The translations under genes were made by a program, and so were the position numbers. The notes under the pieces were generated by a model that saw nothing but the letters and a program-made list of their open reading frames with translations, made no database searches and was not told the DNA's origin. A stretch of 64,000 bases of DNA, taken from assembly GCF_009380155.1 (NCBI RefSeq), contig NZ_WHUV01000006.1, forward strand, positions 248,001 to 312,000, written 5' to 3'. This document shows positions 1-64,000 of the stretch, piece by piece (position 1 is the stretch's first letter; each line of letters starts with the position of its first letter). The DNA is from Pseudomonas piscis. GTDB lineage: Bacteria; Pseudomonadota; Gammaproteobacteria; Pseudomonadales; Pseudomonadaceae.

Positions 1-984
1 CGTGGCATGCTCAAGCTCGCCGCACGTTTGTGCCGCAGCACCGGCAGCGACCAGGCCTATCTGTTGGGCAGCGGTAGCGAGGCGTGTGAAGCGGCGATCA
101 AGCTGGCGCGCAAATGGGGGCAACTGCATCGCGGTGGCGCGGCGGGCATCATCACCGCCAGCCAGGCTTGCCATGGCCGGGGGTTCGCCGCGCTGTCGGC
201 GTCTGCGGGCAATGCCACCGGCAATCGGTTCGAGCCGCGCCTGCCGGGTTTCAGCCAGGTGCCGTTCAATGACCTGCCGGCCCTGCATGCGGCGGTGGAT
301 GCACAAACCGTAGCGATCATGCTCGAGCCGATCCAGGGCGAGGCGGGAGTGGTGCCGGCCACCGAGCATTACCTCAAGGGCGTGGAGCGACTGTGCCGCG
401 AGCTGGGCATCCTGCTGATCTTCGATGAAGTCCAGACCGGTATCGGTCGTTGCGGCACCTTGCTGGCCGAACAACTGTATGGCGTGCGCGCCGACATCAT
501 CGCCCTGGGCAAGGGCCTGGGTGGCGGAGTGCCGCTGGCGGCCCTGCTGGCCCGAGGCAAGGCCTGCTGTTTCGAGCATGGCGAACTGGATGGCACTCAC
601 CACGGCAATGCCCTGATGACCTCGGCCGGGCTGGCGGTGCTCGACTGCCTCCAGGAGCAGGGCTTCTTGCAGCAAGTGCGCAGCAATGGCCAATATCTGG
701 GCCAGGGCCTGGTTCGCCTGGCCAGCCGTCATGCCCAGGGCCAGGTCCGTGGCCAAGGGCTGCTCTGGGGCATGACCCTGGCCGATGCCTCCGCCGAGGC
801 AGTGGTCAAGGCCGCCTTGCAGGAAGGGTTGCTGCTCAATGCCGTGCAACCGGACTGCCTGCGCTTCACCCCGGCGCTGACCGTGAGCAAGGGCAATATC
901 GATGAAATGCTGCTGCGCCTGGCCCGAGCCTTCGCCCGGGTCCGCACCGCGCAGCTGCAATGCCGCAAGGGGGTAGCCGTCTGA
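1..984 (+). CDS. Class III PLP-dependent aminotransferase, 5'-truncated
   Basis: The reading frame is open from the first base, so the N-terminus (probably 70-90 residues by comparison with the family) lies outside the window. Family signatures are clear: a region reading SGSEACEAAIKLARKWG, the PLP-ring Asp in LLIFDEVQTGIGR, and the Schiff-base Lys in IIALGKGLGGGVPL. The family transfers amino groups between amino acids and 2-oxo acids in the cytoplasm; the nearest relatives are acetylornithine/4-aminobutyrate-type enzymes. The substrate cannot be told from sequence. The stop overlaps the next gene's start by one base (TGATG), so the two are translationally coupled. A class III aminotransferase is reported, as I recall, in extended pqq clusters of P. 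fluorescens. That link is contextual, not a demonstrated role in PQQ synthesis. Confidence 0.9.
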   Translation, partial: RGMLKLAARLCRSTGSDQAYLLGSGSEACEAAIKLARKWGQLHRGGAAGIITASQACHGRGFAALSASAGNATGNRFEPRLPGFSQVPFNDLPALHAAVDAQTVAIMLEPIQGEAGVVPATEHYLKGVERLCRELGILLIFDEVQTGIGRCGTLLAEQLYGVRADIIALGKGLGGGVPLAALLARGKACCFEHGELDGTHHGNALMTSAGLAVLDCLQEQGFLQQVRSNGQYLGQGLVRLASRHAQGQVRGQGLLWGMTLADASAEAVVKAALQEGLLLNAVQPDCLRFTPALTVSKGNIDEMLLRLARAFARVRTAQLQCRKGVAV

Positions 985-1709
985 TGCGTGTATTGATCCT
1001 GCAGCACAGCGCGGCTGCCGGTCCGGGGCGAATCAACCAGTGGCTGCTGGAGCGCGCCACCTCGGTGCATATCTGCCATGTGCATGCCCAGGCCCGCCTG
1101 CCACGGCTCGACAGCTTCGACCTGCTGATCCTGCTGGGCGGCCCCATGAGTGTGCATGACGAAGTCCAGGCGCCCTGGCTGGTCGCGGAAAAGCGCCTGC
1201 TGCGCAAGGCCCTGTCCGCCGGCAAGCGCGTGCTGGGCATCGGCCTGGGCGGCCAGCTCCTGGCCCAGGCCCTGGGCGCCCAGGTACGTCCTTGCGCGGC
1301 CAGCGAGATTGGCTGGTGGCCGGTGGAAAAGTATCCCAGCGCCCAGGATTCTCCCTTGGGGCTGGCGTTGCCGGAACGCCTGATGGCCTTCCACTGGCAT
1401 GGTGAAAGTTTCGATCTGCCCAAGGGCGCCCTGCCGCTGTATCGCTCCGCCGCCTGTGCCAACCAGGGGTTCATCTGGCAGGAACGGGCCATTGGCTTGC
1501 AGTGCCTGCTGCAGAGCGATTTGCAGAGCATCGAGGCGCTGCTGCAATCGCGCCCCCGGGGTTGGTTGAGCGCCGAGCAGGATGCCGGGCCTGAAAGCGT
1601 CGAAGACCGCCAGGCGATCCTCGCCGGCATCCCCCATTGCAGCGGCCTGGCGCCGACCCTGTTCCGAGTGCTGGACTACTTGTCCGGGCCCCTGCCGACC
1701 TTGCGCTGA
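984..1709 (+). CDS. Class I glutamine amidotransferase-like protein, apparently inactive
   Basis: This 241-residue protein has the flavodoxin-like class I GATase layout: LLILLGGPMSVHD near residues 47-59 and the nucleophile-elbow segment VLGIGLGGQLLA at 83-94. In active GATases this elbow reads GxCxGxQ. Here the Cys is Gly87. The distal motif, normally QFHPE, reads GLQCLLQSD (171-179), so the catalytic His and Glu are replaced by Leu175 and Gln177. The whole triad is therefore missing although the fold motifs remain. The frame is intact and coupled to the upstream aminotransferase. It may have become a binding or regulatory partner of that enzyme. ATG at 984 is chosen because of the TGATG overlap. 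Confidence 0.8.
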   Translation: MRVLILQHSAAAGPGRINQWLLERATSVHICHVHAQARLPRLDSFDLLILLGGPMSVHDEVQAPWLVAEKRLLRKALSAGKRVLGIGLGGQLLAQALGAQVRPCAASEIGWWPVEKYPSAQDSPLGLALPERLMAFHWHGESFDLPKGALPLYRSAACANQGFIWQERAIGLQCLLQSDLQSIEALLQSRPRGWLSAEQDAGPESVEDRQAILAGIPHCSGLAPTLFRVLDYLSGPLPTLR

Positions 1710-1743
1710 CAGAATTCCTGAACCGTCTCGCGGTATAACGCAT

Positions 1744-1780
1744 CGCCCCGTGCCTGATCTTTCGCACGGGGCGTTTTTTT
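1744..1780 (+). terminator. Rho-independent terminator
   Basis: A perfect 10-bp stem (CGCCCCGTGC / GCACGGGGCG, 1744-1753 and 1764-1773) with a 10-base loop is followed by seven T. It lies 34 bases after the amidotransferase-like gene and ends that two-gene unit. Confidence 0.92.
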
Positions 1781-1974
1781 GTCCCCGTCTTTTCCAGGCC
1801 CGAACACCCCCAGCGGCATGGCTCTGAAGCTACTGAGCATGGTGCACAAACATGGGATCGAGATCCGCGCCTGAGCGGGTCATGGGCCGCTTGGCAATTG
1901 GGCTGAACCCTGGCCAGGGACCAGGGTCGATTGCAGGTAGGGCTCATCCGAGCCATTTCTGTCAGGAGTCATCC

Positions 1975-2133
1975 ATGGATCTGATCCGCATTATCTTCGC
2001 CATCCTGTTGCCGCCCCTTGGCGTGTTCCTGCAAGTGGGATTCGGCGGCGCCTTCTGGTTGAACATCCTGTTGACCTTGTGCGGATACATCCCCGGTATC
2101 GTGCATGCGGTGTACATCATCGCCAAGCGCTAG
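1975..2133 (+). CDS. Small membrane protein, YqaE/Pmp3 family
   Basis: A 52-residue protein beginning MDLIRIIFAILLPPLGVFLQ and ending in a second hydrophobic helix, LLTLCGYIPGIVHAVYII, plus a basic tail. This two-helix hairpin with the LPPLGVF motif is the hallmark of the Pmp3/YqaE (UPF0057) proteolipid family. These proteins affect membrane potential and salt or cold tolerance in several organisms. A ribosome site (AGGAG) lies 6 bases before the ATG. The upstream interval 1781-1974 has no other convincing gene. The stop codon is the first three bases of the adjacent inverted-repeat element, so the repeat abuts or has replaced the original gene end. Confidence 0.85.
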   Translation: MDLIRIIFAILLPPLGVFLQVGFGGAFWLNILLTLCGYIPGIVHAVYIIAKR

Positions 2134-2292
2134 CAGGCTGCTGAAAAACTACCTGCGTTGCCATCGCTGCGTTGAAAACAGGCTGGTGCGTCAGCCCGGT
2201 CACAATGCTCATTTACCACTCGTAAACTGCGCTTTTTCGTCTGTTTTCGCCTTGCGCTGGCTACCTCGCCTACGTTTTTCAACGGCCTGCTA
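2131..2292. repeat. 160-bp imperfect palindromic intergenic element
   Basis: The element starts TAGCAGGCTGCTGAAAAAC and ends GTTTTTCAACGGCCTGCTA. The ends are inverted copies with only a few mismatches. The inner halves (around GAAAACAGGC at 2173-2182 and CTGTTTTCGCC at 2241-2251) are also largely complementary, so the transcript could fold into one long hairpin. I recall similar sequences as dispersed intergenic repeats in fluorescent pseudomonads. It encodes no protein. A non-autonomous miniature element is one possibility. Confidence 0.75.
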
Positions 2293-2300
2293 GAAACCAT

Positions 2301-2323
2301 CAGGCCCGCTCTGGGCGGGCCTG
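2301..2323 (-). terminator. Hairpin terminator after the S9 peptidase gene
   Basis: CAGGCCCGC at 2301-2309 pairs perfectly with GCGGGCCTG at 2315-2323 around a 5-base loop. It lies 5 bases past the peptidase stop on the minus strand. The following T-tract is short and broken (ATGGTTTC), so termination may be partial or need the adjacent repeat. Confidence 0.65.
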
Positions 2324-2327
2324 ATAT

Positions 2328-4160
2328 TCAGTGCTGCGCCTGCAACACTTTGCGGTAGAACAACCATTCCTGCTCCAGGGCGTGCGCCTGGTTCTCGGCC
2401 TTGCGAAAGCCGTGGCGTTCCTCCGGGTAGTAATGGGCCTGGGCGCAAATTCCCTGTTCTTGCAGGGCCTTGAGCATGACCCGGGTCTGCTCGGGCACCA
2501 CCACCGCGTCCAGTTCACCCTGGAAGAAGACCACGGGCACCTGGATGTTGCTGGCGTGCAGCAAGGGCGTCCGGGCCAGGTAGCGCTCGCGGTCCTGCTC
2601 GGGATCGCCGATCAGCCAGTCCAGGTAGTCGCCTTCGAACTTGTGGGTGACCCGTGTCAGTGCCAGGGGATCGCTGACGCCATAGAGGCTGGCGCCGGCA
2701 CGAAAGACCCGGGCGAAGGCCAGTGCGCACAAGGTGGTGTAGCCACCGGCGCTGCCGCCGCGGATGAACGCTTGCCCGGGGTCGATCAGGCCTTGCTGGT
2801 CGAGGTAGGCCACCACCGCGCAGGCGTCTTCCACGTCCACTTCGCCCCAGCGCAGATGCAGGGCCTGGCGATAGGCCCGGCCGTAGCCGCTGCTGCCCCG
2901 GTAGTTGAGGTCGGCCACAGCGAAACCGCGCTGGGTCCAGAACTGGATGCGCGGATCGAGCATCGGATAGCAGGCCGAGGTCGGGCCGCCGTGGATGAAC
3001 ACCACCAGGGGTGGACGTCCCGCGCCATTCATGGCCGGGTAGAAAAAACCATGGGCCTGGCCCCCGCCGCTGGGATAGCGAAGGGTCTGCGGACGGCTGA
3101 TGAGCTCCGCAGGCAGGGGGGCGATGCCTCCGGCCAGGACCTGGACCTGGCTCGTGGCACGGTCGATGGCCAGCACTGCCGAGGGGCTGGTGGGCGAGGC
3201 CGCGATGCAATACAGCCGCTGCGAATCCAGGGCCAGGCTGCGAAAGCGGCTGTAGGCACCAGTGAAATCCTGCGGTGCAGCATCGGCCTGGTGTAGCCCG
3301 AGACGGCCGAAGCCTTCCTCGGTCCAAGTGCCCAGCCAGCTATCGTCGCCCAGTGGCAGCCAGGTACAGCCGCCCAGTTGCCAGGGGGCCGGGGCGTGGT
3401 CCGCCGGCGCGCAGGGCAGTGGGCGCAAGCCCAGGCCCGACTCGGCCCAGGGCTGCCAGAAACCCTGGCGGTCGGTGAGGCAATGCAGCTTGCCGTGCGG
3501 GTCGAAGCGCGGTTGTTGCAAGGATTCCGGCTCGTCGTTGCCCGCCACACAGCGCGGTTCGCCCCAACTGGCGTCGGCCAGGCGCTCGGCGAGCATCAGG
3601 CGGGTGCTGGTCCAGGGTTGGTGCGGGCGGTCCCATTCGATCCAGGCCAGGCGCTGGCCGTTGGGGCTCAGGGTCGGCGCGGCATAGAAGTCGGCGCCGG
3701 TCGCCAGGAGCTGGCGCTGGCCGCTGGCGCCGTCGAAGGCCACCAACTGGTGCCGGTCGGCGCATTCCTCCACGGCCAGCACCTGGCCGGCGTGCTGCTG
3801 CAGGTCGCCGTAGCGGCATTCGCCCTGGGTCAGGGCCACGGGGGCGCCCCCATCCAGCGGCTGGCGGTACAGCTGTTGGTCGCGTTCATTGACGAACACC
3901 AGGTTGTCCTGGCCGACGCAAAAGGCGCCGCCGCCGTATTCATAGACCCGGCTGCGGACGCTGAAGCCCGTGGGTGTCAGGCAGCGGGCCTGGCCCTGGT
4001 GCCAATGCCAGATCCGGCAGGCACCGTCCTCGGGGCGGTACTCGTTCCAGAACAAGCCGTGGGACGTCAGTTGCAGCTCGGCGAAGTCGACGCCGGCGGC
4101 CGTGGCCTGGCTGGCGCTGAAGGGCTCAACCCTTGGCGATGAGGCGTGAGTTTCGTTCAT
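2328..4160 (-). CDS. S9 prolyl oligopeptidase-family peptidase (pqq-linked)
   Basis: A 610-residue protein with an N-terminal beta-propeller half and a C-terminal alpha/beta-hydrolase domain. The catalytic triad is visible: Ser470 in GGSAGG, Asp551 in GELDAVV and His583 in EERHGF. There is no signal peptide, so it is probably cytoplasmic. The ATG overlaps the end of pqqE by 35 bases, which makes it the last member of the pqq operon. In P. aeruginosa and P. fluorescens a peptidase of this family is linked to pqqE under various names (pqqH/K/M by author), so no symbol is given. A role in processing or clearing PqqA-derived peptide is plausible but unproven. Confidence 0.88.
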
Positions 4161-5292
4161 TGCGAAATGCCAGTTGTTCGATGGTCTGGGTGGCGGTTTC
4201 GGACTCTTCCCGGGCCTTGAGGATCATCCCGTGGTGCGGCGACTTGCTGCATACCGGGTCGGCATTGCTGGCGTCGCCGGTCAGCATGAACGCCTGGCAG
4301 CGGCAGCCACCGAAGTCCTGTTCCTTCTCGTCGCAGGAGCGGCATGGCTCGGGCATCCAGTCGTAGCCGCGAAAGCGGTTGAAGCCGAAGGACTCATACC
4401 AGATGTGCTGCATGCTGTGCTCGCGCACATTGGGAAACTGTACCGGCAACTGCCGCGCGCCGTGGCAAGGCAGGGCGGTGCCGTCCGGGGTCACGGTGAG
4501 GAACAGGCTGCCCCAGCCGTTCATGCAGGCCTTGGGGCGTTCCTCGTAATAGTCCGGAGTGACGAAGATCAGCTTGCACGGGTGGCCCTGGGCCTCCAGC
4601 TTGGCGCGGTACTCGTTGGTGATGCGCTCGGCGCGCACCAGCTGCTCGCGGGTCGGTAGCAGGCCAACGCGGTTGAGCTGGGCCCAGCCATAGAACTGGC
4701 AGGTGGCCAATTCGACGAAGTCGGCTTCCAGGGCGATGCACAGCTCGATGATGCGGTCGATCTTGTCGATGTTGTGCCGATGGGTGACGAAGTTCAGCAC
4801 CATCGGGTAGCCGTGGGCCTTCACCGCACGGGCCATCTCCAGCTTCTGCGCGAAGGCCTTCTTCGAGCCGGCCAGCAGGTTGTTCACCTGCTCGTCGCTG
4901 GCCTGGAAGCTGATCTGGATATGGTCCAGGCCAGCCTTCTTGAAGTCGCTGATCTTCTGCTCGGTGAGGCCGATGCCGGAGGTGATCAGGTTGGTGTAGA
5001 ACCCCAGCTTGCGCGCCTCGCCGATCAGTTCGGCCAGATCCTGGCGCACCAGCGGTTCGCCGCCGGAAAAGCCCAGCTGCGCGGCGCCCATCTCCCGGGC
5101 CTCGCGAAACACCTTGAGCCACTGGGCGGTATCGAGCTCCTTGCCCTGTGCCGCGAAGTCCAGCGGGTTGGAGCAATACGGACATTGCAGCGGACAGCGA
5201 TAGGTCAGCTCGGCCAGCAGCCACAGTGGCAGGCCGATCTCCGGCTTGGCGGGCACGTTGGAGTCAGCCGAGTTCGATCCAGTGCTGGGCAC
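4126..5292 (-). CDS. pqqE: PqqA peptide cyclase (radical SAM enzyme)
   Basis: PqqE uses a radical-SAM [4Fe-4S] cluster to crosslink Glu16 and Tyr20 of the PqqA peptide, the first committed step of PQQ synthesis. The cluster ligands are Cys33, Cys37 and Cys40 in [17 protein letters not shown] is the SAM-binding GGEP motif. The C-terminal Cys-rich SPASM domain ([19 protein letters not shown], then DPVCSKS) holds auxiliary clusters. I chose the GTG at 5292 because a GGAGG sits 6 bases upstream of it, inside pqqD. The alternative GTG at 5256 has no ribosome site. The chosen start gives 388 residues and a 29-base overlap with pqqD, consistent with coupled translation. Confidence 0.96.
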
Positions 5293-5539
5293 GGGCGACC
5301 TCCATGAATTGCTCGATATCGTCACCGAGCTCGGCGACCCCGGGGAACTGCACCTGCAGTTCGCCGATGATCGCCGCCACGTCGCGCTCGCCATCGATCA
5401 AGCCGCCGATCAGGGCAGCGCTGTCGTTGAGCTTGATCATGCCCTCGGGGTACAGCAGGACATGGCCCTTTTGCGCCGGCTCGTACTGGAAGCGGTAGCC
5501 GGGGCGCCAGCGTGGGGTTTTGCTGCGATCGAAACTCAT
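5264..5539 (-). CDS. pqqD: PqqA-binding chaperone PqqD
   Basis: This 91-residue winged-helix-like protein of the RRE (RiPP recognition element) family presents the PqqA precursor to PqqE. Family motifs include [14 protein letters not shown] near the start, VLLYPEG, and [18 protein letters not shown]. The length is normal. It overlaps pqqC by four bases (ATGA) and pqqE by 29 bases, so pqqC-D-E are tightly coupled. Confidence 0.96.
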
Positions 5540-6288
5540 AAGGTGATCCCTTTGTGCCAGACCCGCTGCTCGGTGACGCTGTGATAAGGCGGGCGGTTCA
5601 GTTCATAGGCCATGCTCATGGCGTCGAGCATGCTCCAAAGAATATCCAGTTTGAACTGGAGAATTTCCAGCATGCGCTCCTGGCCCGCGCGGGTGGTGTA
5701 GTGCTGCAAGGTGATGGCCAGGCCGTGCTCCACGTCTCGCCGGGCCTGGCCCAGGCGCGTGCGGAAGTACTGGTAGCCGGCCGGGTCGATCCACGGATAG
5801 TGCTGGGGCCAGCTGTCCAGGCGCGACTGGTGGATCTGCGGGGCGAACAGTTCGGTCAGGGAGCTGCTGGCGGCTTCCTGCCAACTGGCGCGCCGGGCGA
5901 AGTTGACGTAGGCATCCACGGCGAAACGCACCCCCGGCAATACCAGCTCCTGGGAGCGCAACTGGTCCGGGTCCAGGCCCACGGCCTGGCCCAGGCGCAG
6001 CCAGGCCTCGATGCCACCGTCCTCGCCTGGCGCGCCGTCATGGTCCAGCAGGCGCTGGATCCACTCGCGGCGTACTTCCCGGTCCGGGCAGTTGGCGAGG
6101 ATCGCCGCATCCTTCATGGGGATGTTCACCTGGTAGTAGAAGCGGTTGGCGACCCAGCCCTGGATCTGCTCGCGGCTGGCCCGGCCTTCGTACATCGCCA
6201 CGTGGTAGGGGTGATGGATGTGGTAATAGGCGCCCTTGGCGCGCAGGGCCTGTTCGAATTCGGCGGGGGACAGCGGGGTGTCGGTCAT
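5536..6288 (-). CDS. pqqC: Pyrroloquinoline-quinone synthase PqqC
   Basis: A cofactorless oxidase of the heme-oxygenase-like fold that performs the last ring closure and eight-electron oxidation to PQQ. The protein begins [20 protein letters not shown] and contains the active-site stretch [15 protein letters not shown]. The frame stays open 17 codons upstream, but the ATG at 6288 has a GGAG about 7 bases before it and gives 250 residues, the usual size. The 92-base gap to pqqB contains two perfect GC hairpins, CGCGGGC/GCCCGCG at 6315-6330 and GGCCCCAG/CTGGGGCC at 6342-6361. These may tune expression between pqqB and pqqC. Confidence 0.96.
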
Positions 6289-6380
6289 CTGGGTTCTCCG
6301 GGGCTTGGCCTGGTCGCGGGCGGGCCCGCGGTTGCGCACACGGCCCCAGGGCGCTGGGGCCGAGCTTGTGGGGATCGGCC

Positions 6381-7292
6381 CTACAGCTCAATACTCATTC
6401 CGTCGTAGGCCACTTCCACCTTTCGGCGTACCAGTTCGGCACGTTCGGCGGAGTCTTCGTCGAGGATCGGGTTGGTGTTGTTGATGTGGATAAGCACCTT
6501 GCGCTGGCGTGGCAGCTGCTCCAGCACTTCGAGCATGCCGCCGGGGCCGTTCTGCGCCAGGTGGCCCATCTCCCGGCCGGTGCGGGTGCCGACGCCACGG
6601 CGCTGCATCTCGTCGTCTTCCCACAAGGTGCCGTCCACCAGCAGGCAGTCGCTGGCGGCCATGATCTGCAGCAGCGGCGCGTCCACCTTGCCCAGGCCCG
6701 GCGCGTAGAACAGTTTGCCGCCAGTGCGCAGGTCCTCGACGATCAGGCCGATGTTGTCGCCCGGGTGCGGGTCGAAGCGATGGGGCGAGTAGGGCGGCGC
6801 TGCGCTGCGCAGGGGCAGCGGAGTGAAGCGCAGGTTGGGGCAGGCGGCCACGCTGAAGCTCCGGTCCAGTTCGATGCGGTTCCATTGCAGGCCGCCGTTC
6901 CAGTGGCTGAGCATCTTGAACAGCGGGAAACCGGTGCTCAGGTCCTCGTGGACCATGTCAGTGCACCAGACCTGGTGCGGGCAGCCTTCGCGCAGGCTGA
7001 GCAGGCCAGTGGTGTGGTCGATCTGGCTGTCCATGAGGATGATGGCACTGATCCCGGTATCGCGCAGGGCTCGGCCGGGTTGCATGGGGGCAAAGCCCTG
7101 CAGTTGGGCGCGAATATCCGGAGAAGCGTTGCACAGCACCCAGTTCACCCCGTCATCGGAGATCGCGATGGACGACTGGGTACGGGCCTGGGCGCGCAGG
7201 CTGCCGTCGCGAAATCCCGCGCAGTTCACGCAGTTGCAGTTCCACTGCGGAAAACCGCCGCCGGCGGCGGAACCTAGAATCTGGACAAACAT
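6381..7292 (-). CDS. pqqB: PQQ biosynthesis protein PqqB
   Basis: A 303-residue metallo-beta-lactamase-fold protein, the usual size. PqqB is reported to be a non-heme iron hydroxylase acting on the diamino-acid intermediate released from PqqA. A structural Cys cluster is visible at Cys19, Cys21 and Cys24 ([10 protein letters not shown]). Further on, [12 protein letters not shown] replaces the classical HxHxDH metal motif, as expected for PqqB. The ATG at 7292 has an AGGGAG ribosome site. pqqA lies 103 bases upstream across a hairpin. Confidence 0.96.
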
Positions 7293-7341
7293 GGGCGCTC
7301 CCTGGGCTGTGACTTGAAGATTGTGGACGACTGAAAATGAA

Positions 7342-7366
7342 AACGCCCCGGACGGGCCGAGGCGTT
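7342..7366 (-). terminator. Attenuator-like hairpin between pqqA and pqqB
   Basis: On the minus strand AACGCCTCGG and CCGGGGCGTT form a 10-bp stem with one G-T pair, a 5-base loop, and then a T-rich tract (TTTTCATTTTC). Its place directly after pqqA suggests partial termination, so that the PqqA substrate peptide is made in excess over the enzymes. Confidence 0.75.
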
Positions 7367-7395
7367 GCGCTGGATGTTCCGACCTAGGTCAGAAA

Positions 7396-7470
7396 TCAGC
7401 GGCTGGCGAAGTACATGGTGACTTCGAAGCCGATGCGCAGGTCAGTGTAAGCAGGTTTGGACCAAGTCAT
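7396..7470 (-). CDS. pqqA: PQQ precursor peptide PqqA
   Basis: A 24-residue ribosomally made precursor. It starts [17 protein letters not shown] and carries the diagnostic E-x3-Y pair, Glu16 and Tyr20, which PqqE joins to build the PQQ skeleton. It ends SR-stop. A strong AAGGAG ribosome site lies 7 bases before the ATG. The gene stands alone between a 156-base upstream region and a hairpin, the usual layout for high pqqA expression. Confidence 0.98.
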
Positions 7471-7626
7471 GAAAATGCTCCTTTGAGGTGGGTGGGACGG
7501 GTGTTGCCTATACATATAGTCCACCTCCGGGCGGAGATGTTCAGATGCTTAGGCGGCTATCTTACTAAATTCCCATAACGGCTTGCCTGCAATTCTAAAG
7601 AAAGCTCATTACAGCGCTGGTAACGA
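7471..7626 (-). promoter_or_regulatory. pqqA leader/promoter region
   Basis: This 156-base gap between pqqF and pqqA is much more AT-rich than its surroundings. On the minus strand it contains TTAGTAAGAT and CTATATGTATAG, possible -10-like elements. I cannot assign a confident -35. An internal promoter for pqqABCDE is inferred from position and composition. Confidence 0.4.
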
Positions 7627-10086
7627 TCATTTCGCCCCTTGCCAGGGCGAGCCCGGGGCAGGCCCGTTGGCCAGGACCCTCCAGCCTCCGGCGGCTTGCT
7701 GCAACTGCCGGGCGGCCTGGATCACCAGCGCGGGCGTCAAGACCTTGATGCTGGCTTGCAATCGTTCCAGGTAGTCCGACGGATGGCCGGCCAACTTCGC
7801 CTGCCACAGCAGTTGCGCCGCCTGTTCCAGGGGCAACTCAGAGGCCCGCAACTGCTGGGCCAGGGCTTGGCGCTGGTCGAGCCAGGCCTGGGTATCGAGG
7901 GCCTGCAATTGTTCGGGCAAACGCAGGAAGAACTGTTCCAGATGGCCGAGGATCTCGCCCAGGCTGGCGTTCGGCGACTGCACCCCAAACAGCAGGCCGG
8001 TGCGGCCATCGAGTTGGCGCACCGCGCTGAACACGCCATAGCCCAGTTGCAGCTCGACCCGCAGACGCTGGTAGAACGGGGTCTGGCAGAGTTGCCCCAG
8101 CAGGCGCCAGGCAGCTTCGTCAGCCAGCAGGCTCGATGGGCTTGGGCAGAACAGCAGCAGTGCCTGCTCTGCCCTGTCCATGGGCACCGTCTGCCAGGCA
8201 TGGCCGGTTCCTGGCTGCGGCGCCTGGCCCAGGTTGGCATCCGCGGTCCCGGGCATCCGTTGCAGGGCCCGGGCGAAGGCGTCCTGTCCGTGGGGTGGCA
8301 CGCCCAGCGCCAAGCCATCCCAGCGGGCCGCGGCCCATAGCGCCTGCAGGGCGTCGGCGTTCAAGGTCGTACCGCTGTCGGGCAGTGGTTGTTCGGCGAA
8401 GGTCTTGAGCAGTTGGCGCAGGGGCATCGGTGGTGTCTCGACGTCTGTCCTGCCTGCTTGCCAGAACTCCGGGGATGGTTGGCCCAGTTGTCGTAGCGCT
8501 TGTTGCAGCACCGCCGGCATGGGTTGCTGCAGCCCGCGCAACTGCAGCAGCCAGTCCATGCCGCAGCAGCTGAAGCTCAGTTCCACCCCGGCTTGCCGGG
8601 CATCCCCGGCCAGGGCTGCCAGGCTGTGCTGCAAATGCCGGTGCAGGCCGCTCGGCGCGGGACTGGCCAGGCGCCAGCGCAACAGCAACTGCCCTGCCTC
8701 GGTATCGGTGGGCAAAGCCTGGCTGAAGCTCAGGGCCGGGTTGTCCCGGCGGCCTCGGCTGCGGTCCTGGGCGAAGGTCCGCAGGCCGCGATGCTTGCTG
8801 CTCTGGCCGCGAATCAGGCCGGCCTGGGGCTCCTCGACGGCGCCGCGCAAGAACGGGTTGGCGGGCGGCAACTGCCAGTCGCCGCTGAAGTCATCCACAA
8901 CCTTGGGCTGCAATTGCCGCAGCAGCGCCTTGAGGGCCACGAGTCCGGCGGCGCCCAGCTCCTGGGCGGCGTGCCGGCTGTCCCGGCGGGCCAGTTCCAG
9001 GGCACTGTCGACCTGCAGCCGGCGTTGTTGCAGCAGGGCGTATTCCTCGCACAAGTGTGGCCAGTCGCCCTGGGCGCCGAAGAACCCCAGCCAGTCCAGC
9101 ACCAGCTGGTGGATTTGTGCTGGCGCCTCGCTGGGCGCCTGGCCCAGGTCCAGCTCCAGGTGCAGCAATGCTTGCCCGGCGAACTCATACCGCACCTGGG
9201 CCTTGAGGCTGCGGGCCAGTGACTGTTGTTGGAGCTTGGCAAGCAATCCGCCGGGTTTACCCGATTGCAGCCAGGTACAGAGGAAGTCCAGCGCCACGCC
9301 GGCGCCTGCCGGCAGCCCTTCAAGGGCGAACAGCAGGTCCAGGCGTTCGCCGTCGAACCGTTGGTAGTTGTTGGCGTTGCTGGCCAGCAGTGGCACTGGT
9401 GCTATTTGTAGCTGGCGCGGGCCAGTAGGCAGGTCCGCGCCGTAGCGTTCGGCCAGGGCCCGGAGTTCGGCCAGGGGTTGTGGTCCGGCCAGGCTCAGGG
9501 TCATCTGCCCAGCCTGGTAGAAATCGCGGTGGAACTGCCACAGGCCCTGCTGGAAGGCCGGGTTGGCCAGGTTCAGGCTATAGCGGTTGCCGGCATGGAA
9601 GGCCCGCAGCGGATGGGTCGCGGACAGGCCGTCGCACAAGGCGAACTGGCGTTGGGCGTTGGCGTCCCGGGACCAGGCGAGGAATTCCGCATGCAGCACT
9701 TCGCGTTCCCGGCGCTGCTCGGCGAGGCCTAGGCGGGGCTGGGCGAGCATGTCGCACAAGCGCTCCAGGCCGCCGGCGAAGGCGTTGGTCGGCAATTCGA
9801 AAAAGAACTCGGTGTTGCGCTCGCCTGTGCTGGCGTTCAGTTGTCCGCCCTGGGCGCGAACGTAGGCCATCAACCCCTGCTCGGCAGGAAACCGCTCGGT
9901 GCCGAGAAACAGCAGGTGTTCCAGGAAGTGCGCCAGGCCCGGCCAGGCCGGTGGTACGTCATGGCTGCCAGCAGCGACCCGCAGCGCCGCGGCGCAGCGT
10001 TTCAGGTGGGGAGCATGGCGCAGGGAGACCTGCAGGCCGTTGGCCAGGGTTTCCAGGTGGGGCAGGGGGTGGTTCGGCGCGGGCAT
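7627..10086 (-). CDS. pqqF: M16-family metallopeptidase PqqF
   Basis: An insulinase-type (M16) zinc protease associated with PQQ production. It is thought to trim the crosslinked PqqA to release the Glu-Tyr unit. The inverted zinc motif HxxEH is His53-Phe-Leu-Glu56-His57 (HFLEH), followed by GERNTEFFFELPTNAF, typical of the family N-terminal domain. The protein has 819 residues, long enough for the four-domain arrangement. I prefer the ATG at 10086; an in-frame GTG six bases earlier is possible. The gene precedes pqqA on the same strand, as in many Pseudomonas species, and starts 48 bases after davA ends. Confidence 0.93.
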   Translation of the reverse strand: MPAPNHPLPHLETLANGLQVSLRHAPHLKRCAAALRVAAGSHDVPPAWPGLAHFLEHLLFLGTERFPAEQGLMAYVRAQGGQLNASTGERNTEFFFELPTNAFAGGLERLCDMLAQPRLGLAEQRREREVLHAEFLAWSRDANAQRQFALCDGLSATHPLRAFHAGNRYSLNLANPAFQQGLWQFHRDFYQAGQMTLSLAGPQPLAELRALAERYGADLPTGPRQLQIAPVPLLASNANNYQRFDGERLDLLFALEGLPAGAGVALDFLCTWLQSGKPGGLLAKLQQQSLARSLKAQVRYEFAGQALLHLELDLGQAPSEAPAQIHQLVLDWLGFFGAQGDWPHLCEEYALLQQRRLQVDSALELARRDSRHAAQELGAAGLVALKALLRQLQPKVVDDFSGDWQLPPANPFLRGAVEEPQAGLIRGQSSKHRGLRTFAQDRSRGRRDNPALSFSQALPTDTEAGQLLLRWRLASPAPSGLHRHLQHSLAALAGDARQAGVELSFSCCGMDWLLQLRGLQQPMPAVLQQALRQLGQPSPEFWQAGRTDVETPPMPLRQLLKTFAEQPLPDSGTTLNADALQALWAAARWDGLALGVPPHGQDAFARALQRMPGTADANLGQAPQPGTGHAWQTVPMDRAEQALLLFCPSPSSLLADEAAWRLLGQLCQTPFYQRLRVELQLGYGVFSAVRQLDGRTGLLFGVQSPNASLGEILGHLEQFFLRLPEQLQALDTQAWLDQRQALAQQLRASELPLEQAAQLLWQAKLAGHPSDYLERLQASIKVLTPALVIQAARQLQQAAGGWRVLANGPAPGSPWQGAK

Positions 10087-10134
10087 GGGCACATCCAGGA
10101 CAGAGAGGCGCCCATGCTAGCGGATATCCCCGGA

Positions 10135-10929
10135 TCAGCGCTTGCCCAGCGCTGCGTAAAGTTCGGGGCGACGATCGGCCAGGTAGCGATTCAAGGTCCG
10201 GGATTCGTTCATCAAGTCGCGGTCCAGGGTACCGATGATCAAGGTCTCGTCCAGCCCGGCCAGGGCGATCCGGCTGCCATCCGGAGCGGCGATGCTGCTC
10301 TGGCCGCAATAGCGGATCTGTTCCTCGTGGCCGCAGTAGTTGGCGTAGGCCACGTAGCATTGGTTCTCGAAGGCCCGGGCACGAATGGTCACGTCGGCGA
10401 CGAAGTCGTAGGGAATCATGTTCGCCGTCGGCACCAGGATCAGCTCGGCGCCCGCCAGGGCCAGGCGCCGGGCATTCTCCGGGAACTCGATGTCGTAGCA
10501 GATCAGGAAGCCGAGCTTCCAGCCGTTGAGCTCCACCAGGGGGAAGTCGTCTGCGCCAGCGCTGAACATCGAGTGGTCCAGGTCACCGAACAGATGGGTC
10601 TTGCGGTAATTGCACAGGTGCCGGCCGTTGGCGTCGATCAACTGCACGGCGTTGTAGATCCGGCCGTCGGCGTCACGCTCCGGATAGCCGTAGAGAATCG
10701 CCATGCCGGCGGCCTGGGCGATGGCGGCGATCCGTTGGGCGGCCGGGCCATCCTGGGCCTCGGCCAGGGCACCGACGGCCTCGGGGCCGATGTTGTAGCC
10801 GCTGAGGAACATCTCCGGCAGCACCAGCAGGTCGGCCTCGGTGGCCTGCATGGCCACCTGGTGCAGGCGTTGCAGGTTGCCGGCCACATCCAGCGGCAGT
10901 GGTGGGCACTGATACAAGGCGACGCGCAT
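10135..10929 (-). CDS. davA: 5-aminopentanamidase (delta-aminovaleramidase)
   Basis: A 264-residue nitrilase-superfamily amidohydrolase. The catalytic triad is visible: Glu39 (LLVLPEMF), Lys110 (NYRKTHLF) and Cys144 (FLICYDIEFPENAR). DavA hydrolyses 5-aminopentanamide, the product of DavB, to 5-aminovalerate and ammonia. Assignment rests on the family plus the davB neighbour and close resemblance to P. putida DavA as I recall it. A GTG three codons upstream is possible, but AGGAG lies 8 bases before the ATG at 10929. A strong hairpin separates davA from davB. Confidence 0.9.
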   Translation of the reverse strand: MRVALYQCPPLPLDVAGNLQRLHQVAMQATEADLLVLPEMFLSGYNIGPEAVGALAEAQDGPAAQRIAAIAQAAGMAILYGYPERDADGRIYNAVQLIDANGRHLCNYRKTHLFGDLDHSMFSAGADDFPLVELNGWKLGFLICYDIEFPENARRLALAGAELILVPTANMIPYDFVADVTIRARAFENQCYVAYANYCGHEEQIRYCGQSSIAAPDGSRIALAGLDETLIIGTLDRDLMNESRTLNRYLADRRPELYAALGKR

Positions 10930-10948
10930 GTTCTTCACTCCTCTGACT

Positions 10949-10979
10949 TGCGGTAGCGGCTATCTTCGCCGCTACCGCA
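10949..10979 (-). promoter_or_regulatory. Perfect 12-bp hairpin between davB and davA
   Basis: TGCGGTAGCGGC (10949-10960) and GCCGCTACCGCA (10968-10979) pair without mismatch around a 7-base loop. No T-tract follows on the minus strand, so it is not a standard terminator. It ends about 10 bases before the davA ribosome site and could stabilise processed mRNA, act as an RNA-binding site, or be a REP-like unit. Confidence 0.65.
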
Positions 10980-11030
10980 GACTCGGGCCAGATGCGGATG
11001 CTGCCTTCGCAGGCGCCGGCCCGGTATGGC

Positions 11031-12713
11031 TCAGTCGGCCAGGGCAATAGGGCCGATCTCGTTGAACACATCGCCCGGTCCCGGATTCTCCGGATGGGAG
11101 GCGCCGCCGAAGTGCTTCATGATGCCCCACACGGCGTTGAGCGAAGTCTGCACCGCACCCTCGACCCAGGCCGGGGTCCAGGAGACGTCGTCGCCGGCGA
11201 TGAAGATGCCGCGCTGTTCGGCCGGCATGTCGTCCTGCATGAAGTGCGCATACATCCGCTGGTTGTAGCGGTAGTGGCCCGGCAGCGCGCCCTTGAAGGC
11301 GCCGAGGAAGTGCGGGTCGGCCTCCCAGGAGACGGTGATCGGGTTGCCGATGACGTGGCCGGCGATGTCGACCTTCGGGTAGACCTTCTTCAATGCGTCC
11401 AGCGCAAGCTGCACGCGCTTCTCCACTGGGTGCGGCAGCATCTTCATGGCATCGCTCATCCAGGAGTAGGACAGGCAGATCACCCCGGGCTTGTCGTCGC
11501 CGTTGTCGAACAGGTAGGTGCCGCGAGTCAGGCGGTCGGTGAGGGTCATGCTCATCACGTCGCGGCCGGTCTGCGGGTCCTTGTCCTTCCAGAATGGCCG
11601 GTCGACCATGACGAACGTCTTCGACGATTGCATGTAGCGGGTGCGGTCCAGGGCCATCCACATCTTCTGCGAGAACAGCGCTTCCTCGCACTCGATCTGG
11701 GTGGTCAGCAGCCAGGTCTGGCAAGTGGCCAACACCGCCGCGTAGTGGCGGGTATCGCCCCAGTAGTCGGTGACGGCGAAGGTGCCATCGGCGGCGCGGG
11801 CGATCTTCTTCACACCGGGACGCGGTGCGCCGTTGTGCAGCTTGGCCAGGGAGGTGCCGGCCGGCCAGTGGGCGCATTTTTCCGGAACGTGGCTCCAGAT
11901 GCCGCGAGGCACTTGCTCGACGCCGCCCACCACCAGGTGCTGGTGGTCGTCGCAGTTGGTCATCACCACGCGGAAGATTTCCAGCATGGAGTTGGGGAAG
12001 TCCGAGTCCCAGCCACCGGTGCCGAAGCCCACTTGGCCGAAGATCTCGCGGTGGCGGTAGGACAACTGCGAGAACGCCTTGGAGGTGGCGACGAAGTCAT
12101 AGAAGGTGCGGTCGTCCCATTTGGGTACCAGCTCGTCCCACAGGGCCTTGAGCTTGAGCGTATCGCGCTCGCGGATGGCGTCCTGGATTTCCGAGAAGCG
12201 TGCGCCGTCTTCCAGGGCGTCGGCCCAGGCCCGGGCCACTTCGCGGAAGATCTCCGGCAGGTCGTCCATCTTCTCGGCGTAGTGGCTAGTGCCTTCCAGG
12301 TCGACCACGGTGCTGCCCGAGGCTGGCGTCAGCGGGTTGGGGAAGGGGCGGGTTTCCAGGCCGAGCTTGTCGACGTAGTGGTAGAAGGCGGTGCTGGACA
12401 CCGGGAAGCGCATGCCGCCCAGCTCGGCGATGATGCCATCGGCGCCTTCGAAGGTTTCCGAACGCAGGCGGCCGCCCATTTTCGATGCTTCGTAGACCAC
12501 CGGCTTGAGGCCCATCTTCATCAATTCATAGGCTGCAACCAGCCCGGAGATGCCGGCGCCGACGATCGCCACTTCGGCGCCGTGCTGGGCCTTTGGAATG
12601 CTGCCCAGGCCGGCGGGATGCTCGATCCAGTCATCGAAGGCGAAAGGGAAGTCCGGGCCGAAGATGGTGATCGGTTTCTTGCCGTCTGCAGGATGGCGAT
12701 TGTTCTTGTTCAT
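11031..12713 (-). CDS. davB: L-lysine 2-monooxygenase (flavoprotein)
   Basis: A 560-residue FAD-dependent amine-oxidase-family enzyme. It oxidatively decarboxylates L-lysine to 5-aminopentanamide in the cytoplasm, the first step of the aminovalerate route of lysine breakdown. The dinucleotide motif GAGISG is at 52-57, followed by VVYEASKMGGRLRS. The C-terminal FAD segment is GIFIAGDDVSWTPAWVEGAVQ. The N-terminus, MNKNNRHPADGKKPITIFG, matches P. putida DavB closely from memory. Tryptophan 2-monooxygenase and phenylalanine oxidase are relatives, but DavA next door favours lysine. An Lrp-type regulator lies 160 bases upstream in the same direction. Confidence 0.93.
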   Translation of the reverse strand: MNKNNRHPADGKKPITIFGPDFPFAFDDWIEHPAGLGSIPKAQHGAEVAIVGAGISGLVAAYELMKMGLKPVVYEASKMGGRLRSETFEGADGIIAELGGMRFPVSSTAFYHYVDKLGLETRPFPNPLTPASGSTVVDLEGTSHYAEKMDDLPEIFREVARAWADALEDGARFSEIQDAIRERDTLKLKALWDELVPKWDDRTFYDFVATSKAFSQLSYRHREIFGQVGFGTGGWDSDFPNSMLEIFRVVMTNCDDHQHLVVGGVEQVPRGIWSHVPEKCAHWPAGTSLAKLHNGAPRPGVKKIARAADGTFAVTDYWGDTRHYAAVLATCQTWLLTTQIECEEALFSQKMWMALDRTRYMQSSKTFVMVDRPFWKDKDPQTGRDVMSMTLTDRLTRGTYLFDNGDDKPGVICLSYSWMSDAMKMLPHPVEKRVQLALDALKKVYPKVDIAGHVIGNPITVSWEADPHFLGAFKGALPGHYRYNQRMYAHFMQDDMPAEQRGIFIAGDDVSWTPAWVEGAVQTSLNAVWGIMKHFGGASHPENPGPGDVFNEIGPIALAD

Positions 12714-12873
12714 GGCTGACCTTGGCGGGCGGCTCAGCGGAATGCTGAGTATAGGAAAAGATGGCAGCCATTCTAGAGAGGGGGAAACTCGTAAATAAGA
12801 CGCAAACTGTCGTCGTTATGCATTGTTATTTTTCAATATGACGAAATATGTGTTCAGAGTGACGAACTGCTTG

Positions 12874-13335
12874 TCACAGTGCGTGCCCGCGATCGATCTT
12901 GCTGCTGAGGATGATCGAGGTAGTGGTCTTTTCCACGCCATCGATGCTGCCGATCTGGTCCAGCAACTGGTCCAGTTGCTCCGGGGATTCGGTGCGCAGC
13001 CAGGCCACGTAGTCGAACTCGCCACTGACCGCGCACAACTGCTGGACCTGGGCCATGCCGCTCAGGCGACGCAGGACTTCCTTGCCGGAGCGTGGCTGGA
13101 CCTTGATGCCGACATAGGCTTGCAGCCCGCCATCGACCACCCGCTGGCCCAGGCGCACGCCGTAGCCGGTAATGACCCGAGTCTTCTCCAGGCGTGCCAG
13201 GCGCGAGGTCACGGTGGTGCGGGCGATGCCCAGTTGCCGCGCCAGCATGGCCACGCTTTCACGTGCGTTGATCTGCAAGGCGGCGATCAGCTGACGGTCG
13301 ACTTCGTCGAGAACGGGAGGGCGGCTATCGGACAA
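12874..13335 (-). CDS. Lrp/AsnC-family transcriptional regulator
   Basis: A 153-residue regulator with an N-terminal helix-turn-helix (QLIAALQINARESVAMLARQLGIARTTVTSRLARLE) and a C-terminal RAM ligand-binding domain (AYVGIKVQPRSGKEVLRRLS and GEFDYVAWLR). Lrp-type proteins bind amino acids and form octamers on DNA. Its place directly upstream of davBA suggests control of lysine catabolism. I prefer the TTG at 13335, preceded by GGAG at 6 bases, giving MSDSRPPVLDEVDRQ. A GTG at 13368 without a ribosome site would add 11 residues. The AT-rich gap 12714-12873 probably holds the davB promoter. Confidence 0.9.
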   Translation of the reverse strand: MSDSRPPVLDEVDRQLIAALQINARESVAMLARQLGIARTTVTSRLARLEKTRVITGYGVRLGQRVVDGGLQAYVGIKVQPRSGKEVLRRLSGMAQVQQLCAVSGEFDYVAWLRTESPEQLDQLLDQIGSIDGVEKTTTSIILSSKIDRGHAL

Positions 13336-13429
13336 GATGGGCTCCAGCGCGGTGGTCGGGGAGCGCACATGTTAGCGTCTCCCACGGTCCGCCGCTCGCT
13401 GCCCGGGTCGGGGCCTGGGCGGCATGGGC

Positions 13430-14530
13430 TCAGGCGGGAATGACCTGGGCGAAGGCGTGGCGAAAGCGCTGCATGTCCTGTTCGTCGCCGATGCTGACCC
13501 GTGCCCAGTTCGGCCAGCTGTCCCAGACCCGGCCGATCTTAACCTGGCGTGCCGCCAGGGCATCCACCACTTCCTGGGCCGGACGCCGGACATCGACCAT
13601 GAAGCAGTTGGCCTGGGAGGCGGTGCAGTTGAATCCGCGTTGTTGCAGCCAGGCGATGGTCTGGTCGCGCAGTTGCTGGTTGTGCCGCTTGCGCTCACCC
13701 AGCAGCTTCGGGTCTTCCAGGCTGGCCAGTCCTCCCAGCAAGGTCGACGCCGCCGGCACGTTGTAGCCGCCGTAGGTTTCCAGGCGTTCGAGCAGCGCCG
13801 GCTGGCCTACGGCCAGGCCCAGTCGCGCCCCGGCCATGCCGTAGATCTTGGAGAAGGTGCGCAGCACCAGCAGTTGCGGGTGTTCCTTGACCAGCGGGAT
13901 GCAGGTGCTGGCCGTGGAGAAGTCGATGTAGGCCTCGTCGATCAGCATGACCGTGCCCTTGGGCAGGCGCGCCAGGGCCTGTTCGATGGCCTTGCGTGGC
14001 GTCAGGGTGCCGGTGGGGTTGTTGGGGTTGCACAGGTAGAGCAGGCCTGGTGCGGGATCGACAGCGAGCATCGCCTGCAGGTCGTGGGCGTGGCTGGCAT
14101 CCAGCGGTACCTCGTGCACCTTGGCCTGGCGCCCTTCGGCAGCTTCCCTGGGCGCCTCGTAGGAGGGGGTGGCCATGACCAGGCTGGCGTCTTGGGTAAA
14201 GGCCATGACCGCATGCTGCAATGCTGCCTTGGAGCCGCAGAAACTCTGCACATGATCCTCGGGAATACCTTGCTGGCGAGCGAACAGCGCATTGAGCCGG
14301 TACTGGATCTTGTAGGGATAGCGACCGCTGATGGCGATGCCTTGCTGCATGGCCTGGCGGCTGGCGGGAGAGGGGCCCCAGGGGCTCTCGTTGAAGTTGA
14401 TCAGGACATCGCCGGAAGGCGATTGGAGGGGCGGTGCGGCGGGCTCGGCGGCCCGGCTCCATCCTGGTAGTGCAAGCAACGGCAAGGCGGACGCGAGTCC
14501 CACCAGTGATCGGCGCGTAATCTCAACCAT
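13430..14530 (-). CDS. Tat-exported class I/II aminotransferase (histidinol-phosphate type)
   Basis: A 366-residue PLP enzyme of fold type I. Motifs: NPNNPTG (168-174), IDEAYIDF with Asp198, and the PLP Lys228 in TFSKIYGMAGARLGL. The unusual part is the start, MVEITRRSLVGLASALPLLALP: twin arginines 6-7, a hydrophobic stretch and a likely cleavage after SRA near residue 27, a Tat signal peptide. Tat export fits a protein that folds with its cofactor before secretion, as with PvdN. It is therefore probably periplasmic, unlike biosynthetic HisC. The substrate is unknown. It lies upstream of the Lrp regulator on the same strand (94-base gap). Confidence 0.85.
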   Translation of the reverse strand: MVEITRRSLVGLASALPLLALPGWSRAAEPAAPPLQSPSGDVLINFNESPWGPSPASRQAMQQGIAISGRYPYKIQYRLNALFARQQGIPEDHVQSFCGSKAALQHAVMAFTQDASLVMATPSYEAPREAAEGRQAKVHEVPLDASHAHDLQAMLAVDPAPGLLYLCNPNNPTGTLTPRKAIEQALARLPKGTVMLIDEAYIDFSTASTCIPLVKEHPQLLVLRTFSKIYGMAGARLGLAVGQPALLERLETYGGYNVPAASTLLGGLASLEDPKLLGERKRHNQQLRDQTIAWLQQRGFNCTASQANCFMVDVRRPAQEVVDALAARQVKIGRVWDSWPNWARVSIGDEQDMQRFRHAFAQVIPA

Positions 14531-14553
14531 CGATAGATCCCTTTCTTATCGTG

Positions 14554-14573
14554 AAAGACAACGGGGTGTCTTT
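14554..14573. promoter_or_regulatory. Inverted repeat upstream of the Tat aminotransferase gene
   Basis: AAAGACA (14554-14560) and TGTCTTT (14567-14573) are perfect inverted copies separated by 6 bases. They lie about 24-43 bases before the start codon of the aminotransferase gene. An operator or 5'-UTR hairpin is possible; the regulator is unknown. Confidence 0.45.
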
Positions 14574-14665
14574 TGTCCTGGTTGGACATCGATATAACGG
14601 CGGGAAAACAGCGGGATTTAAGCTGGCGATTCGATGGCTCGGGTATGGAACTGGTCCGCAGGCAT

Positions 14666-14690
14666 AAAAAAACCGCGCAATGCGCGGCTT
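14666..14690 (-). terminator. Terminator of tRNA-Ile
   Basis: CCGCGC (14673-14678) and GCGCGG (14682-14687) pair around a 3-base loop and, on the minus strand, are followed by seven T. It lies directly after the tRNA 3' end. Confidence 0.92.
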
Positions 14691-14696
14691 TGAATA

Positions 14697-14773
14697 TGGT
14701 GGGCCCACACGGACTTGAACCGTGGACCAAAGGATTATGAGTCCTCTGCTCTAACCAACTGAGCTATAGGCCC
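14697..14773 (-). tRNA. ileX: tRNA-Ile (CAU, lysidine-modified type)
   Basis: A 77-base cloverleaf on the minus strand. The acceptor GGGCCTA pairs with TGGGCCC, the discriminator is A, and CCA is encoded. The D-arm is AGCTCAGTTGGTTAGAGC and the T-arm is CACGGTTCAAGTCCGTG. The anticodon loop CTCATAA carries CAU. This resembles E. coli ileX (GACTCATAATC), not tRNA-Met, so it should read AUA after conversion of C34 to lysidine by TilS. It sits 15 bases downstream of the GGDEF/EAL gene and has its own terminator. I see no integrase or attachment-site duplication near it. Confidence 0.93.
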
Positions 14774-14788
14774 TCAGTAGGCGGCGGA

Positions 14789-17700
14789 TTATAACGATGG
14801 TTTCTCGGCTGTGCTATCCGAAAAACCGGAAACGCGGATCTGCAGGAAGCGCGCGCAGAACTCTTCGGCTTCCAGCGGCAGGCTGACGATGTAACCCTGG
14901 ATCTGTTCACAGCCTTCCAGGGCGAGGAAGGCTTGCTGTTCCTGGTTCTCCACACCTTCGGCGATCACCGTGAATTGCATGCTGCGACCCAGGGCGATGA
15001 TGGCGCGCACGATCGCCACGTCGTGGGGATCGTCCGGCAGGCCGCGGACGAACGACTGGTCGATCTTGAGGAAGTCCAGCGGCAGGCGCTTGAGGTAGCT
15101 CAGGGATGAATAGCCGGTGCCGAAGTCGTCGATGGCCAGTTGCACGCCCAGGCGCTTGAGTTGGTGCAGGACCTCCAGCGCCTCTTCGGCCTGGCTCATG
15201 ATGAAGTTTTCGGTGATCTCCAGTTGCAGCAGTCCGGGTTGCAGGTCGTGGTCGCGCAGCAACTGTTCGATACGGTTCAGCAGGTCGGGTTGGCGCAACT
15301 GGGCGCCGGCCAGGTTGACCGACAGTGGGCCGAAGCTTTCATAGTGCTGGTTCCAGTGCTGAAGATGCAGGCAAGCCTGTTCCAGTACCCAATCGCCAAT
15401 CGGCAGGATCAAGCCGTTTTCTTCGGCCAGCGGGATGAAGTGTTCCGGCGGAACTTCGCCGAAGCTGGGATTGCGCCAGCGAATCAGGGCTTCGGCACCG
15501 ACCAGTTCATGGTTGCCGAGGCTGATCTTGGGTTGGAAGTACAGGGTCAGTTCGTTGCGCTCGATGGCGCGTCGCAGTTCATGTTCCAGGGCCACGCGCT
15601 CGCTGGCCTGGGCGGTCAGTTCGCGGGTGTAGCGTTCCACGCGGTTGCGGCCCTTGGCCTTGGAGCGGTACATGGCGGCATCGGCGTTCTTGATCAGGGT
15701 AGCGACGTCGCAGCCGTCCTTGGGGTACAGGCTGGTACCGATGCTGGCGCTGATGAAGAACTCGTGTTCGCCGGCCTGGAATGGTGCGTTGAAGCAGTTC
15801 AGCAGCTTGCTGGCGATGTGGTCGGCGTCGCTGGGCTGGTGCAGGCCGGGGAGCAGGATGATGAATTCGTCCCCGCCCAGGCGGGCCACGGTATCGATGT
15901 CGCGCAGTTGCTCCTTGAGCCGCACGGCGATGCCCTTGAGCAGCAGGTCGCCCACCGGGTGGCCGAGGCTGTCGTTGATGTGCTTGAAGCGGTCCAGGTC
16001 GAGGAACAGCACCGCGCCCTGGCCGCCGCTGTCCTGTTGGCTGTTGAGCGCCGCCAGCAGCCGGCTTTCGAACAGGGTGCGATTGGGCAGGCCGGTCAGC
16101 GGGTCGTGGTGGGCCTGGTAGTCGAGCCGGGCCTGGGCATGCTTGAGGCTGGAGATGTCGGCGAACACCGCGACGAAGTGGGTGGTCTGGTGTTCCTGGT
16201 TGCGTACCGCGTTGATCGTCAGCCAGTTGGGGTACAGCTCGCCGTTCTTGCGGCGGTTGGATATCTCGCCTTGCCAGTGCCCTTCCAGGGTCAGCTGGTG
16301 CCACATCGCCGCGTAGAAGGCGCTGTCGTGCAGCCCCGAGGCCAGCAGGCGCGGAGTGTGGCCCAGGGCCTCGCTTTCGCTGTAGCCGGTGATCTCGCTG
16401 AAGGCGCGGTTGACAGCGCTGATGCGCTGCTGGGTGTCGGTGATCATCACGCCTTCGGCGGTGCTCTCGAAGACCGTGGCGGCCTGTTGCAGTTTTTCCT
16501 GCATCAGGTGGCGGTCGGTGATATCCCGGGCGATGGTCAGCATGCAGTCGTCTTCGCCGATGGGCAGGGGGCGGCTGGAGACTTCGCAAAGCCGGACCTG
16601 GCCATCGCTGCGGCGGATATGGCAGGTGAAGTCCCGGACGAATCCGTCCCGTTGCAATAGATCGAGCAGATGCTTGCGTTCGTTGAGATTGACCCAGATT
16701 CCCAGGTCAAGGGTCGAGCGATCCAGGGACATGGCGCTGTTGAAACCGGTGATGCGGCTGAAACCCTCGTTGACCTCCAGCAGCAGGCCATCGCGTTGTC
16801 GGCTCAGTAGCAGGCCGTCCGGGGAGGCGTGGAAGGCCTTGGCGAACTTTTCCTCGGAGGTCTGCAGCCGTTGCTGGGTTTCCTTGAGCGGGCTGATGTC
16901 GCGCACTACCACGACCAGTGCCGGGGTGGTGTCGAGGTCGAAGGGCTCGGCGGAGATCAGCCCGGTGAACAACTGGCCGTTGTGCCGCCGGAAGGGCATC
17001 TCCAGGTTGCGGATGCTACCGGCCTGCAAGCGTTGCAGCAGGCTGGGGCCGACCCCGGGGATGCCCCATATGTTCAGTTGCGTGGCGGTCTGGCCTATCA
17101 CTTGCGCGGCGCTCAGGCCGATCTGCTCCTCGAAGGCCTTGTTCACCTCCAGCAGGCAGCCGTCCGACAAGCGGGCGATCACCAGGAGGTCCGGGCATTG
17201 CTGGAACACCGAGGCAAATTTCTGTTCGGACAGGCGCAGGGCTTCCTCGGTGTGCTTGGCCTCGCTGATGTCGATCATCAGGCCGCGCATCACCGGTTCG
17301 TGGCCGTGCTCGATCAGGCTGACGATATCCCGGACCCAGAGGCAGCGGCCATCGGCGGCGATCACCCGGTAGTCGAGGCTGTGGTCGCGTCCGGCCTCGA
17401 GTTCGTGATCGCAGAACGCCTGGGCGCGAGTCAGGTCGGCGGGGTGGATGATGTTGCGCCAGAAGCCGGGAACCAGCCAGTGGGCCAGGGGATAGCCCAG
17501 CAGCGGCTCGGCGTGGGGCGAGACATAGCTGTAGGTGAAATCGCTGACGCGGGCCTCCCAGGCGATGGCCGAGAGGCTCTCCACCAGGCTGCGGTAGTGG
17601 TATTCGCTGCTGCGCAGTTCCTGCTCCAGGGCTACCCGGCGGGAGATTTCCGAGCTCAGGCGGCGGTTTATGCGGATCACCACGGCCAGCACGGTGACCA

Positions 17701-18532
17701 ACAGCAGTAGCCCCGGCAGGCCATAGACCAGCACATCTCGCCAGAATGTGCGGTGGTCGAGCACGCTGCCGACCCAGCGCTGCTGGATAGTGCTGATTTC
17801 GTCCGGGCTGAGATCGGCGAGGACCTTGTCGAGAATGCCTACCAGGATCTTGTTCTCCTGCGGCACGGCCATGGCCAGTTGATAGCGGTAAGGGGTCTCA
17901 CCGCTGACGTAGAGGCCCTCGAGCTTGAGCTGGCGCAGGCTCCAGACGCTGGATGCCAGGTCACCCACTACCGCGTCCACCTTATCGGTGGCCAGGGCTT
18001 GCAGGGTCGAGCTGACATTGGGCAGGGCCACCAGGTTCAGGTCCGGGTGATGGGAGCGCAGCAGTTCGTGGGGCGCGTAGTTCTCAACCACGGCTACCTT
18101 GAGCCCGTACAAGTCTTCGAGATTGCGGGGCTGGGCGCCGCCCTTGTGGGCCAGGATCACGATGGGGAAGTCCAGGTAGGGCCGGGTGAAGGCCATGTAG
18201 CTCTGGCGTTCGGGGGTCGACATGATCCCAGGCAGCAGGTCCAGCTTGCCTTGCCGGGCATCTTCCAGCACGGCGGTCCAGCTGGCCGGTTCCACGGGCT
18301 TGAGGCTGATGGAGAGGCGTTCCTGGATCAGCTGGATATAGTCCGCTGCCAGGCCCTGGTAGCGACCTTCCTCGTCCCGATACTCGAAAGGTGGCCAGGA
18401 GGCATCCACGCCCAGGCGCAGCTCCGGGTGGGACTTGAGCCAGCTACGTTCTTCATCGGTGAGAGTCAGCGCGCCAGCCGTTGCGGTCCAGGTAAGCAAC
18501 GCCAGCAGAAGCATGGCCGACAGTCTGGGCAT
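14789..18532 (-). CDS. Periplasmic-sensor PAS-GGDEF-EAL cyclic-di-GMP protein
   Basis: A 1247-residue hybrid protein. It has a signal peptide, then a solute-binding (SBP_bac_3) sensor at about 27-255, one membrane helix at 268-288, and four PAS/PAC repeats from about 310 to 810. A diguanylate cyclase domain follows, with intact GGDEF near 884 and an inhibitory RxxD (RDID) five residues before it. The phosphodiesterase domain has intact EALIRW near 1013, LEITENF, DDFGTGYSS and AEGVEN. Both catalytic domains look functional, so it may make or degrade c-di-GMP depending on a periplasmic ligand, perhaps an amino acid. I chose the ATG at 18532 because it gives a proper signal peptide (MPRLSAMLLLALLTWTATAG). 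Confidence 0.92.
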   Translation of the reverse strand: MPRLSAMLLLALLTWTATAGALTLTDEERSWLKSHPELRLGVDASWPPFEYRDEEGRYQGLAADYIQLIQERLSISLKPVEPASWTAVLEDARQGKLDLLPGIMSTPERQSYMAFTRPYLDFPIVILAHKGGAQPRNLEDLYGLKVAVVENYAPHELLRSHHPDLNLVALPNVSSTLQALATDKVDAVVGDLASSVWSLRQLKLEGLYVSGETPYRYQLAMAVPQENKILVGILDKVLADLSPDEISTIQQRWVGSVLDHRTFWRDVLVYGLPGLLLLVTVLAVVIRINRRLSSEISRRVALEQELRSSEYHYRSLVESLSAIAWEARVSDFTYSYVSPHAEPLLGYPLAHWLVPGFWRNIIHPADLTRAQAFCDHELEAGRDHSLDYRVIAADGRCLWVRDIVSLIEHGHEPVMRGLMIDISEAKHTEEALRLSEQKFASVFQQCPDLLVIARLSDGCLLEVNKAFEEQIGLSAAQVIGQTATQLNIWGIPGVGPSLLQRLQAGSIRNLEMPFRRHNGQLFTGLISAEPFDLDTTPALVVVVRDISPLKETQQRLQTSEEKFAKAFHASPDGLLLSRQRDGLLLEVNEGFSRITGFNSAMSLDRSTLDLGIWVNLNERKHLLDLLQRDGFVRDFTCHIRRSDGQVRLCEVSSRPLPIGEDDCMLTIARDITDRHLMQEKLQQAATVFESTAEGVMITDTQQRISAVNRAFSEITGYSESEALGHTPRLLASGLHDSAFYAAMWHQLTLEGHWQGEISNRRKNGELYPNWLTINAVRNQEHQTTHFVAVFADISSLKHAQARLDYQAHHDPLTGLPNRTLFESRLLAALNSQQDSGGQGAVLFLDLDRFKHINDSLGHPVGDLLLKGIAVRLKEQLRDIDTVARLGGDEFIILLPGLHQPSDADHIASKLLNCFNAPFQAGEHEFFISASIGTSLYPKDGCDVATLIKNADAAMYRSKAKGRNRVERYTRELTAQASERVALEHELRRAIERNELTLYFQPKISLGNHELVGAEALIRWRNPSFGEVPPEHFIPLAEENGLILPIGDWVLEQACLHLQHWNQHYESFGPLSVNLAGAQLRQPDLLNRIEQLLRDHDLQPGLLQLEITENFIMSQAEEALEVLHQLKRLGVQLAIDDFGTGYSSLSYLKRLPLDFLKIDQSFVRGLPDDPHDVAIVRAIIALGRSMQFTVIAEGVENQEQQAFLALEGCEQIQGYIVSLPLEAEEFCARFLQIRVSGFSDSTAEKPSL

Positions 18533-18605
18533 AACCGTCTCGTTGTGGAGGAACGGGAGAATGCTTCGAGTGTAGACGGGGTATCGGCGCAGGGAGGCTG
18601 CAGAA

Positions 18606-18631
18606 AGCAAAACCCCCAGCAGGGCTGGGGG
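18606..18631 (-). terminator. Terminator of rpoD operon
   Basis: On the minus strand CCCCCAGC and GCTGGGGG (18613-18620 with 18624-18631) form a perfect 8-bp stem with a 3-base loop, followed by TTTTGC. It begins 8 bases after the rpoD stop. Confidence 0.9.
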
Positions 18632-18639
18632 TCTTGGTG

Positions 18640-20487
<1,848 letters not shown>

Positions 20488-20554
20488 AACACCCTATCCA
20501 CTGAAGGTCTTGGCGGGCAAAAAACAAGCCGAGGATTATACCCGAGCTATGACC

Positions 20555-22525
20555 TCACGCGCCAGTTGAGGTCGGGTTTGATGCGGGAACATTGCGTCTT
20601 AGAAGCTCCACCAGCTGTTTTTTCTCTTCACTGCTGAGCTCGCTTTGACGCGATTTCCTGAGAAGTTGTTCTAAAACACGCTCGCGTTGGCGGGCGGACA
20701 AGCTATTAATGGTGTCGAAAAACTGTTGTTCAAGGTTATCTCCGTCGATCAACCACTCTTTTTCCGCCAGGGCGGTGAGCAGGTTCCCCTGCTGGGTGCC
20801 GTGCCAGCGCGCCATCAGCTGATGAATAGAGCGTAGCTTAGGATTTTTCTGCACGGCTTCGATCAGGGCCACCAGCAACTGGGTGTTGGTGTTGTCGTCA
20901 TCGGCAAAGTGTCCGGCATCTTCAACTTTTTCTGCCAGTTGCGGGTGATGCAACAGGGTCCGCAGTGCGGCCAGGGTTGGCGGCTCCACCGCTGCGGGAA
21001 CGCGCGGGGCCCGTGGCTGGTCGCGGTCTCGCCTGCCCTTGCCGTTCTTGTCCCACGGCTTGTTTTCCCATTTCTTGCCGCCACCGTTCTTCTTCGGCGC
21101 CCACTCCTGCTGGGGAGCATAGGCTTCCTGCTGAGGTTCATGGTGGTAGTCGGCGTAGTCCGGCATGCCGTCGTAGTCGATGCCTGCGTCGTAGGTCGGC
21201 GTGGCTTCCGGCATGGGGTTGTGCGCCAGCTGGTTGACCGTTTCATTGGTCAGGCCGGTGATTTCGGTGAGGCGCTGGCGCATCAGGATCCGCAGGTTGG
21301 CTCCGGGGATCTTCTCGATCAGCGGGGCGGCCAGCGTCGCCAGGTGGGCCTTGCCTTCCAGCGAGCGCGGATCTGCTTCCTCGATCAATTGCTGGAAGAA
21401 GTAGTCGGCCAGCGGCTGGGCGTGCTGGTTGATCCGGGCCTGGAAGGCATCGGTGCCTTCCGAGCGGACCAGGGTATCCGGGTCTTCTCCCTCGGGCAGG
21501 AACAGAAAGCGTGCACGGCGCCCGTCCTGCAGCGAGCCCAGGGCTGACTCCAGCGCGCGCCAGGCGGCCTTGCGTCCGGCCTGGTCGCCGTCGAAGCAGA
21601 ACAGCACGCTGGGCACTATGCGGAACAGGCGCTTGAGGTGTTCTTCGCTGGTGGCGGTGCCCAGGGTCGCGACCGCGTTGCGCAGGCCTTGCTGGGCCAG
21701 CGCGATCACGTCCATGTAGCCCTCGACGACGATGATTTCCTCGAGGTTGCGATTGTTCTTGCGTGCCTCGAACAGGCCGTAGAGCTCCTGCCCCTTGTGG
21801 AACACTGGGGTTTCCGGGGAGTTCAGGTACTTGGGCTTGTCGTCGCCCAGGACCCGGCCGCCGAAGGCGATGATCCGACCGCGGGTATCGCGGATGGGGA
21901 ACATCACCCGGTCGCGAAAGCGGTCGTAGCGCTTGCCGGTCTCGGCATTCTCGATCAGCAGGCCGGCGTCGATCATGGCCTTTTGTTGCAGCGTATCGCT
22001 GCTCAGGTGCTTGAACAGGTTGTCCCAGCCGGGCGGGGCGAACCCCAGGCCGAAGTCCCGGGCGATTTCGCCGGTGAGGCCGCGTCCCTTGAGGTAGTCC
22101 ACGGCCGCCTTGCGCGCGGGATGGCTCTTGAGGGCCTGGCGGTAGTAATCGGCCGCTGCGGTGAGCAATGGGTACAGCGGTGAGTCGGTAGGCTGGCGGG
22201 GCTTGCGCTGGCCGCGCCCGCTTTCTTCGCGGGGGATCTCCATGCCTGCGGCTTTCGCCAGTTCCTCGACGGCCTGGGGGAAGTCCAGGTTGTCGTGGTC
22301 CATGATGAAGCCGAGGGCGTTGCCGCCGGCGCCGCAGCCGAAGCAGTAGTAGAACTGCTTGTCGGGGCTGACGCTGAACGAAGGGGTCTTTTCCTTGTGG
22401 AACGGGCAGCAGGCGGTGTAGTTCTTGCCGGCTTTCTTGATCTGCAGGCGCGAGCTGACGACATCGACGATGTCGGTGCGGTTCAGGAGGTCGTCGATGA
22501 AACTCTGGGGAATGAGCCCGGCCAT
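20555..22525 (-). CDS. dnaG: DNA primase
   Basis: A 656-residue primase that makes RNA primers at the replication fork. The CHC2 zinc finger is Cys40, His43, Cys61 and Cys64 (CPFHKEKTPSF to CFGCGAGG). The catalytic TOPRIM domain contains VVEGYMDVIALAQQG and FCFDGDQAGRKA. The C-terminal DnaB-binding domain ends the protein. A Gly/Lys/Asn-rich linker (KNGGGKKWENKPWDKNGKGRR) before the last domain is longer than in E. coli. The gene sits between rpsU and rpoD as expected. Confidence 0.97.
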   Translation of the reverse strand: MAGLIPQSFIDDLLNRTDIVDVVSSRLQIKKAGKNYTACCPFHKEKTPSFSVSPDKQFYYCFGCGAGGNALGFIMDHDNLDFPQAVEELAKAAGMEIPREESGRGQRKPRQPTDSPLYPLLTAAADYYRQALKSHPARKAAVDYLKGRGLTGEIARDFGLGFAPPGWDNLFKHLSSDTLQQKAMIDAGLLIENAETGKRYDRFRDRVMFPIRDTRGRIIAFGGRVLGDDKPKYLNSPETPVFHKGQELYGLFEARKNNRNLEEIIVVEGYMDVIALAQQGLRNAVATLGTATSEEHLKRLFRIVPSVLFCFDGDQAGRKAAWRALESALGSLQDGRRARFLFLPEGEDPDTLVRSEGTDAFQARINQHAQPLADYFFQQLIEEADPRSLEGKAHLATLAAPLIEKIPGANLRILMRQRLTEITGLTNETVNQLAHNPMPEATPTYDAGIDYDGMPDYADYHHEPQQEAYAPQQEWAPKKNGGGKKWENKPWDKNGKGRRDRDQPRAPRVPAAVEPPTLAALRTLLHHPQLAEKVEDAGHFADDDNTNTQLLVALIEAVQKNPKLRSIHQLMARWHGTQQGNLLTALAEKEWLIDGDNLEQQFFDTINSLSARQRERVLEQLLRKSRQSELSSEEKKQLVELLRRNVPASNPTSTGA

Positions 22526-22984
22526 GGCGTTCTCGTCATCACTGCGCGGAAAAATAGCCCTGGCGATGCAGTCGAAGGATCAGGGGTGGCAAGGCATGAG
22601 GAATGCACGGCTCGACCCGGGATTTCGGCGTGATCGCAGTCAGGAAGTGTATCTGCCGAGCGTCCACTGACGTTAATCGTAATCAGTATTCGACTATCTG
22701 AAGGTGTTGCGCCGAGTCCGGCAGGGGCCACCGGGCGAGCATCGAGGAGGGCGCCTTGGGCTGGGTGTCTGCAGGAATCATTAAAAGGTGTGCTCGTCAG
22801 TAGCCTTGGAAGGCTCGTCAGAAAAGACGTGCACCGCTGGCATTAGCCAGGTCTGACGTGGTGAAGCAGATTTGTCTTGGTCGCCAGGGCGACTTCGACG
22901 ATGAAGCATCAAGCGTGATCCGCAAATGCCATTAGCCCGGCGAGAGGCCGGGCTTGGCAGAAGCTTGCAGCGAACGTCTGTGTA
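22526..22984 (-). other. 459-base dnaG-rpsU spacer without a gene
   Basis: No supportable coding sequence is present on either strand. In P. aeruginosa, as I recall, a GatB/YqeY-type gene lies here; none is visible. On the minus strand the spacer holds the rpsU hairpin (22934-22954), a small stem AGCCTT/AAGGCT at 22802-22815 flanked by two CTGACGAG copies (22793-22800 and 22814-22821 on the plus strand as CTCGTCAG), and an AT-rich stretch near 22670-22700 that could hold the dnaG promoter. Confidence 0.6.
22934..22954 (-). terminator. Hairpin after rpsU (internal terminator of the operon)
   Basis: AGCCCGGC and GCCGGGCT form a perfect 8-bp stem with a 5-base loop, 30 bases after the rpsU stop. 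No good T-run follows, which fits partial termination. In E. coli a leaky terminator at the same place lowers dnaG relative to rpsU. Confidence 0.65.
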
Positions 22985-23200
22985 TTAGTACAGACGTACG
23001 GCGCGGCGCTGTTCGCGCTGAACTTTCTTGGCGTGACGCTTAACAGCAGCAGCTGCTTTGCGCTTACGCTCGGAAGTCGGCTTCTCATAAAATTCGCGGC
23101 TACGAACTTCAGCCAGAACACCGGCTTTTTCGCAGGAGCGCTTGAAACGACGCAGAGCTACGTCGAAGGGTTCGTTCTCTTTAACTTTGACGGCTGGCAT
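22985..23200 (-). CDS. rpsU: 30S ribosomal protein S21
   Basis: A 71-residue basic protein beginning [20 protein letters not shown] and ending in the Arg/Lys-rich tail [13 protein letters not shown]21 helps the small subunit start translation. Length and sequence are typical of gamma-proteobacteria. It is first in the rpsU-dnaG-rpoD operon and divergent from tsaD, with 202 bases between the two start codons. Confidence 0.98.
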
Positions 23201-23402
23201 CCAGAGCTACCTTCATTCATTACCGGGGTCAACGTTCTCGTCGCAATAAAATCGCGGCTGAGATCGTCGGTTTTTAAGGGTTGCGGATGTTAACCCCTCG
23301 CCGCCAGGAATGCAAAGCCTCTGATCGAAAACCGCTGGTCGGGCGAGGGAGTGGCGACTATCATGCGCGCCTTCGAATTCAGCCTCTGCAAGGCGCAAAC
23401 CC

Positions 23403-24428
23403 ATGCTAGTACTGGGATTAGAAACTTCCTGCGACGAAACCGGCGTCGCGCTCTACGACAGCGAGCGGGGCCTGCTGGCCGACGCGCTGTTCAGCCAGAT
23501 CGACCTGCATCGCGTCTATGGCGGCGTGGTGCCTGAGCTGGCCTCCCGTGACCACGTCAAGCGCATGCTGCCGTTGATCCGCCAGGTTCTGGCGCAAGCC
23601 GACTGCGTGCCCACCGAGATCGACGCCATTGCCTACACCGCTGGCCCAGGCCTGGTGGGGGCGCTGCTGGTGGGGGCCTCCTGCGCCCAGGCGCTGGCCT
23701 TCGCCTGGGGCATTCCGGCCCTGGGTGTGCATCATATGGAAGGGCACCTGCTGGCGCCAATGCTGGAAGCCCAGCCGCCGCAGTTTCCGTTCGTCGCCTT
23801 GTTGGTGTCCGGTGGTCATACCCAGCTGGTCCGGGTCGACGGCATCGGCAAATACGAACTGTTGGGCGAGAGCCTGGATGATGCCGCCGGAGAAGCTTTC
23901 GACAAGACAGCCAAGCTGATCGGCCTGAACTATCCGGGCGGTCCGGAAATCGCCCGCCTGGCCACCCAGGGTGTACCGGGGCGCTTCGTCTTCCCACGGC
24001 CCATGACCGATCGTCCTGGCCTGGAATTCAGCTTCAGCGGCCTCAAGACCTTTGCCCTGAACACCTGGCAGCAGTGCGTCAGCGCTGGGGACGACGGCGA
24101 GCAAACCCGTTGCGACATCTCCCTCGCGTTCCAGCAAGCGGTGGTGGACACTCTGACCATCAAGTGCAAGCGCGCCCTGAAGCAGACCGGCCTCAAGAGC
24201 CTGGTGATCGCCGGGGGCGTGAGCGCCAACAAGGCGCTGCGGGCTTCCCTGGAAAATATGCTTGGCGAGATGAAGGGCAATGTGTTCTACGCACGCCCCG
24301 AATTCTGTACCGACAACGGCGCGATGATTGCCTTCGCTGGTTGCCAGCGGCTGCAGGCCGGGCAACAGGAAGGCCTGGCGATTACTGTGCAGGCGCGTTG
24401 GCCGATGGAGCAGTTGTCGGCCATCTGA
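23403..24428 (+). CDS. tsaD: tRNA N6-threonylcarbamoyladenosine transferase subunit TsaD
   Basis: A 341-residue ASKHA-fold protein. With TsaB, TsaC and TsaE it installs t6A at position 37 of tRNAs that read ANN codons. Iron-binding His111 and His115 are in HHMEGH, and [11 protein letters not shown] and [15 protein letters not shown] are nucleotide-binding motifs. The length is normal. It is divergent from rpsU, the standard arrangement in Pseudomonas. Its end faces plsY with a 46-base gap. Confidence 0.97.
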
Positions 24429-24474
24429 TGGTGCTGCGCCAGGTGGCAAGCTGAAGGTTTTTCACCTGCGGGAT

Positions 24475-25044
24475 TCAAAAATGCCGTTCGCGCCCGGCGA
24501 ACAGGTCGCGTAAATTGCCGCGGTGGCGCCAGACGATCAGCAGCGTGAGCACGCTCATCGGCAACAGTGCCTCGGGTTCCTGCCAGGCCAGCAGCGGCAG
24601 GCTCAGGGGCGTGGCGATGAGCGCCGCCAGCGAGCTGGTGCGGGTGAGGTAGAAGGTCAGGACCCAGGCGGCGATGGCGACCAGGGCCGCAGGGGGATAC
24701 AGCCCCAGCAGCATGCCGGCGGCGGTGGCGACGCCCTTGCCGCCGCGAAAACGGAAATACAGCGGGAACAGGTGGCCGAGCACGGCATAGAGTCCGATCC
24801 AAGCCTGTTGCTGCAATGAAAGCCCTGCGAGGCTGGCGATCAGCACAGGCAACAGGCCTTTGCACAGATCCCCCAGCAGGGTCAGGATGGCGAGCTTCTT
24901 GCCGGCCAGGCGCAGCATGTTGGTGGCGCCGGCATTGCCGGAACCGCTCATGCGCGGGTCGGGATTGCCCGTGAGGCGGCTGAGCAGGATGGCGAAGGAC
25001 AGAGAGCCGAGCAGGTAGGCGAGAATCGCCAGTAACCAAAACAT
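24475..25044 (-). CDS. plsY: Acyl-phosphate glycerol-3-phosphate acyltransferase PlsY
   Basis: A 189-residue integral membrane enzyme that acylates glycerol-3-phosphate from acyl-phosphate, the first step of phospholipid synthesis. Family motifs: [25 protein letters not shown] and a late conserved loop ([15 protein letters not shown]). Several hydrophobic helices are evident, beginning [21 protein letters not shown]. It is divergent from folB, with a 74-base gap that must hold both promoters. Confidence 0.96.
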
Positions 25045-25118
25045 GCTAACTATTCCGGGCGAGGACGCCCTGATTCTAACGGGGCATTGCGCCCTTGTCG
25101 TGCTGCGGAGAAGAGTGC

Positions 25119-25472
25119 TTGGACAGAGTGTTTATCGAAGGACTGGAAGTGGACACCGTGATTGGCGCCTATGACTGGGAGCGGGGGATCCGCCAGTGCC
25201 TGCGGCTTGATCTGAGCTTTGCCTGGGATAATCGCCCGGCCGCAGCAGGCGATGACCTGACCCTGGCGTTGGACTACGCCAGTGTTTCGGCAAGGATCCA
25301 GGCGTTTGCCGAGCAGGCCCAGTATCAGTTGGTGGAGACCTTTGCCGAGCGTCTCGCCGAGGTGTTGATGAGCGAGTTCAACATTCCCTGGCTGCGCTTG
25401 AAGCTGACCAAGCCAGGCGCTGTCCCGGCTGCCAAGGGCGTGGGCGTGGAGATCGAGCGCGGATGTCGCTGA
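25119..25472 (+). CDS. folB: Dihydroneopterin aldolase
   Basis: A 117-residue enzyme of folate synthesis that cleaves 7,8-dihydroneopterin to 6-hydroxymethyl-dihydropterin and glycolaldehyde. Motifs: [19 protein letters not shown] and, near the C-terminus, [23 protein letters not shown]. The start is the TTG at 25119 (reading MDRVFIEGL), with GGAG about 9 bases upstream. The frame is open further upstream, but those residues do not resemble the family. It overlaps folK by 10 bases, so the next two pathway steps are coupled. Confidence 0.95.
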
Positions 25473-25978
25473 CTCAGGTATTCCTAGGGCTTGGTAGCAA
25501 TATCGAGCGTGAAACCCATTTGCGTGCCGGGCTCGATGCACTGGCCGGGTTCCTGGTGGACATGCGCTGTTCAGCGGTGTTCGAAAGCCAGGCGGTGGGC
25601 ATCAAGAGCGGTCCGTTCTTCAATTTGGTGGTGTCGGCCTTCACCGACCTGCCCTTGATCGAGCTCGATCGGCGGCTCAAGTTCATCGAGGCGGACAACG
25701 GCCGCTATGCGCCGGACCGCAAGGGCCTGCCGCTGGATATCGATGTGCTGCTGTACGGCGACCTGACCGGCAACTTCGATGGCCTGGTATTGCCCCGCGC
25801 AGAAATCCTGAAGAATGCCTTCGTGCTGTGGCCGTTGTCGCTGATGGCTCCAGAACGTATTCATCCATTGGCCGGCAAGAGCCTGGCGGAACTCTGGCGG
25901 CAAGCGCAGATAGACCAGGTGCTGGCGCCCGTGCCCTTCGAATGGCGCGGCCAGCAACTGACTCCCCCGGATCTGTAA
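25463..25978 (+). CDS. folK: 6-hydroxymethyl-7,8-dihydropterin pyrophosphokinase (HPPK)
   Basis: A 171-residue HPPK that transfers pyrophosphate from ATP to 6-hydroxymethyl-dihydropterin. Family motifs: VFLGLGSNIERE at the start, the substrate region SGPFFNLVVSAFTDLP, and the metal-binding strand LPLDIDVLLYGD. The length is normal. The start overlaps folB. It ends 47 bases before cca, which is convergent. Confidence 0.96.
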   Translation: MSLTQVFLGLGSNIERETHLRAGLDALAGFLVDMRCSAVFESQAVGIKSGPFFNLVVSAFTDLPLIELDRRLKFIEADNGRYAPDRKGLPLDIDVLLYGDLTGNFDGLVLPRAEILKNAFVLWPLSLMAPERIHPLAGKSLAELWRQAQIDQVLAPVPFEWRGQQLTPPDL

Positions 25979-25992
25979 GGTCCCCTTGACCG

Positions 25993-26019
25993 GCGGGCAA
26001 GGTACAAGACCTCGCCCGC
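25993..26019. terminator. Shared hairpin between convergent folK and cca
   Basis: GCGGGCAAGGT and ACCTCGCCCGC (25993-26003 and 26009-26019) form an 11-bp stem with one non-Watson-Crick pair and a 5-base loop. No T-tract follows on either strand, so it may be a weak or Rho-assisted bidirectional stop. Confidence 0.45.
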
Positions 26020-26025
26020 AGGCTT

Positions 26026-27255
26026 TCAAGCGGTGTGCTGTTCCTTGTAGGCCTTGATCGCTTTCAGGCGCGCAAGGCGCAAGGCTTCGCCCAGTTCCGG
26101 CCCCTTGAATCCTTGTTCCAGCAAAGGTTGCACGGCCACCGAGCGTGCGGCATTGGCTGCGCCACGCAGGTAGTCGGCCTGTGGATAAGGTCGTGATTCC
26201 AGGCCCTGGCGGCCACGGGCGTCCATTTCGCAGGCGGCGATGAATTCCTCGAAGCGCTGGGGGCGCCGGAAAATATCGAAGTGCTGCAGCAGTTCCAGCA
26301 AGGTCGAGGCCTTGAGCTCCCGGGCGCGATGCCCATGGGTGTGGTACTGGCCTACCAGCAAGGCCAGCTCCTGGCATTCCCGGGGAACCTTGAAGCGCTC
26401 GTTGAGCGCCTTGATCAGTTCGAGGCCAGCCTGCTCATGGCCAATATGCCGTGGCCATTGCTCCTCGGGAGTGGCGCCCTTGCCGAGGTCGTGCAGCAGG
26501 CAGGCCCAGCGCACGCTCAATGGTTGCCGGTGCAGGGCTGCTTGTTGCAAGACGCTGAGGATGTGCAGGCCGGTGTCCACTTCCGGATGATGGGCGGGCG
26601 GTTGCGGCACTCCGAACAACGCATCGACCTCCGGCATCAGTACCGCCAGGGCACCGCACTCGCGCAGTACCTGGATGAACACCTGGGGCTGATCCTCCAT
26701 CAGGGCGCGAGAAATCTCCTTCCAGCTGCGCTCCGCTGTCAGGGCCTGTAGCTCGCCTGATTGGCTGAGCTGGCGCATCAGGTCGAGGGTCTGCGGGGCC
26801 ACGCTGAAACCCAGCTCGGCATAGCGGGCGGCGAAGCGGGCAACCCGTAGCACTCGCAAGGGATCTTCGGCGAACGCCGGGGAAACATGGCGAAGAATTC
26901 GGTCTTCGAGGTCCTTCTGGCCGTGGTAGGGGTCGGTGATCTTGCCCTGGTCATCCTCGGCCATGGCATTGATGGTCAGGTCGCGGCGGATCAGGTCTTC
27001 TTCCAGCGTCACCTCGGGGCTGGCGTGGAAGGTGAAACCGCCATAGCCATGCCCGCTCTTGCGTTCGGTTCGGGCCAGGGCGTATTCCTCGCCAGTGCGT
27101 GGGTGCAGGAACACCGGGAAATCCGCGCCCACGGGACGAAAACCCTGGTCGAGCATTTGTTGGGCGCTGGCGCCGACCACCACCCAGTCGATATCGGTGA
27201 TCGCTCGACCCAGCAAGCGATCCCGTACCGCGCCACCGACTTTGTAAATCTGCAT
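26026..27255 (-). CDS. cca: Multifunctional CCA-adding tRNA nucleotidyltransferase
   Basis: A 409-residue enzyme that builds or repairs the 3' CCA end of tRNAs. The N-terminal class II nucleotidyltransferase shows [11 protein letters not shown] and the metal pair in [19 protein letters not shown] and [17 protein letters not shown] are also family motifs. A C-terminal HD domain ([12 protein letters not shown], then HEQAGLELI) gives the phosphohydrolase activity of the longer gamma-proteobacterial form. A ribosome site GGAGG lies about 7 bases before the ATG. Confidence 0.97.
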
Positions 27256-27320
27256 AGAAAACCTCCGTTAGCGCGACAGGATAACCCTTGTGTCGTGCCA
27301 ACGGAGGCTTGTCGTCGGCC

Positions 27321-28883
27321 TCAGAGGTGGATGACCGCCAGGTCCAGCCGCCCGTAGTCGTTTTCGCCGTGCTCGTTCCTGGGCGGTACGTGGTGGGTCT
27401 TCATCACCTGGTCGCCCTGCAGGGTTTCCAGGTGGATATCGAAGCCCCAGAGCCGGTGCAGGTGCTTGAGCACCTCGTCGGTGGAGTCGCCCAGCGGCTT
27501 GCGGTCATGCTGTTGGTGGCGCAGTGTCAGCGAGCGATCGCCGCGCCGATCGATGCTCCAGATCTGCACGTTGGGTTCGCGGTTGCCCAGGTTGTATTGC
27601 GCGGCCAGGGTCTCGCGGATGATGCGGTAGCCGCTTTCGTCATGGATCGCCGGGACCAGCAAGTCGTCCCGCTGGTCGTCGTCGAGGATGCTGAACAGCT
27701 TCAAGTCGCGGATCACCTTGGGCGACAGGTACTGCAGGATGAAGCTCTCGTCCTTGAAGCTGCTCATGGCGAACTTGATGCTCGAGAGCCAGTCGGTGCC
27801 GGCCAGTTCGGGGAACCAGCGGCGGTCCTCCTCGGTGGGTTCCTCGCACATGCGCCGGATGTCGCGATACATGGCAAAACCCAGGGCATAGGGGTTGATG
27901 CCGTTGTAGTAGGGGCTGTCGAAGCCCGGCTGGAACACCACGCTGGTATGGGAGGCGAGGAACTCCATCATGAAGCCGTCGGTGACCAGGCCCTCGTCAT
28001 ACAGGTCGTTCATGAGGGTGTAGTGCCAGAAAGTGGCCCAGCCCTCGTTCATCACCTGGGTCTGGCGTTGTGGATAGAAGTACTGGGCGATCTTGCGCAC
28101 GATGCGCACGATCTCCCGCTGCCAGGGCTCCAGCAAGGGTGCATGTTTCTCGATGAAGTAGAGGATGTTCTCCTGGGGTTCGGCGGGGAAGCGTGCGTTG
28201 TCCTTGTCGCTGAGCTTGTCGGCGTTCTTGGGAATGGTACGCCACAGGTCGTTGATCTGCTTTTGCAGGTGCTCTTCCCGATCTTTCTGCCGGCGCCGTT
28301 CTTCTTCCGCGGAAATCGGATAAGGCCGCTTGTAGCGGTCGACGCCGTAGTTCATCAGGGCGTGGCAGGAGTCCAGCAGGTCTTCCACAGCATCGATGCC
28401 ATGGCGTTCTTCGCACTGCGAGATGTACTGCTTGGCGAAGACCAGGTAGTCGATGATCGAACTGGCATCGGTCCAGGTGCGGAACAAGTAGTTGCCCTTG
28501 AAGAAGCTGTTGTGGCCGTAGCAGGCATGGGCCACCACCAGGGCCTGCATGCAGATGGTGTTTTCCTCCATCAGGTAGGCGATGCACGGGTCGGAGTTGA
28601 TGACGATCTCGTAGGCCAGGCCCATCTGGCCACGGCTATAGGATTTCTCGGTGCTGAGGAAGTGCTTGCCGTAGGACCAGTGGTGGTAACCCAGGGGCAT
28701 GCCCACCGAGGCGTAGGCGTCCATCATCTGCTCGGCAGTGATCACTTCGATCTGGTTGGGGTAGGTGTCCAGGGCATAGCGGGCCGCGATGCGGCTGATT
28801 TCGCGGTCGTAGGCCTGGATCAGCTCGAAGGTCCATTCCGAGCCGGTGGAGATGGGCTGGCGTTTCTGCTCTCTGGCGGTCAT
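27321..28883 (-). CDS. SpoVR-family protein (YcgB-like)
   Basis: A 520-residue SpoVR-family protein; the symbol spoVR is often used. Conserved blocks: [52 protein letters not shown], and [20 protein letters not shown]. The His/Glu-rich blocks suggest metal binding, but the biochemical role is not established. In most gamma-proteobacteria it is next to prkA and the DUF444 gene and is induced under stress or starvation. The start overlaps the end of the DUF444 gene by four bases (ATGA). Confidence 0.95.
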
Positions 28884-30154
28884 GTCACTAACCTGCGCTG
28901 GAAGAGTTCACGGAAGACCGGATAGATATCTCCGGCCGAAACCAGTTGTTGCTGCGCGAAAGTCTCGGAGAAGGCTTCTGCGATGCGTTCATATTCGAAC
29001 CACAGGGCCTGGTGTTCCCGGGGTGTGATCTCGACGTAGGTGTAGTACTGCACGAACGGCATGATCTGGTTGATCAGGATATCGCGGCAGATGGGCGAGT
29101 CGTCGTTCCAGTTGTCGCCGTCGGAGGCCTGGGCGGCGTAGATGTTCCACTCGTTGCTTGGATAGCGCTCGGCCATGATCTCCTGCATCAGCTTCAGGGC
29201 GCTGGAGACGATGGTCCCGCCGGTTTCCCGTGAGTAGAAGAATTCTTCCTCATCCACTTCCCGGGCGCTGGTGTGATGGCGGATGAACACCACGTCGATC
29301 TTGTCGTAGTTGCGCTTGAGGAACAGGTACAAAAGGATGAAGAAACGCTTGGCGATGTCCTTGGTGGCCTGGGTCATGGAGCCGGAGACGTCCATCAGGC
29401 AGAACATCACCGCCTTGGAACTGGGGTTGGGATGCTTCACCAGCAAGTTGTACTTGAGGTCGAAGGTGTCGAGGAAGGGCACGCGGTGAATTCTCGCGCT
29501 CAAGCGCTCGATTTCAGCTTCAAGTTCCTGGATATCGCCGAAGTTGTCCGGCTCTTCGCGCTTCAGGCGGGCCAGTTCCTCTTTCGCTTCGCGCAGCTTG
29601 GCCCGGCTGCTGCCGGACAGGGCGATGCGCCGTGCATGTGCCGAGCGCAGGGTGCGGATGATGTTGATCCGCGATGGGTTGCCTTCGTTGCTGATACCCG
29701 CGCGTACGGTCTTGAAGGTATCGATGCCGGTCAGGTTGCGCTTGACCAGGTTGGGTAGCTCAAGGTCCTCGAACATGAATTCGAGGAACTCCTCCTGGGT
29801 GATCTGGAAGACGAACTCGTCCATGCCTTCGCCGGAGTTACCGGCCTTGCCGCCGCCCCCGCCGCCTCCGCCACCCCCTTGGGGCCTGGCGATATGCTCG
29901 CCGGCGGTGAATTCCTTGTTGCCCGGATGCACGACGGTCTGCTTGCCGCCGCGTCCGTGGTGCAGGACTGGTTCGTCGATGTCTCGTCCGGGAATGCTGA
30001 TCTGTTCGCCATGCTCCATGTCGGTGATGGAGCGGCGGCTGACGGCCTCCTCGACGGCCTTCTTGATGTGGTCGCGGTAGCGCCGCAGAAACCGCTGGCG
30101 GTTCACCGTGCTCTTGTTCTTGCCGTTCAGGCGTCGGTCTATTACGTAGCTCAT
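28880..30154 (-). CDS. DUF444 / YeaH-YhbH family protein with VWA-like domain
   Basis: A 424-residue protein. The N-terminal part is basic ([20 protein letters not shown]). A run of ten glycines at 93-102 is likely a flexible linker. The von Willebrand A-like metal site appears as [16 protein letters not shown] (DxSxS). Its partners PrkA and SpoVR suggest that the three act together, perhaps in stress signalling; the molecular function is unknown. I chose the ATG at 30154, preceded by GGAGG at 5 bases, instead of the upstream open frame. Confidence 0.94.
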
Positions 30155-30180
30155 GATTCCTCCGGTGACTGGATGCAGCC

Positions 30181-30290
30181 GCAAGCTTCAAGCTTCAAGC
30201 TGCAAGAAAGAGCAGCCACCGCTGCCGCAAGCCGCGGCGCGGGTTCGAACCCGACGCCGGACGACTTGCAGCTTGCGGCTTGTCGCTTGC
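30181..30290. repeat. CTTG-rich inverted repeat between prkA and the DUF444 gene
   Basis: The left arm 30181-30206 is built from AAGCTTC/AAGCTGC units, and the right arm 30265-30290 from CTTGCAGC/TTGCGGC/TTGTCGC units. They are inverted copies matching at about 20 of 26 positions. Between them is a perfect 14-base palindrome, CGGGTTCGAACCCG (30240-30253). The RNA would form a long cruciform-like hairpin between two genes that are normally co-expressed. A similar CTTGCCGCTTCAAGCTTG motif recurs near 47051. This looks like a dispersed REP-like element. Confidence 0.65.
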
Positions 30291-30294
30291 CGCT

Positions 30295-32217
30295 TTATTG
30301 CGATTTCCTGACCCGCAGGTACCATTCCGACAGCAGGCGTACCTGCTTGTCGGTGTAGCCACGCTCCACCATCCGGGTGACGAAGTCGTTGTGTTTCTGT
30401 TGATCCTCCTTGCTGGCCTTGGCGTTGAAGCTGATGACCGGCAACAGGTCCTCGGTGTTGGAGAACATCTTCTTCTCGATAACCACCCGCAGTTTCTCGT
30501 AGCTGAGCCAGGTGGGGTTCTTGCCGTTGTTGTTGGCCCGGGCGCGCAGCACGAAGTTGACGATCTCGTTGCGGAAGTCTTTCGGGTTGCTGATGCCCGC
30601 CGGTTTCTCGATTTTTTCCAGTTCTTCGTTGAGCGCTACGCGGTTGAGGATTTCGCCGGTCTCCGGATCGCGGTATTCCTGGTCCTGGATCCAGAAGTCC
30701 GCGTACAGCACGTAGCGGTCGAAGATGTTCTGGCCGTACTCGCTGTAGGACTCCAGGTAGGCCGTCTGGATTTCCTTGCCGATGAACTCGATGTAGCGCG
30801 GCGCCAGGTATTCCTTGAGGAAGCGCAGGTAGCGCTCGCGGGTTTCAGCCTGGAACTGCTCCTGTTCGATCTGCTGCTCCAGCACATACAGCAGGTGTAC
30901 CGGGTTGGCCGCCACTTCGTGGGGGTCGAAGTTGAAGACCTTGGACAGGATCTTGAAGGCGAAGCGCGTCGACAGGCCGTTCATGCCCTCGTCGACACCG
31001 GCGCTGTCGCGGTACTCCTGGATCGACTTGGCCTTGGGATCGGTGTCCTTGAGGTTTTCCCCGTCGTAGACCCGCATCTTGGAATAGATGTTGGAGTTCT
31101 CTGGCTCCTTGAGGCGTGAGAGCACGGTGAACTGCGCGAGCATCTTCAGGGTGTCCGGGGCGCAATGGGCCTTGGCCAGGGAACTGTTGAACAGCAGCTT
31201 GTCGTAGATCTTCACTTCGTCGGTCACGCGCAGGCAGTACGGCACCTTGACGATATAGATCCGGTCGATGAAGGCCTCGTTGTTCTTGTTGTTGCGGAAG
31301 GTGTGCCACTCCGACTCGTTGGAGTGAGCCAAGAGGATGCCGGTGAACGGAATCGCCCCCAGGCCCTCGGTGCTGTTGTAGTTGCCTTCCTGGGTCGCGG
31401 TCAGCAGCGGGTGCAGGACCTTGATGGGGGCCTTGAACATCTCGACGAATTCCATCAGGCCCTGGTTGGCCCGGCACAGCGCCCCGGAATAGCTGTAGGC
31501 ATCGGCGTCGTTCTGCGGGAACTCCTCGAGCTTGCGGATATCCACCTTGCCCACCAGGGCCGAGATGTCCTGGTTGTTCTCGTCGCCAGGCTCGGTCTTG
31601 GCCACGGCGATCTGGTTGAGGATCGATGGATACAGCTTCACCACGCGGAACTGGCTGATGTCGCCACCGAACTCCGACAGGCGCTTGGTCGCCCAGGGCG
31701 ACATGATGGTGTTCAGGTAGCGCCGTGGAATGCCGAAGTCTTCCTCCAGGATGGCGCCATCTTCCGTGGCGTTGAACAGCCCTAGTGGCGACTCGAAGAC
31801 GGGCGAGCCCTTGATGGCGTAGAAGGGCACCTTCTCGATCAGTTGCTTGAGCTTTTCGGCCAGGGACGATTTACCGCCGCCAACCGGGCCCAGCAGGTAG
31901 AGGATCTGTTTCTTCTCTTCCAGGCCCTGGGCGGCATGGCGGAAATAGGAAACGATCTGGTCGATGCATTCTTCCATGCCATGGAAGTCTTCAAAGGCCG
32001 GATAGCGCCGGATCACTTTGTTGGAAAAGATTCGCGACAGCCTCGAGTTGGTCGAGGTGTCCAGCAGCTCGGGTTCGCCAATGGCCAATAGCAGGCGTTC
32101 TGCGGCCGAGGCATAGGCGCTGCGATCCTTCTTGCACAGTTCGAGGTATTCCTGCAGGGAAAACTCTTCCTGGCGCGTGGATTCGAAGCGTTGTTGGAAG
32201 TGGCTAAAAATACTCAT
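30295..32217 (-). CDS. prkA: PrkA-type serine protein kinase / AAA protein
   Basis: A 640-residue protein. The N-terminal AAA-like domain has the Walker A motif LGPVGGGKSSLAEKL near 110-125. The C-terminal PrkA domain includes EKPAGISNPKDFRNEIVNFVLRAR. Known as YeaG in E. coli, it belongs to the nitrogen-starvation and stationary-phase response; in Bacillus PrkA is a protein kinase or protease. The ATG has a GAGGTG ribosome site. The 300-base upstream gap (32218-32519) probably holds its promoter. It is first in the prkA-DUF444-spoVR set. Confidence 0.95.
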   Translation of the reverse strand: MSIFSHFQQRFESTRQEEFSLQEYLELCKKDRSAYASAAERLLLAIGEPELLDTSTNSRLSRIFSNKVIRRYPAFEDFHGMEECIDQIVSYFRHAAQGLEEKKQILYLLGPVGGGKSSLAEKLKQLIEKVPFYAIKGSPVFESPLGLFNATEDGAILEEDFGIPRRYLNTIMSPWATKRLSEFGGDISQFRVVKLYPSILNQIAVAKTEPGDENNQDISALVGKVDIRKLEEFPQNDADAYSYSGALCRANQGLMEFVEMFKAPIKVLHPLLTATQEGNYNSTEGLGAIPFTGILLAHSNESEWHTFRNNKNNEAFIDRIYIVKVPYCLRVTDEVKIYDKLLFNSSLAKAHCAPDTLKMLAQFTVLSRLKEPENSNIYSKMRVYDGENLKDTDPKAKSIQEYRDSAGVDEGMNGLSTRFAFKILSKVFNFDPHEVAANPVHLLYVLEQQIEQEQFQAETRERYLRFLKEYLAPRYIEFIGKEIQTAYLESYSEYGQNIFDRYVLYADFWIQDQEYRDPETGEILNRVALNEELEKIEKPAGISNPKDFRNEIVNFVLRARANNNGKNPTWLSYEKLRVVIEKKMFSNTEDLLPVISFNAKASKEDQQKHNDFVTRMVERGYTDKQVRLLSEWYLRVRKSQ

Positions 32218-32519
32218 GACGTCACCTCGCTCGATACGTGGAGCCGGCCGCGGATCAGTCAGTCAAGTGCTGGCATGCAACTGATGAAGTTCCAGTTGCT
32301 GTTTACCCCCCAGAACACTTTCAAAGCTATCGAGCTTGAAAGCTAGTACCGATGACCCGCTCGCCGGTGTACCGGCTCTCCCCTGATTTGGATGGCCTGT
32401 GGCTAAGGATAGTTCGGAATCGCAGAGGTCAAGGCGAGATGGCGGATTAGTTACACGCTACCGTTCGTCTGGTGGCGCGTCAGCCCACGTAGTACGCGGG
32501 CTAGAGCGGTGGAAAAAAA
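32218..32519. promoter_or_regulatory. Gene-free region between prkA and glpE
   Basis: I see no gene here. There are three inverted repeats. CTTTCA-A-AGCT-ATCG-AGCT-TGAAAG lies at 32318-32342. GCCGGT-GT-ACCGGC lies at 32363-32376. AGCCCACG-TAGTA-CGCGGGCT, with one G-T pair, lies at 32482-32502. The first two are 101-160 bases upstream of prkA and could be regulatory. The third could be a stop signal for the apaG-apaH-glpE transcript, but it lacks a T-tract on the minus strand. Confidence 0.45.
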
Positions 32520-32849
32520 TTATTCGGCGTTGTCCCGGGCGGTTTCCGCAGGATAGGTGCTGCGCCACAGCTCGAAACCGCCATCGAGGCTGTAGACGTC
32601 GGAGAAACCCTGGCTGACCAGGTAGGCCGCAGCGCTCTGGCTGGAGTTGCCGTGGTAGCACACCACCACCAGCGGGGCGTCCAGGTCGGCGTTGCGAATG
32701 AAGTCCGAGATGGAGTGGTTGTCCAGGTGCAGCGAACCGCTGATGTGGTTCAGGGCGTAGGTTTGCGGGTCACGGATATCCACCACGACGGCGCCTTGTT
32801 CGCGCAGGGCCTGGGCCTGTTCTGGAGGGATGCGTTTGAATTCGCTCAT
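32520..32849 (-). CDS. glpE: Thiosulfate sulfurtransferase GlpE (single-domain rhodanese)
   Basis: A 109-residue single-domain rhodanese that moves sulfane sulfur from thiosulfate to acceptors such as cyanide or thioredoxin. The catalytic Cys64 is in [14 protein letters not shown], the GlpE-type CYHGNSSQ loop. [11 protein letters not shown] is the other family motif. AGGAG lies 7 bases before the ATG. It is the last gene of the apaG-apaH-glpE run, 29 bases after apaH, as in other Pseudomonas. Confidence 0.94.
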
Positions 32850-32878
32850 GGCGGACTCCTGGGTTGGGTCGGCGCCGT

Positions 32879-33739
32879 CTAGGCGACGGGCGGGGTAGGG
32901 ATGGGGGCGGGTGCTGCATGGCCATGGGCATCGCAGTCGCAGGTCAGGCGCAGGCCGGTATCGAGGTTCATCAGGGTCATGGAGCCGCCCCAGACACAAC
33001 CGCTGTCCAGGGCGAAGACGCCCGGTTCGTTGCACTGGCCTTCCAGGGCCGCCCAGTGGCCGAAGATGATCTTCAACTCCCGGGTCTTGCGTTCCTTGTG
33101 GCTGAACCAGGGGGCATAGCCGGCAGGCGCGGTATCCAGGCCCTCCTTGGTCTTGAGGTCGAGCTTGCCGTCGCTGGTGCAGAAGCGCATGCGCGTGAAG
33201 TAGTTGGTGATGACCCGCAAGCGGGTGACACCCTTGAGCTCGCTGTCCCATTTCGCTGGGTCGTTGCCGTACATGCCGTCCAGGAAGGGCTCGAAGAGGT
33301 TGTCGTCACGCAGTGCCTGCTCGACTTCCGCTGCGTACTTGAGCGCCTTCTTCAAGGACCATTGCGGAGCGATGCCGGCATGCACCATGGCGACGTTGCG
33401 GGTTTCGTCGTAGTGCATCAGCTGCTGCTGGCGCAGCCATTGCAGCAGTTCCTCGCAGTCCGGGGCTTGCAGGATTTCGCGCAGGGTATCGGACTTCTTC
33501 AGGCGCTCGATATTGCGCCATGCGGCCAGCAGGTGCAGGTCGTGGTTGCCCAGTACGCAGACCAGCGACTCACGGATGGAGTAGAGATAACGCAGGGTCT
33601 CCAGGGACTGTGGGCCGCGATTGACCAGGTCGCCGACCAGCCACAGGCGGTCCCGGGTGGGGGCGAAGTCTACCTGCTCCAACAGGCACTGCAGCGGTTC
33701 CAGGCAGCCTTGCAGGTCGCCAACGGCGTAGGTTGCCAT
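32879..33739 (-). CDS. apaH: Diadenosine tetraphosphatase, symmetrical
   Basis: A 286-residue metallophosphoesterase that cleaves Ap4A to two ADP. It is also reported to remove Np4 caps from RNA. Metal-site motifs in order: [16 protein letters not shown] and LGNHDLHLL, with later AMVHAGI and FGHWAALEG. The start overlaps the apaG stop (ATGA). The C-terminus after TCDCDAHGH is Pro/Ala-rich and probably disordered. Confidence 0.97.
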
Positions 33740-34119
33740 CAGTGCAGTGCCCCGGGGACCGCGAGGCGGAAGGGCGCGATGATGGCGTCGAACTGTTTGC
33801 CGTCCTCGGCCAGCATCTGGTAGCTGCCCTGCATGTTCCCGACCTGGGTGGTCATGACTGTGCCGCTGCTGTAGGTGTGGCTCTTGCCGACGGCGATCAA
33901 CGGTTGCTGGCCAACCACGCCGGCACCGCGTACCTCTTCCACATGCCCGTCGCCATCGGTGATCACCCAGTGCCGGGACAGCAACTTGGCTGGCAGCAGG
34001 CCGTTGTTCTGCACGGTGATGGTGTAGGCGAAGGCGAAACGGTTGTGCTCGGGTTGCGACTGGTCTGCCAGGAAGCGAGTGACGACGCTGACGTCGATCT
34101 GATAGCGGGGATCGGACAT
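33739..34119 (-). CDS. apaG: ApaG protein (Co2+/Mg2+ efflux-associated)
   Basis: A 126-residue single-domain beta-sandwich protein. Typical segments: [47 protein letters not shown] and [12 protein letters not shown]. The biochemical role is uncertain; it was named for its place before apaH and a link to cobalt resistance in Salmonella. The length is typical. It is separated from rsmA by a 126-base gap with a strong hairpin. Confidence 0.95.
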
Positions 34120-34184
34120 GCAAAGGGCCTTTAAAGCAAAGCGGGGCGCGGGACAGGATTGACGCAGGTCAGTCTAGGTCAAGT

Positions 34185-34227
34185 AGCGGGTAGGACACCA
34201 GACATCCTGGTTGGCGTCCTACCCGCT
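34185..34227 (-). promoter_or_regulatory. 12-bp stem-loop between rsmA and apaG
   Basis: AGCGGGTAGGAC (34185-34196) and GTCCTACCCGCT (34216-34227) are perfectly complementary, with a 19-base loop. It lies between the rsmA stop and the apaG start on the minus strand. No T-run follows, so it more likely modulates mRNA stability or folding than terminates transcription. Confidence 0.6.
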
Positions 34228-34245
34228 GGCGCTGGGTGGGGTTGC

Positions 34246-35055
34246 TCAGCTGGTGGGCTTGGCCTGGTCGGCCAGTTGGTCGGCCAGGCGCACGAACGCG
34301 GCCAGGTCCAGCTGTTCAGGGCGCAGGCTGCCGTCGACGCCGGCGGCTTCGATCTCGGCATTGCTCAGGAGGGCCTTGAGGGTGTTGCGCAGGGTCTTGC
34401 GACGCTGGTTGAAGGCTTCGCGAACGATGCGTTCCAGCAACCGATGGTCCTTGGCCGGGTGCGGCAGCACTGCGTGGGGTACCAGGCGCACGATTGCCGA
34501 ATCGACTTTCGGCGGCGGGTTGAAGGCGCCAGGGCCGACATTGAACAGGTGTTCCACGCGGCAGTGGTACTGGACCATGATCGACAAGCGACCCCAGTCG
34601 CCACCGCCTGGGCCGGCGGCCAGGCGCTCCACCACTTCCTTCTGCAGCATGAAATGCATGTCGCGGATCAGGCCCGCGTTGTGCAGCAAATGGAAGATCA
34701 GCGGCGTGGAGATGTTGTAGGGCAGGTTGCCCACCACCCGCAGGCTGCCTGGCGCGGCACCCAGGGTGTTGAAGTCGAACTTCAGGGCATCGCCCTGGTG
34801 CAGCTTGAAGTTGCCGCGGCCAGCGAACTGCTGGTTGAGGATCGGCACCAGGTCCTTGTCCAGCTCCACCACGTCCAGTTGCGCGCCGCTGCCCAGCAGG
34901 CCCTCGGTGAGGGCCCCCTGGCCCGGGCCGATTTCCAGCATGCGGTCCTGGGGCTTGGCGTTGATGGCCCGCAGGATGCGGTCGATGACGCCGGCGTCAT
35001 GCAGGAAGTTCTGACCGAAGCGCTTGCGCGCCCGGTGTTGGTATTGCTCGCTCAT
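34246..35055 (-). CDS. rsmA: 16S rRNA dimethyladenosine transferase
   Basis: A 269-residue SAM-dependent methyltransferase (KsgA) that dimethylates A1518 and A1519 of 16S rRNA during small-subunit maturation. Motifs: [11 protein letters not shown] at the N-terminus, SAM site [15 protein letters not shown], and catalytic NLPYNIS. The start overlaps the pdxA stop by four bases (ATGA), so it is translationally coupled to pdxA. Confidence 0.97.
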
Positions 35056-36041
35056 ATACGGTTCTCGGCCATCTGGTAGGCGGTTTCCAGGGCGACCTGC
35101 AGGCTGCCGGTATCGATCCTGCCGCTGCCGGCCAGGTCCAGTGCGGTGCCGTGGTCGACTGAGGTGCGGATGATCGGCAAGCCTAGTGTCACGTTGACGG
35201 CAGCGCCGAAGCCTTTGTACTTCAGCACGGGCAGGCCCTGGTCGTGGTACATCGCCAGCACTGCATCGCAGTGCTCCAGATATTTGGGGGTAAACAGAGT
35301 GTCGGCCGGCAGCGGACCGCGCAGGTCCATGCCTTCTTGGCGCAGACGCTCCAGGGTAGGTTCGATGATGTCGATTTCTTCGCGGCCCAGGTGGCCGCCT
35401 TCGCCGGCATGGGGGTTGAGCCCGCAGACCAGGATTCGCGGCTGGGCGATGCCGAACTTCTGTTGCAGGTCGGCATGCAGGATCCGCGTGACCCGTTCCA
35501 GGCGCTCGGGGGTGATCGCATCGGCGATATCCCGCAGCGGCAGGTGGGTGGTCACCAGTGCCACGCGCAAGCCGCGGGTGGCCAGCATCATGACCACCTG
35601 CTGGGTCTGGGTCAGGTCCGCGAGGAACTCGGTATGCCCGGAAAAGGCGATCCCGGAATCGTTGATCACGCCCTTGTGTACGGGAGCGGTGATCATCCCG
35701 GCGAAGCGACCGTCCAGGCAACCCTGGCCGGCACGCGTCAGGGTCTGCAGGACGAAGGCGGCATTGGCCTGGTCCAGTTGGCCGCTGGCTACGGGTTTAC
35801 CCAGGGGGGTATCCCAGACATAGAGGCTGCCCGCTGCTGCCGGAGCATCCGGCAAGTGCTCCGGGTCCACCGACAGTAGGGTGACGGCCACTCCCAGTTG
35901 CGCGGCCCGCTCGAGGAGCAGGTCGCGGCTGGTAATGGCAATCAGGGGGTGGGGCTGGGGTTGCGAGGCGAGCAGCAGGCATAGGTCGGGGCCTATACCC
36001 GCCGGCTCGCCGGGTGTCAGGGCGAAGCGTGCGGGTTTCAC
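35052..36041 (-). CDS. pdxA: 4-hydroxythreonine-4-phosphate dehydrogenase
   Basis: A 329-residue enzyme of pyridoxal-5'-phosphate synthesis. It oxidises 4-phosphooxy-L-threonine to an unstable amino-ketone used by PdxJ. Motifs: [12 protein letters not shown] at the start, metal-site [23 protein letters not shown], and [16 protein letters not shown]. The start is a GTG at 36041, overlapping the surA stop by four bases. It is in the conserved lptD-surA-pdxA-rsmA order. Confidence 0.97.
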
Positions 36042-37360
36042 TGTGCCGCCTGTTCAGCGCCAGGCAGCTTGATTTCAACGTAGGCCTCGTCGCGGATCTG
36101 CCGCAACCAGGTCTGCAGCTCTTCGTCGTACTTGCGGTTACGCAGGACGGTCATGGCTTGCTGCTCGCGGGCCTGGCTGGTGCTGTCGGTGGCGCGACGG
36201 CCAAGGACTTCCAGTACATGCCAGCCATAAGGGCTCTTGAACGGCTTGGACAGCTGGCCCTGCTGGGTCTTGGCCATCACTTCGCGGAACTCCGGCACCA
36301 GGGCGTTCGGGTCGATCCAGTTGAGGTCGCCACCGTTGAGTGCCGAGCCCGGATCTTCCGAGTAGCTCTTGGCCAGTTCGGCGAAGTCTTCACCGGCAGT
36401 GATGCGCTCGTAGAGCTTCTGCGCCAGGCGCTTGGTCTCTTCTTCGCTACGGATCTCGCTAGGCTTGATCAGGATGTGGCGCACATGCACTTCGTCGCGC
36501 ACCTGGTTGCCACCGCCACGCTTGTCCAGCAGCTTGAGGATGATGAAGCCGCCAGGAGTACGAGCCGGCTGGGTGATGTCGCCAACCGACATCGCGCTCA
36601 GTTCACGGTCGAATGGAGGTGGCAGTTGTGCGGCCTTGCGCCAGCCCATGTCACCGCCTTCCAGGGCGTTGTCGCTGCCGGAGCGGGCGATGGCCAGCTG
36701 GGCGAAGTCGGCGCCCTGCTTGAGCTGCTGGTACACCTCCATGGCCTGGCGGGCAGCGCCCTGGATGGCTTCGGAGCTGGCGCTTTCCGGAGTCGGGATC
36801 AGGATGTTGGCCAGGTGCAGTTCTTCGGAGAGCTGCATCTTGCCCAGGTCCGAGGCGAGGAAGTTCTTCACTTCCTGCTCCGATACCTGGATGCGCTCGG
36901 CCACACGGCGTTGGCGCACGCGGCTGATGACCATCTCGCGGCGTACCTGCTCGCGGGCATCTTGATAAGACAGGCCGTCACGGGCCAGGGCGGCACGGAA
37001 CTGCTCGACGCTCATGTTGTTGCGCTGGGCGATGGTACCAATGGCCTGGTTCAGTTCTTCGTCGGTGATGCGGATACCGGAACGCTCGCCGATCTGCAGT
37101 TGCAGGTTCTCGACGATCAGGCGCTCCAGTACTTGCTGTTCCAGGACGCTGGCAGGGGGCATGCCGCCGCCGCGCTTGGCGATGGTCTGCTGGACTTCGT
37201 TTACCCGCTGGTCCAGCTGACTCTGCATGACCACGTCGTTATCGACGATGGCCACGACCTTGTCGAGGGACTGCACCGCGGCGCTGGCCGCAGTGCTCAG
37301 GAACAGCGCGCCCAGCATCAGCGGGCGCAGACAATCAGAAAGCTTGGTCTTCACGTTCAC
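36038..37360 (-). CDS. surA: Periplasmic chaperone / peptidyl-prolyl isomerase SurA
   Basis: A 440-residue protein with a signal peptide ([14 protein letters not shown], cleavage near residue 27). A SurA N-domain and two parvulin-type domains follow; the second includes [25 protein letters not shown]. SurA escorts unfolded outer-membrane proteins, including LptD, to the Bam complex. The annotated start is a GTG at 37360, preceded by AAGG. A second GTG at 37354 (reading MKTKLSDC) is equally possible. It overlaps the end of lptD by 26 bases. Confidence 0.95.
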
Positions 37361-40166
37361 GATAACCTTGGATGCCTTTGTCGAGGAAGCTCTCTACTTT
37401 GGTGCCCATGACGCCACCGAGACCCTTCAGAACAATTTGGAGGAAGATGCCGCGGTCGCCTTTTTCGTTCTCCGGGGCGTTCTGACTGAATTCGTCATAC
37501 TTGACCCAGTAACGGTTGATCAGGCGCAGTTTCCAGCAGCAGTTGTCGTATTCGAAACCACCGAAGGCCTCGAGCGTGCGGTTGCGGTTGTAGTCGTACT
37601 GCCAGCGGCTGATCAGGTTCCACTGCGGCACGATCGGCCAGATGGTCGAGAAGTCGTGCTGCTGGATCTTGTAGTAGTCCTTCACGTAGCCGGGTTGGCC
37701 CGGGGTGCCATAGTCGCCACCCATTTTCCAGGAACCGCTGTTCTGGTCGTAACGGATCTGGTCGTTGCGATAGCGATAACCGACGTTGACCACCTTGTTC
37801 GGGTTGTCTTCAGGCTGGTAGTGGAACATCGCGCTGCCGGAGCGCGGGCTATGGCTATCCGGGTCCCAGTTGTACTCGGCGGTGGTGCGCCAGTCGCGAT
37901 TGAAGCGATATTCATACTCGAGTGCGTAGGGCGATACGTTGGATGTCGCATCGTCACGGGTTCGGTAGTCGATACCTGGCAGCTGGACGGTGCGATCCTT
38001 GAAGTACAAGGCCTGGCCGACGCTGATGCGCTGGCGCTGGAAGCCGTTGTCTTCGATCCAGCGGCTGGTCACACCCAGGGACAGCTTGTTCTCGTCGCCG
38101 ACACGATCGGCACCGCTGAAGCGGTTCTCGCGGAACAGCGAGGAGTAGTTGAAGGTCGGCTCGCCGGTATCGAATACCGGAATGTCCTGCTGATCCTTCT
38201 CCGGAACGTAGAGGTAGAACATCCGCGGTTCCAGGGTCTGGCGATAGTCCTTGCCGAACCACTGGGTGTTGCGGTCGAAGTACAAGCCGCCGTCGATACT
38301 GGCGATCGGTACGCCGCGGCTCTGCGAGCTGCTGTAATCGCCGCCAACGTAGCGAGTACCTTTGAGGGCTGCATTTTGGCGCGCGGTGATGATGCCCTCT
38401 TTGCCTTGGGCATCCAGGTCAAGGTTGTAGCGGGTGTACATGTACTTGAGCGATGGCGTCAGGTAGCCATAGCTCCAATTCAGCGGCAGGCTGACACCAG
38501 GCTTGAGGTTCAGGCGATCACCATTGGCACGGTCCAGGCCGGAGACGTTGGCATCCAGCCGGCGAGTGCCGTAGGTGTTGGTAACCGGATCGAAAGGCCC
38601 GCCATCCTTGTCGAAGTAGTTGCCGTTGCGCAGGCTGCGGTCGAAGCGCACCAGTTCGGTTTCGTAGGTGAAGTCCAGGCCCTGCGGATGGAAGGGCAGG
38701 GCACCATTGAAGGTAATCTGTGGCAGCTTGTCGTACGGAGTGATGTTGGACACGGTCGCCAACTGATACGCCTGCACGTTGAGGCGTGCGGTGTAGTCGT
38801 CGCCGCGGTAGGTCACCGCACCTTGCTGGTTGACGTAGTCGACACTCTTCACGCCGATCTGGTCGGTTTCCAGGTCCTGGAAGTAGTACGGGTCGCTGAT
38901 CTTGGTGTAGTCGACCTCGGTCATCAGGCGCGAATCGAGTCCACCCTTGTGTTGCCAGTTGAGCAGGTAGCGGGTTTTCTCGGAGTCGGTCTGCTTCCTG
39001 CGATCGTCGCTCTCGTCGTTCAGGTACGCCGCGCCGAACTGGCCCTCGCTGCTCTTGGTCAGGTAGCGGAACTCGCCTTCCATGAGCAGGCCGCGCTTGG
39101 CCATGTAGCGTGGGTACAACGTGGCATCGTAGTTCGGGGCCAGGTTGAAGTAGTACGGGGTGACCAGCATGAAGCCGGTGTCGCTGCTGGTGCCGAAGCT
39201 CGGCGGCAGGAAGCCGGACTGACGGCGATCGTCGATCGGGAAATAGATGTACGGGGTGTAGAGAACCGGGAAGTCCTTGACCCGCAGGGTCACGTTGGTC
39301 GCGGTACCGAAGCCGGTCGCCGGGTTCAAGGTGATGTTGTTGCCCTTGAGCTGCCAGGCGTTGCTGTTCGGTTCGCAGGTAGTGTACGTACCATCCTTGA
39401 GGCGGATGATGGCGTTTTCCGCCCGCTTGGCATACAGCGCACTGCCGCGAACCCGCGACTTGTGCATCACGTACTCGGCGTTGTCGACCTTGGCCTCGCC
39501 AGTGTCGAGCTGGACGTCGGCGTGGTCGCCGACCATCAGCGTGCCGTTGTCGCGGATGCGCACGTTGCCGCTCAGTTCGCCGCGGTTCTCGGCCTGGTAC
39601 AGGTTGGCCTCGTCGGCTTCGACCTGCATGCTGCCCTGGCGCATGACCACGTCGCCGGCGAGGGTCGCCACCTGTTGTTCCTGCTGATAACGCGAAGCCT
39701 TGGCGCCGATGAAGGTCGGTGCGTCACTTTTCTTCGTCTTGTCATTCATGCCAGGACGAATCGGTTCGATATAGGAACCAGAGCAGTAAGGACCGGTCTC
39801 GGCCAGTTGGGCGGCAGTGAGCTGCTCACGCGGTACCCAGTCGAGATGGCTGTAGTCCGCGCTGCGGGACTTCAGGCCACGACCCTTGGCTTCGGTCACC
39901 AATACTGGCTTGTCGCCAGCATCTTGCGCCGCACCGCTGTCGGTGGCGCCGCTGGAGGTGAGCGAGTTGGCGTCGTGGACCGGGCGCGGCGGCAGTTGGG
40001 CTGCACTGGTCTTGGGGGCACAGGCCCAGCCGCCGGTAGCGGAGACCGAACAGTCGTACTGTTCCGCGGCGACCACGAAGGAAGTGGCTAGAGGTTGCAG
40101 GGCCAGCAAACCGCCGGTGACCAGCAACGGGAATTTTTTACGAAACGCGGGGGATTTCAATGCCAT
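37335..40166 (-). CDS. lptD: LPS-assembly outer membrane protein LptD
   Basis: A 943-residue outer-membrane beta-barrel that, with LptE, inserts lipopolysaccharide into the outer leaflet. It has a signal peptide ([20 protein letters not shown]), a periplasmic OstA/LptA-like jellyroll domain ([20 protein letters not shown] near residue 155) and a long C-terminal barrel rich in Tyr/Trp beta strands. About 100 residues between signal and jellyroll are a Pseudomonas-type extension. I chose the ATG at 40166 because it begins a proper signal peptide. The frame is open 69 codons further, without support. It is divergent from amgK. Confidence 0.96.
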
Positions 40167-40297
40167 CTTATTAGTCCGGGCTTCCTGCGTGCCATCTGCC
40201 CGCGGTGTTGGGCCGCACGCCTCTCGATGGTCTGAAAAAGATGCTGGATAATAAAGCATGACCCGCTTGACGGCTAGGGCCGTCGGAGACCCTTGTA

Positions 40298-41994
<1,697 letters not shown>

Positions 41995-41995
41995 C

Positions 41996-42763
41996 ATGTG
42001 GTGGCCAGGGACTCTGATCGGAGCCGGAGCAGGTTTTGCCATAGCCAGCATTCCGGGGGCCATGCTTGGTGCGTTGCTGGGGCAGGCGCTGGATCGGCGC
42101 ATGCAACTGCACAGCTGGGCACATGTACGTGAACGCCTGGGCGGGCGTCCGGCGCTGCGCAACGATGAGTTGCTGTTCGTCTTGCTCGGGCGCCTGGCGA
42201 AAAGCGACGGGCGGGTGGTGGATGGGCATATCCAGCAGGCGCGCCAGGAAATGCGTTCGCTGGACATGAACGAAGTGGCGCAGCGCCGAGCCATCGCCGC
42301 CTTCAACCGTGGCAAGTCGGGCAATGACCACCTGCGCGGCTACCTGCGCCGCCTGGGTAGCCAGCCCTATGCCGCCGAAGGCGTGCTGCGCGCCTGCTGG
42401 CGCATGGTCTGGGCCGACGGCCGGGTCGGTGCGGCGGAACGCGAGTTGATCCAGTCCTGGGGCAAATGGCTGGGTTGGAGCAGCGAGCAGATCCAGGCGC
42501 TGGCCCAGGACTACGGTCCCGCCAGGAGAGACACCGCCGAAGCCGGCATGAGCTACCAGGAGGCCCTGCGCCTGCTGGGGGTGGCGGCGACCACCGAGCC
42601 GGCGCAGATCAAGCGTGCCTATCGGCGGCTGCTCAGTCGCCACCACCCGGACAAGGTCGCCGGTAGCGGCGCGACGCCGGAGCAGGTGCGCACTGCCACG
42701 GAGAAAACCCGCGAACTGCACAGCGCCTATGCGCTGGTGCGCCAGCGCCGGGCCTTTCGCTGA
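41996..42763 (+). CDS. DjlA-like protein: membrane anchor, TerB domain, J domain
   Basis: A 255-residue protein. A Gly-rich N-terminal helix (GTLIGAGAGFAIASIPGAML) probably anchors it in the inner membrane. A TerB-like helical domain lies at about 55-180. A C-terminal J domain carries the HPD motif (RRLLSRHHPDKV), so it should stimulate DnaK. This is the DjlA domain order. The start is the ATG at 41996, directly after the murU stop. Some annotations use djlA; orthology to E. coli DjlA is likely but not checked. Confidence 0.88.
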   Translation: MWWPGTLIGAGAGFAIASIPGAMLGALLGQALDRRMQLHSWAHVRERLGGRPALRNDELLFVLLGRLAKSDGRVVDGHIQQARQEMRSLDMNEVAQRRAIAAFNRGKSGNDHLRGYLRRLGSQPYAAEGVLRACWRMVWADGRVGAAERELIQSWGKWLGWSSEQIQALAQDYGPARRDTAEAGMSYQEALRLLGVAATTEPAQIKRAYRRLLSRHHPDKVAGSGATPEQVRTATEKTRELHSAYALVRQRRAFR

Positions 42764-42773
42764 AGGCAAGGCT

Positions 42774-42806
42774 GGGGCGCCGCTGCTTCTCTGGCTGCGG
42801 CGCCCC
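42774..42806 (+). terminator. Hairpin terminator after the DjlA-like gene
   Basis: GGGGCGCCGC (42774-42783) and GCGGCGCCCC (42797-42806) form a perfect 10-bp stem, followed after GGTG by TTTTC. It lies between convergent genes. On the minus strand no T-tract follows, so it mainly serves the plus-strand amgK-murU-djlA unit. Confidence 0.75.
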
Positions 42807-42813
42807 GGTGTTT

Positions 42814-43806
42814 TCAGTTATCGGCGTTTTGCGGATTGAGCCAGCCACGGACCCGGCGGAACAGCTGCTCCTGCTGGGCGCTGTCGTTGCCGGGCAGGGC
42901 CTTGAGGGAGATCTGGCTGAAGTTCGAGTGCTTCAAGCGCTTGCTGGCCTGCAGTCGCTCCAGTGCCTCCTTGCGCGCCACCGCTGTGTCGACATAGAAG
43001 ATATCGGCAGTGGCCAGTTTCAAGGTCGGGGTCAGTTCCGCCAGTTGCGGCTTGCCGTTGCTTGGCGAACGGGCCTCGACCAGCACCAGTTTCTGTACCT
43101 GCGATGGCTGTTTTTCGTTCAGGTAGCGCGCGGCCCAATAGGCGCCGGTGCCATGGCCCAGCAGCACGATGCTGCGGGCATTCTGCTGTTCGGCGTAGGC
43201 CAGGGCCGCGTCGACCCGGGCGAAGATGCGCTCGGCGTCGGCCTTGACCTGCTCCTCGGTGGTTTCGGCGACCGGATGATCGGCCACATCGGCTTCTCCG
43301 CCGGCGACCTGCTCGATGGGCTTGGCCTCGGTGCTGGCGTCCTTGGCGGTATTGGCGCTTTCCGTCGGTGCCGCGGGAGCCGCCTCGACAATTCGCGGTT
43401 GTGCCGCTTCGCTTTGCATATCGGGGAGGGTCAGGCTCAGGCTGCCCCAGTCGGTGTCGGGCAGGCGATTGCGTAATGGCGCCACCACCTGTGGCCAGTC
43501 GGCGCTTTCCCCGGCACCAGGGAGGATGATCACCACGCCCTTGGGCTCGCTGGTGTTGGCCGGTTTCCACAGGGCCAGGAAACTGCTGTCGCCAGCTTGC
43601 AGTTGCTGCTGTTCCTGGGTGGGCAAGCGGCGCTCCAGGGCGGTGGCATCTTCCTGGCTGCGTTCGGGCAGGGCGGGGCGTGGTGCCGGTTGTTCCTCGG
43701 CAGGCTTGGCCTCGGGAGCCGGATCGTCGGCGTGGGCGGAAAAGCTCCAGGGCAGGATCAGCGACAGGCACAATACGGGCAGTGCCGAGCGGGGGACGAG
43801 GGGCAT
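42814..43806 (-). CDS. DUF3530 family alpha/beta-hydrolase-like exported protein
   Basis: A 330-residue protein with a signal peptide (LPVLCLSLILPWSFSAHA). A Pro/Glu/Ala-rich linker follows, then a hydrolase-like core: KGVVIILPGAGESADWP (89-105) resembles an oxyanion region. The nucleophile elbow SIVLLGHGTGAYWAARYL has Gly219 where a Ser would be (GHGTG, not GHSxG). It is therefore probably not a classical serine hydrolase. A second low-complexity stretch (140-190) is inserted in the core. It is periplasmic by prediction, divergent from agtS, and of unknown function. Confidence 0.82.
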   Translation of the reverse strand: MPLVPRSALPVLCLSLILPWSFSAHADDPAPEAKPAEEQPAPRPALPERSQEDATALERRLPTQEQQQLQAGDSSFLALWKPANTSEPKGVVIILPGAGESADWPQVVAPLRNRLPDTDWGSLSLTLPDMQSEAAQPRIVEAAPAAPTESANTAKDASTEAKPIEQVAGGEADVADHPVAETTEEQVKADAERIFARVDAALAYAEQQNARSIVLLGHGTGAYWAARYLNEKQPSQVQKLVLVEARSPSNGKPQLAELTPTLKLATADIFYVDTAVARKEALERLQASKRLKHSNFSQISLKALPGNDSAQQEQLFRRVRGWLNPQNADN

Positions 43807-43880
43807 CGGATATTCCAGGCCAGAAGTAATTCCGGCAGCCTAATGGGTTGGTCAGTATTTGTCAGGGTGTGAGACTTCAG

Positions 43881-46280
43881 ATGATGCGCTTTCGCTGCCT
43901 CTTGCTTATCGGCTGTCTGTGCCTTCCCTTGATAGGCGCGGCGGCGCCGGCGGCCCACGAGCCTGCCGCGGTCCTGGGCCATGAGCTGCGCCAGTGGCTG
44001 GAGCAGCACCCGGAGCTGCGCGTGGGGGTGGTGCTACAGGCGCCCTTGGCCCAGTACGACCGACGCTTGCAACGCTTGTCCGGGGCCAACGTCGAGTTGA
44101 TGCAGGCCGTGGCCAGGACCCTGGGCACCGAGTTCAGCTGGCGCAACTTTCCCGACCAGGCCCAACTGGAAAAGGCCCTGCGCGACGGCGAGATCGATAT
44201 GGCCCCGGGCCTGACCCAGACCCCAGCCGGCCTGCGCCTGTGGCTGTACAGCGATCCTTACATGCGGGTGCCGCAACTGGTGGTGGGAGAGCGCAAGGCT
44301 TCCGGGGCGGTGGAGCTGGAGAAGCTCGACAGCCAGGCCCGGGTGGCGGTGCGCATGCCCAGCGCGGTGTCCGAGTACCTGCGCCAGACCTACCCCAACC
44401 TCAACTTGCAGGGCGTGCCCCAGGAGCGCCAGGCCTTACAGTTGCTATTGAGCCAGCAGGCCCGCTACGCGGTAGTGGATGAAGCCCAGCTCAGCCGCCT
44501 GTCCGCCGAGGCGGAGTTCTCCGGCCTGGCGGTGGTGGGCGATATCGGCCTGCCGCAGCTGTTGCGGGTGGCCACCCGGCGCGATTGGCCGGAACTGGCC
44601 AGCATCATGCAAACCGCCCTGCGCACGATTCCCGCCAAGGAGCTGGAACAACTGCACAACCGCTGGCTGCAACCCAAGTATCCGCGCCTGGGCGAGTCCC
44701 CCGGCGCCTGGCGCAGCCTCAGCCTGTTGCTGGCCCTGCTGTTGCTGGGCAGCCTGGGCTTGATCCTCTGGCTGCGCCGCCAGCAACGTGGGCTGGAACA
44801 GCAGCTGCTGGCGGCCCGGGAAGACATCGCCTTGCGCGCCGCCAGCGAGGAGGCCTTGCGCCTGACCCAGTTTTCCATCGACCAGAGCACCGTGGGCATC
44901 CTCTGGGTCAATTGGGACAGCCACGTGCGCTATGCCAACCGCGCCGCCGAAGAAATGCTCGGCTATGCCCCGGGTGGAGTGATCGAGCGGCCGCTGATCG
45001 ATTTCGAACCCAACCTGCACATGGATCGCTGGCTCAACCTATGGAAGCGCGCCCGGGCCAGCGCCGGGGGCGTGCAGAGCTTCGAAAGCCAGTGCGTACG
45101 GGCCGACGGCAGCATCCTGCCGGCGGACGTGTCCTTGAGCTTCCTGCGTTTTCGCGACAGCGAGTACCTGGTGGTCTACCTCACCGATGTCACCGAGCGC
45201 CGTCGCGCCCTGGCGGCCCTGCGCGAGAGCGAAGCGCGGCTGCAAGGCATCGCCGCCAACGTGCCGGGCCTGGTGTTTCGCCTGGAGCGTGCGCCAGTCA
45301 GCGGGCAGATCGACTTCGCCTACATCAGCGAGGGCAGCCAGACCCTGGTGGGCTACTCGCCTGCGGTGCTCGCCCATCGCGACAAGGGCCTGCGCAGCCT
45401 GGTGCACCCTGATGACAAGGCCAGTTACCACCAGACCCAGGACCAGGCCCTGGACACCGACAGCGACTGGTCCTGGCAGGGGCGTATCCTCACCCGCCAG
45501 GGCCAGCAGCGCTGGGCCGAGATCAAGGCGATTACCCGGCAGCTGGACGACGGCACCTTCGTCTGGGACGGCATCGTCTGGGACATCAGCGAGAGCAAGC
45601 GCATCGAGTTGGAGCTGGCCAGTTCCCGCGAGCAGCTGCGCGAGCTGTCGGCGCACCTGGAGAGCGTGCGGGAAGAGGAAAAGGCCCGCATTGCCAGGGA
45701 AGTCCATGACGAACTGGGGCAGATGCTCACCGTGCTCAAGCTGGAGACCTCCATGTGCGAGCTGGCCTACGCTCAGCTCGATCCCGGGTTGAACGAGCGC
45801 CTCAACAGCATGAAGCGCTTGATCACCCAGCTGTTCCAGTTGGTGCGCGACGTGGCCACGGCCCTGCGCCCGCCGATCCTGGATGCCGGTATCGCCTCGG
45901 CCATCGAATGGCAGGCCCGGCGTTTCGAGGCGCGCACGCAGATCCCGTGCCTGGTGGACGTGCCGGATAACCTGCCACGCCTGAGCGACGCCAAGGCCAT
46001 CGGCCTGTTCCGCATCCTCCAGGAGGCCCTGACCAACGTCATGCGCCATGCCCAGGCGCATACTGTGGAGCTGTCCCTGGTATTGGATGGGCCACAGTTG
46101 TGCATGAGCATCAGCGACGATGGCCTGGGGTTCGATACCGCCGCCACGCGCCCCACCTCCTTTGGCCTGGTGGGGATGCGCGAGCGAGTGCTGATCATGG
46201 GCGGCAGCCTGGCGCTGCACAGCGAGCCGGGGGAGGGCACCAGCCTGACCGTCCGGGTGCCCCTGGACCGACAACAATAA
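43881..46280 (+). CDS. agtS: AgtS-type hybrid periplasmic-sensor histidine kinase
   Basis: A 799-residue sensor kinase. It has a signal peptide, a periplasmic SBP_bac_3 domain (about 35-265) and a membrane helix near 281-298. Two PAS domains follow, from about 327 and 453. The HisKA_3 dimerisation domain has His609 in KARIAREVHDELGQ. The HATPase has its N box near 719 (LQEALTNVMRHAQ) and DDGLGF near 746. The position between DUF3530 and an ABC transporter matches P. aeruginosa PA0600 (agtS), which senses 4-aminobutyrate and 5-aminovalerate. The start is at the ATG ATG of 43881; the ribosome site is weak. Confidence 0.88.
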   Translation: MMRFRCLLLIGCLCLPLIGAAAPAAHEPAAVLGHELRQWLEQHPELRVGVVLQAPLAQYDRRLQRLSGANVELMQAVARTLGTEFSWRNFPDQAQLEKALRDGEIDMAPGLTQTPAGLRLWLYSDPYMRVPQLVVGERKASGAVELEKLDSQARVAVRMPSAVSEYLRQTYPNLNLQGVPQERQALQLLLSQQARYAVVDEAQLSRLSAEAEFSGLAVVGDIGLPQLLRVATRRDWPELASIMQTALRTIPAKELEQLHNRWLQPKYPRLGESPGAWRSLSLLLALLLLGSLGLILWLRRQQRGLEQQLLAAREDIALRAASEEALRLTQFSIDQSTVGILWVNWDSHVRYANRAAEEMLGYAPGGVIERPLIDFEPNLHMDRWLNLWKRARASAGGVQSFESQCVRADGSILPADVSLSFLRFRDSEYLVVYLTDVTERRRALAALRESEARLQGIAANVPGLVFRLERAPVSGQIDFAYISEGSQTLVGYSPAVLAHRDKGLRSLVHPDDKASYHQTQDQALDTDSDWSWQGRILTRQGQQRWAEIKAITRQLDDGTFVWDGIVWDISESKRIELELASSREQLRELSAHLESVREEEKARIAREVHDELGQMLTVLKLETSMCELAYAQLDPGLNERLNSMKRLITQLFQLVRDVATALRPPILDAGIASAIEWQARRFEARTQIPCLVDVPDNLPRLSDAKAIGLFRILQEALTNVMRHAQAHTVELSLVLDGPQLCMSISDDGLGFDTAATRPTSFGLVGMRERVLIMGGSLALHSEPGEGTSLTVRVPLDRQQ

Positions 46281-46293
46281 CGAGGAGAACCGC

Positions 46294-46923
46294 GTGATCC
46301 GTGTACTGGTAGCCGAAGACCACACCATCGTCCGCGAAGGCATCAAGCAACTGATCGGCCTGGCCAAGGACCTGACGGTGGCGGGGGAGGCGAGCAACGG
46401 CGAGCAACTGCTGGAGACCCTGCGCCAGGTGCCTTGCGAGGTGGTGTTGCTGGACATCTCCATGCCCGGGGTGAACGGTCTGGAAGCCATCCCACGAATC
46501 CGCGCCCTGAGTGATCCGCCGGCGATCCTGGTGCTGTCGATGCATGACGAGGCGCAGATGGCCGCCCGGGCCCTGAAGATCGGCGCCGCTGGCTACGCCA
46601 CCAAGGACAGCGATCCGTCGCTGCTGCTGACGGCCATCCGCAAGGTGGCGTCCGGTGGGCGCTACATCGACCCGGAACTGGCGGATCGCATGGTCTTCGA
46701 GGTCGGCCTGACCGATGCCCGGCCACTGCATTCGCTGTTGTCCGAGCGTGAATTCTCGGTGTTCGAGCGCCTGGCCCAGGGGGCCAATGTCAACGACATC
46801 GCCCAGCAATTGGCCTTGAGCAACAAGACCATCAGCACCCACAAGGCGCGGCTGATGCAAAAGCTCAACGTCACCTCCCTGGCCGAGCTGGTGAAATACG
46901 CCATGGAGCACAAGCTGCTCTGA
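46294..46923 (+). CDS. agtR: AgtR-type NarL/LuxR response regulator
   Basis: A 209-residue regulator with a receiver domain (phospho-acceptor Asp54 in VVLLDISMPG, acidic pocket at EDH 8-10) and a C-terminal LuxR-type helix-turn-helix (GANVNDIAQQLALSNKTISTHKARLMQKLNV). The start is a GTG with GAGGAG 6 bases before it, 13 bases after agtS, so they form one operon. By position it matches P. aeruginosa PA0601, which controls the agt transporter. PA0601 has also been linked to peptidoglycan sensing. It likely activates the downstream ABC genes. Confidence 0.9.
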   Translation: MIRVLVAEDHTIVREGIKQLIGLAKDLTVAGEASNGEQLLETLRQVPCEVVLLDISMPGVNGLEAIPRIRALSDPPAILVLSMHDEAQMAARALKIGAAGYATKDSDPSLLLTAIRKVASGGRYIDPELADRMVFEVGLTDARPLHSLLSEREFSVFERLAQGANVNDIAQQLALSNKTISTHKARLMQKLNVTSLAELVKYAMEHKLL

Positions 46924-47097
46924 GCCAGCGGGAGTCAGCTCCCCCCGCCACAATGGATACGCCCCGAGGTTCGATGGTCCTGGTCAAGGCATTGGCGGGG
47001 CATATCCGTTTACGACATCGCCACTTCCCGGCCTTTGCCTGTTCTTGGGGCTTGCCGCTTCAAGCTTGCCCCTGCTCTTGTCTGTTTCCGCCATTCT

Positions 47098-47115
47098 TGT
47101 AGGGCAATCCCTACA
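47098..47115. promoter_or_regulatory. Candidate AgtR operator upstream of the transporter
   Basis: In the 300-base gap 46924-47223, which contains no gene, TGTAGGG-CAAT-CCCTACA is a perfect 7-bp inverted repeat with a 4-base spacer. A further CCCTACA half-site occurs at 47191-47197, 27 bases before the start of agtA. Dyads of this size are typical of NarL/LuxR-type response regulators, and the regulator gene is adjacent. AgtR binding is inferred. Confidence 0.55.
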
Positions 47116-47223
47116 GGCAGCCTTCCAGGCGGCTGAGGCGAATCTCTCCTACCCCCCGATTTTCGGGCTTTGTGGGCTGCACTAGGCTTGCCCTACAGCC
47201 GTCTAAAACAAAAAGGTGCGGGT

Positions 47224-48348
47224 ATGAGCGAGGTCGATTCAAGCGCTGGGGCCAATGATGTTCTGGTCAGCTTTCGTGGTGTGCAGAAGAGCTACGACGG
47301 CGAGAACCTGATCGTCAAGGACCTCAACCTGGAAATTCGCAAGGGCGAGTTCCTCACCCTGCTCGGGCCGTCCGGCTCCGGCAAGACCACCAGCCTGATG
47401 ATGCTGGCCGGTTTCGAGACGCCGACCGCCGGCGAGATCCAGTTGGCCGGGCGCTCGATCAACAATGTGCCGCCGCACAAGCGCGATATCGGCATGGTGT
47501 TCCAGAACTACGCGCTGTTCCCGCACATGACCGTGGCCGAGAACCTGGCGTTCCCGCTGTCGGTACGGGGCCTGGGCAAGACCGACATCAGCGAGCGGGT
47601 CAAGCGCGTGCTGAGCATGGTCCAGCTGGACTCTTTCGCCCAGCGCTATCCGGCGCAACTGTCCGGTGGCCAGCAGCAACGGGTCGCCCTGGCCCGGGCC
47701 CTGGTGTTCGAGCCGCAGCTGGTACTGATGGACGAGCCCTTGGGGGCGCTGGACAAACAGCTGCGCGAGCATATGCAGATGGAGATCAAGCACCTGCACC
47801 AGCGCCTGGGTTTGACCGTGGTCTACGTGACCCACGACCAGGGCGAGGCCTTGACCATGTCCGACCGGGTGGCGGTGTTCCACCAGGGCGAGATCCAGCA
47901 GATCGCCCCGCCGCGGACCCTCTACGAAGAACCGAAGAACACCTTCGTCGCCAACTTCATCGGCGAGAACAACCGCCTCAGCGGTCGCCTGCACAGCCAT
48001 GACGGCGAGCGCTGCGTGGTGGAGCTGGGGCGTGGCGAGAAAGTCGAGGCATTGGCGGTCAACGTCGGCCAGGTCGGCGGCCCGGTGACCCTGTCCATCC
48101 GCCCGGAGCGGGTGAGCCTCAACGGTTCCAGCGAACACTGCGCCAACCGCTTTTCCGGGCGGGTGGCGGAGTTCATCTACCTGGGCGACCACGTCCGAGT
48201 GCGCCTGGAAGTCTGCGGCAAGAGCGACTTCTTCGTGAAACAGCCGATTGCCGAGCTCGATCCAGCGCTGGCGGTGGGCGACGTGGTACCGCTTGGCTGG
48301 CAAGTCGAGCACGTTCGTGCGCTCGACCCGCTTCTAGAGGCGAATTGA
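47224..48348 (+). CDS. agtA: ABC transporter ATPase (GABA/5-aminovalerate uptake)
   Basis: A 374-residue PotA-type ATPase. Walker A GPSGSGKT is at 48-55. Later motifs are the signature LSGGQQQRVALARAL, Walker B VLMDEPLGALD and the switch His in VYVTHDQGEAL. The C-terminal TOBE domain includes LSIRPERVSL. It powers import through the two permeases encoded downstream. The polyamine-type family and gene order match P. aeruginosa agtA. I chose the ATG at 47224 over an earlier in-frame codon that lacks family similarity. Confidence 0.9.
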   Translation: MSEVDSSAGANDVLVSFRGVQKSYDGENLIVKDLNLEIRKGEFLTLLGPSGSGKTTSLMMLAGFETPTAGEIQLAGRSINNVPPHKRDIGMVFQNYALFPHMTVAENLAFPLSVRGLGKTDISERVKRVLSMVQLDSFAQRYPAQLSGGQQQRVALARALVFEPQLVLMDEPLGALDKQLREHMQMEIKHLHQRLGLTVVYVTHDQGEALTMSDRVAVFHQGEIQQIAPPRTLYEEPKNTFVANFIGENNRLSGRLHSHDGERCVVELGRGEKVEALAVNVGQVGGPVTLSIRPERVSLNGSSEHCANRFSGRVAEFIYLGDHVRVRLEVCGKSDFFVKQPIAELDPALAVGDVVPLGWQVEHVRALDPLLEAN

Positions 48349-48393
48349 TCGCCCCCCTTGCAACACCAACCTGCACGTGGAGAACACAATAAA

Positions 48394-49437
48394 ATGCTGA
48401 GATCCCTGAAACTCACAGCCCTGACGCTGGGCATGCTGGGGGCCGCGCACGCCTTGGCGGCGGGACCGGACCTGACCGTGGTGTCCTTTGGTGGGGCGAA
48501 CAAGGCCGCCCAGGTCAAGGCCTTCTACGCTCCGTGGGAAGCGGCGGGCAACGGCAAGATCGTCGCCGGCGAGTACAACGGCGAGATGGCCAAGGTCAAG
48601 GCCATGGTCGACACCAAGAGCGTGTCCTGGGACCTGGTGGAAGTGGAGTCCCCCGAGTTGTCCCGCGGTTGCGACGAAGACCTGTTCGAACCCCTCGACC
48701 CGGCGCTGTTCGGCAAGGGCGAAGACTATGTCAAGGGCGCTATCCAGCCGTGTGGCGTGGGCTTCTTCGTCTGGTCCACGGTGCTGGCCTACAACGCCGA
48801 CAAGCTCAAGGCGCCGCCAGGCAGCTGGGCGGACTTCTGGGACACGCAGAAATTCCCGGGCAAGCGCGGCCTGCGCAAGGGGGCCAAGTACACCCTGGAA
48901 TTCGCCCTGATGGCCGACGGCGTCGCGCCCAAGGACGTGTACAAGGTGCTGGCCAGCAAGGATGGCCAGGACCGTGCCTTCAAGAAGCTCGATGAGCTCA
49001 AGCCCAACATCCAGTGGTGGGAAGCCGGCGCCCAGCCACCGCAGTACCTGGCCTCGGGCGACGTGGTCATGAGCTCGGCCTACAACGGCCGGATCGCCGC
49101 GGTGCAGAAGGAAAGCAACCTGAAGGTGGTGTGGAACGGCGGCATCTACGACTTCGATGCCTGGGCCATCCCCAAGGGCCTGGACAAGACCCGTGCCGAA
49201 GCGGCGAAGAAGTTCATCGCCTACTCGGTGCAGCCGCAGCAGCAGAAGACCTATTCGGAAAACATCGCCTATGGCCCGGCCAACACCCAGGCCGTGCCGC
49301 TGCTGGCCAAGGACATCCTCAAGGACATGCCGACCACTCCGGAGAACATCGCCAACCAGGTGCAGATCGACGTCAGCTTCTGGGCTGACAACGGCGAGCA
49401 GCTGGAGCAGCGCTTCAACGCCTGGGCGGCCAAGTAA
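48394..49437 (+). CDS. agtB: ABC transporter periplasmic binding protein
   Basis: A 347-residue PotD-type solute-binding protein. It has a signal peptide (MLRSLKLTALTLGMLGAAHALA, cleavage near 22-23) and a mature start GPDLTVVSFGGANKAAQ. Other features are SWDLVEVESPELSRGCDED and a C-terminal lobe with GDVVMSSAYNGRIAAVQKE. It should capture the substrate in the periplasm and deliver it to the AgtC/AgtD permeases. By position it corresponds to agtB. No separate second binding-protein gene (as PA0602) lies between agtR and agtA here. Confidence 0.9.
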   Translation: MLRSLKLTALTLGMLGAAHALAAGPDLTVVSFGGANKAAQVKAFYAPWEAAGNGKIVAGEYNGEMAKVKAMVDTKSVSWDLVEVESPELSRGCDEDLFEPLDPALFGKGEDYVKGAIQPCGVGFFVWSTVLAYNADKLKAPPGSWADFWDTQKFPGKRGLRKGAKYTLEFALMADGVAPKDVYKVLASKDGQDRAFKKLDELKPNIQWWEAGAQPPQYLASGDVVMSSAYNGRIAAVQKESNLKVVWNGGIYDFDAWAIPKGLDKTRAEAAKKFIAYSVQPQQQKTYSENIAYGPANTQAVPLLAKDILKDMPTTPENIANQVQIDVSFWADNGEQLEQRFNAWAAK

Positions 49438-49513
49438 GCATCGCTAGTGGCAGGGGCGGGCTGGCCCGCTCCTGTCGGTGGTGTATTCGAAAGATCGATT
49501 CGCGGAGTTTGTC

Positions 49514-50761
49514 ATGACCATCACCGTTCCCCTGGATGCGGTCGCCGGCCCGACCCTCAAGCAGCGACTGGCCCGTGCCGAGAGGGTCAACCGCTGGAAA
49601 GCACAGGCCCTGATCGCGCCGCTGGTGCTGTTCCTGCTGCTGGTGTTCCTGGTACCGATCGTGGCGCTGTTGTACAAGAGCGTCGGCAACCCGGAAGTGG
49701 TCGGCGGCATGCCGCGCACGGTGGTGGCCGTGAATGCCTGGGACGGTCGTGGTTTGCCCGGCGAGGCCGCCTACAAGGCCTTGAGCGAAGACCTGGCCGA
49801 GGCCCGCAAGAACCAGGGCCTGGGCGACCTGTCCAAGCGCCTGAACATGGAACTGGCCGGCTATCGCAGCCTGCTGACCAAGACTGCCCGCGCCTTGCCG
49901 TTCAAGGCCGAGCCCGAATCCTATAAAGAAGCCATGGAGGGGGTGGACGAGCGTTGGGGCGACCCGGCCTACTGGCAGGCGATCCGGCGCAATACCAGCA
50001 GCCTGACTCCCTACTACCTGCTGGCGGCGCTGGACCACCGGATCGACGACCTGGGCGAGCTGGCCCCGGCGACCCCGGACCAGTCGATCTACCTGGATAT
50101 CTTCGCCCGGACCTTCTGGATGGGCCTGGTGATCACCGCCATCTGCCTGGTACTGGCCTATCCCCTGGCGTACCTGCTGGCCAACCTGCCGGCGCGCAAG
50201 AGCAACCTGCTGATGATCCTGGTGCTGCTGCCGTTCTGGACTTCGATCCTGGTGCGGGTGGCGGCCTGGATCGTGCTCCTGCAGTCCGGCGGCCTGATCA
50301 ACAGCGCCTTGCTGGCCATGGGCGTGATCGACAAGCCCCTGGAGCTGGTGTTCAACCGCACGGGGGTCTACATCTCCATGGTGCACATCCTGCTGCCGTT
50401 CATGATCCTGCCGATCTACAGCGTGATGAAGAGCATCTCGCCGACCTACATGCGCGCGGCGATCTCCCTGGGCTGCCATCCGTTCGCCAGCTTCTGGCGG
50501 GTGTACTTCCCGCAAACCTATGCCGGAGTTGGCGCCGGTTGCCTGCTGGTGTTCATCCTGGCCATCGGCTACTACATCACCCCGGCCCTGCTGGGCAGCC
50601 CGAACGACCAGATGGTCAGCTACTTCGTGGCCTTCTACACCAACACCAGCATCAACTGGGGCATGGCCACCGCCCTGGGCGGCCTGCTGTTGCTGGCGAC
50701 CATCGTGCTGTACCTGATCTACAGCTGGCTGGTGGGCGCCAGTCGCCTGCGCCTGAGCTAA
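49514..50761 (+). CDS. agtC: ABC transporter permease, PotB type
   Basis: A 415-residue inner-membrane permease. After a first helix (LIAPLVLFLLLVFLVPIVALLY) it has an unusually long non-membrane segment of about 140 residues before the core permease helices, starting at TFWMGLVITAICLVLAYPLAY. The EAA-type loop reads MRAAISLGCHPFASFWRVYFP. Long periplasmic insertions occur in some polyamine/amino-acid permeases. The start is the ATG at 49514. Fourteen bases separate its stop from the start of agtD. Confidence 0.9.
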   Translation: MTITVPLDAVAGPTLKQRLARAERVNRWKAQALIAPLVLFLLLVFLVPIVALLYKSVGNPEVVGGMPRTVVAVNAWDGRGLPGEAAYKALSEDLAEARKNQGLGDLSKRLNMELAGYRSLLTKTARALPFKAEPESYKEAMEGVDERWGDPAYWQAIRRNTSSLTPYYLLAALDHRIDDLGELAPATPDQSIYLDIFARTFWMGLVITAICLVLAYPLAYLLANLPARKSNLLMILVLLPFWTSILVRVAAWIVLLQSGGLINSALLAMGVIDKPLELVFNRTGVYISMVHILLPFMILPIYSVMKSISPTYMRAAISLGCHPFASFWRVYFPQTYAGVGAGCLLVFILAIGYYITPALLGSPNDQMVSYFVAFYTNTSINWGMATALGGLLLLATIVLYLIYSWLVGASRLRLS

Positions 50762-50774
50762 GGAGAGAATCGAA

Positions 50775-51599
50775 ATGCTGAGCCCCTACATGTCGCCCGT
50801 CGAGCGGGTCTGGTTCTACAGCTTGAGGATCCTCTGCGGCTTGATCCTGTTGTTCCTGGTGTTGCCGGTGCTGGTGATCATCCCGTTGTCGTTCAACTCG
50901 GGCAGCTTCCTGGTGTATCCGCTGCAGGGCTTCTCGCTGCATTGGTACCAGGACTTCTTCGCCTCCGCCGAATGGATGCGCGCCCTGAAGAACAGCATCA
51001 TCGTGGCCCCGGCGGCCACTGTGCTGGCCATGGTCTTCGGCACCCTGGCGGCCATCGGCCTGACCCGCGGCGATTTTCCCGGCAAGTCGCTGGTCATGGC
51101 CCTGGTGATCTCGCCGATGGTGGTGCCGGTGGTGATCATCGGGGTCGCCAGCTACCTGTTCTTCGCTCCGCTGGGCATGGGCAACAGCTTCTTGTCGCTG
51201 ATCATCGTGCATGCGGTGCTCGGGGTGCCGTTCGTGATCATCACCGTCTCGGCGACCTTGCAGGGCTTCAACCACAACCTGGTGCGGGCGGCGGCCAGCC
51301 TGGGCGCCTCGCCGCTGACCACCTTTCGCCGGGTGACCCTGCCGTTGATCGCTCCGGGGGTGATCAGTGGTGCGTTGTTCGCCTTCGCCACCTCGTTCGA
51401 CGAAGTGGTAGTGACCCTGTTCCTCGCCGGACCCGAGCAGGCGACGCTGCCCCGGCAGATGTTCAGTGGTATTCGCGAGAACCTCAGCCCCACCATCGCC
51501 GCCGCGGCCACGCTGCTGATCGCCTTCTCGGTGATCCTGCTGCTGACCCTGGAATGGCTGCGCGGGCGCAGCGAAAAACTGCGCACTGCCCAGGCCTGA
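50775..51599 (+). CDS. agtD: ABC transporter permease, PotC type
   Basis: A 274-residue permease with six predicted helices. The EAA loop VRAAASLGASPLTTFRRVTLPLIAPG contacts the ATPase. It has the standard PotC size and order. An AGGAGA ribosome site lies 8 bases before the ATG. It is the last gene of agtABCD. In P. aeruginosa the next gene is rpe; here a 5.5-kb block intervenes. Confidence 0.9.
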   Translation: MLSPYMSPVERVWFYSLRILCGLILLFLVLPVLVIIPLSFNSGSFLVYPLQGFSLHWYQDFFASAEWMRALKNSIIVAPAATVLAMVFGTLAAIGLTRGDFPGKSLVMALVISPMVVPVVIIGVASYLFFAPLGMGNSFLSLIIVHAVLGVPFVIITVSATLQGFNHNLVRAAASLGASPLTTFRRVTLPLIAPGVISGALFAFATSFDEVVVTLFLAGPEQATLPRQMFSGIRENLSPTIAAAATLLIAFSVILLLTLEWLRGRSEKLRTAQA

Positions 51600-51700
51600 T
51601 GCCCTTGGCGGCCTTGGACTAACGTCGCGGCCGCCGGCGTGCCGCTGCCTGGCGTTCACCCGTAAACTGCGTGCTTGCCATGCTTACTGCGGAGTCACGG

Positions 51701-53074
51701 GTGAACTTCAACGATGCCAGTTTCGAAGAGCTGCTCAATGCACTGCATGACGGTGTCTACATCACCGACGGCCAGGGCCAGACCCTCAAGGTCAACCAGG
51801 CCTACGAGCGTCTCACCGGCCTGAACGGCGCCGAGCTGCTGGGGCGGCCGATGCAGGAACTGGTGAAAAGCGGGGTGATTTCCCAGTCTGCATCGTTGCG
51901 GGTCCTGCAGGATGGCCGGCCGGTCTCGATGATGCAGAGCCTCAGCCAGGGCAAGAAGCTGCTGGTCAGCGCCACGCCGATCCTCGCCGCCGACCGGAGC
52001 ATCCGCTATGTGGTCAGCACCGTGCGCGACATGACCGAGCTGCTGCGCATCAAGCGCGAGCGCGACGAGCTGCAGCAACTCAAGCAACTGCGCAACAGCA
52101 CCGCGCGGCTGCACGCCGGCCAGCGTGACGATCTCCTGCAATCGCCGCTGATGGCCGACCAGGAAGTCTCCGGGCGGATCTTCGCCCAGGCCCGGCAAGT
52201 GGCCGACTGCGATGTCAAGGTGCTGCTGCAAGGGGAAACCGGGGTCGGCAAGACCCTGGTGGCGCAGTTCATCCACAACGCCAGCGCTCGCGCCGCGGAA
52301 CCGTTCCTGGCCCTCAACTGCGGAGCCTTGCCGGAGAACCTGATCGAGGCCGAGCTGTTCGGCTACGCCCCGGGGGCGTTCACCGGCGCGGGTAGCAAGG
52401 GCAAGCGCGGGCTGCTGGAGCTGGCCCACAACGGCACGCTGTTTCTCGACGAGATCGGCGACCTGCCGCTGGCGGTGCAGGTCAAGTTGCTCAAGGTCAT
52501 CGAGGAGAACCGCTTCATCCCCGTGGGCGGCCTGGAGCTCAAGGAGGTGGATGTGCGGATCGTCAGCGCCACCCATCACGACCTCAAGCAGCGGGTGGCC
52601 GAGGGCAAGTTTCGCGCCGACCTCTATTACCGCTTGAACGTGGTGCCGATCGCCATCCCGGCCCTGCGCGAGCGCAGCGAGGAGATCGGCCCCTTGCTGG
52701 AGTACTACCTGGAGCACTTCAACCAGCGCTACCAGCGGCAGGTGCAATGGAGCCTGGAAGCCCTGGAGCATTTGGGCGAATACGCCTGGCCGGGGAACAT
52801 CCGCGAGCTGATCAATGTGGTGGAGCGCCTGGTGGTGACTTGCCCGGGGCAGGTGATCGAGGCCCTGGACCTGCCGGAGGAGCTGGTCGGGCAGCAGGCG
52901 CGCAATCTCGACGACAGCCGCCTGCCCCTGCGCAAAGTGGTGGAGAACGCCGAGCGCCAGGCCATCCGCGCGGCCTTGCAACTGCACAAGACCACCCGCC
53001 TGGCCGCCAAGGCCCTGGGCGTGAGCCAGGCCACGGTGGTGCAGAAAATGAAGCGCTGGGAACACTCTGATTAG
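51701..53074 (+). CDS. Sigma-54-dependent activator (PAS-AAA-Fis)
   Basis: A 457-residue enhancer-binding protein. An N-terminal PAS domain lies at about 8-115 ([21 protein letters not shown]). The AAA+ domain has Walker A GETGVGKT at 178-185, the sigma-54-contacting GAFTGA at 225-230 and Walker [12 protein letters not shown]. The C-terminal Fis-type helix-turn-helix ends the protein ([20 protein letters not shown]). I chose the GTG at 51701 because GGAG lies 6 bases upstream; an ATG at 51680 lacks one. It has no receiver domain, so it senses a small molecule or redox state itself or through a partner. It faces a sigma-54 promoter for the downstream dehydrogenase. Confidence 0.92.
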
Positions 53075-53087
53075 GATCCTGATCAGA
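53066..53087. promoter_or_regulatory. Candidate enhancer site 1 (inverted repeat)
   Basis: TCTGAT, 10 bases, then ATCAGA, overlapping the stop codon of the sigma-54 activator. It lies about 95-115 bases upstream of the -24 element, a normal distance for an activator binding site. The match is short, so this is tentative. Confidence 0.4.
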
Positions 53088-53151
53088 AGCCCTGCTGGCG
53101 ATCAACAAAACAATCGCGACGCCCCGGTCATTTCCCGGAATCTACTGCCCG

Positions 53152-53170
53152 AGCCTTGTAAACCAAGGCT
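53152..53170. promoter_or_regulatory. Inverted repeat next to the sigma-54 promoter
   Basis: AGCCTTG-TAAAC-CAAGGCT is a perfect 7-bp dyad just 10 bases upstream of the -24 element. It could be a second binding site for the activator, an IHF-independent architectural element, or a weak hairpin ending the activator transcript. Confidence 0.45.
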
Positions 53171-53180
53171 TCTGGCGTCT

Positions 53181-53196
53181 TGGCACAGCTTTCGCT
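53181..53196 (+). promoter_or_regulatory. Sigma-54 (-24/-12) promoter
   Basis: TGGCACAGCTTTCGCT matches the -24 element TGGCAC exactly. The invariant GG and GC pairs are separated by exactly 10 bases, and the -12 element TTCGCT differs from TTTGCT at one position. It lies 74 bases before the ATG of the first iron-type alcohol dehydrogenase and directly after a sigma-54 activator gene. Confidence 0.8.
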
Positions 53197-53269
53197 CTAC
53201 AAGCTTCGAGCCCATACGAGAGCCCGCCTGGCGGCGCTCTTGCCACAACAATGAATCAAGGCCGAACCG

Positions 53270-54418
53270 ATGAGCATCCGTGCATTCAAAATTGCCAACA
53301 AACTGATTACCGGCCAGGGGGCCATCGAGCAACTGGACGCCGAGCTGGCACGCCTCAGGGTCGACAATCCGCTGATCGTCACCGATGCGATCCTGGTGGC
53401 CTGCGGCACCGTGGACCTGGCTGTGGCCCACATGGGTGGGCGCAGCCATGGGATCTTCGATGGGGTCGAGCCCGAACCGCAGGTCGCCATCGTCCGGGAG
53501 TGCGCCAATGCCTATCGCGCCGGTGGCCATGACGGCCTGATCGGCCTGGGCGGCGGCAGTGCCATCGACATCGCCAAGGCCGTGGCCGCCTTCGCCGGCC
53601 ATGAAGGTGCGCTGGAGCAGCTGTTCGGCATCGACCAGGTGCCGCGCAAGGGCCCACCTTTGATCGCCATCCCCACCACGGCCGGCACCGGCTCGGAAGT
53701 CACTAACGTGGCGATTCTCTCGGACAAGCAGGCCCAGCTGAAAAAAGGCATCGTCAGTGACTACCTGCTGCCGGACGTAGCGCTGGTGAGCCCGGCCATG
53801 ACCCTGACCTGCCCGCGCAGCGTAACCGCAGCCAGCGGTATCGACGCGCTGGTGCATGCGGTGGAGTCCTACTTGTCGCTCAACGGCTCGCCGATCACCG
53901 ATGCCCTGGCCCTGGGGGCGATCCGCCTGATCGTCAAGGCACTGCCCAAGGCCTATGCCAACCCCGGGCACCTGCAGGCCCGGGAAGACATGGCCAGCGC
54001 CAGCCTGATGGCCGGCATGGCCTTCGGCAATGCCGGGGTCGGCGCGGTGCACGCCCTGGCCTATCCCCTGGGCGGGCGCTTCAACATCGCCCACGGTGTG
54101 AGCAATGCGCTGCTGCTGCCCTATGTCATGGCCTGGAACAAGCTGGCCTGCGTCGAGCGCCTGCGGGACATCGCCCAGGCCATGGATGTGCCCGTCATCG
54201 GCCTCAGTGACGAGCAAGCGGCGGAGCAGGCGGTCAAGGCCATGGCGGCGTTGTGCGCAGCGGTGGCTATCCCCACCGGCATGCGCAGCTTCGGCGTGCC
54301 GGAGGAGGCGATCCCGGCCATGGCCGTTGAGGCCGCGGGCATCGAGCGCCTGATGCGCAACAACCCGCGCCAGCTGAACGCTGCCGATATCGAGCAGATC
54401 TACCGGGCCGCCTATTGA
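53270..54418 (+). CDS. Iron-containing alcohol dehydrogenase, copy 1
   Basis: A 382-residue group III NAD(P)-dependent alcohol dehydrogenase. The NAD site [13 protein letters not shown] is near 94-106. Iron ligands are predicted as Asp192 and His196 (GIDALVHAVESY), His261 ([12 protein letters not shown]) and His275 ([13 protein letters not shown]). The family oxidises or reduces small alcohols, diols or aldehydes; the substrate is unknown. A sigma-54 promoter precedes it. A second copy of identical length follows the transporter gene. The gap to that transporter (54419-54491) holds an 8-bp stem, GCCCCACG/CGTGGGGC at 54426-54450, without a T-tract. Confidence 0.92.
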   Translation: MSIRAFKIANKLITGQGAIEQLDAELARLRVDNPLIVTDAILVACGTVDLAVAHMGGRSHGIFDGVEPEPQVAIVRECANAYRAGGHDGLIGLGGGSAIDIAKAVAAFAGHEGALEQLFGIDQVPRKGPPLIAIPTTAGTGSEVTNVAILSDKQAQLKKGIVSDYLLPDVALVSPAMTLTCPRSVTAASGIDALVHAVESYLSLNGSPITDALALGAIRLIVKALPKAYANPGHLQAREDMASASLMAGMAFGNAGVGAVHALAYPLGGRFNIAHGVSNALLLPYVMAWNKLACVERLRDIAQAMDVPVIGLSDEQAAEQAVKAMAALCAAVAIPTGMRSFGVPEEAIPAMAVEAAGIERLMRNNPRQLNAADIEQIYRAAY

Positions 54419-54491
54419 GCGACCTGCCCCACGTCGGGCTGGCGTGGGGCGCCTTACACCGCCACCAATACCAATAAGACAGGTGCAGTTG

Positions 54492-55934
54492 ATGCCAACC
54501 CCTTCCGACACCCGGCACGAAACGCCGTATTTCGCCCTTGGCCCGTTCAAGGTGCGCTTGCCGTTCATCCACTACAAGCTCGAGCTGCCGGACTACCTGC
54601 AGGGCTTGCTGATGTGCGCCGTGGACCTGGCGGCCATCCCGTTGATGACCGAATTCCTCGGCATGCCCTTCGAAATGGCCCTGGCCGTGGTCATGCTCAA
54701 TGGCCTGTTGTACCTGGCCCACCATCTGTTGGGCGACCCGGTGGTGCCCGGCTGGATCACCCCGGCGGTGCCATTGTTGATGGCTTACTGCGCACAGTTC
54801 CCGGTGGGGCCGGAGCGGGTCCATGCGCTGATCGCCTTCCAGCTGATGCTCGGGGTGTTCTCCATTGCCCTGGGCGCTACCGGCATGGCGCGCAAGGTGG
54901 TGGGGTTCGTGCCATCGGCGATCAAGTCGGGGGTCATCGTGGGCGCCGGGCTCAGCGCGGTGACCACGGTGTTCCAGGTGGGCGGCAAGTTCGACAGCTT
55001 TCCCTGGACCATTTCCATCGCCATCGGCATCGCCTTCTACCTGATCTTTTCCCAGCACTTCGCCAAGTTGAAGTTGCAGAGCCGCTTCTGGTGGAACTTC
55101 GCCAAGCTGGGGATCCTGCCGATCATCCTGCTGGCGGTGGTGCTGGCGCCGCTGTTCGGCGAAGCGCCGTGGCCGACCATCCAGTGGGGTCTGAGCAAAC
55201 CGGACTTCGCCGGCCTGTGGAACAACTACACGGTATTCGGCCTGGGCATGCCGCCGCTGTCGATGTTCCTCAGCGCGCTGCCGACCATGCTGGCGGTGTA
55301 CATCATCGTCTTTGGCGATGTGCTGAGCGCCAAGGTGTTGCTGGACGAGGCCGGGCAGATCCGCAAGGACGAGAAGGTGGACTACGACCCGGACCGTTCG
55401 CACCTGATCTTCGGTGGGCGTAACGCTTTCATGAGCATCTTCGGCCCGGACATCGCCATGTGCGGCCCGAAATGGGCGGCAATGCTGGTGGTCATCATCG
55501 AACGCTTCAAGGGCGGGCCCAAGGCCATGGGCTCGATCTATGGCGGCATGGGTTCGTTCCGCTGGGGCACCAACACCGGCTTGCTGCTGTTGCCGGTGGT
55601 GACCCTGGTGCAGCCGATCCTCGGGGTGGCGTTGGCCCTGACCCTGCTGATCCAGGGTTATGTCAGCGTGCGCCTGGGCATTCTCGAGGCCCGCAGCCAG
55701 CGCGACCTGGGCATCGCCGGGGTGATCGGCGCGGTATTGGCGATCAAGGGCGCGAGTTGGGGCTTCGCCATCGGCGTGGTGCTGTGCCTGCTGATCTACG
55801 GCAAGAACTTCTTCAAGGGCGAGAACGACAATACCTTCACCAAGGACCTGGACAGTCCTGACGCCCCGGCGCCAGAGGCTCGGCCGGAACCCGGGGTGAA
55901 GGCCCATGCAGTGGCGAAGAACGAGGCGGCCTGA
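54492..55934 (+). CDS. Multi-spanning transporter (DUF3360 / xanthine-uracil-permease-like)
   Basis: A 480-residue integral membrane protein with about 11-12 hydrophobic segments (for example MALAVVMLNGLLYLAHHLLG and GILPIILLAVVLAPLFG). A conserved cytoplasmic segment reads GPDIAMCGPKWAAMLVVIIERFKGG. It resembles the DUF3360 group, distantly related to nucleobase/sulfate-type permeases. A hydrophilic tail rich in Pro/Glu/Ala (DSPDAPAPEARPEPG) ends it. Placed between two alcohol dehydrogenases, it may import their substrate or export the product. The substrate is unknown. I chose the ATG at 54492 because it gives a plausible cytoplasmic start. Confidence 0.78.
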   Translation: MPTPSDTRHETPYFALGPFKVRLPFIHYKLELPDYLQGLLMCAVDLAAIPLMTEFLGMPFEMALAVVMLNGLLYLAHHLLGDPVVPGWITPAVPLLMAYCAQFPVGPERVHALIAFQLMLGVFSIALGATGMARKVVGFVPSAIKSGVIVGAGLSAVTTVFQVGGKFDSFPWTISIAIGIAFYLIFSQHFAKLKLQSRFWWNFAKLGILPIILLAVVLAPLFGEAPWPTIQWGLSKPDFAGLWNNYTVFGLGMPPLSMFLSALPTMLAVYIIVFGDVLSAKVLLDEAGQIRKDEKVDYDPDRSHLIFGGRNAFMSIFGPDIAMCGPKWAAMLVVIIERFKGGPKAMGSIYGGMGSFRWGTNTGLLLLPVVTLVQPILGVALALTLLIQGYVSVRLGILEARSQRDLGIAGVIGAVLAIKGASWGFAIGVVLCLLIYGKNFFKGENDNTFTKDLDSPDAPAPEARPEPGVKAHAVAKNEAA

Positions 55935-56051
55935 GGCCTGGACCGCCGGCAACAGGCCGTGGCGATGCCGATCGGGCGTCGCGGCGGTCCGGTTGTGCAA
56001 TCCCCAGCTACGCTTGTGCCGGCTCCCATCTCTATACAAGAGGCTGCGCGC

Positions 56052-57200
56052 ATGAGTATTTCCTCTTTCAAGATCGCCCATAAGCTGCTCACCGGCACCA
56101 GCGCCATCGAGCAACTGGCCACCGAACTGACCCGCCTGGATGTGGATAACCCGCTGATCGTCACCGATGCCGCGTTGGTCGAATCCGGCACCGTGGCGCT
56201 GGCGCTGGCCCACCTGGGGGCGCGCGACTACGAGATCTTCGATCGGGTACGGCCGGATCCGGAAATCGCCATCGTCGAGGACTGTATGCAGGTCTATCGT
56301 GATGGCGGGCACGACGGCCTGATCGGCCTGGGCGGTGGCAGCGCCATCGATATCGCCAAGAGCGTGGCGGCCTATGCCGGTTACCACGGCGCCCTGGAGG
56401 ACCTGTTCGGCGTCGACCTGGTGCCGCGCAAGGGGCCACCGCTGATCGCCATTCCCACCACCGCCGGTACCGGCTCGGAGGTGACCAACGTGGCGATCCT
56501 TTCCGACAAGGCCGCACAGTTGAAGAAGGGCATCGTCAGTGACTACCTGCTGCCGGATGTGGCGCTGGTCAGCCCGCAGATGACCCTGACCTGCCCGCGC
56601 CATGTCACCGCCGCCAGCGGTGTCGACGCCCTGGTGCACGGGGTGGAAGCCTACTTGTCGCTCAATGCCTCGCCCATCACCGATTCCCTGGCCCTGGGGG
56701 CCATCCGCCTGATCGCCAGGGCCCTGCCCAAGGCGTTCGCCAATCCGGCCAACCTAGAGGCCCGGGAGGACATGGCCACGGCCAGCCTGATGGCCGGCAT
56801 GGCTTTCGGTAACGCCGGGGTAGGGGCGGTGCATGCCCTGGCCTATCCGTTGGGCGGGCGCTTCCATATGTCCCATGGGGTCAGCAATGCCTTGTTGCTG
56901 CCCTACGTCATGACCTGGAACAAGATGGCCTGCGTCGAGCGCATGCAGGATATCGCCGCCGCCATGGGCGTGCGCACGGCGCGCTTGAGCGCCAGCGAAG
57001 CGGCGGACCGGGCCGTAGAGGCCATGGCCGATTTGTGCGCCGCCGTGGAAATTCCTGCTGGCCTGCGCGGTTTCGGCGTGCCGGAGGAGGCGATCCCGGC
57101 CATGGCCCGGGAGGCCGCCGGTATCGAGCGGCTGATGCGCAACAATCCGCGCCGGCTGAGCCCCGCCGATATCGAGCAGATCTATCGGGCGGCCTACTGA
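56052..57200 (+). CDS. Iron-containing alcohol dehydrogenase, copy 2
   Basis: A 382-residue paralogue of the dehydrogenase encoded at 53270. It has the same length and co-linear motifs ([50 protein letters not shown], and the same C-terminal [15 protein letters not shown]). By eye about three quarters of residues are identical, with most differences in the first 120 residues and around 300-335. All predicted iron ligands are kept. The pair probably arose by tandem duplication around the transporter. A frame extension upstream of 56052 lacks family similarity. I see no sigma-54 site in the 117-base gap before it. Confidence 0.92.
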
Positions 57201-57280
57201 TCATTGCGGTGACGGTGTGCGCTCCAAAGCATGAGGTATACAATGCGCGCCATCGTGATTCCGCTCAAAAAAGGTGCGTC

Positions 57281-57955
57281 ATGCAGCCCTTCGCTATTGC
57301 TCCGTCGATTCTTTCCGCCGACTTCGCCCGCCTGGGCGAGGAAGTGGACAATGTCCTGGCCGCCGGTGCCGATATCGTCCACTTCGATGTCATGGACAAC
57401 CACTATGTGCCGAACCTGACCATCGGTCCGATGGTCTGCGCTGCACTGCGCAAGTACGGGATCACTGCGCCGATTGATGCGCACCTGATGGTCAGCCCGG
57501 TGGATCGCATCATCGGCGACTTCATCGAGGCGGGCGCCACCTACATCACCTTCCACCCCGAGGCCACGCTGCATGTGGACCGTTCCCTGCAGATGATCCG
57601 CGAGGGTGGCTGCAAGGCCGGCCTGGTGTTCAACCCGGCGACCCCGCTGGATGTGCTCAAGTACGTGATGGACAAGGTCGACATGGTGCTGCTGATGAGC
57701 GTCAACCCGGGCTTCGGTGGCCAGAAGTTCATTCCCGGCACCCTGGACAAGCTGCGTGAAGCGCGGGCATTGATCGACGCTAGCGGCCGGGACATTCGCC
57801 TGGAGATCGACGGTGGCGTGAACGTTGGCAACATCCGCGAGATCGCCGCGGCCGGCGCCGACACTTTCGTCGCCGGTTCGGCGATCTTCAATGCGCCCAA
57901 CTACCAGGAAGTGATCGAGAAGATGCGCGCCGAGCTGGCGCTGGCTCGATCATGA
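57281..57955 (+). CDS. rpe: Ribulose-phosphate 3-epimerase
   Basis: A 224-residue TIM-barrel enzyme interconverting ribulose-5-phosphate and xylulose-5-phosphate in the pentose phosphate pathway. Motifs: [17 protein letters not shown] at the start, [29 protein letters not shown] and EIDGGVN. The ATG follows AAAAAAGGTGCGTC. An AT-rich TATACAAT at 57237 could be a -10, but no -35 is obvious. Its end overlaps gph by four bases (ATGA). Confidence 0.97.
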
Positions 57956-58770
57956 GTGCCTTCGAGCAGCTGTTCTCGGGGAAGCTGCCACGGCTGGTGA
58001 TGTTCGACCTGGATGGCACCCTGGTCGACTCGGTGCCCGACCTGGCCGCCGCCGTGGACCAGATGCTGCTCGAGCTGGGCCGTCCGCCCGCGGGGATCGA
58101 GGCGGTGCGCCAGTGGGTGGGCAATGGTGCACCGATGCTGGTGCGCCGGGCTCTGGCCAACAGCCTGGATCCGCAGGACATCGACGATGCCGAAGTCACC
58201 CAGGCCCTGGAGCTGTTCAACGCCGCCTACGAGGGTAGCCATGAGCTGACCGTGGTCTATCCCGGTGCGCGCGAGACCCTCAAGTGGTTGTACAAGCAGG
58301 GCGTGGAGCTGGCGCTGATCACCAACAAGCCCGAGCGCTTCGTCGCGCCCTTGCTGGACCAGATGCGCATCGGTCGCTATTTCCGCTGGATCATCGGCGG
58401 CGATACCCTGCCGCAGAAGAAGCCCGACCCGGCGGCGCTGTTCTTCGTGATGAAGATGGCCAGCATCCCGGCCTCGCAGTCGCTGTTCGTCGGCGACTCG
58501 CGCAGCGACGTGCTGGCGGCGCGGGCGGCGGGGGTCAAGTGCGTGGCGCTGAGCTACGGCTACAACCATGGACGGCCGATTGCCGAGGAGTCCCCGGCCC
58601 TGGTAATCGACGACTTGCGGGCGCTGATCCCCGGTTGCTTAGAACCTGCCGCTGAGATAACGTTGCCCGACGCTGTCCCATCCCCTTCTGGAAATTCCAT
58701 CGTGGTGGTCACTCGCAAACTCTGGATGAAAGTCATCAAGGCCTTGGCCCGTTGGCGTTGGCGCGCCTGA
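57952..58770 (+). CDS. gph: Phosphoglycolate phosphatase with a Trp-rich C-terminal tail
   Basis: A 272-residue HAD-family phosphatase that removes phosphate from 2-phosphoglycolate, a by-product of DNA repair. The nucleophile motif is [10 protein letters not shown] with Asp19 and Asp21. Motif II is [10 protein letters not shown], and the metal motif is [13 protein letters not shown]. The catalytic domain ends near residue 225 ([11 protein letters not shown]). About 45 further residues end in [20 protein letters not shown]. The last 14 codons overlap in frame a putative trpE leader peptide. Either the reading frame extends through the leader because a stop was lost, or gph translation itself serves the attenuator. 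Confidence 0.93.
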
Positions 58771-58841
58771 TTTTTGTCTGGCCGGCCCTGCCGGCGTGTT
58801 TGCATACCTGACTGTTAGACCCTCAAGCCACGAGGCATCCC
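58726..58841 (+). promoter_or_regulatory. trpE leader region / putative attenuator
   Basis: From the in-frame ATG at 58726 a 14-residue peptide, [14 protein letters not shown], with two Trp codons (58753-58755 and 58759-58761), ends at the TGA of 58768-58770. A T-rich stretch follows, then a GC hairpin GCCGGC-CCT-GCCGGC (58781-58795) and GTGTTTGC. Tandem Trp codons before a hairpin 46 bases ahead of trpE fit transcription attenuation, which has been reported for trpE and trpGDC in P. putida. The T-tract after the hairpin is poor, so the terminator is not certain. Confidence 0.65.
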
Positions 58842-60329
58842 ATGATTCGCGAAGAATTCCTGCGCCTGGCCGCAGCCGGCTACAACCGTATCCCGCTGGC
58901 CTGCGAGACCATTGCCGACTTCGACACCCCGTTGTCGATCTACCTGAAACTGGCCGACCAGCCCAACTCCTACCTCCTGGAGTCGGTGCAGGGCGGCGAG
59001 AAATGGGGACGCTACTCGATCATCGGCCTGCCGTGCCGCACCGTCCTGCGGGTGCACGGCTACCGGGTCAGCCTGACCCACGACGGCGTCGAGATCGAAA
59101 GCCACGAAGTGGCCGACCCGTTGGCCTTCGTCGAGGAATTCAAGGCGCGCTACAACGTCCCGACCATCGCCGGCCTGCCACGCTTCAACGGTGGCCTGGT
59201 GGGGTATTTCGGTTATGACTGCGTGCGTTATGTGGAGCCTCGGCTGGGCCAGTGCCCGAACCCCGACCCGATCGGCGTACCGGACATCCTGCTGATGGTT
59301 TCCGATGCGGTGGTGGTGTTCGACAACCTGGCGGGCAAGATGCACGCCATCGTGCTGGCCGATCCGAGCCAGGACAATGCCTATGAAGCTGGTCAGGCGC
59401 GCCTGCAAGAGTTGCTCGAGCAGCTGCGCCAGCCGATCACGCCACGTCGCGGCCTGGACCTGGACCGCCCGCCGGCCGCCGAGCCGGTATTCCGCTCCAG
59501 CTTTACCCAGGGCGACTACGAGCGTGCGGTGGACACCATCAAGGAGTACATCCTGGCCGGTGACTGCATGCAGGTGGTGCCGTCCCAGCGCATGTCCATC
59601 GACTTCCACGCCGCACCCATCGACCTGTACCGGGCCTTGCGCTGCTTCAACCCGACTCCCTACATGTACTTCTTCAACTTCGGTGACTTCCACGTGGTGG
59701 GCAGTTCGCCGGAGGTGCTGGTGCGGGTCGAGGACAACCTGATCACCGTGCGGCCGATCGCCGGTACTCGTCCGCGGGGCGCCACTGAGGAAGCCGACCT
59801 GGCCCTGGAACAGGACCTGTTGTCCGACGCCAAGGAGATCGCCGAGCACTTGATGCTGATCGACCTGGGGCGCAACGACACCGGGCGGGTCTCGGAAATC
59901 GGCTCGGTGCGGCTCACCGAGAAGATGGTCATCGAGCGTTATTCCAACGTGATGCATATCGTGTCCAACGTCACCGGCCAACTGAAGGCAGGCCTGACCG
60001 CGATGGACGCACTGCGGGCGATCCTGCCGGCGGGCACCTTGTCCGGCGCACCGAAGATCCGCGCCATGGAAATCATCGACGAACTGGAGCCGGTCAAGCG
60101 CGGGATCTATGGCGGAGCCGTGGGCTACTTCGCCTGGAACGGCAACATGGATACCGCCATCGCCATCCGCACGGCGGTGATCAAGGATGGTGAACTGCAT
60201 GTCCAGGCCGGTGGCGGCATCGTCGCCGACTCGGTCCCGACCCTGGAGTGGGAAGAGACGCTGAACAAGCGTCGTGCAATGTTCCGTGCCGTGGCACTGG
60301 CTGAACAAACCCCCGCATCCAAGGCTTGA
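58842..60329 (+). CDS. trpE: Anthranilate synthase component I
   Basis: A 495-residue chorismate-using enzyme that with TrpG makes anthranilate. The feedback-inhibition element [20 protein letters not shown] (LLES) is present, so it should be Trp-sensitive. Catalytic blocks: [41 protein letters not shown] and [20 protein letters not shown]. The ATG has GAGG 8 bases upstream. The gene is 13 bases before trpG, so trpEGDC can be one transcript. Confidence 0.98.
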
Positions 60330-60342
60330 GGAGTTTCCACCT

Positions 60343-60936
60343 ATGTTGCTGATGATCGATAACTACGACTCCTTTACCTATAACGTCGTGCAGTACCTGG
60401 GCGAACTGGGTGCCGAGGTGAAGGTGGTGCGCAATGACGAACTGACCGTGGCCGAGATCGAGGCGCTCAAGCCCGAGCGCATCGTGGTCTCCCCAGGCCC
60501 CTGCACGCCGACCGAGGCCGGGGTTTCCATCGAGGCGATCATGCATTTCGCCGGCAAGCTGCCGATCCTCGGCGTCTGCCTGGGCCACCAGTCCATCGGC
60601 CAGGCCTTCGGCGGCCAGGTAGTACGGGCCCGCCAGGTGATGCATGGCAAGACCAGCCCGGTATTCCACCGTGACCTGGGGGTGTTCAGCGGCCTGAACA
60701 TGCCGCTGACCGTGACCCGCTACCACTCCCTGGTGGTCAAGCGCGAGACCCTGCCCGAGTGCCTGGAGATCACCGCCTGGACCCAACTGGACGACGGCTC
60801 CGTGGACGAGATCATGGGGCTGCGGCACAAGACACTGAACATCGAGGGTGTGCAATTCCACCCTGAATCCATCCTCACCGAGCAGGGCCACGAGCTGTTC
60901 GCCAACTTCCTCAAACAGAGCGGCGGCACGCGCTAA
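60343..60936 (+). CDS. trpG: Anthranilate synthase component II (glutamine amidotransferase)
   Basis: A 197-residue class I amidotransferase supplying ammonia to TrpE. The catalytic Cys79 is in [11 protein letters not shown], and the His/Glu pair is in [13 protein letters not shown]. The start [19 protein letters not shown] is typical. It may also serve p-aminobenzoate synthesis, as TrpG does in several bacteria. The intact triad contrasts with the degenerate amidotransferase encoded at 984-1709. Confidence 0.97.
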
Positions 60937-60945
60937 GGACTTTTC

Positions 60946-61995
60946 ATGGATATCAAGACTGCCCTGAGCCGTATCGTCGGCCACCTGGACCTGAGCACCG
61001 ATGAGATGCGCGATGTCATGCGCGAGATCATGACCGGCCAATGCACCGATGCGCAGATTGGCGCCTTCATGATGGCCATGCGCATGAAGAGCGAAAGCAT
61101 CGACGAGATCGTCGGTGCCGTGTCGGTGATGCGTGAGCTGGCCGACAAGGTCGAACTCAAGACCCTCGACGGCGTGGTGGATGTGGTCGGCACCGGCGGT
61201 GACGGCGCCAACATCTTCAACGTGTCCACCGCTTCGGCCTTCGTGGTGTCCGCCGCCGGCTGCACCGTGGCCAAGCATGGCAACCGCGCGGTATCCGGCA
61301 AGAGCGGCAGCGCCGACCTGCTGGAAGCGGCGGGTGTCTACCTGAACCTGACCCCGGTCCAGGTGGCGCGCTGCATCGACAACGTCGGCATTGGCTTCAT
61401 GTTCTCCCAATCCCACCATGGCGCCATGAAACATGCCGCCGGCCCGCGTCGTGACCTGGGCCTGCGCACCCTGTTCAACATGCTCGGCCCGCTTACGAAT
61501 CCGGCTGGCGTGAAGCACCAGGTAGTGGGCGTGTTCACCCAGGCCCTGTGCCGGCCGTTAGCCGAAGTGCTGCAGCGCATGGGCAGCAAGCATGTGCTAG
61601 TGGTGCATTCCCAGGATGGCCTGGACGAATTCAGCCTGGCGGCGCCGACTTATGTCGCGGAGCTGAAAAACGACCAGATCACCGAGTATTGGGTGCAGCC
61701 GGAAGATCTGGGCATCAAGAGCCAGAGCCTGTTCGGCCTGGTGGTGGAGAGCCCGGCGGCTTCCCTGGAGCTGATCCGTGATGCCCTGGGACGGCGCAAG
61801 ACCGAACATGGCCAGAAGGCCGCCGAGATGATCGTGCTCAATGCCGGCGCCGCTTTGTATGCTGCGGATCACGCCAGCAGCCTCAAAGAAGGGGTGGCCC
61901 TGGCCCACGATGCCTTGCACACCGGCCTGGCCCGGGAGAAGCTCGAGGAGTTGGGAGCCTTTACCGCGGTGTTCAAGCAGGAGAATGAAGGATGA
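60946..61995 (+). CDS. trpD: Anthranilate phosphoribosyltransferase
   Basis: A 349-residue enzyme that attaches phosphoribose from PRPP to anthranilate. The PRPP-binding loop is [37 protein letters not shown] and the [22 protein letters not shown] anthranilate region are intact. It lies 9 bases after trpG and overlaps trpC by four bases (ATGA). Confidence 0.98.
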
Positions 61996-62828
61996 GTGTG
62001 CCGACAGTTCTGGAAAATATCCTCGCCCGCAAGGTCGAGGAAGTTGCCGAGCGCAGCGCGCGCGTCACCCTGGCCGAGCTGGAGAGCCTGGCCCGGGCAG
62101 CCGATGCTCCGCGTGGGTTCGCCAAGGCGCTGCAGGAGCAGGTCAAGCTCAAGCAGCCGGCGGTGATCGCCGAGATCAAGAAGGCCTCGCCAAGCAAGGG
62201 CGTGATCCGCGAGGACTTCGTGCCTGCCGATATCGCCAAGAGTTATGAGAAGGGCGGCGCCACTTGCCTGTCGGTGCTCACCGACGTGGATTATTTCCAG
62301 GGTGCCGACCTCTACCTGCAGCAGGCGCGCGCGGCGTGCAAGCTGCCGGTGATCCGCAAGGACTTCATGATCGATCCCTACCAGATCGTCGAGGCACGGG
62401 CCCTGGGTGCTGATTGCGTGCTGCTGATCGTCGCCGCGCTGGACGACGGGCGAATGGCCGAGCTGGCATCGGTGGCCAAGGGCGTTGGCCTGGATGTACT
62501 GGTGGAAGTGCACGATGGCGATGAACTCGAGCGGGCGCTGAAGACCCTCGACACGCCGCTGGTCGGGGTCAACAACCGCAACCTGCACACCTTCGAGGTC
62601 GATCTGGAAACCACCCTCGACCTGCTGCCGCGGATTCCTCGCGAGCGCCTGGTGATTACCGAGAGCGGCATCCTCAACCGTGCCGATGTCGAGTTGATGG
62701 AGATCAGCGACGTCTATTCGTTCCTGGTGGGCGAGGCCTTCATGCGGGCCGAGAACCCGGGTACCGAGTTGCAGCGCCTGTTCTTCCCGGAGCGTGGCGT
62801 GCCGGTGACGGGCTCGACCCTGGACTGA
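61992..62828 (+). CDS. trpC: Indole-3-glycerol phosphate synthase
   Basis: A 278-residue TIM-barrel enzyme, monofunctional (not fused to TrpF). Motifs: [58 protein letters not shown] and ITESGI. It is the last gene of trpEGDC, followed by a good terminator at 62846. Confidence 0.98.
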
Positions 62829-62845
62829 ACCTGAGACGATGAACG

Positions 62846-62866
62846 AGCCGGCAATGCCGGCTTTTT
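62846..62866 (+). terminator. Terminator of the trpEGDC operon
   Basis: AGCCGGC-AAT-GCCGGCT is a perfect 7-bp stem followed by TTTT. It lies 17 bases after the trpC stop. Confidence 0.9.
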
Positions 62867-62896
62867 CATGATTATTGCCAAGGAATTGCCGCTGCC

Positions 62897-63598
62897 ATGA
62901 CCCAACCCCTCGCGCTTACCGTCGAAGCCGGCCTGCAGGCCGAGCAGGATCTGCTGGCCCAGGTTTGTGCCGGTGACCAGGAATTCGGCCTGCTGTTCTG
63001 GCAGCCCAGTGACCGGGCGCTGGTGATGCCCCGGCGCTTGAGCCGCTTGCCGGGGTTCGAACAGGCCTGCGAGGCCTCACGAGCCAATGGCTGGCCGGTA
63101 TTGCTGCGAGAAACCGGCGGCGAGCCGGTGCCGCAATCGGCGGCCACGGTGAATATCGCGCTGGTGTATGCCCCGCCGCGCAGCGAAGGCGACCAGGGCC
63201 GGATCGAAACCGCCTACCGGCGCCTATGCCAGCCAATCTGCGACCTGCTCAGCGAACTGGGCGGCAATCCGTCGCTGGGGGAAGTGGAGGGGGCCTTCTG
63301 CGATGGGCGGTTCAACGTCAATCTCGATGGTCGCAAGATGGTCGGCACGGCCCAGCGCTGGCGCCAGAGCAAAGGTGGGCAGCGGCCGGTGGGCCTGGTG
63401 CATGGGGCGCTGCTGCTGGATGACGAGCGCGAATCCATGGTGGGAGCGGTCAATACCTTCAACCAGGCTTGCGCACTGGAGCAGCGTTGCCGGGCCGAAA
63501 GCCATATCGCCTTGCATGAGGCGTTTGCCGCCCCGGATGCCATGGCGCGCCTGGACAACCTGTATCGACAGATGCTTGGCAGTTTCCTGCCGGGCTAG
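62897..63598 (+). CDS. Biotin/lipoate-protein ligase-family protein
   Basis: A 233-residue protein resembling the catalytic domain of lipoate-protein ligase [21 protein letters not shown] resembles the RRxxGGGAVYHD substrate loop but lacks several conserved residues. The Lys in [18 protein letters not shown] matches the conserved adenylate-contacting Lys of the family. It is shorter than LplA. It may be an octanoyl/lipoyl transferase-like protein or may have diverged in function. The gene order trpC - this gene - vfr is conserved in Pseudomonas. It is convergent with vfr and shares the stop tetranucleotide with it. Confidence 0.82.
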
Positions 63599-64000
63599 CG
63601 GGTACCGAAGACCACCATGGTCTTGCCCTTGACGTTCACCAGGTTGCGCTCTTCCAGATCCTTGAGGACGCGACCGACCATTTCCCGGGAGCAGCCGACG
63701 ATGCGCCCGATCTCCTGGCGGGTGACCTTGATCTGCATGCCGTCCGGATGGGTCATGGCGTCCGGCTGCTTGCACAGTTCAAGCAGGCAACGGGCGACAC
63801 GCCCGGTCACATCGAAGAAGGCCAGGTCGCCCACTTTGCGAGTGGTGTCGCGCAGGCGCTGGGCGATCTGGCCGCTGAGCGCATAGAGGATGTCCGGATC
63901 GCTCTGCGACAACTCGCGGAACTTGGCGTAGCTGATCTCGGCCACTTCGCATTCCACCTTGGCCCGGACCCAGGCGCTACGCAGTTGCTCGTGTCCCGCG
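63595..64000 (-). CDS. vfr: Vfr/CRP-family cAMP-responsive regulator, 5' part outside window
   Basis: The window has only the C-terminal 135 codons. They cover the end of the cyclic-nucleotide-binding domain and long dimer helix ([26 protein letters not shown]) and the winged helix-turn-helix, with recognition helix in [28 protein letters not shown]. The last residues are VFGTR. Neighbours (trpC and the ligase-like gene) match P. aeruginosa vfr. Vfr activates virulence and catabolic genes with cAMP. The frame is still open at the window edge. Confidence 0.93.

Follow-up and report, generated by a model that had tools for sequence, protein, structure and literature searches.

The DNA analyzed here (the window) is a stretch of 64,000 nucleotides from Pseudomonas piscis, numbered from its first letter. 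On the forward strand, gph runs into a short frame with three Trp codons (beginning at 58723, 58753, and 58759, as codons 8, 18, and 20) and shares its stop, TGA at 58768-58770, which lies 71 nt upstream of the trpE ATG at 58842. The features of the locus are:

57952..58770, + strand: gph, phosphoglycolate phosphatase, 272 aa (open reading frame list; Pfam, TIGR, and NCBIfam profiles)
Parts of gph, + strand: HAD domain (ending near residue 225), then ∼24 linker codons and 22 leader codons
58635..58640, + strand: putative -35 element TTGCTT of the leader promoter, in the codons for G-C-L of Gph (conservation)
58658..58663, + strand: putative -10 element TAACGT, inside the codons for I-T-L of Gph (conservation)
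58690..58693, + strand: SD-like GGAA for the leader GTG (purine-rich core upstream of the GTG in 158/158 loci where gph ends at the leader stop)
58702..58770, + strand: leader peptide frame with a probable GTG start, 22 aa, stop common with gph (conservation, SD energy)
58723..58725, + strand: first Trp codon, W8 (sequence)
58726..58728, + strand: ATG, probably an internal Met codon (no SD; not universal)
58750..58757, + strand: possible antiterminator arm CGUUGGCG, able to pair with 58789-58796 (energy model)
58753..58761, + strand: W18 and W20 codons, TGG CGT TGG (sequence; Trp-Arg-Trp conservation)
58781..58795, + strand: terminator-type hairpin GCCGGC-CCT-GCCGGC, then GTGTTTGC, a weak U run (covariation, fold)
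58832..58835, + strand: trpE ribosome-binding site GAGG (sequence)
58842..60329, + strand: trpE, anthranilate synthase component I (TIGR00564, 569 bits against a cut-off of 517.7)

Profile matches delimited the end of the Gph catalytic domain. Pfam HAD_2 covered residues 16-199, PF13242 ended at residue 224, and TIGR01449 at residue 225, leaving a tail of ∼47 residues beyond the HAD domain; a preliminary description of this locus had put the tail at ∼45. Together with the open reading frames, these profiles confirmed its claim that a leader lies in frame within the 3′ end of gph and shares the gph stop. The closest named Gph, from P. protegens FD6, was 93% identical over the best segment. Two observations favor a tail that is a functional element of the Gph protein (e.g., for interaction or stability), its residues themselves being conserved: 22 of the last 23 residues were invariant among 30 aligned close Gph proteins, and the tail is included in the NCBIfam Gph model NF009698 (PRK13223.1), which the full-length protein (residues 1-272) matched with 539 bits against a cut-off of 466. 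This model covers all 272 residues and treats the tail as protein, with regulation unmentioned. An AlphaFold model of Gph, for which 30 close homologues were used, was of low quality as a whole (mean pLDDT 55; below 50 for the last 75 residues) and was therefore uninformative on the tail. As set out below, other results bear against such a protein element.

We compared 285 loci, locating trpE, the gph end, and the leader in each; 110 of them (L001-L110) had been chosen for nearness to the window. Once 24 loci without a same-strand gph match were left out, 261 remained with gph directly upstream. The gph frame ended at the leader stop in 158 of these 261 (fused loci), made up of all 110 near loci and 48 of the 151 distant ones. 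In 96 others gph ended elsewhere and a leader with Trp codons was present, typically free-standing between gph and trpE (unfused loci). The strict Trp-codon pattern was absent from seven of the 261 (L260, L274, L277, L279, L280, L281, and L283), among which L277, L280, and L281 carried a Trp-His-Arg-Trp variant.

A Trp-Arg-Trp run with a stop within 11 codons was found in the 330 nt upstream of trpE in 253 of 259 loci of the family, a count from an uneven sample because L001-L110 were fetched for their closeness to the window. The same pattern preceded trpE in 17 of 26 loci of the order's other families, and it occurred in 198 of 4858 control windows from the same 285 loci (4.1%). The near-tandem Trp codons that had been noticed before trpE are thus deeply conserved, and the comparison indicates that this leader end is older than the family. 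A chance open reading frame was ruled out by the conservation of the Trp-Arg-Trp leader. Of 252 leaders, 230 had at least one further Trp codon 5′ of the Trp-Arg-Trp end, at a variable place, and 22 had none. Two marks of an attenuator are present: Trp codons clustered in a short frame directly before trpE, and a leader ribosome-binding site and start codon (a GTG with a purine-rich core, as judged by conservation and energy).

The preliminary description had the leader begin at the ATG at 58726. Beyond what it listed, we found a third Trp codon just before this ATG, a GGAA eight bases 5′ of an in-frame GTG at 58702, and a promoter pattern with a 17-bp spacer in the tail. The ATG is in frame and common at codon -14 (153/158 fused and 81/96 unfused loci). 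An in-frame GTG 20-32 codons upstream of the stop was present in 158/158 fused and 94/96 unfused leader loci, a count qualified by the fact that the site was searched for as GTG, so that the alignment and the variability of the second codon are the better evidence. GTG stood at codon -22 in 127 fused and 53 unfused loci, and the second leader codon, GTG in 197 of 252 leaders, was taken from 16 other codons among the remainder. The leaders of L146 and L155 had no GTG start. In the 62 fused loci of the tree described below, the mean duplex energy was -3.25 at the leader GTG, against a background of -2.14 at random gph positions, a modest SD that is better than background by ∼1 kcal/mol. The corresponding mean was +0.87 at the ATG (57 fused tree loci), against the same background, and the SD energy for trpE averaged -5.84 (62 fused tree loci). 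Moreover, the ATG was missing from the otherwise intact leaders of L193, L198, and L144. Since the GTG is near-universal with a modest SD, and the ATG has no SD and is sometimes missing, we rejected the ATG and placed the start at GTG 58702; most likely, the leader is a 22-residue peptide with three Trp codons. That it starts at the ATG after all, or that it lacks an initiation site and is made only as the C terminus of Gph, is very unlikely, as relatives have stand-alone leaders and a conserved promoter pattern lies just upstream. What stands of the earlier leader reading is the in-frame leader with its conserved Trp codons and hairpin, and what falls is the ATG as its start.

A consensus promoter scan of the window matched no promoter, so we sought one through conservation. 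The gph tail in the window contains the pattern TTGCTT-N17-TAACGT. We scored 89 unfused loci and set aside seven with a score below 11, leaving 82. The 17-bp spacer of the general form TTGNNN-N17-TANNNT was seen in all 62 fused tree loci and in 80 of the 82 well-scored unfused ones; the other two had a spacer of 18 bp. The distance from the end of the -10 to the GTG was 32-44 bases in fused and 27-71 bases in unfused loci. In the largest fused group (119 loci), pairwise differences were 0.00 (to two decimals) at each of the nine positions of the codons ATA ACG TTG that hold the -10. Third-position differences in this group were likewise 0.00 in the GGT TGC codons of the -35, with TTGC invariant and the fifth -35 base varying freely. 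We infer from this conservation that the promoter of the trpE leader lies, and would be active, inside the gph tail.

The predicted hairpin begins ten bases past the leader stop in the window. RNAalifold returned only a weak consensus over the whole leader-hairpin alignment, and we therefore tested the hairpin on fixed columns, the best-scoring column pair being chosen first and the outermost column being mostly gaps. Across 142 distinct sequences, 92-93% of cells in the five pairs were paired, with G-C to C-G and U-A exchanges; the next-best column pairs were the same helix one pair further in or out. In a shuffle control run on the best choice, the natural value exceeded the shuffled one by a small gap (0.929 versus 0.906), and 0 of 500 shuffles reached it. 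By itself, the window RNA folded modestly better than its shuffles (z -1.38; 22 of 200 as good). An Rfam scan of window positions 57000-60500 gave no leader family up to an E value of 5, and three unrelated weak matches. Another hairpin-like match at 58754-58775 (58754-58767 in the scan), GGCGTTGGCGCGCC then TGATTTTTGT, overlaps the Trp codons; its T run was not general among the relatives aligned. Both the Trp codons and the hairpin, whose conservation the preliminary description had proposed checking across Pseudomonas, are thus deeply conserved in relatives.

We then modeled folding in 116 of the 142 distinct sequences, those with the five standard hairpin pairs and a GTG. When the RNA was free only from the leader stop onward, the modeled hairpin probability averaged 0.96-0.99. 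It was 0.60 when RNA was free from 6 bases before the stop and 0.17-0.43 when free from 12-36 bases before it, the value at 12 being 0.17. Without a ribosome, the whole leader RNA formed the hairpin in 0.59 of cases (0.93 in the window). The possible antiterminator arm was likewise seen in a model fold, of window RNA from 18 nt 5′ of the leader stop. Natural leaders were also compared with synonymous recodings in every second fold-model locus (58 loci). With RNA free from -12, the hairpin probability was 0.161 for natural versus 0.323 for recoded leaders, the natural one being lower in 50 of 58 loci. Suppression by natural leaders was somewhat stronger in 39 of 58 loci with RNA free from -6; the direction reversed at -24 (0.237 natural versus 0.179 recoded), and we observed no difference at -36 (0.419 versus 0.397; 58 loci).

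A modeled ribosome stalled at W18 or W20 left the hairpin mostly intact (0.60-0.96), so that, of the Trp codons, only an upstream one such as W8 would agree with the classical scheme; stalling at W18 or W20 agrees with it poorly. Control might instead be non-classical, for example by a larger hairpin that forms after ribosome release and acts as the terminator, blocked by a ribosome stalled at W18 or W20, or by Rho acting past the leader. The Trp codons sit at the very end of the leader, also in 17 of 26 loci outside the family, and a longer pairing ends at the same U-poor site, where the U run is weak. Against this, the element that covaries is the short hairpin, which starts just past a ribosome at the stop. 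We consider non-classical control doubtful, though well worth keeping in mind, and retain classical attenuation as the preferred reading.

The unfused loci suggest how gph came to include the leader. In 40 of the 82 scored unfused loci (e.g., L181 and L144), the gph stop lies within the promoter hexamers. It is the TGA of a -35 TTGATT in 11 of the 82 and the start of the -10 in 29 (TAG in 25, TAA in 4). In 62/62 fused tree loci, the fourth -35 base is C, in the frame where TTGATT would yield TGA. Loss of this TGA by a single base is the simplest path to the gph-leader fusion that the comparison offers.

We built a tree from the trp/gph locus itself, with 162 rows made up of 14 of the 110 near loci and 148 of the 151 distant loci (at least 200 Gph residues). 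In the free tree, fused rows fell into two groups. A tree constrained to hold 65 rows together (the 62 fused loci, L134, L213, and L279, the last grouped with the fused rows for the AU test though its tail may be unrelated) had a better likelihood and an AU p of 0.725. As this constraint gave the better likelihood and was not rejected, we take a single origin of the fusion as likely, although not proven. The preliminary description had read the arrangement as a gene tail serving as an attenuator leader; in the comparison, the tail does not look like a part of gph turned into a leader. The free-standing leader, which carries a promoter pattern, an SD, and a GTG of its own, appears to predate the fusion, and gph would have run into it on loss of its stop. 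Separately, L279, from a small, fragmented genome, is without promoter, leader, and hairpin (about positions 1150-1300 of that locus), and its gph overlaps trpE by ATGA.

Codon-position differences and pN/pS were measured in the group with a 24-codon linker and a 22-codon leader (119 loci, 106 distinct sequences), pN/pS being taken from 1500 random pairs among the 106. Outside the promoter, SD, and start, the linker had a pN/pS of 0.947, against 0.105 in gph, and its differences were flat across codon positions (0.185, 0.145, and 0.190) compared with those of gph (0.078, 0.049, and 0.341). The linker residues outside the promoter and SD therefore appear to drift neutrally after the fusion. The leader had a pN/pS of 0.174 and a pS of 0.053, versus 0.488 in gph, i.e., ∼ninefold fewer synonymous differences, from which we conclude that the leader RNA is constrained as well as the peptide. 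These values bear against a protein element in the tail, as do the -10 codons frozen at third positions and the conservation of the same leader residues where the leader is free-standing. We regard a protein element as extremely unlikely, and rejected the tail as a protein domain in view of the neutral linker. Rather than residues being conserved and the RNA not, it is the linker residues that drift, and the -10, the leader, and the hairpin that are conserved.

The reading frame behaves differently from the residues. Among the 82 unfused loci, the spacer between the -10 and the GTG took 18 lengths covering every phase, whereas the 62 fused tree loci showed only lengths of 32, 38, 41, or 44. 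The fused branches of the two groups (length 4.44) carried one frame-changing length change between the -10 and the GTG, against 12.1 expected from the 16 on near unfused branches (length 5.87; conditional binomial p 0.001). The near unfused branches were those of clades A, C, and D (56 loci), picked after the tree had been seen and with clade B (4 usable loci) omitted. Frame-keeping length changes were not depleted (∼3 on fused versus 5 on near unfused branches; ∼4 expected). Over the whole tree, frame-changing changes numbered 2 on fused versus 27 on unfused branches (82 unfused loci; 9.1 expected, P 0.006). We also found no stop among 297 inferred linker changes in 132 of the 158 fused loci, where 3.9 were expected (P 0.02), a test made weaker because fused loci are defined by the open frame.

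Two loci depart from this pattern. In L134 and L213, gph also runs across the promoter, but in another phase, which closes at the leader start, and the leader is kept; the two may once have shared the frame and lost it, or may never have shared it, and in-frame fusion is dispensable in them, since they are out of frame yet keep the leader. Besides these, the gph stop lies beyond the start of the -10 in L180, L176, and L177, the last two having poorly scored promoters. When the 62 fused loci were shifted into the L134/L213 phase, reading ended within the leader in 57. With a +2 shift, it reached the interval between hairpin and trpE, or trpE itself, in 45; in the other loci, reading ended 5′ of the GTG (13) or shortly after the leader stop (4). 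This suggests, from a small number of events, that the selected trait is that gph ribosomes do not cross the attenuator in the wrong phase.

One rival is a historical accident, in which the gph stop was lost, the tail is harmless, and the frame persists by descent without selection. The neutral linker residues (pN/pS 0.947), the leaders standing alone in relatives, the out-of-frame L134 and L213, and the low overall number of length changes (4 or 5 on fused branches) all speak for it. The selective depletion of frame-changing (1 versus 12.1 expected) and not of frame-keeping changes (3 versus ∼4), and the zero nonsense among 297 linker changes, speak against it, and we judge an accident unlikely. 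Evolution appears instead to have kept the frame while the added residues drift.

We propose that the gph tail has swallowed a Trp-responsive attenuator of trpE, a reading to which, as the whole explanation, we assign a probability of roughly 0.72. Ancestrally, gph would have stopped before or inside the promoter, often with the stop codon in the -35 or -10 hexamer. A change from TTGATT to TTGCNT in the -35 would have removed the stop; the frames would have agreed by chance, so that gph now extends across the promoter and 5′ leader as far as the leader stop. The promoter in the gph tail would initiate a short transcript, on which ribosomes would start at GTG 58702 to make a 22-residue leader with Trp codons 8, 18, and 20. 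When Trp is plentiful, the GC-rich hairpin, which begins just beyond the RNA that a ribosome at the leader stop would cover, would terminate transcription. When Trp decoding is slow, most easily at W8, the leader end would be free to pair with the hairpin arms, and RNA polymerase would continue. Gph ribosomes on rpe-gph transcripts would then cross the attenuator in register, and the frame would be kept, probably since wrong-frame ribosomes would often run past the hairpin toward trpE. Sequence comparison carries this reading through the conserved promoter pattern, GTG, leader, and hairpin, the two architectures, the apparently neutral linker, and the depleted frame changes. Which way the change went, that the promoter is active and the tail translated, that attenuation occurs, where ribosomes stall, and why the frame is kept are inferences.

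The rpe stop (rpe being named by TIGR01163) overlaps the gph start as ATGA at 57952-57955, which suggests translational coupling and an rpe-gph transcript that enters the attenuator. The preliminary claim that ribosomes translating gph would traverse the Trp codons was supported: the leader is in frame and frame changes are depleted after fusion, so that these ribosomes would pass in register. A dual use of the gph tail as leader is plausible, although not proven. That Gph ribosomes in the fused clade are themselves Trp sensors, or at least must pass the attenuator in register, we put at slightly less than even odds. If so, transcripts from rpe-gph and from the internal trpE promoter would come under one Trp-dependent decision, and selection across the fused clade would preserve a reading frame and not a protein.

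Attenuation of P. putida trpE and trpGDC, with effects of miaA mutations, was reportedly the subject of work by Olekhnovich and Gussin in 2001 (J Bacteriol 183:3256), to go by its title. Going by that title, the P. putida trpE case involves the same operon and genus and the same function as we propose here, so the attenuator itself is not new. Unlike in the P. putida system, trpG directly follows trpE in the window, and a single leader would thus serve trpEGDC. In E. coli, the trpL leader has 14 residues with Trp at codons 10 and 11 (PMC1183508). It resembles the present leader in being a short frame with Trp codons before a trp operon with competing hairpins; it differs in that Trp is here at 8, 18, and 20, the hairpin lies 10 nt past the stop, and the leader doubles as the end of another gene. 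For P. aeruginosa trpGDC, one study describes premature 3′ ends beside a potential GTG-start upstream open reading frame, with early termination predicted in AZM-treated biofilms only (PMC8297930). That case concerns trpGDC, and ours trpE; the word gph is absent from the text of PMC8297930.

Among the best-matching papers, mostly open-access literature, none addressed a gph-leader overlap by its title or abstract opening, a silence that is weak evidence of novelty. What we describe belongs to a familiar type of trp attenuator, but its setting is unusual: one gene is read across the promoter and the leader of the operon that follows it. The new points are the fusion, the stop codons embedded in the promoter, and the retained frame. 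In effect, nature has run an experiment at this locus: by apparently one base change, a promoter, a 5′ leader, and an attenuator were made protein-coding. At the gph-trpE junction, selection acting on the reading frame can be told apart from that acting on residues, and the junction is also a direct test case of whether ribosomes from an upstream gene can serve an attenuator. More generally, what is annotated as the C-terminal tail of a protein can be regulatory DNA that is translated, and a single-species reading may misplace both a leader start and a protein end.

Downstream, trpG (TIGR00566) begins 13 bases after trpE (window 60329-60343) and was adjacent to trpE in 53 of the 62 loci with a same-strand trpG match in range. 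It is followed by genes that we take, by sight, to be trpD and trpC, and the attenuator here is probably that of trpEGDC. Finally, six loci (L112, L133, L143, L182, L185, and L206) have ∼50-140 extra bases between the leader stop and trpE, with the leader intact.
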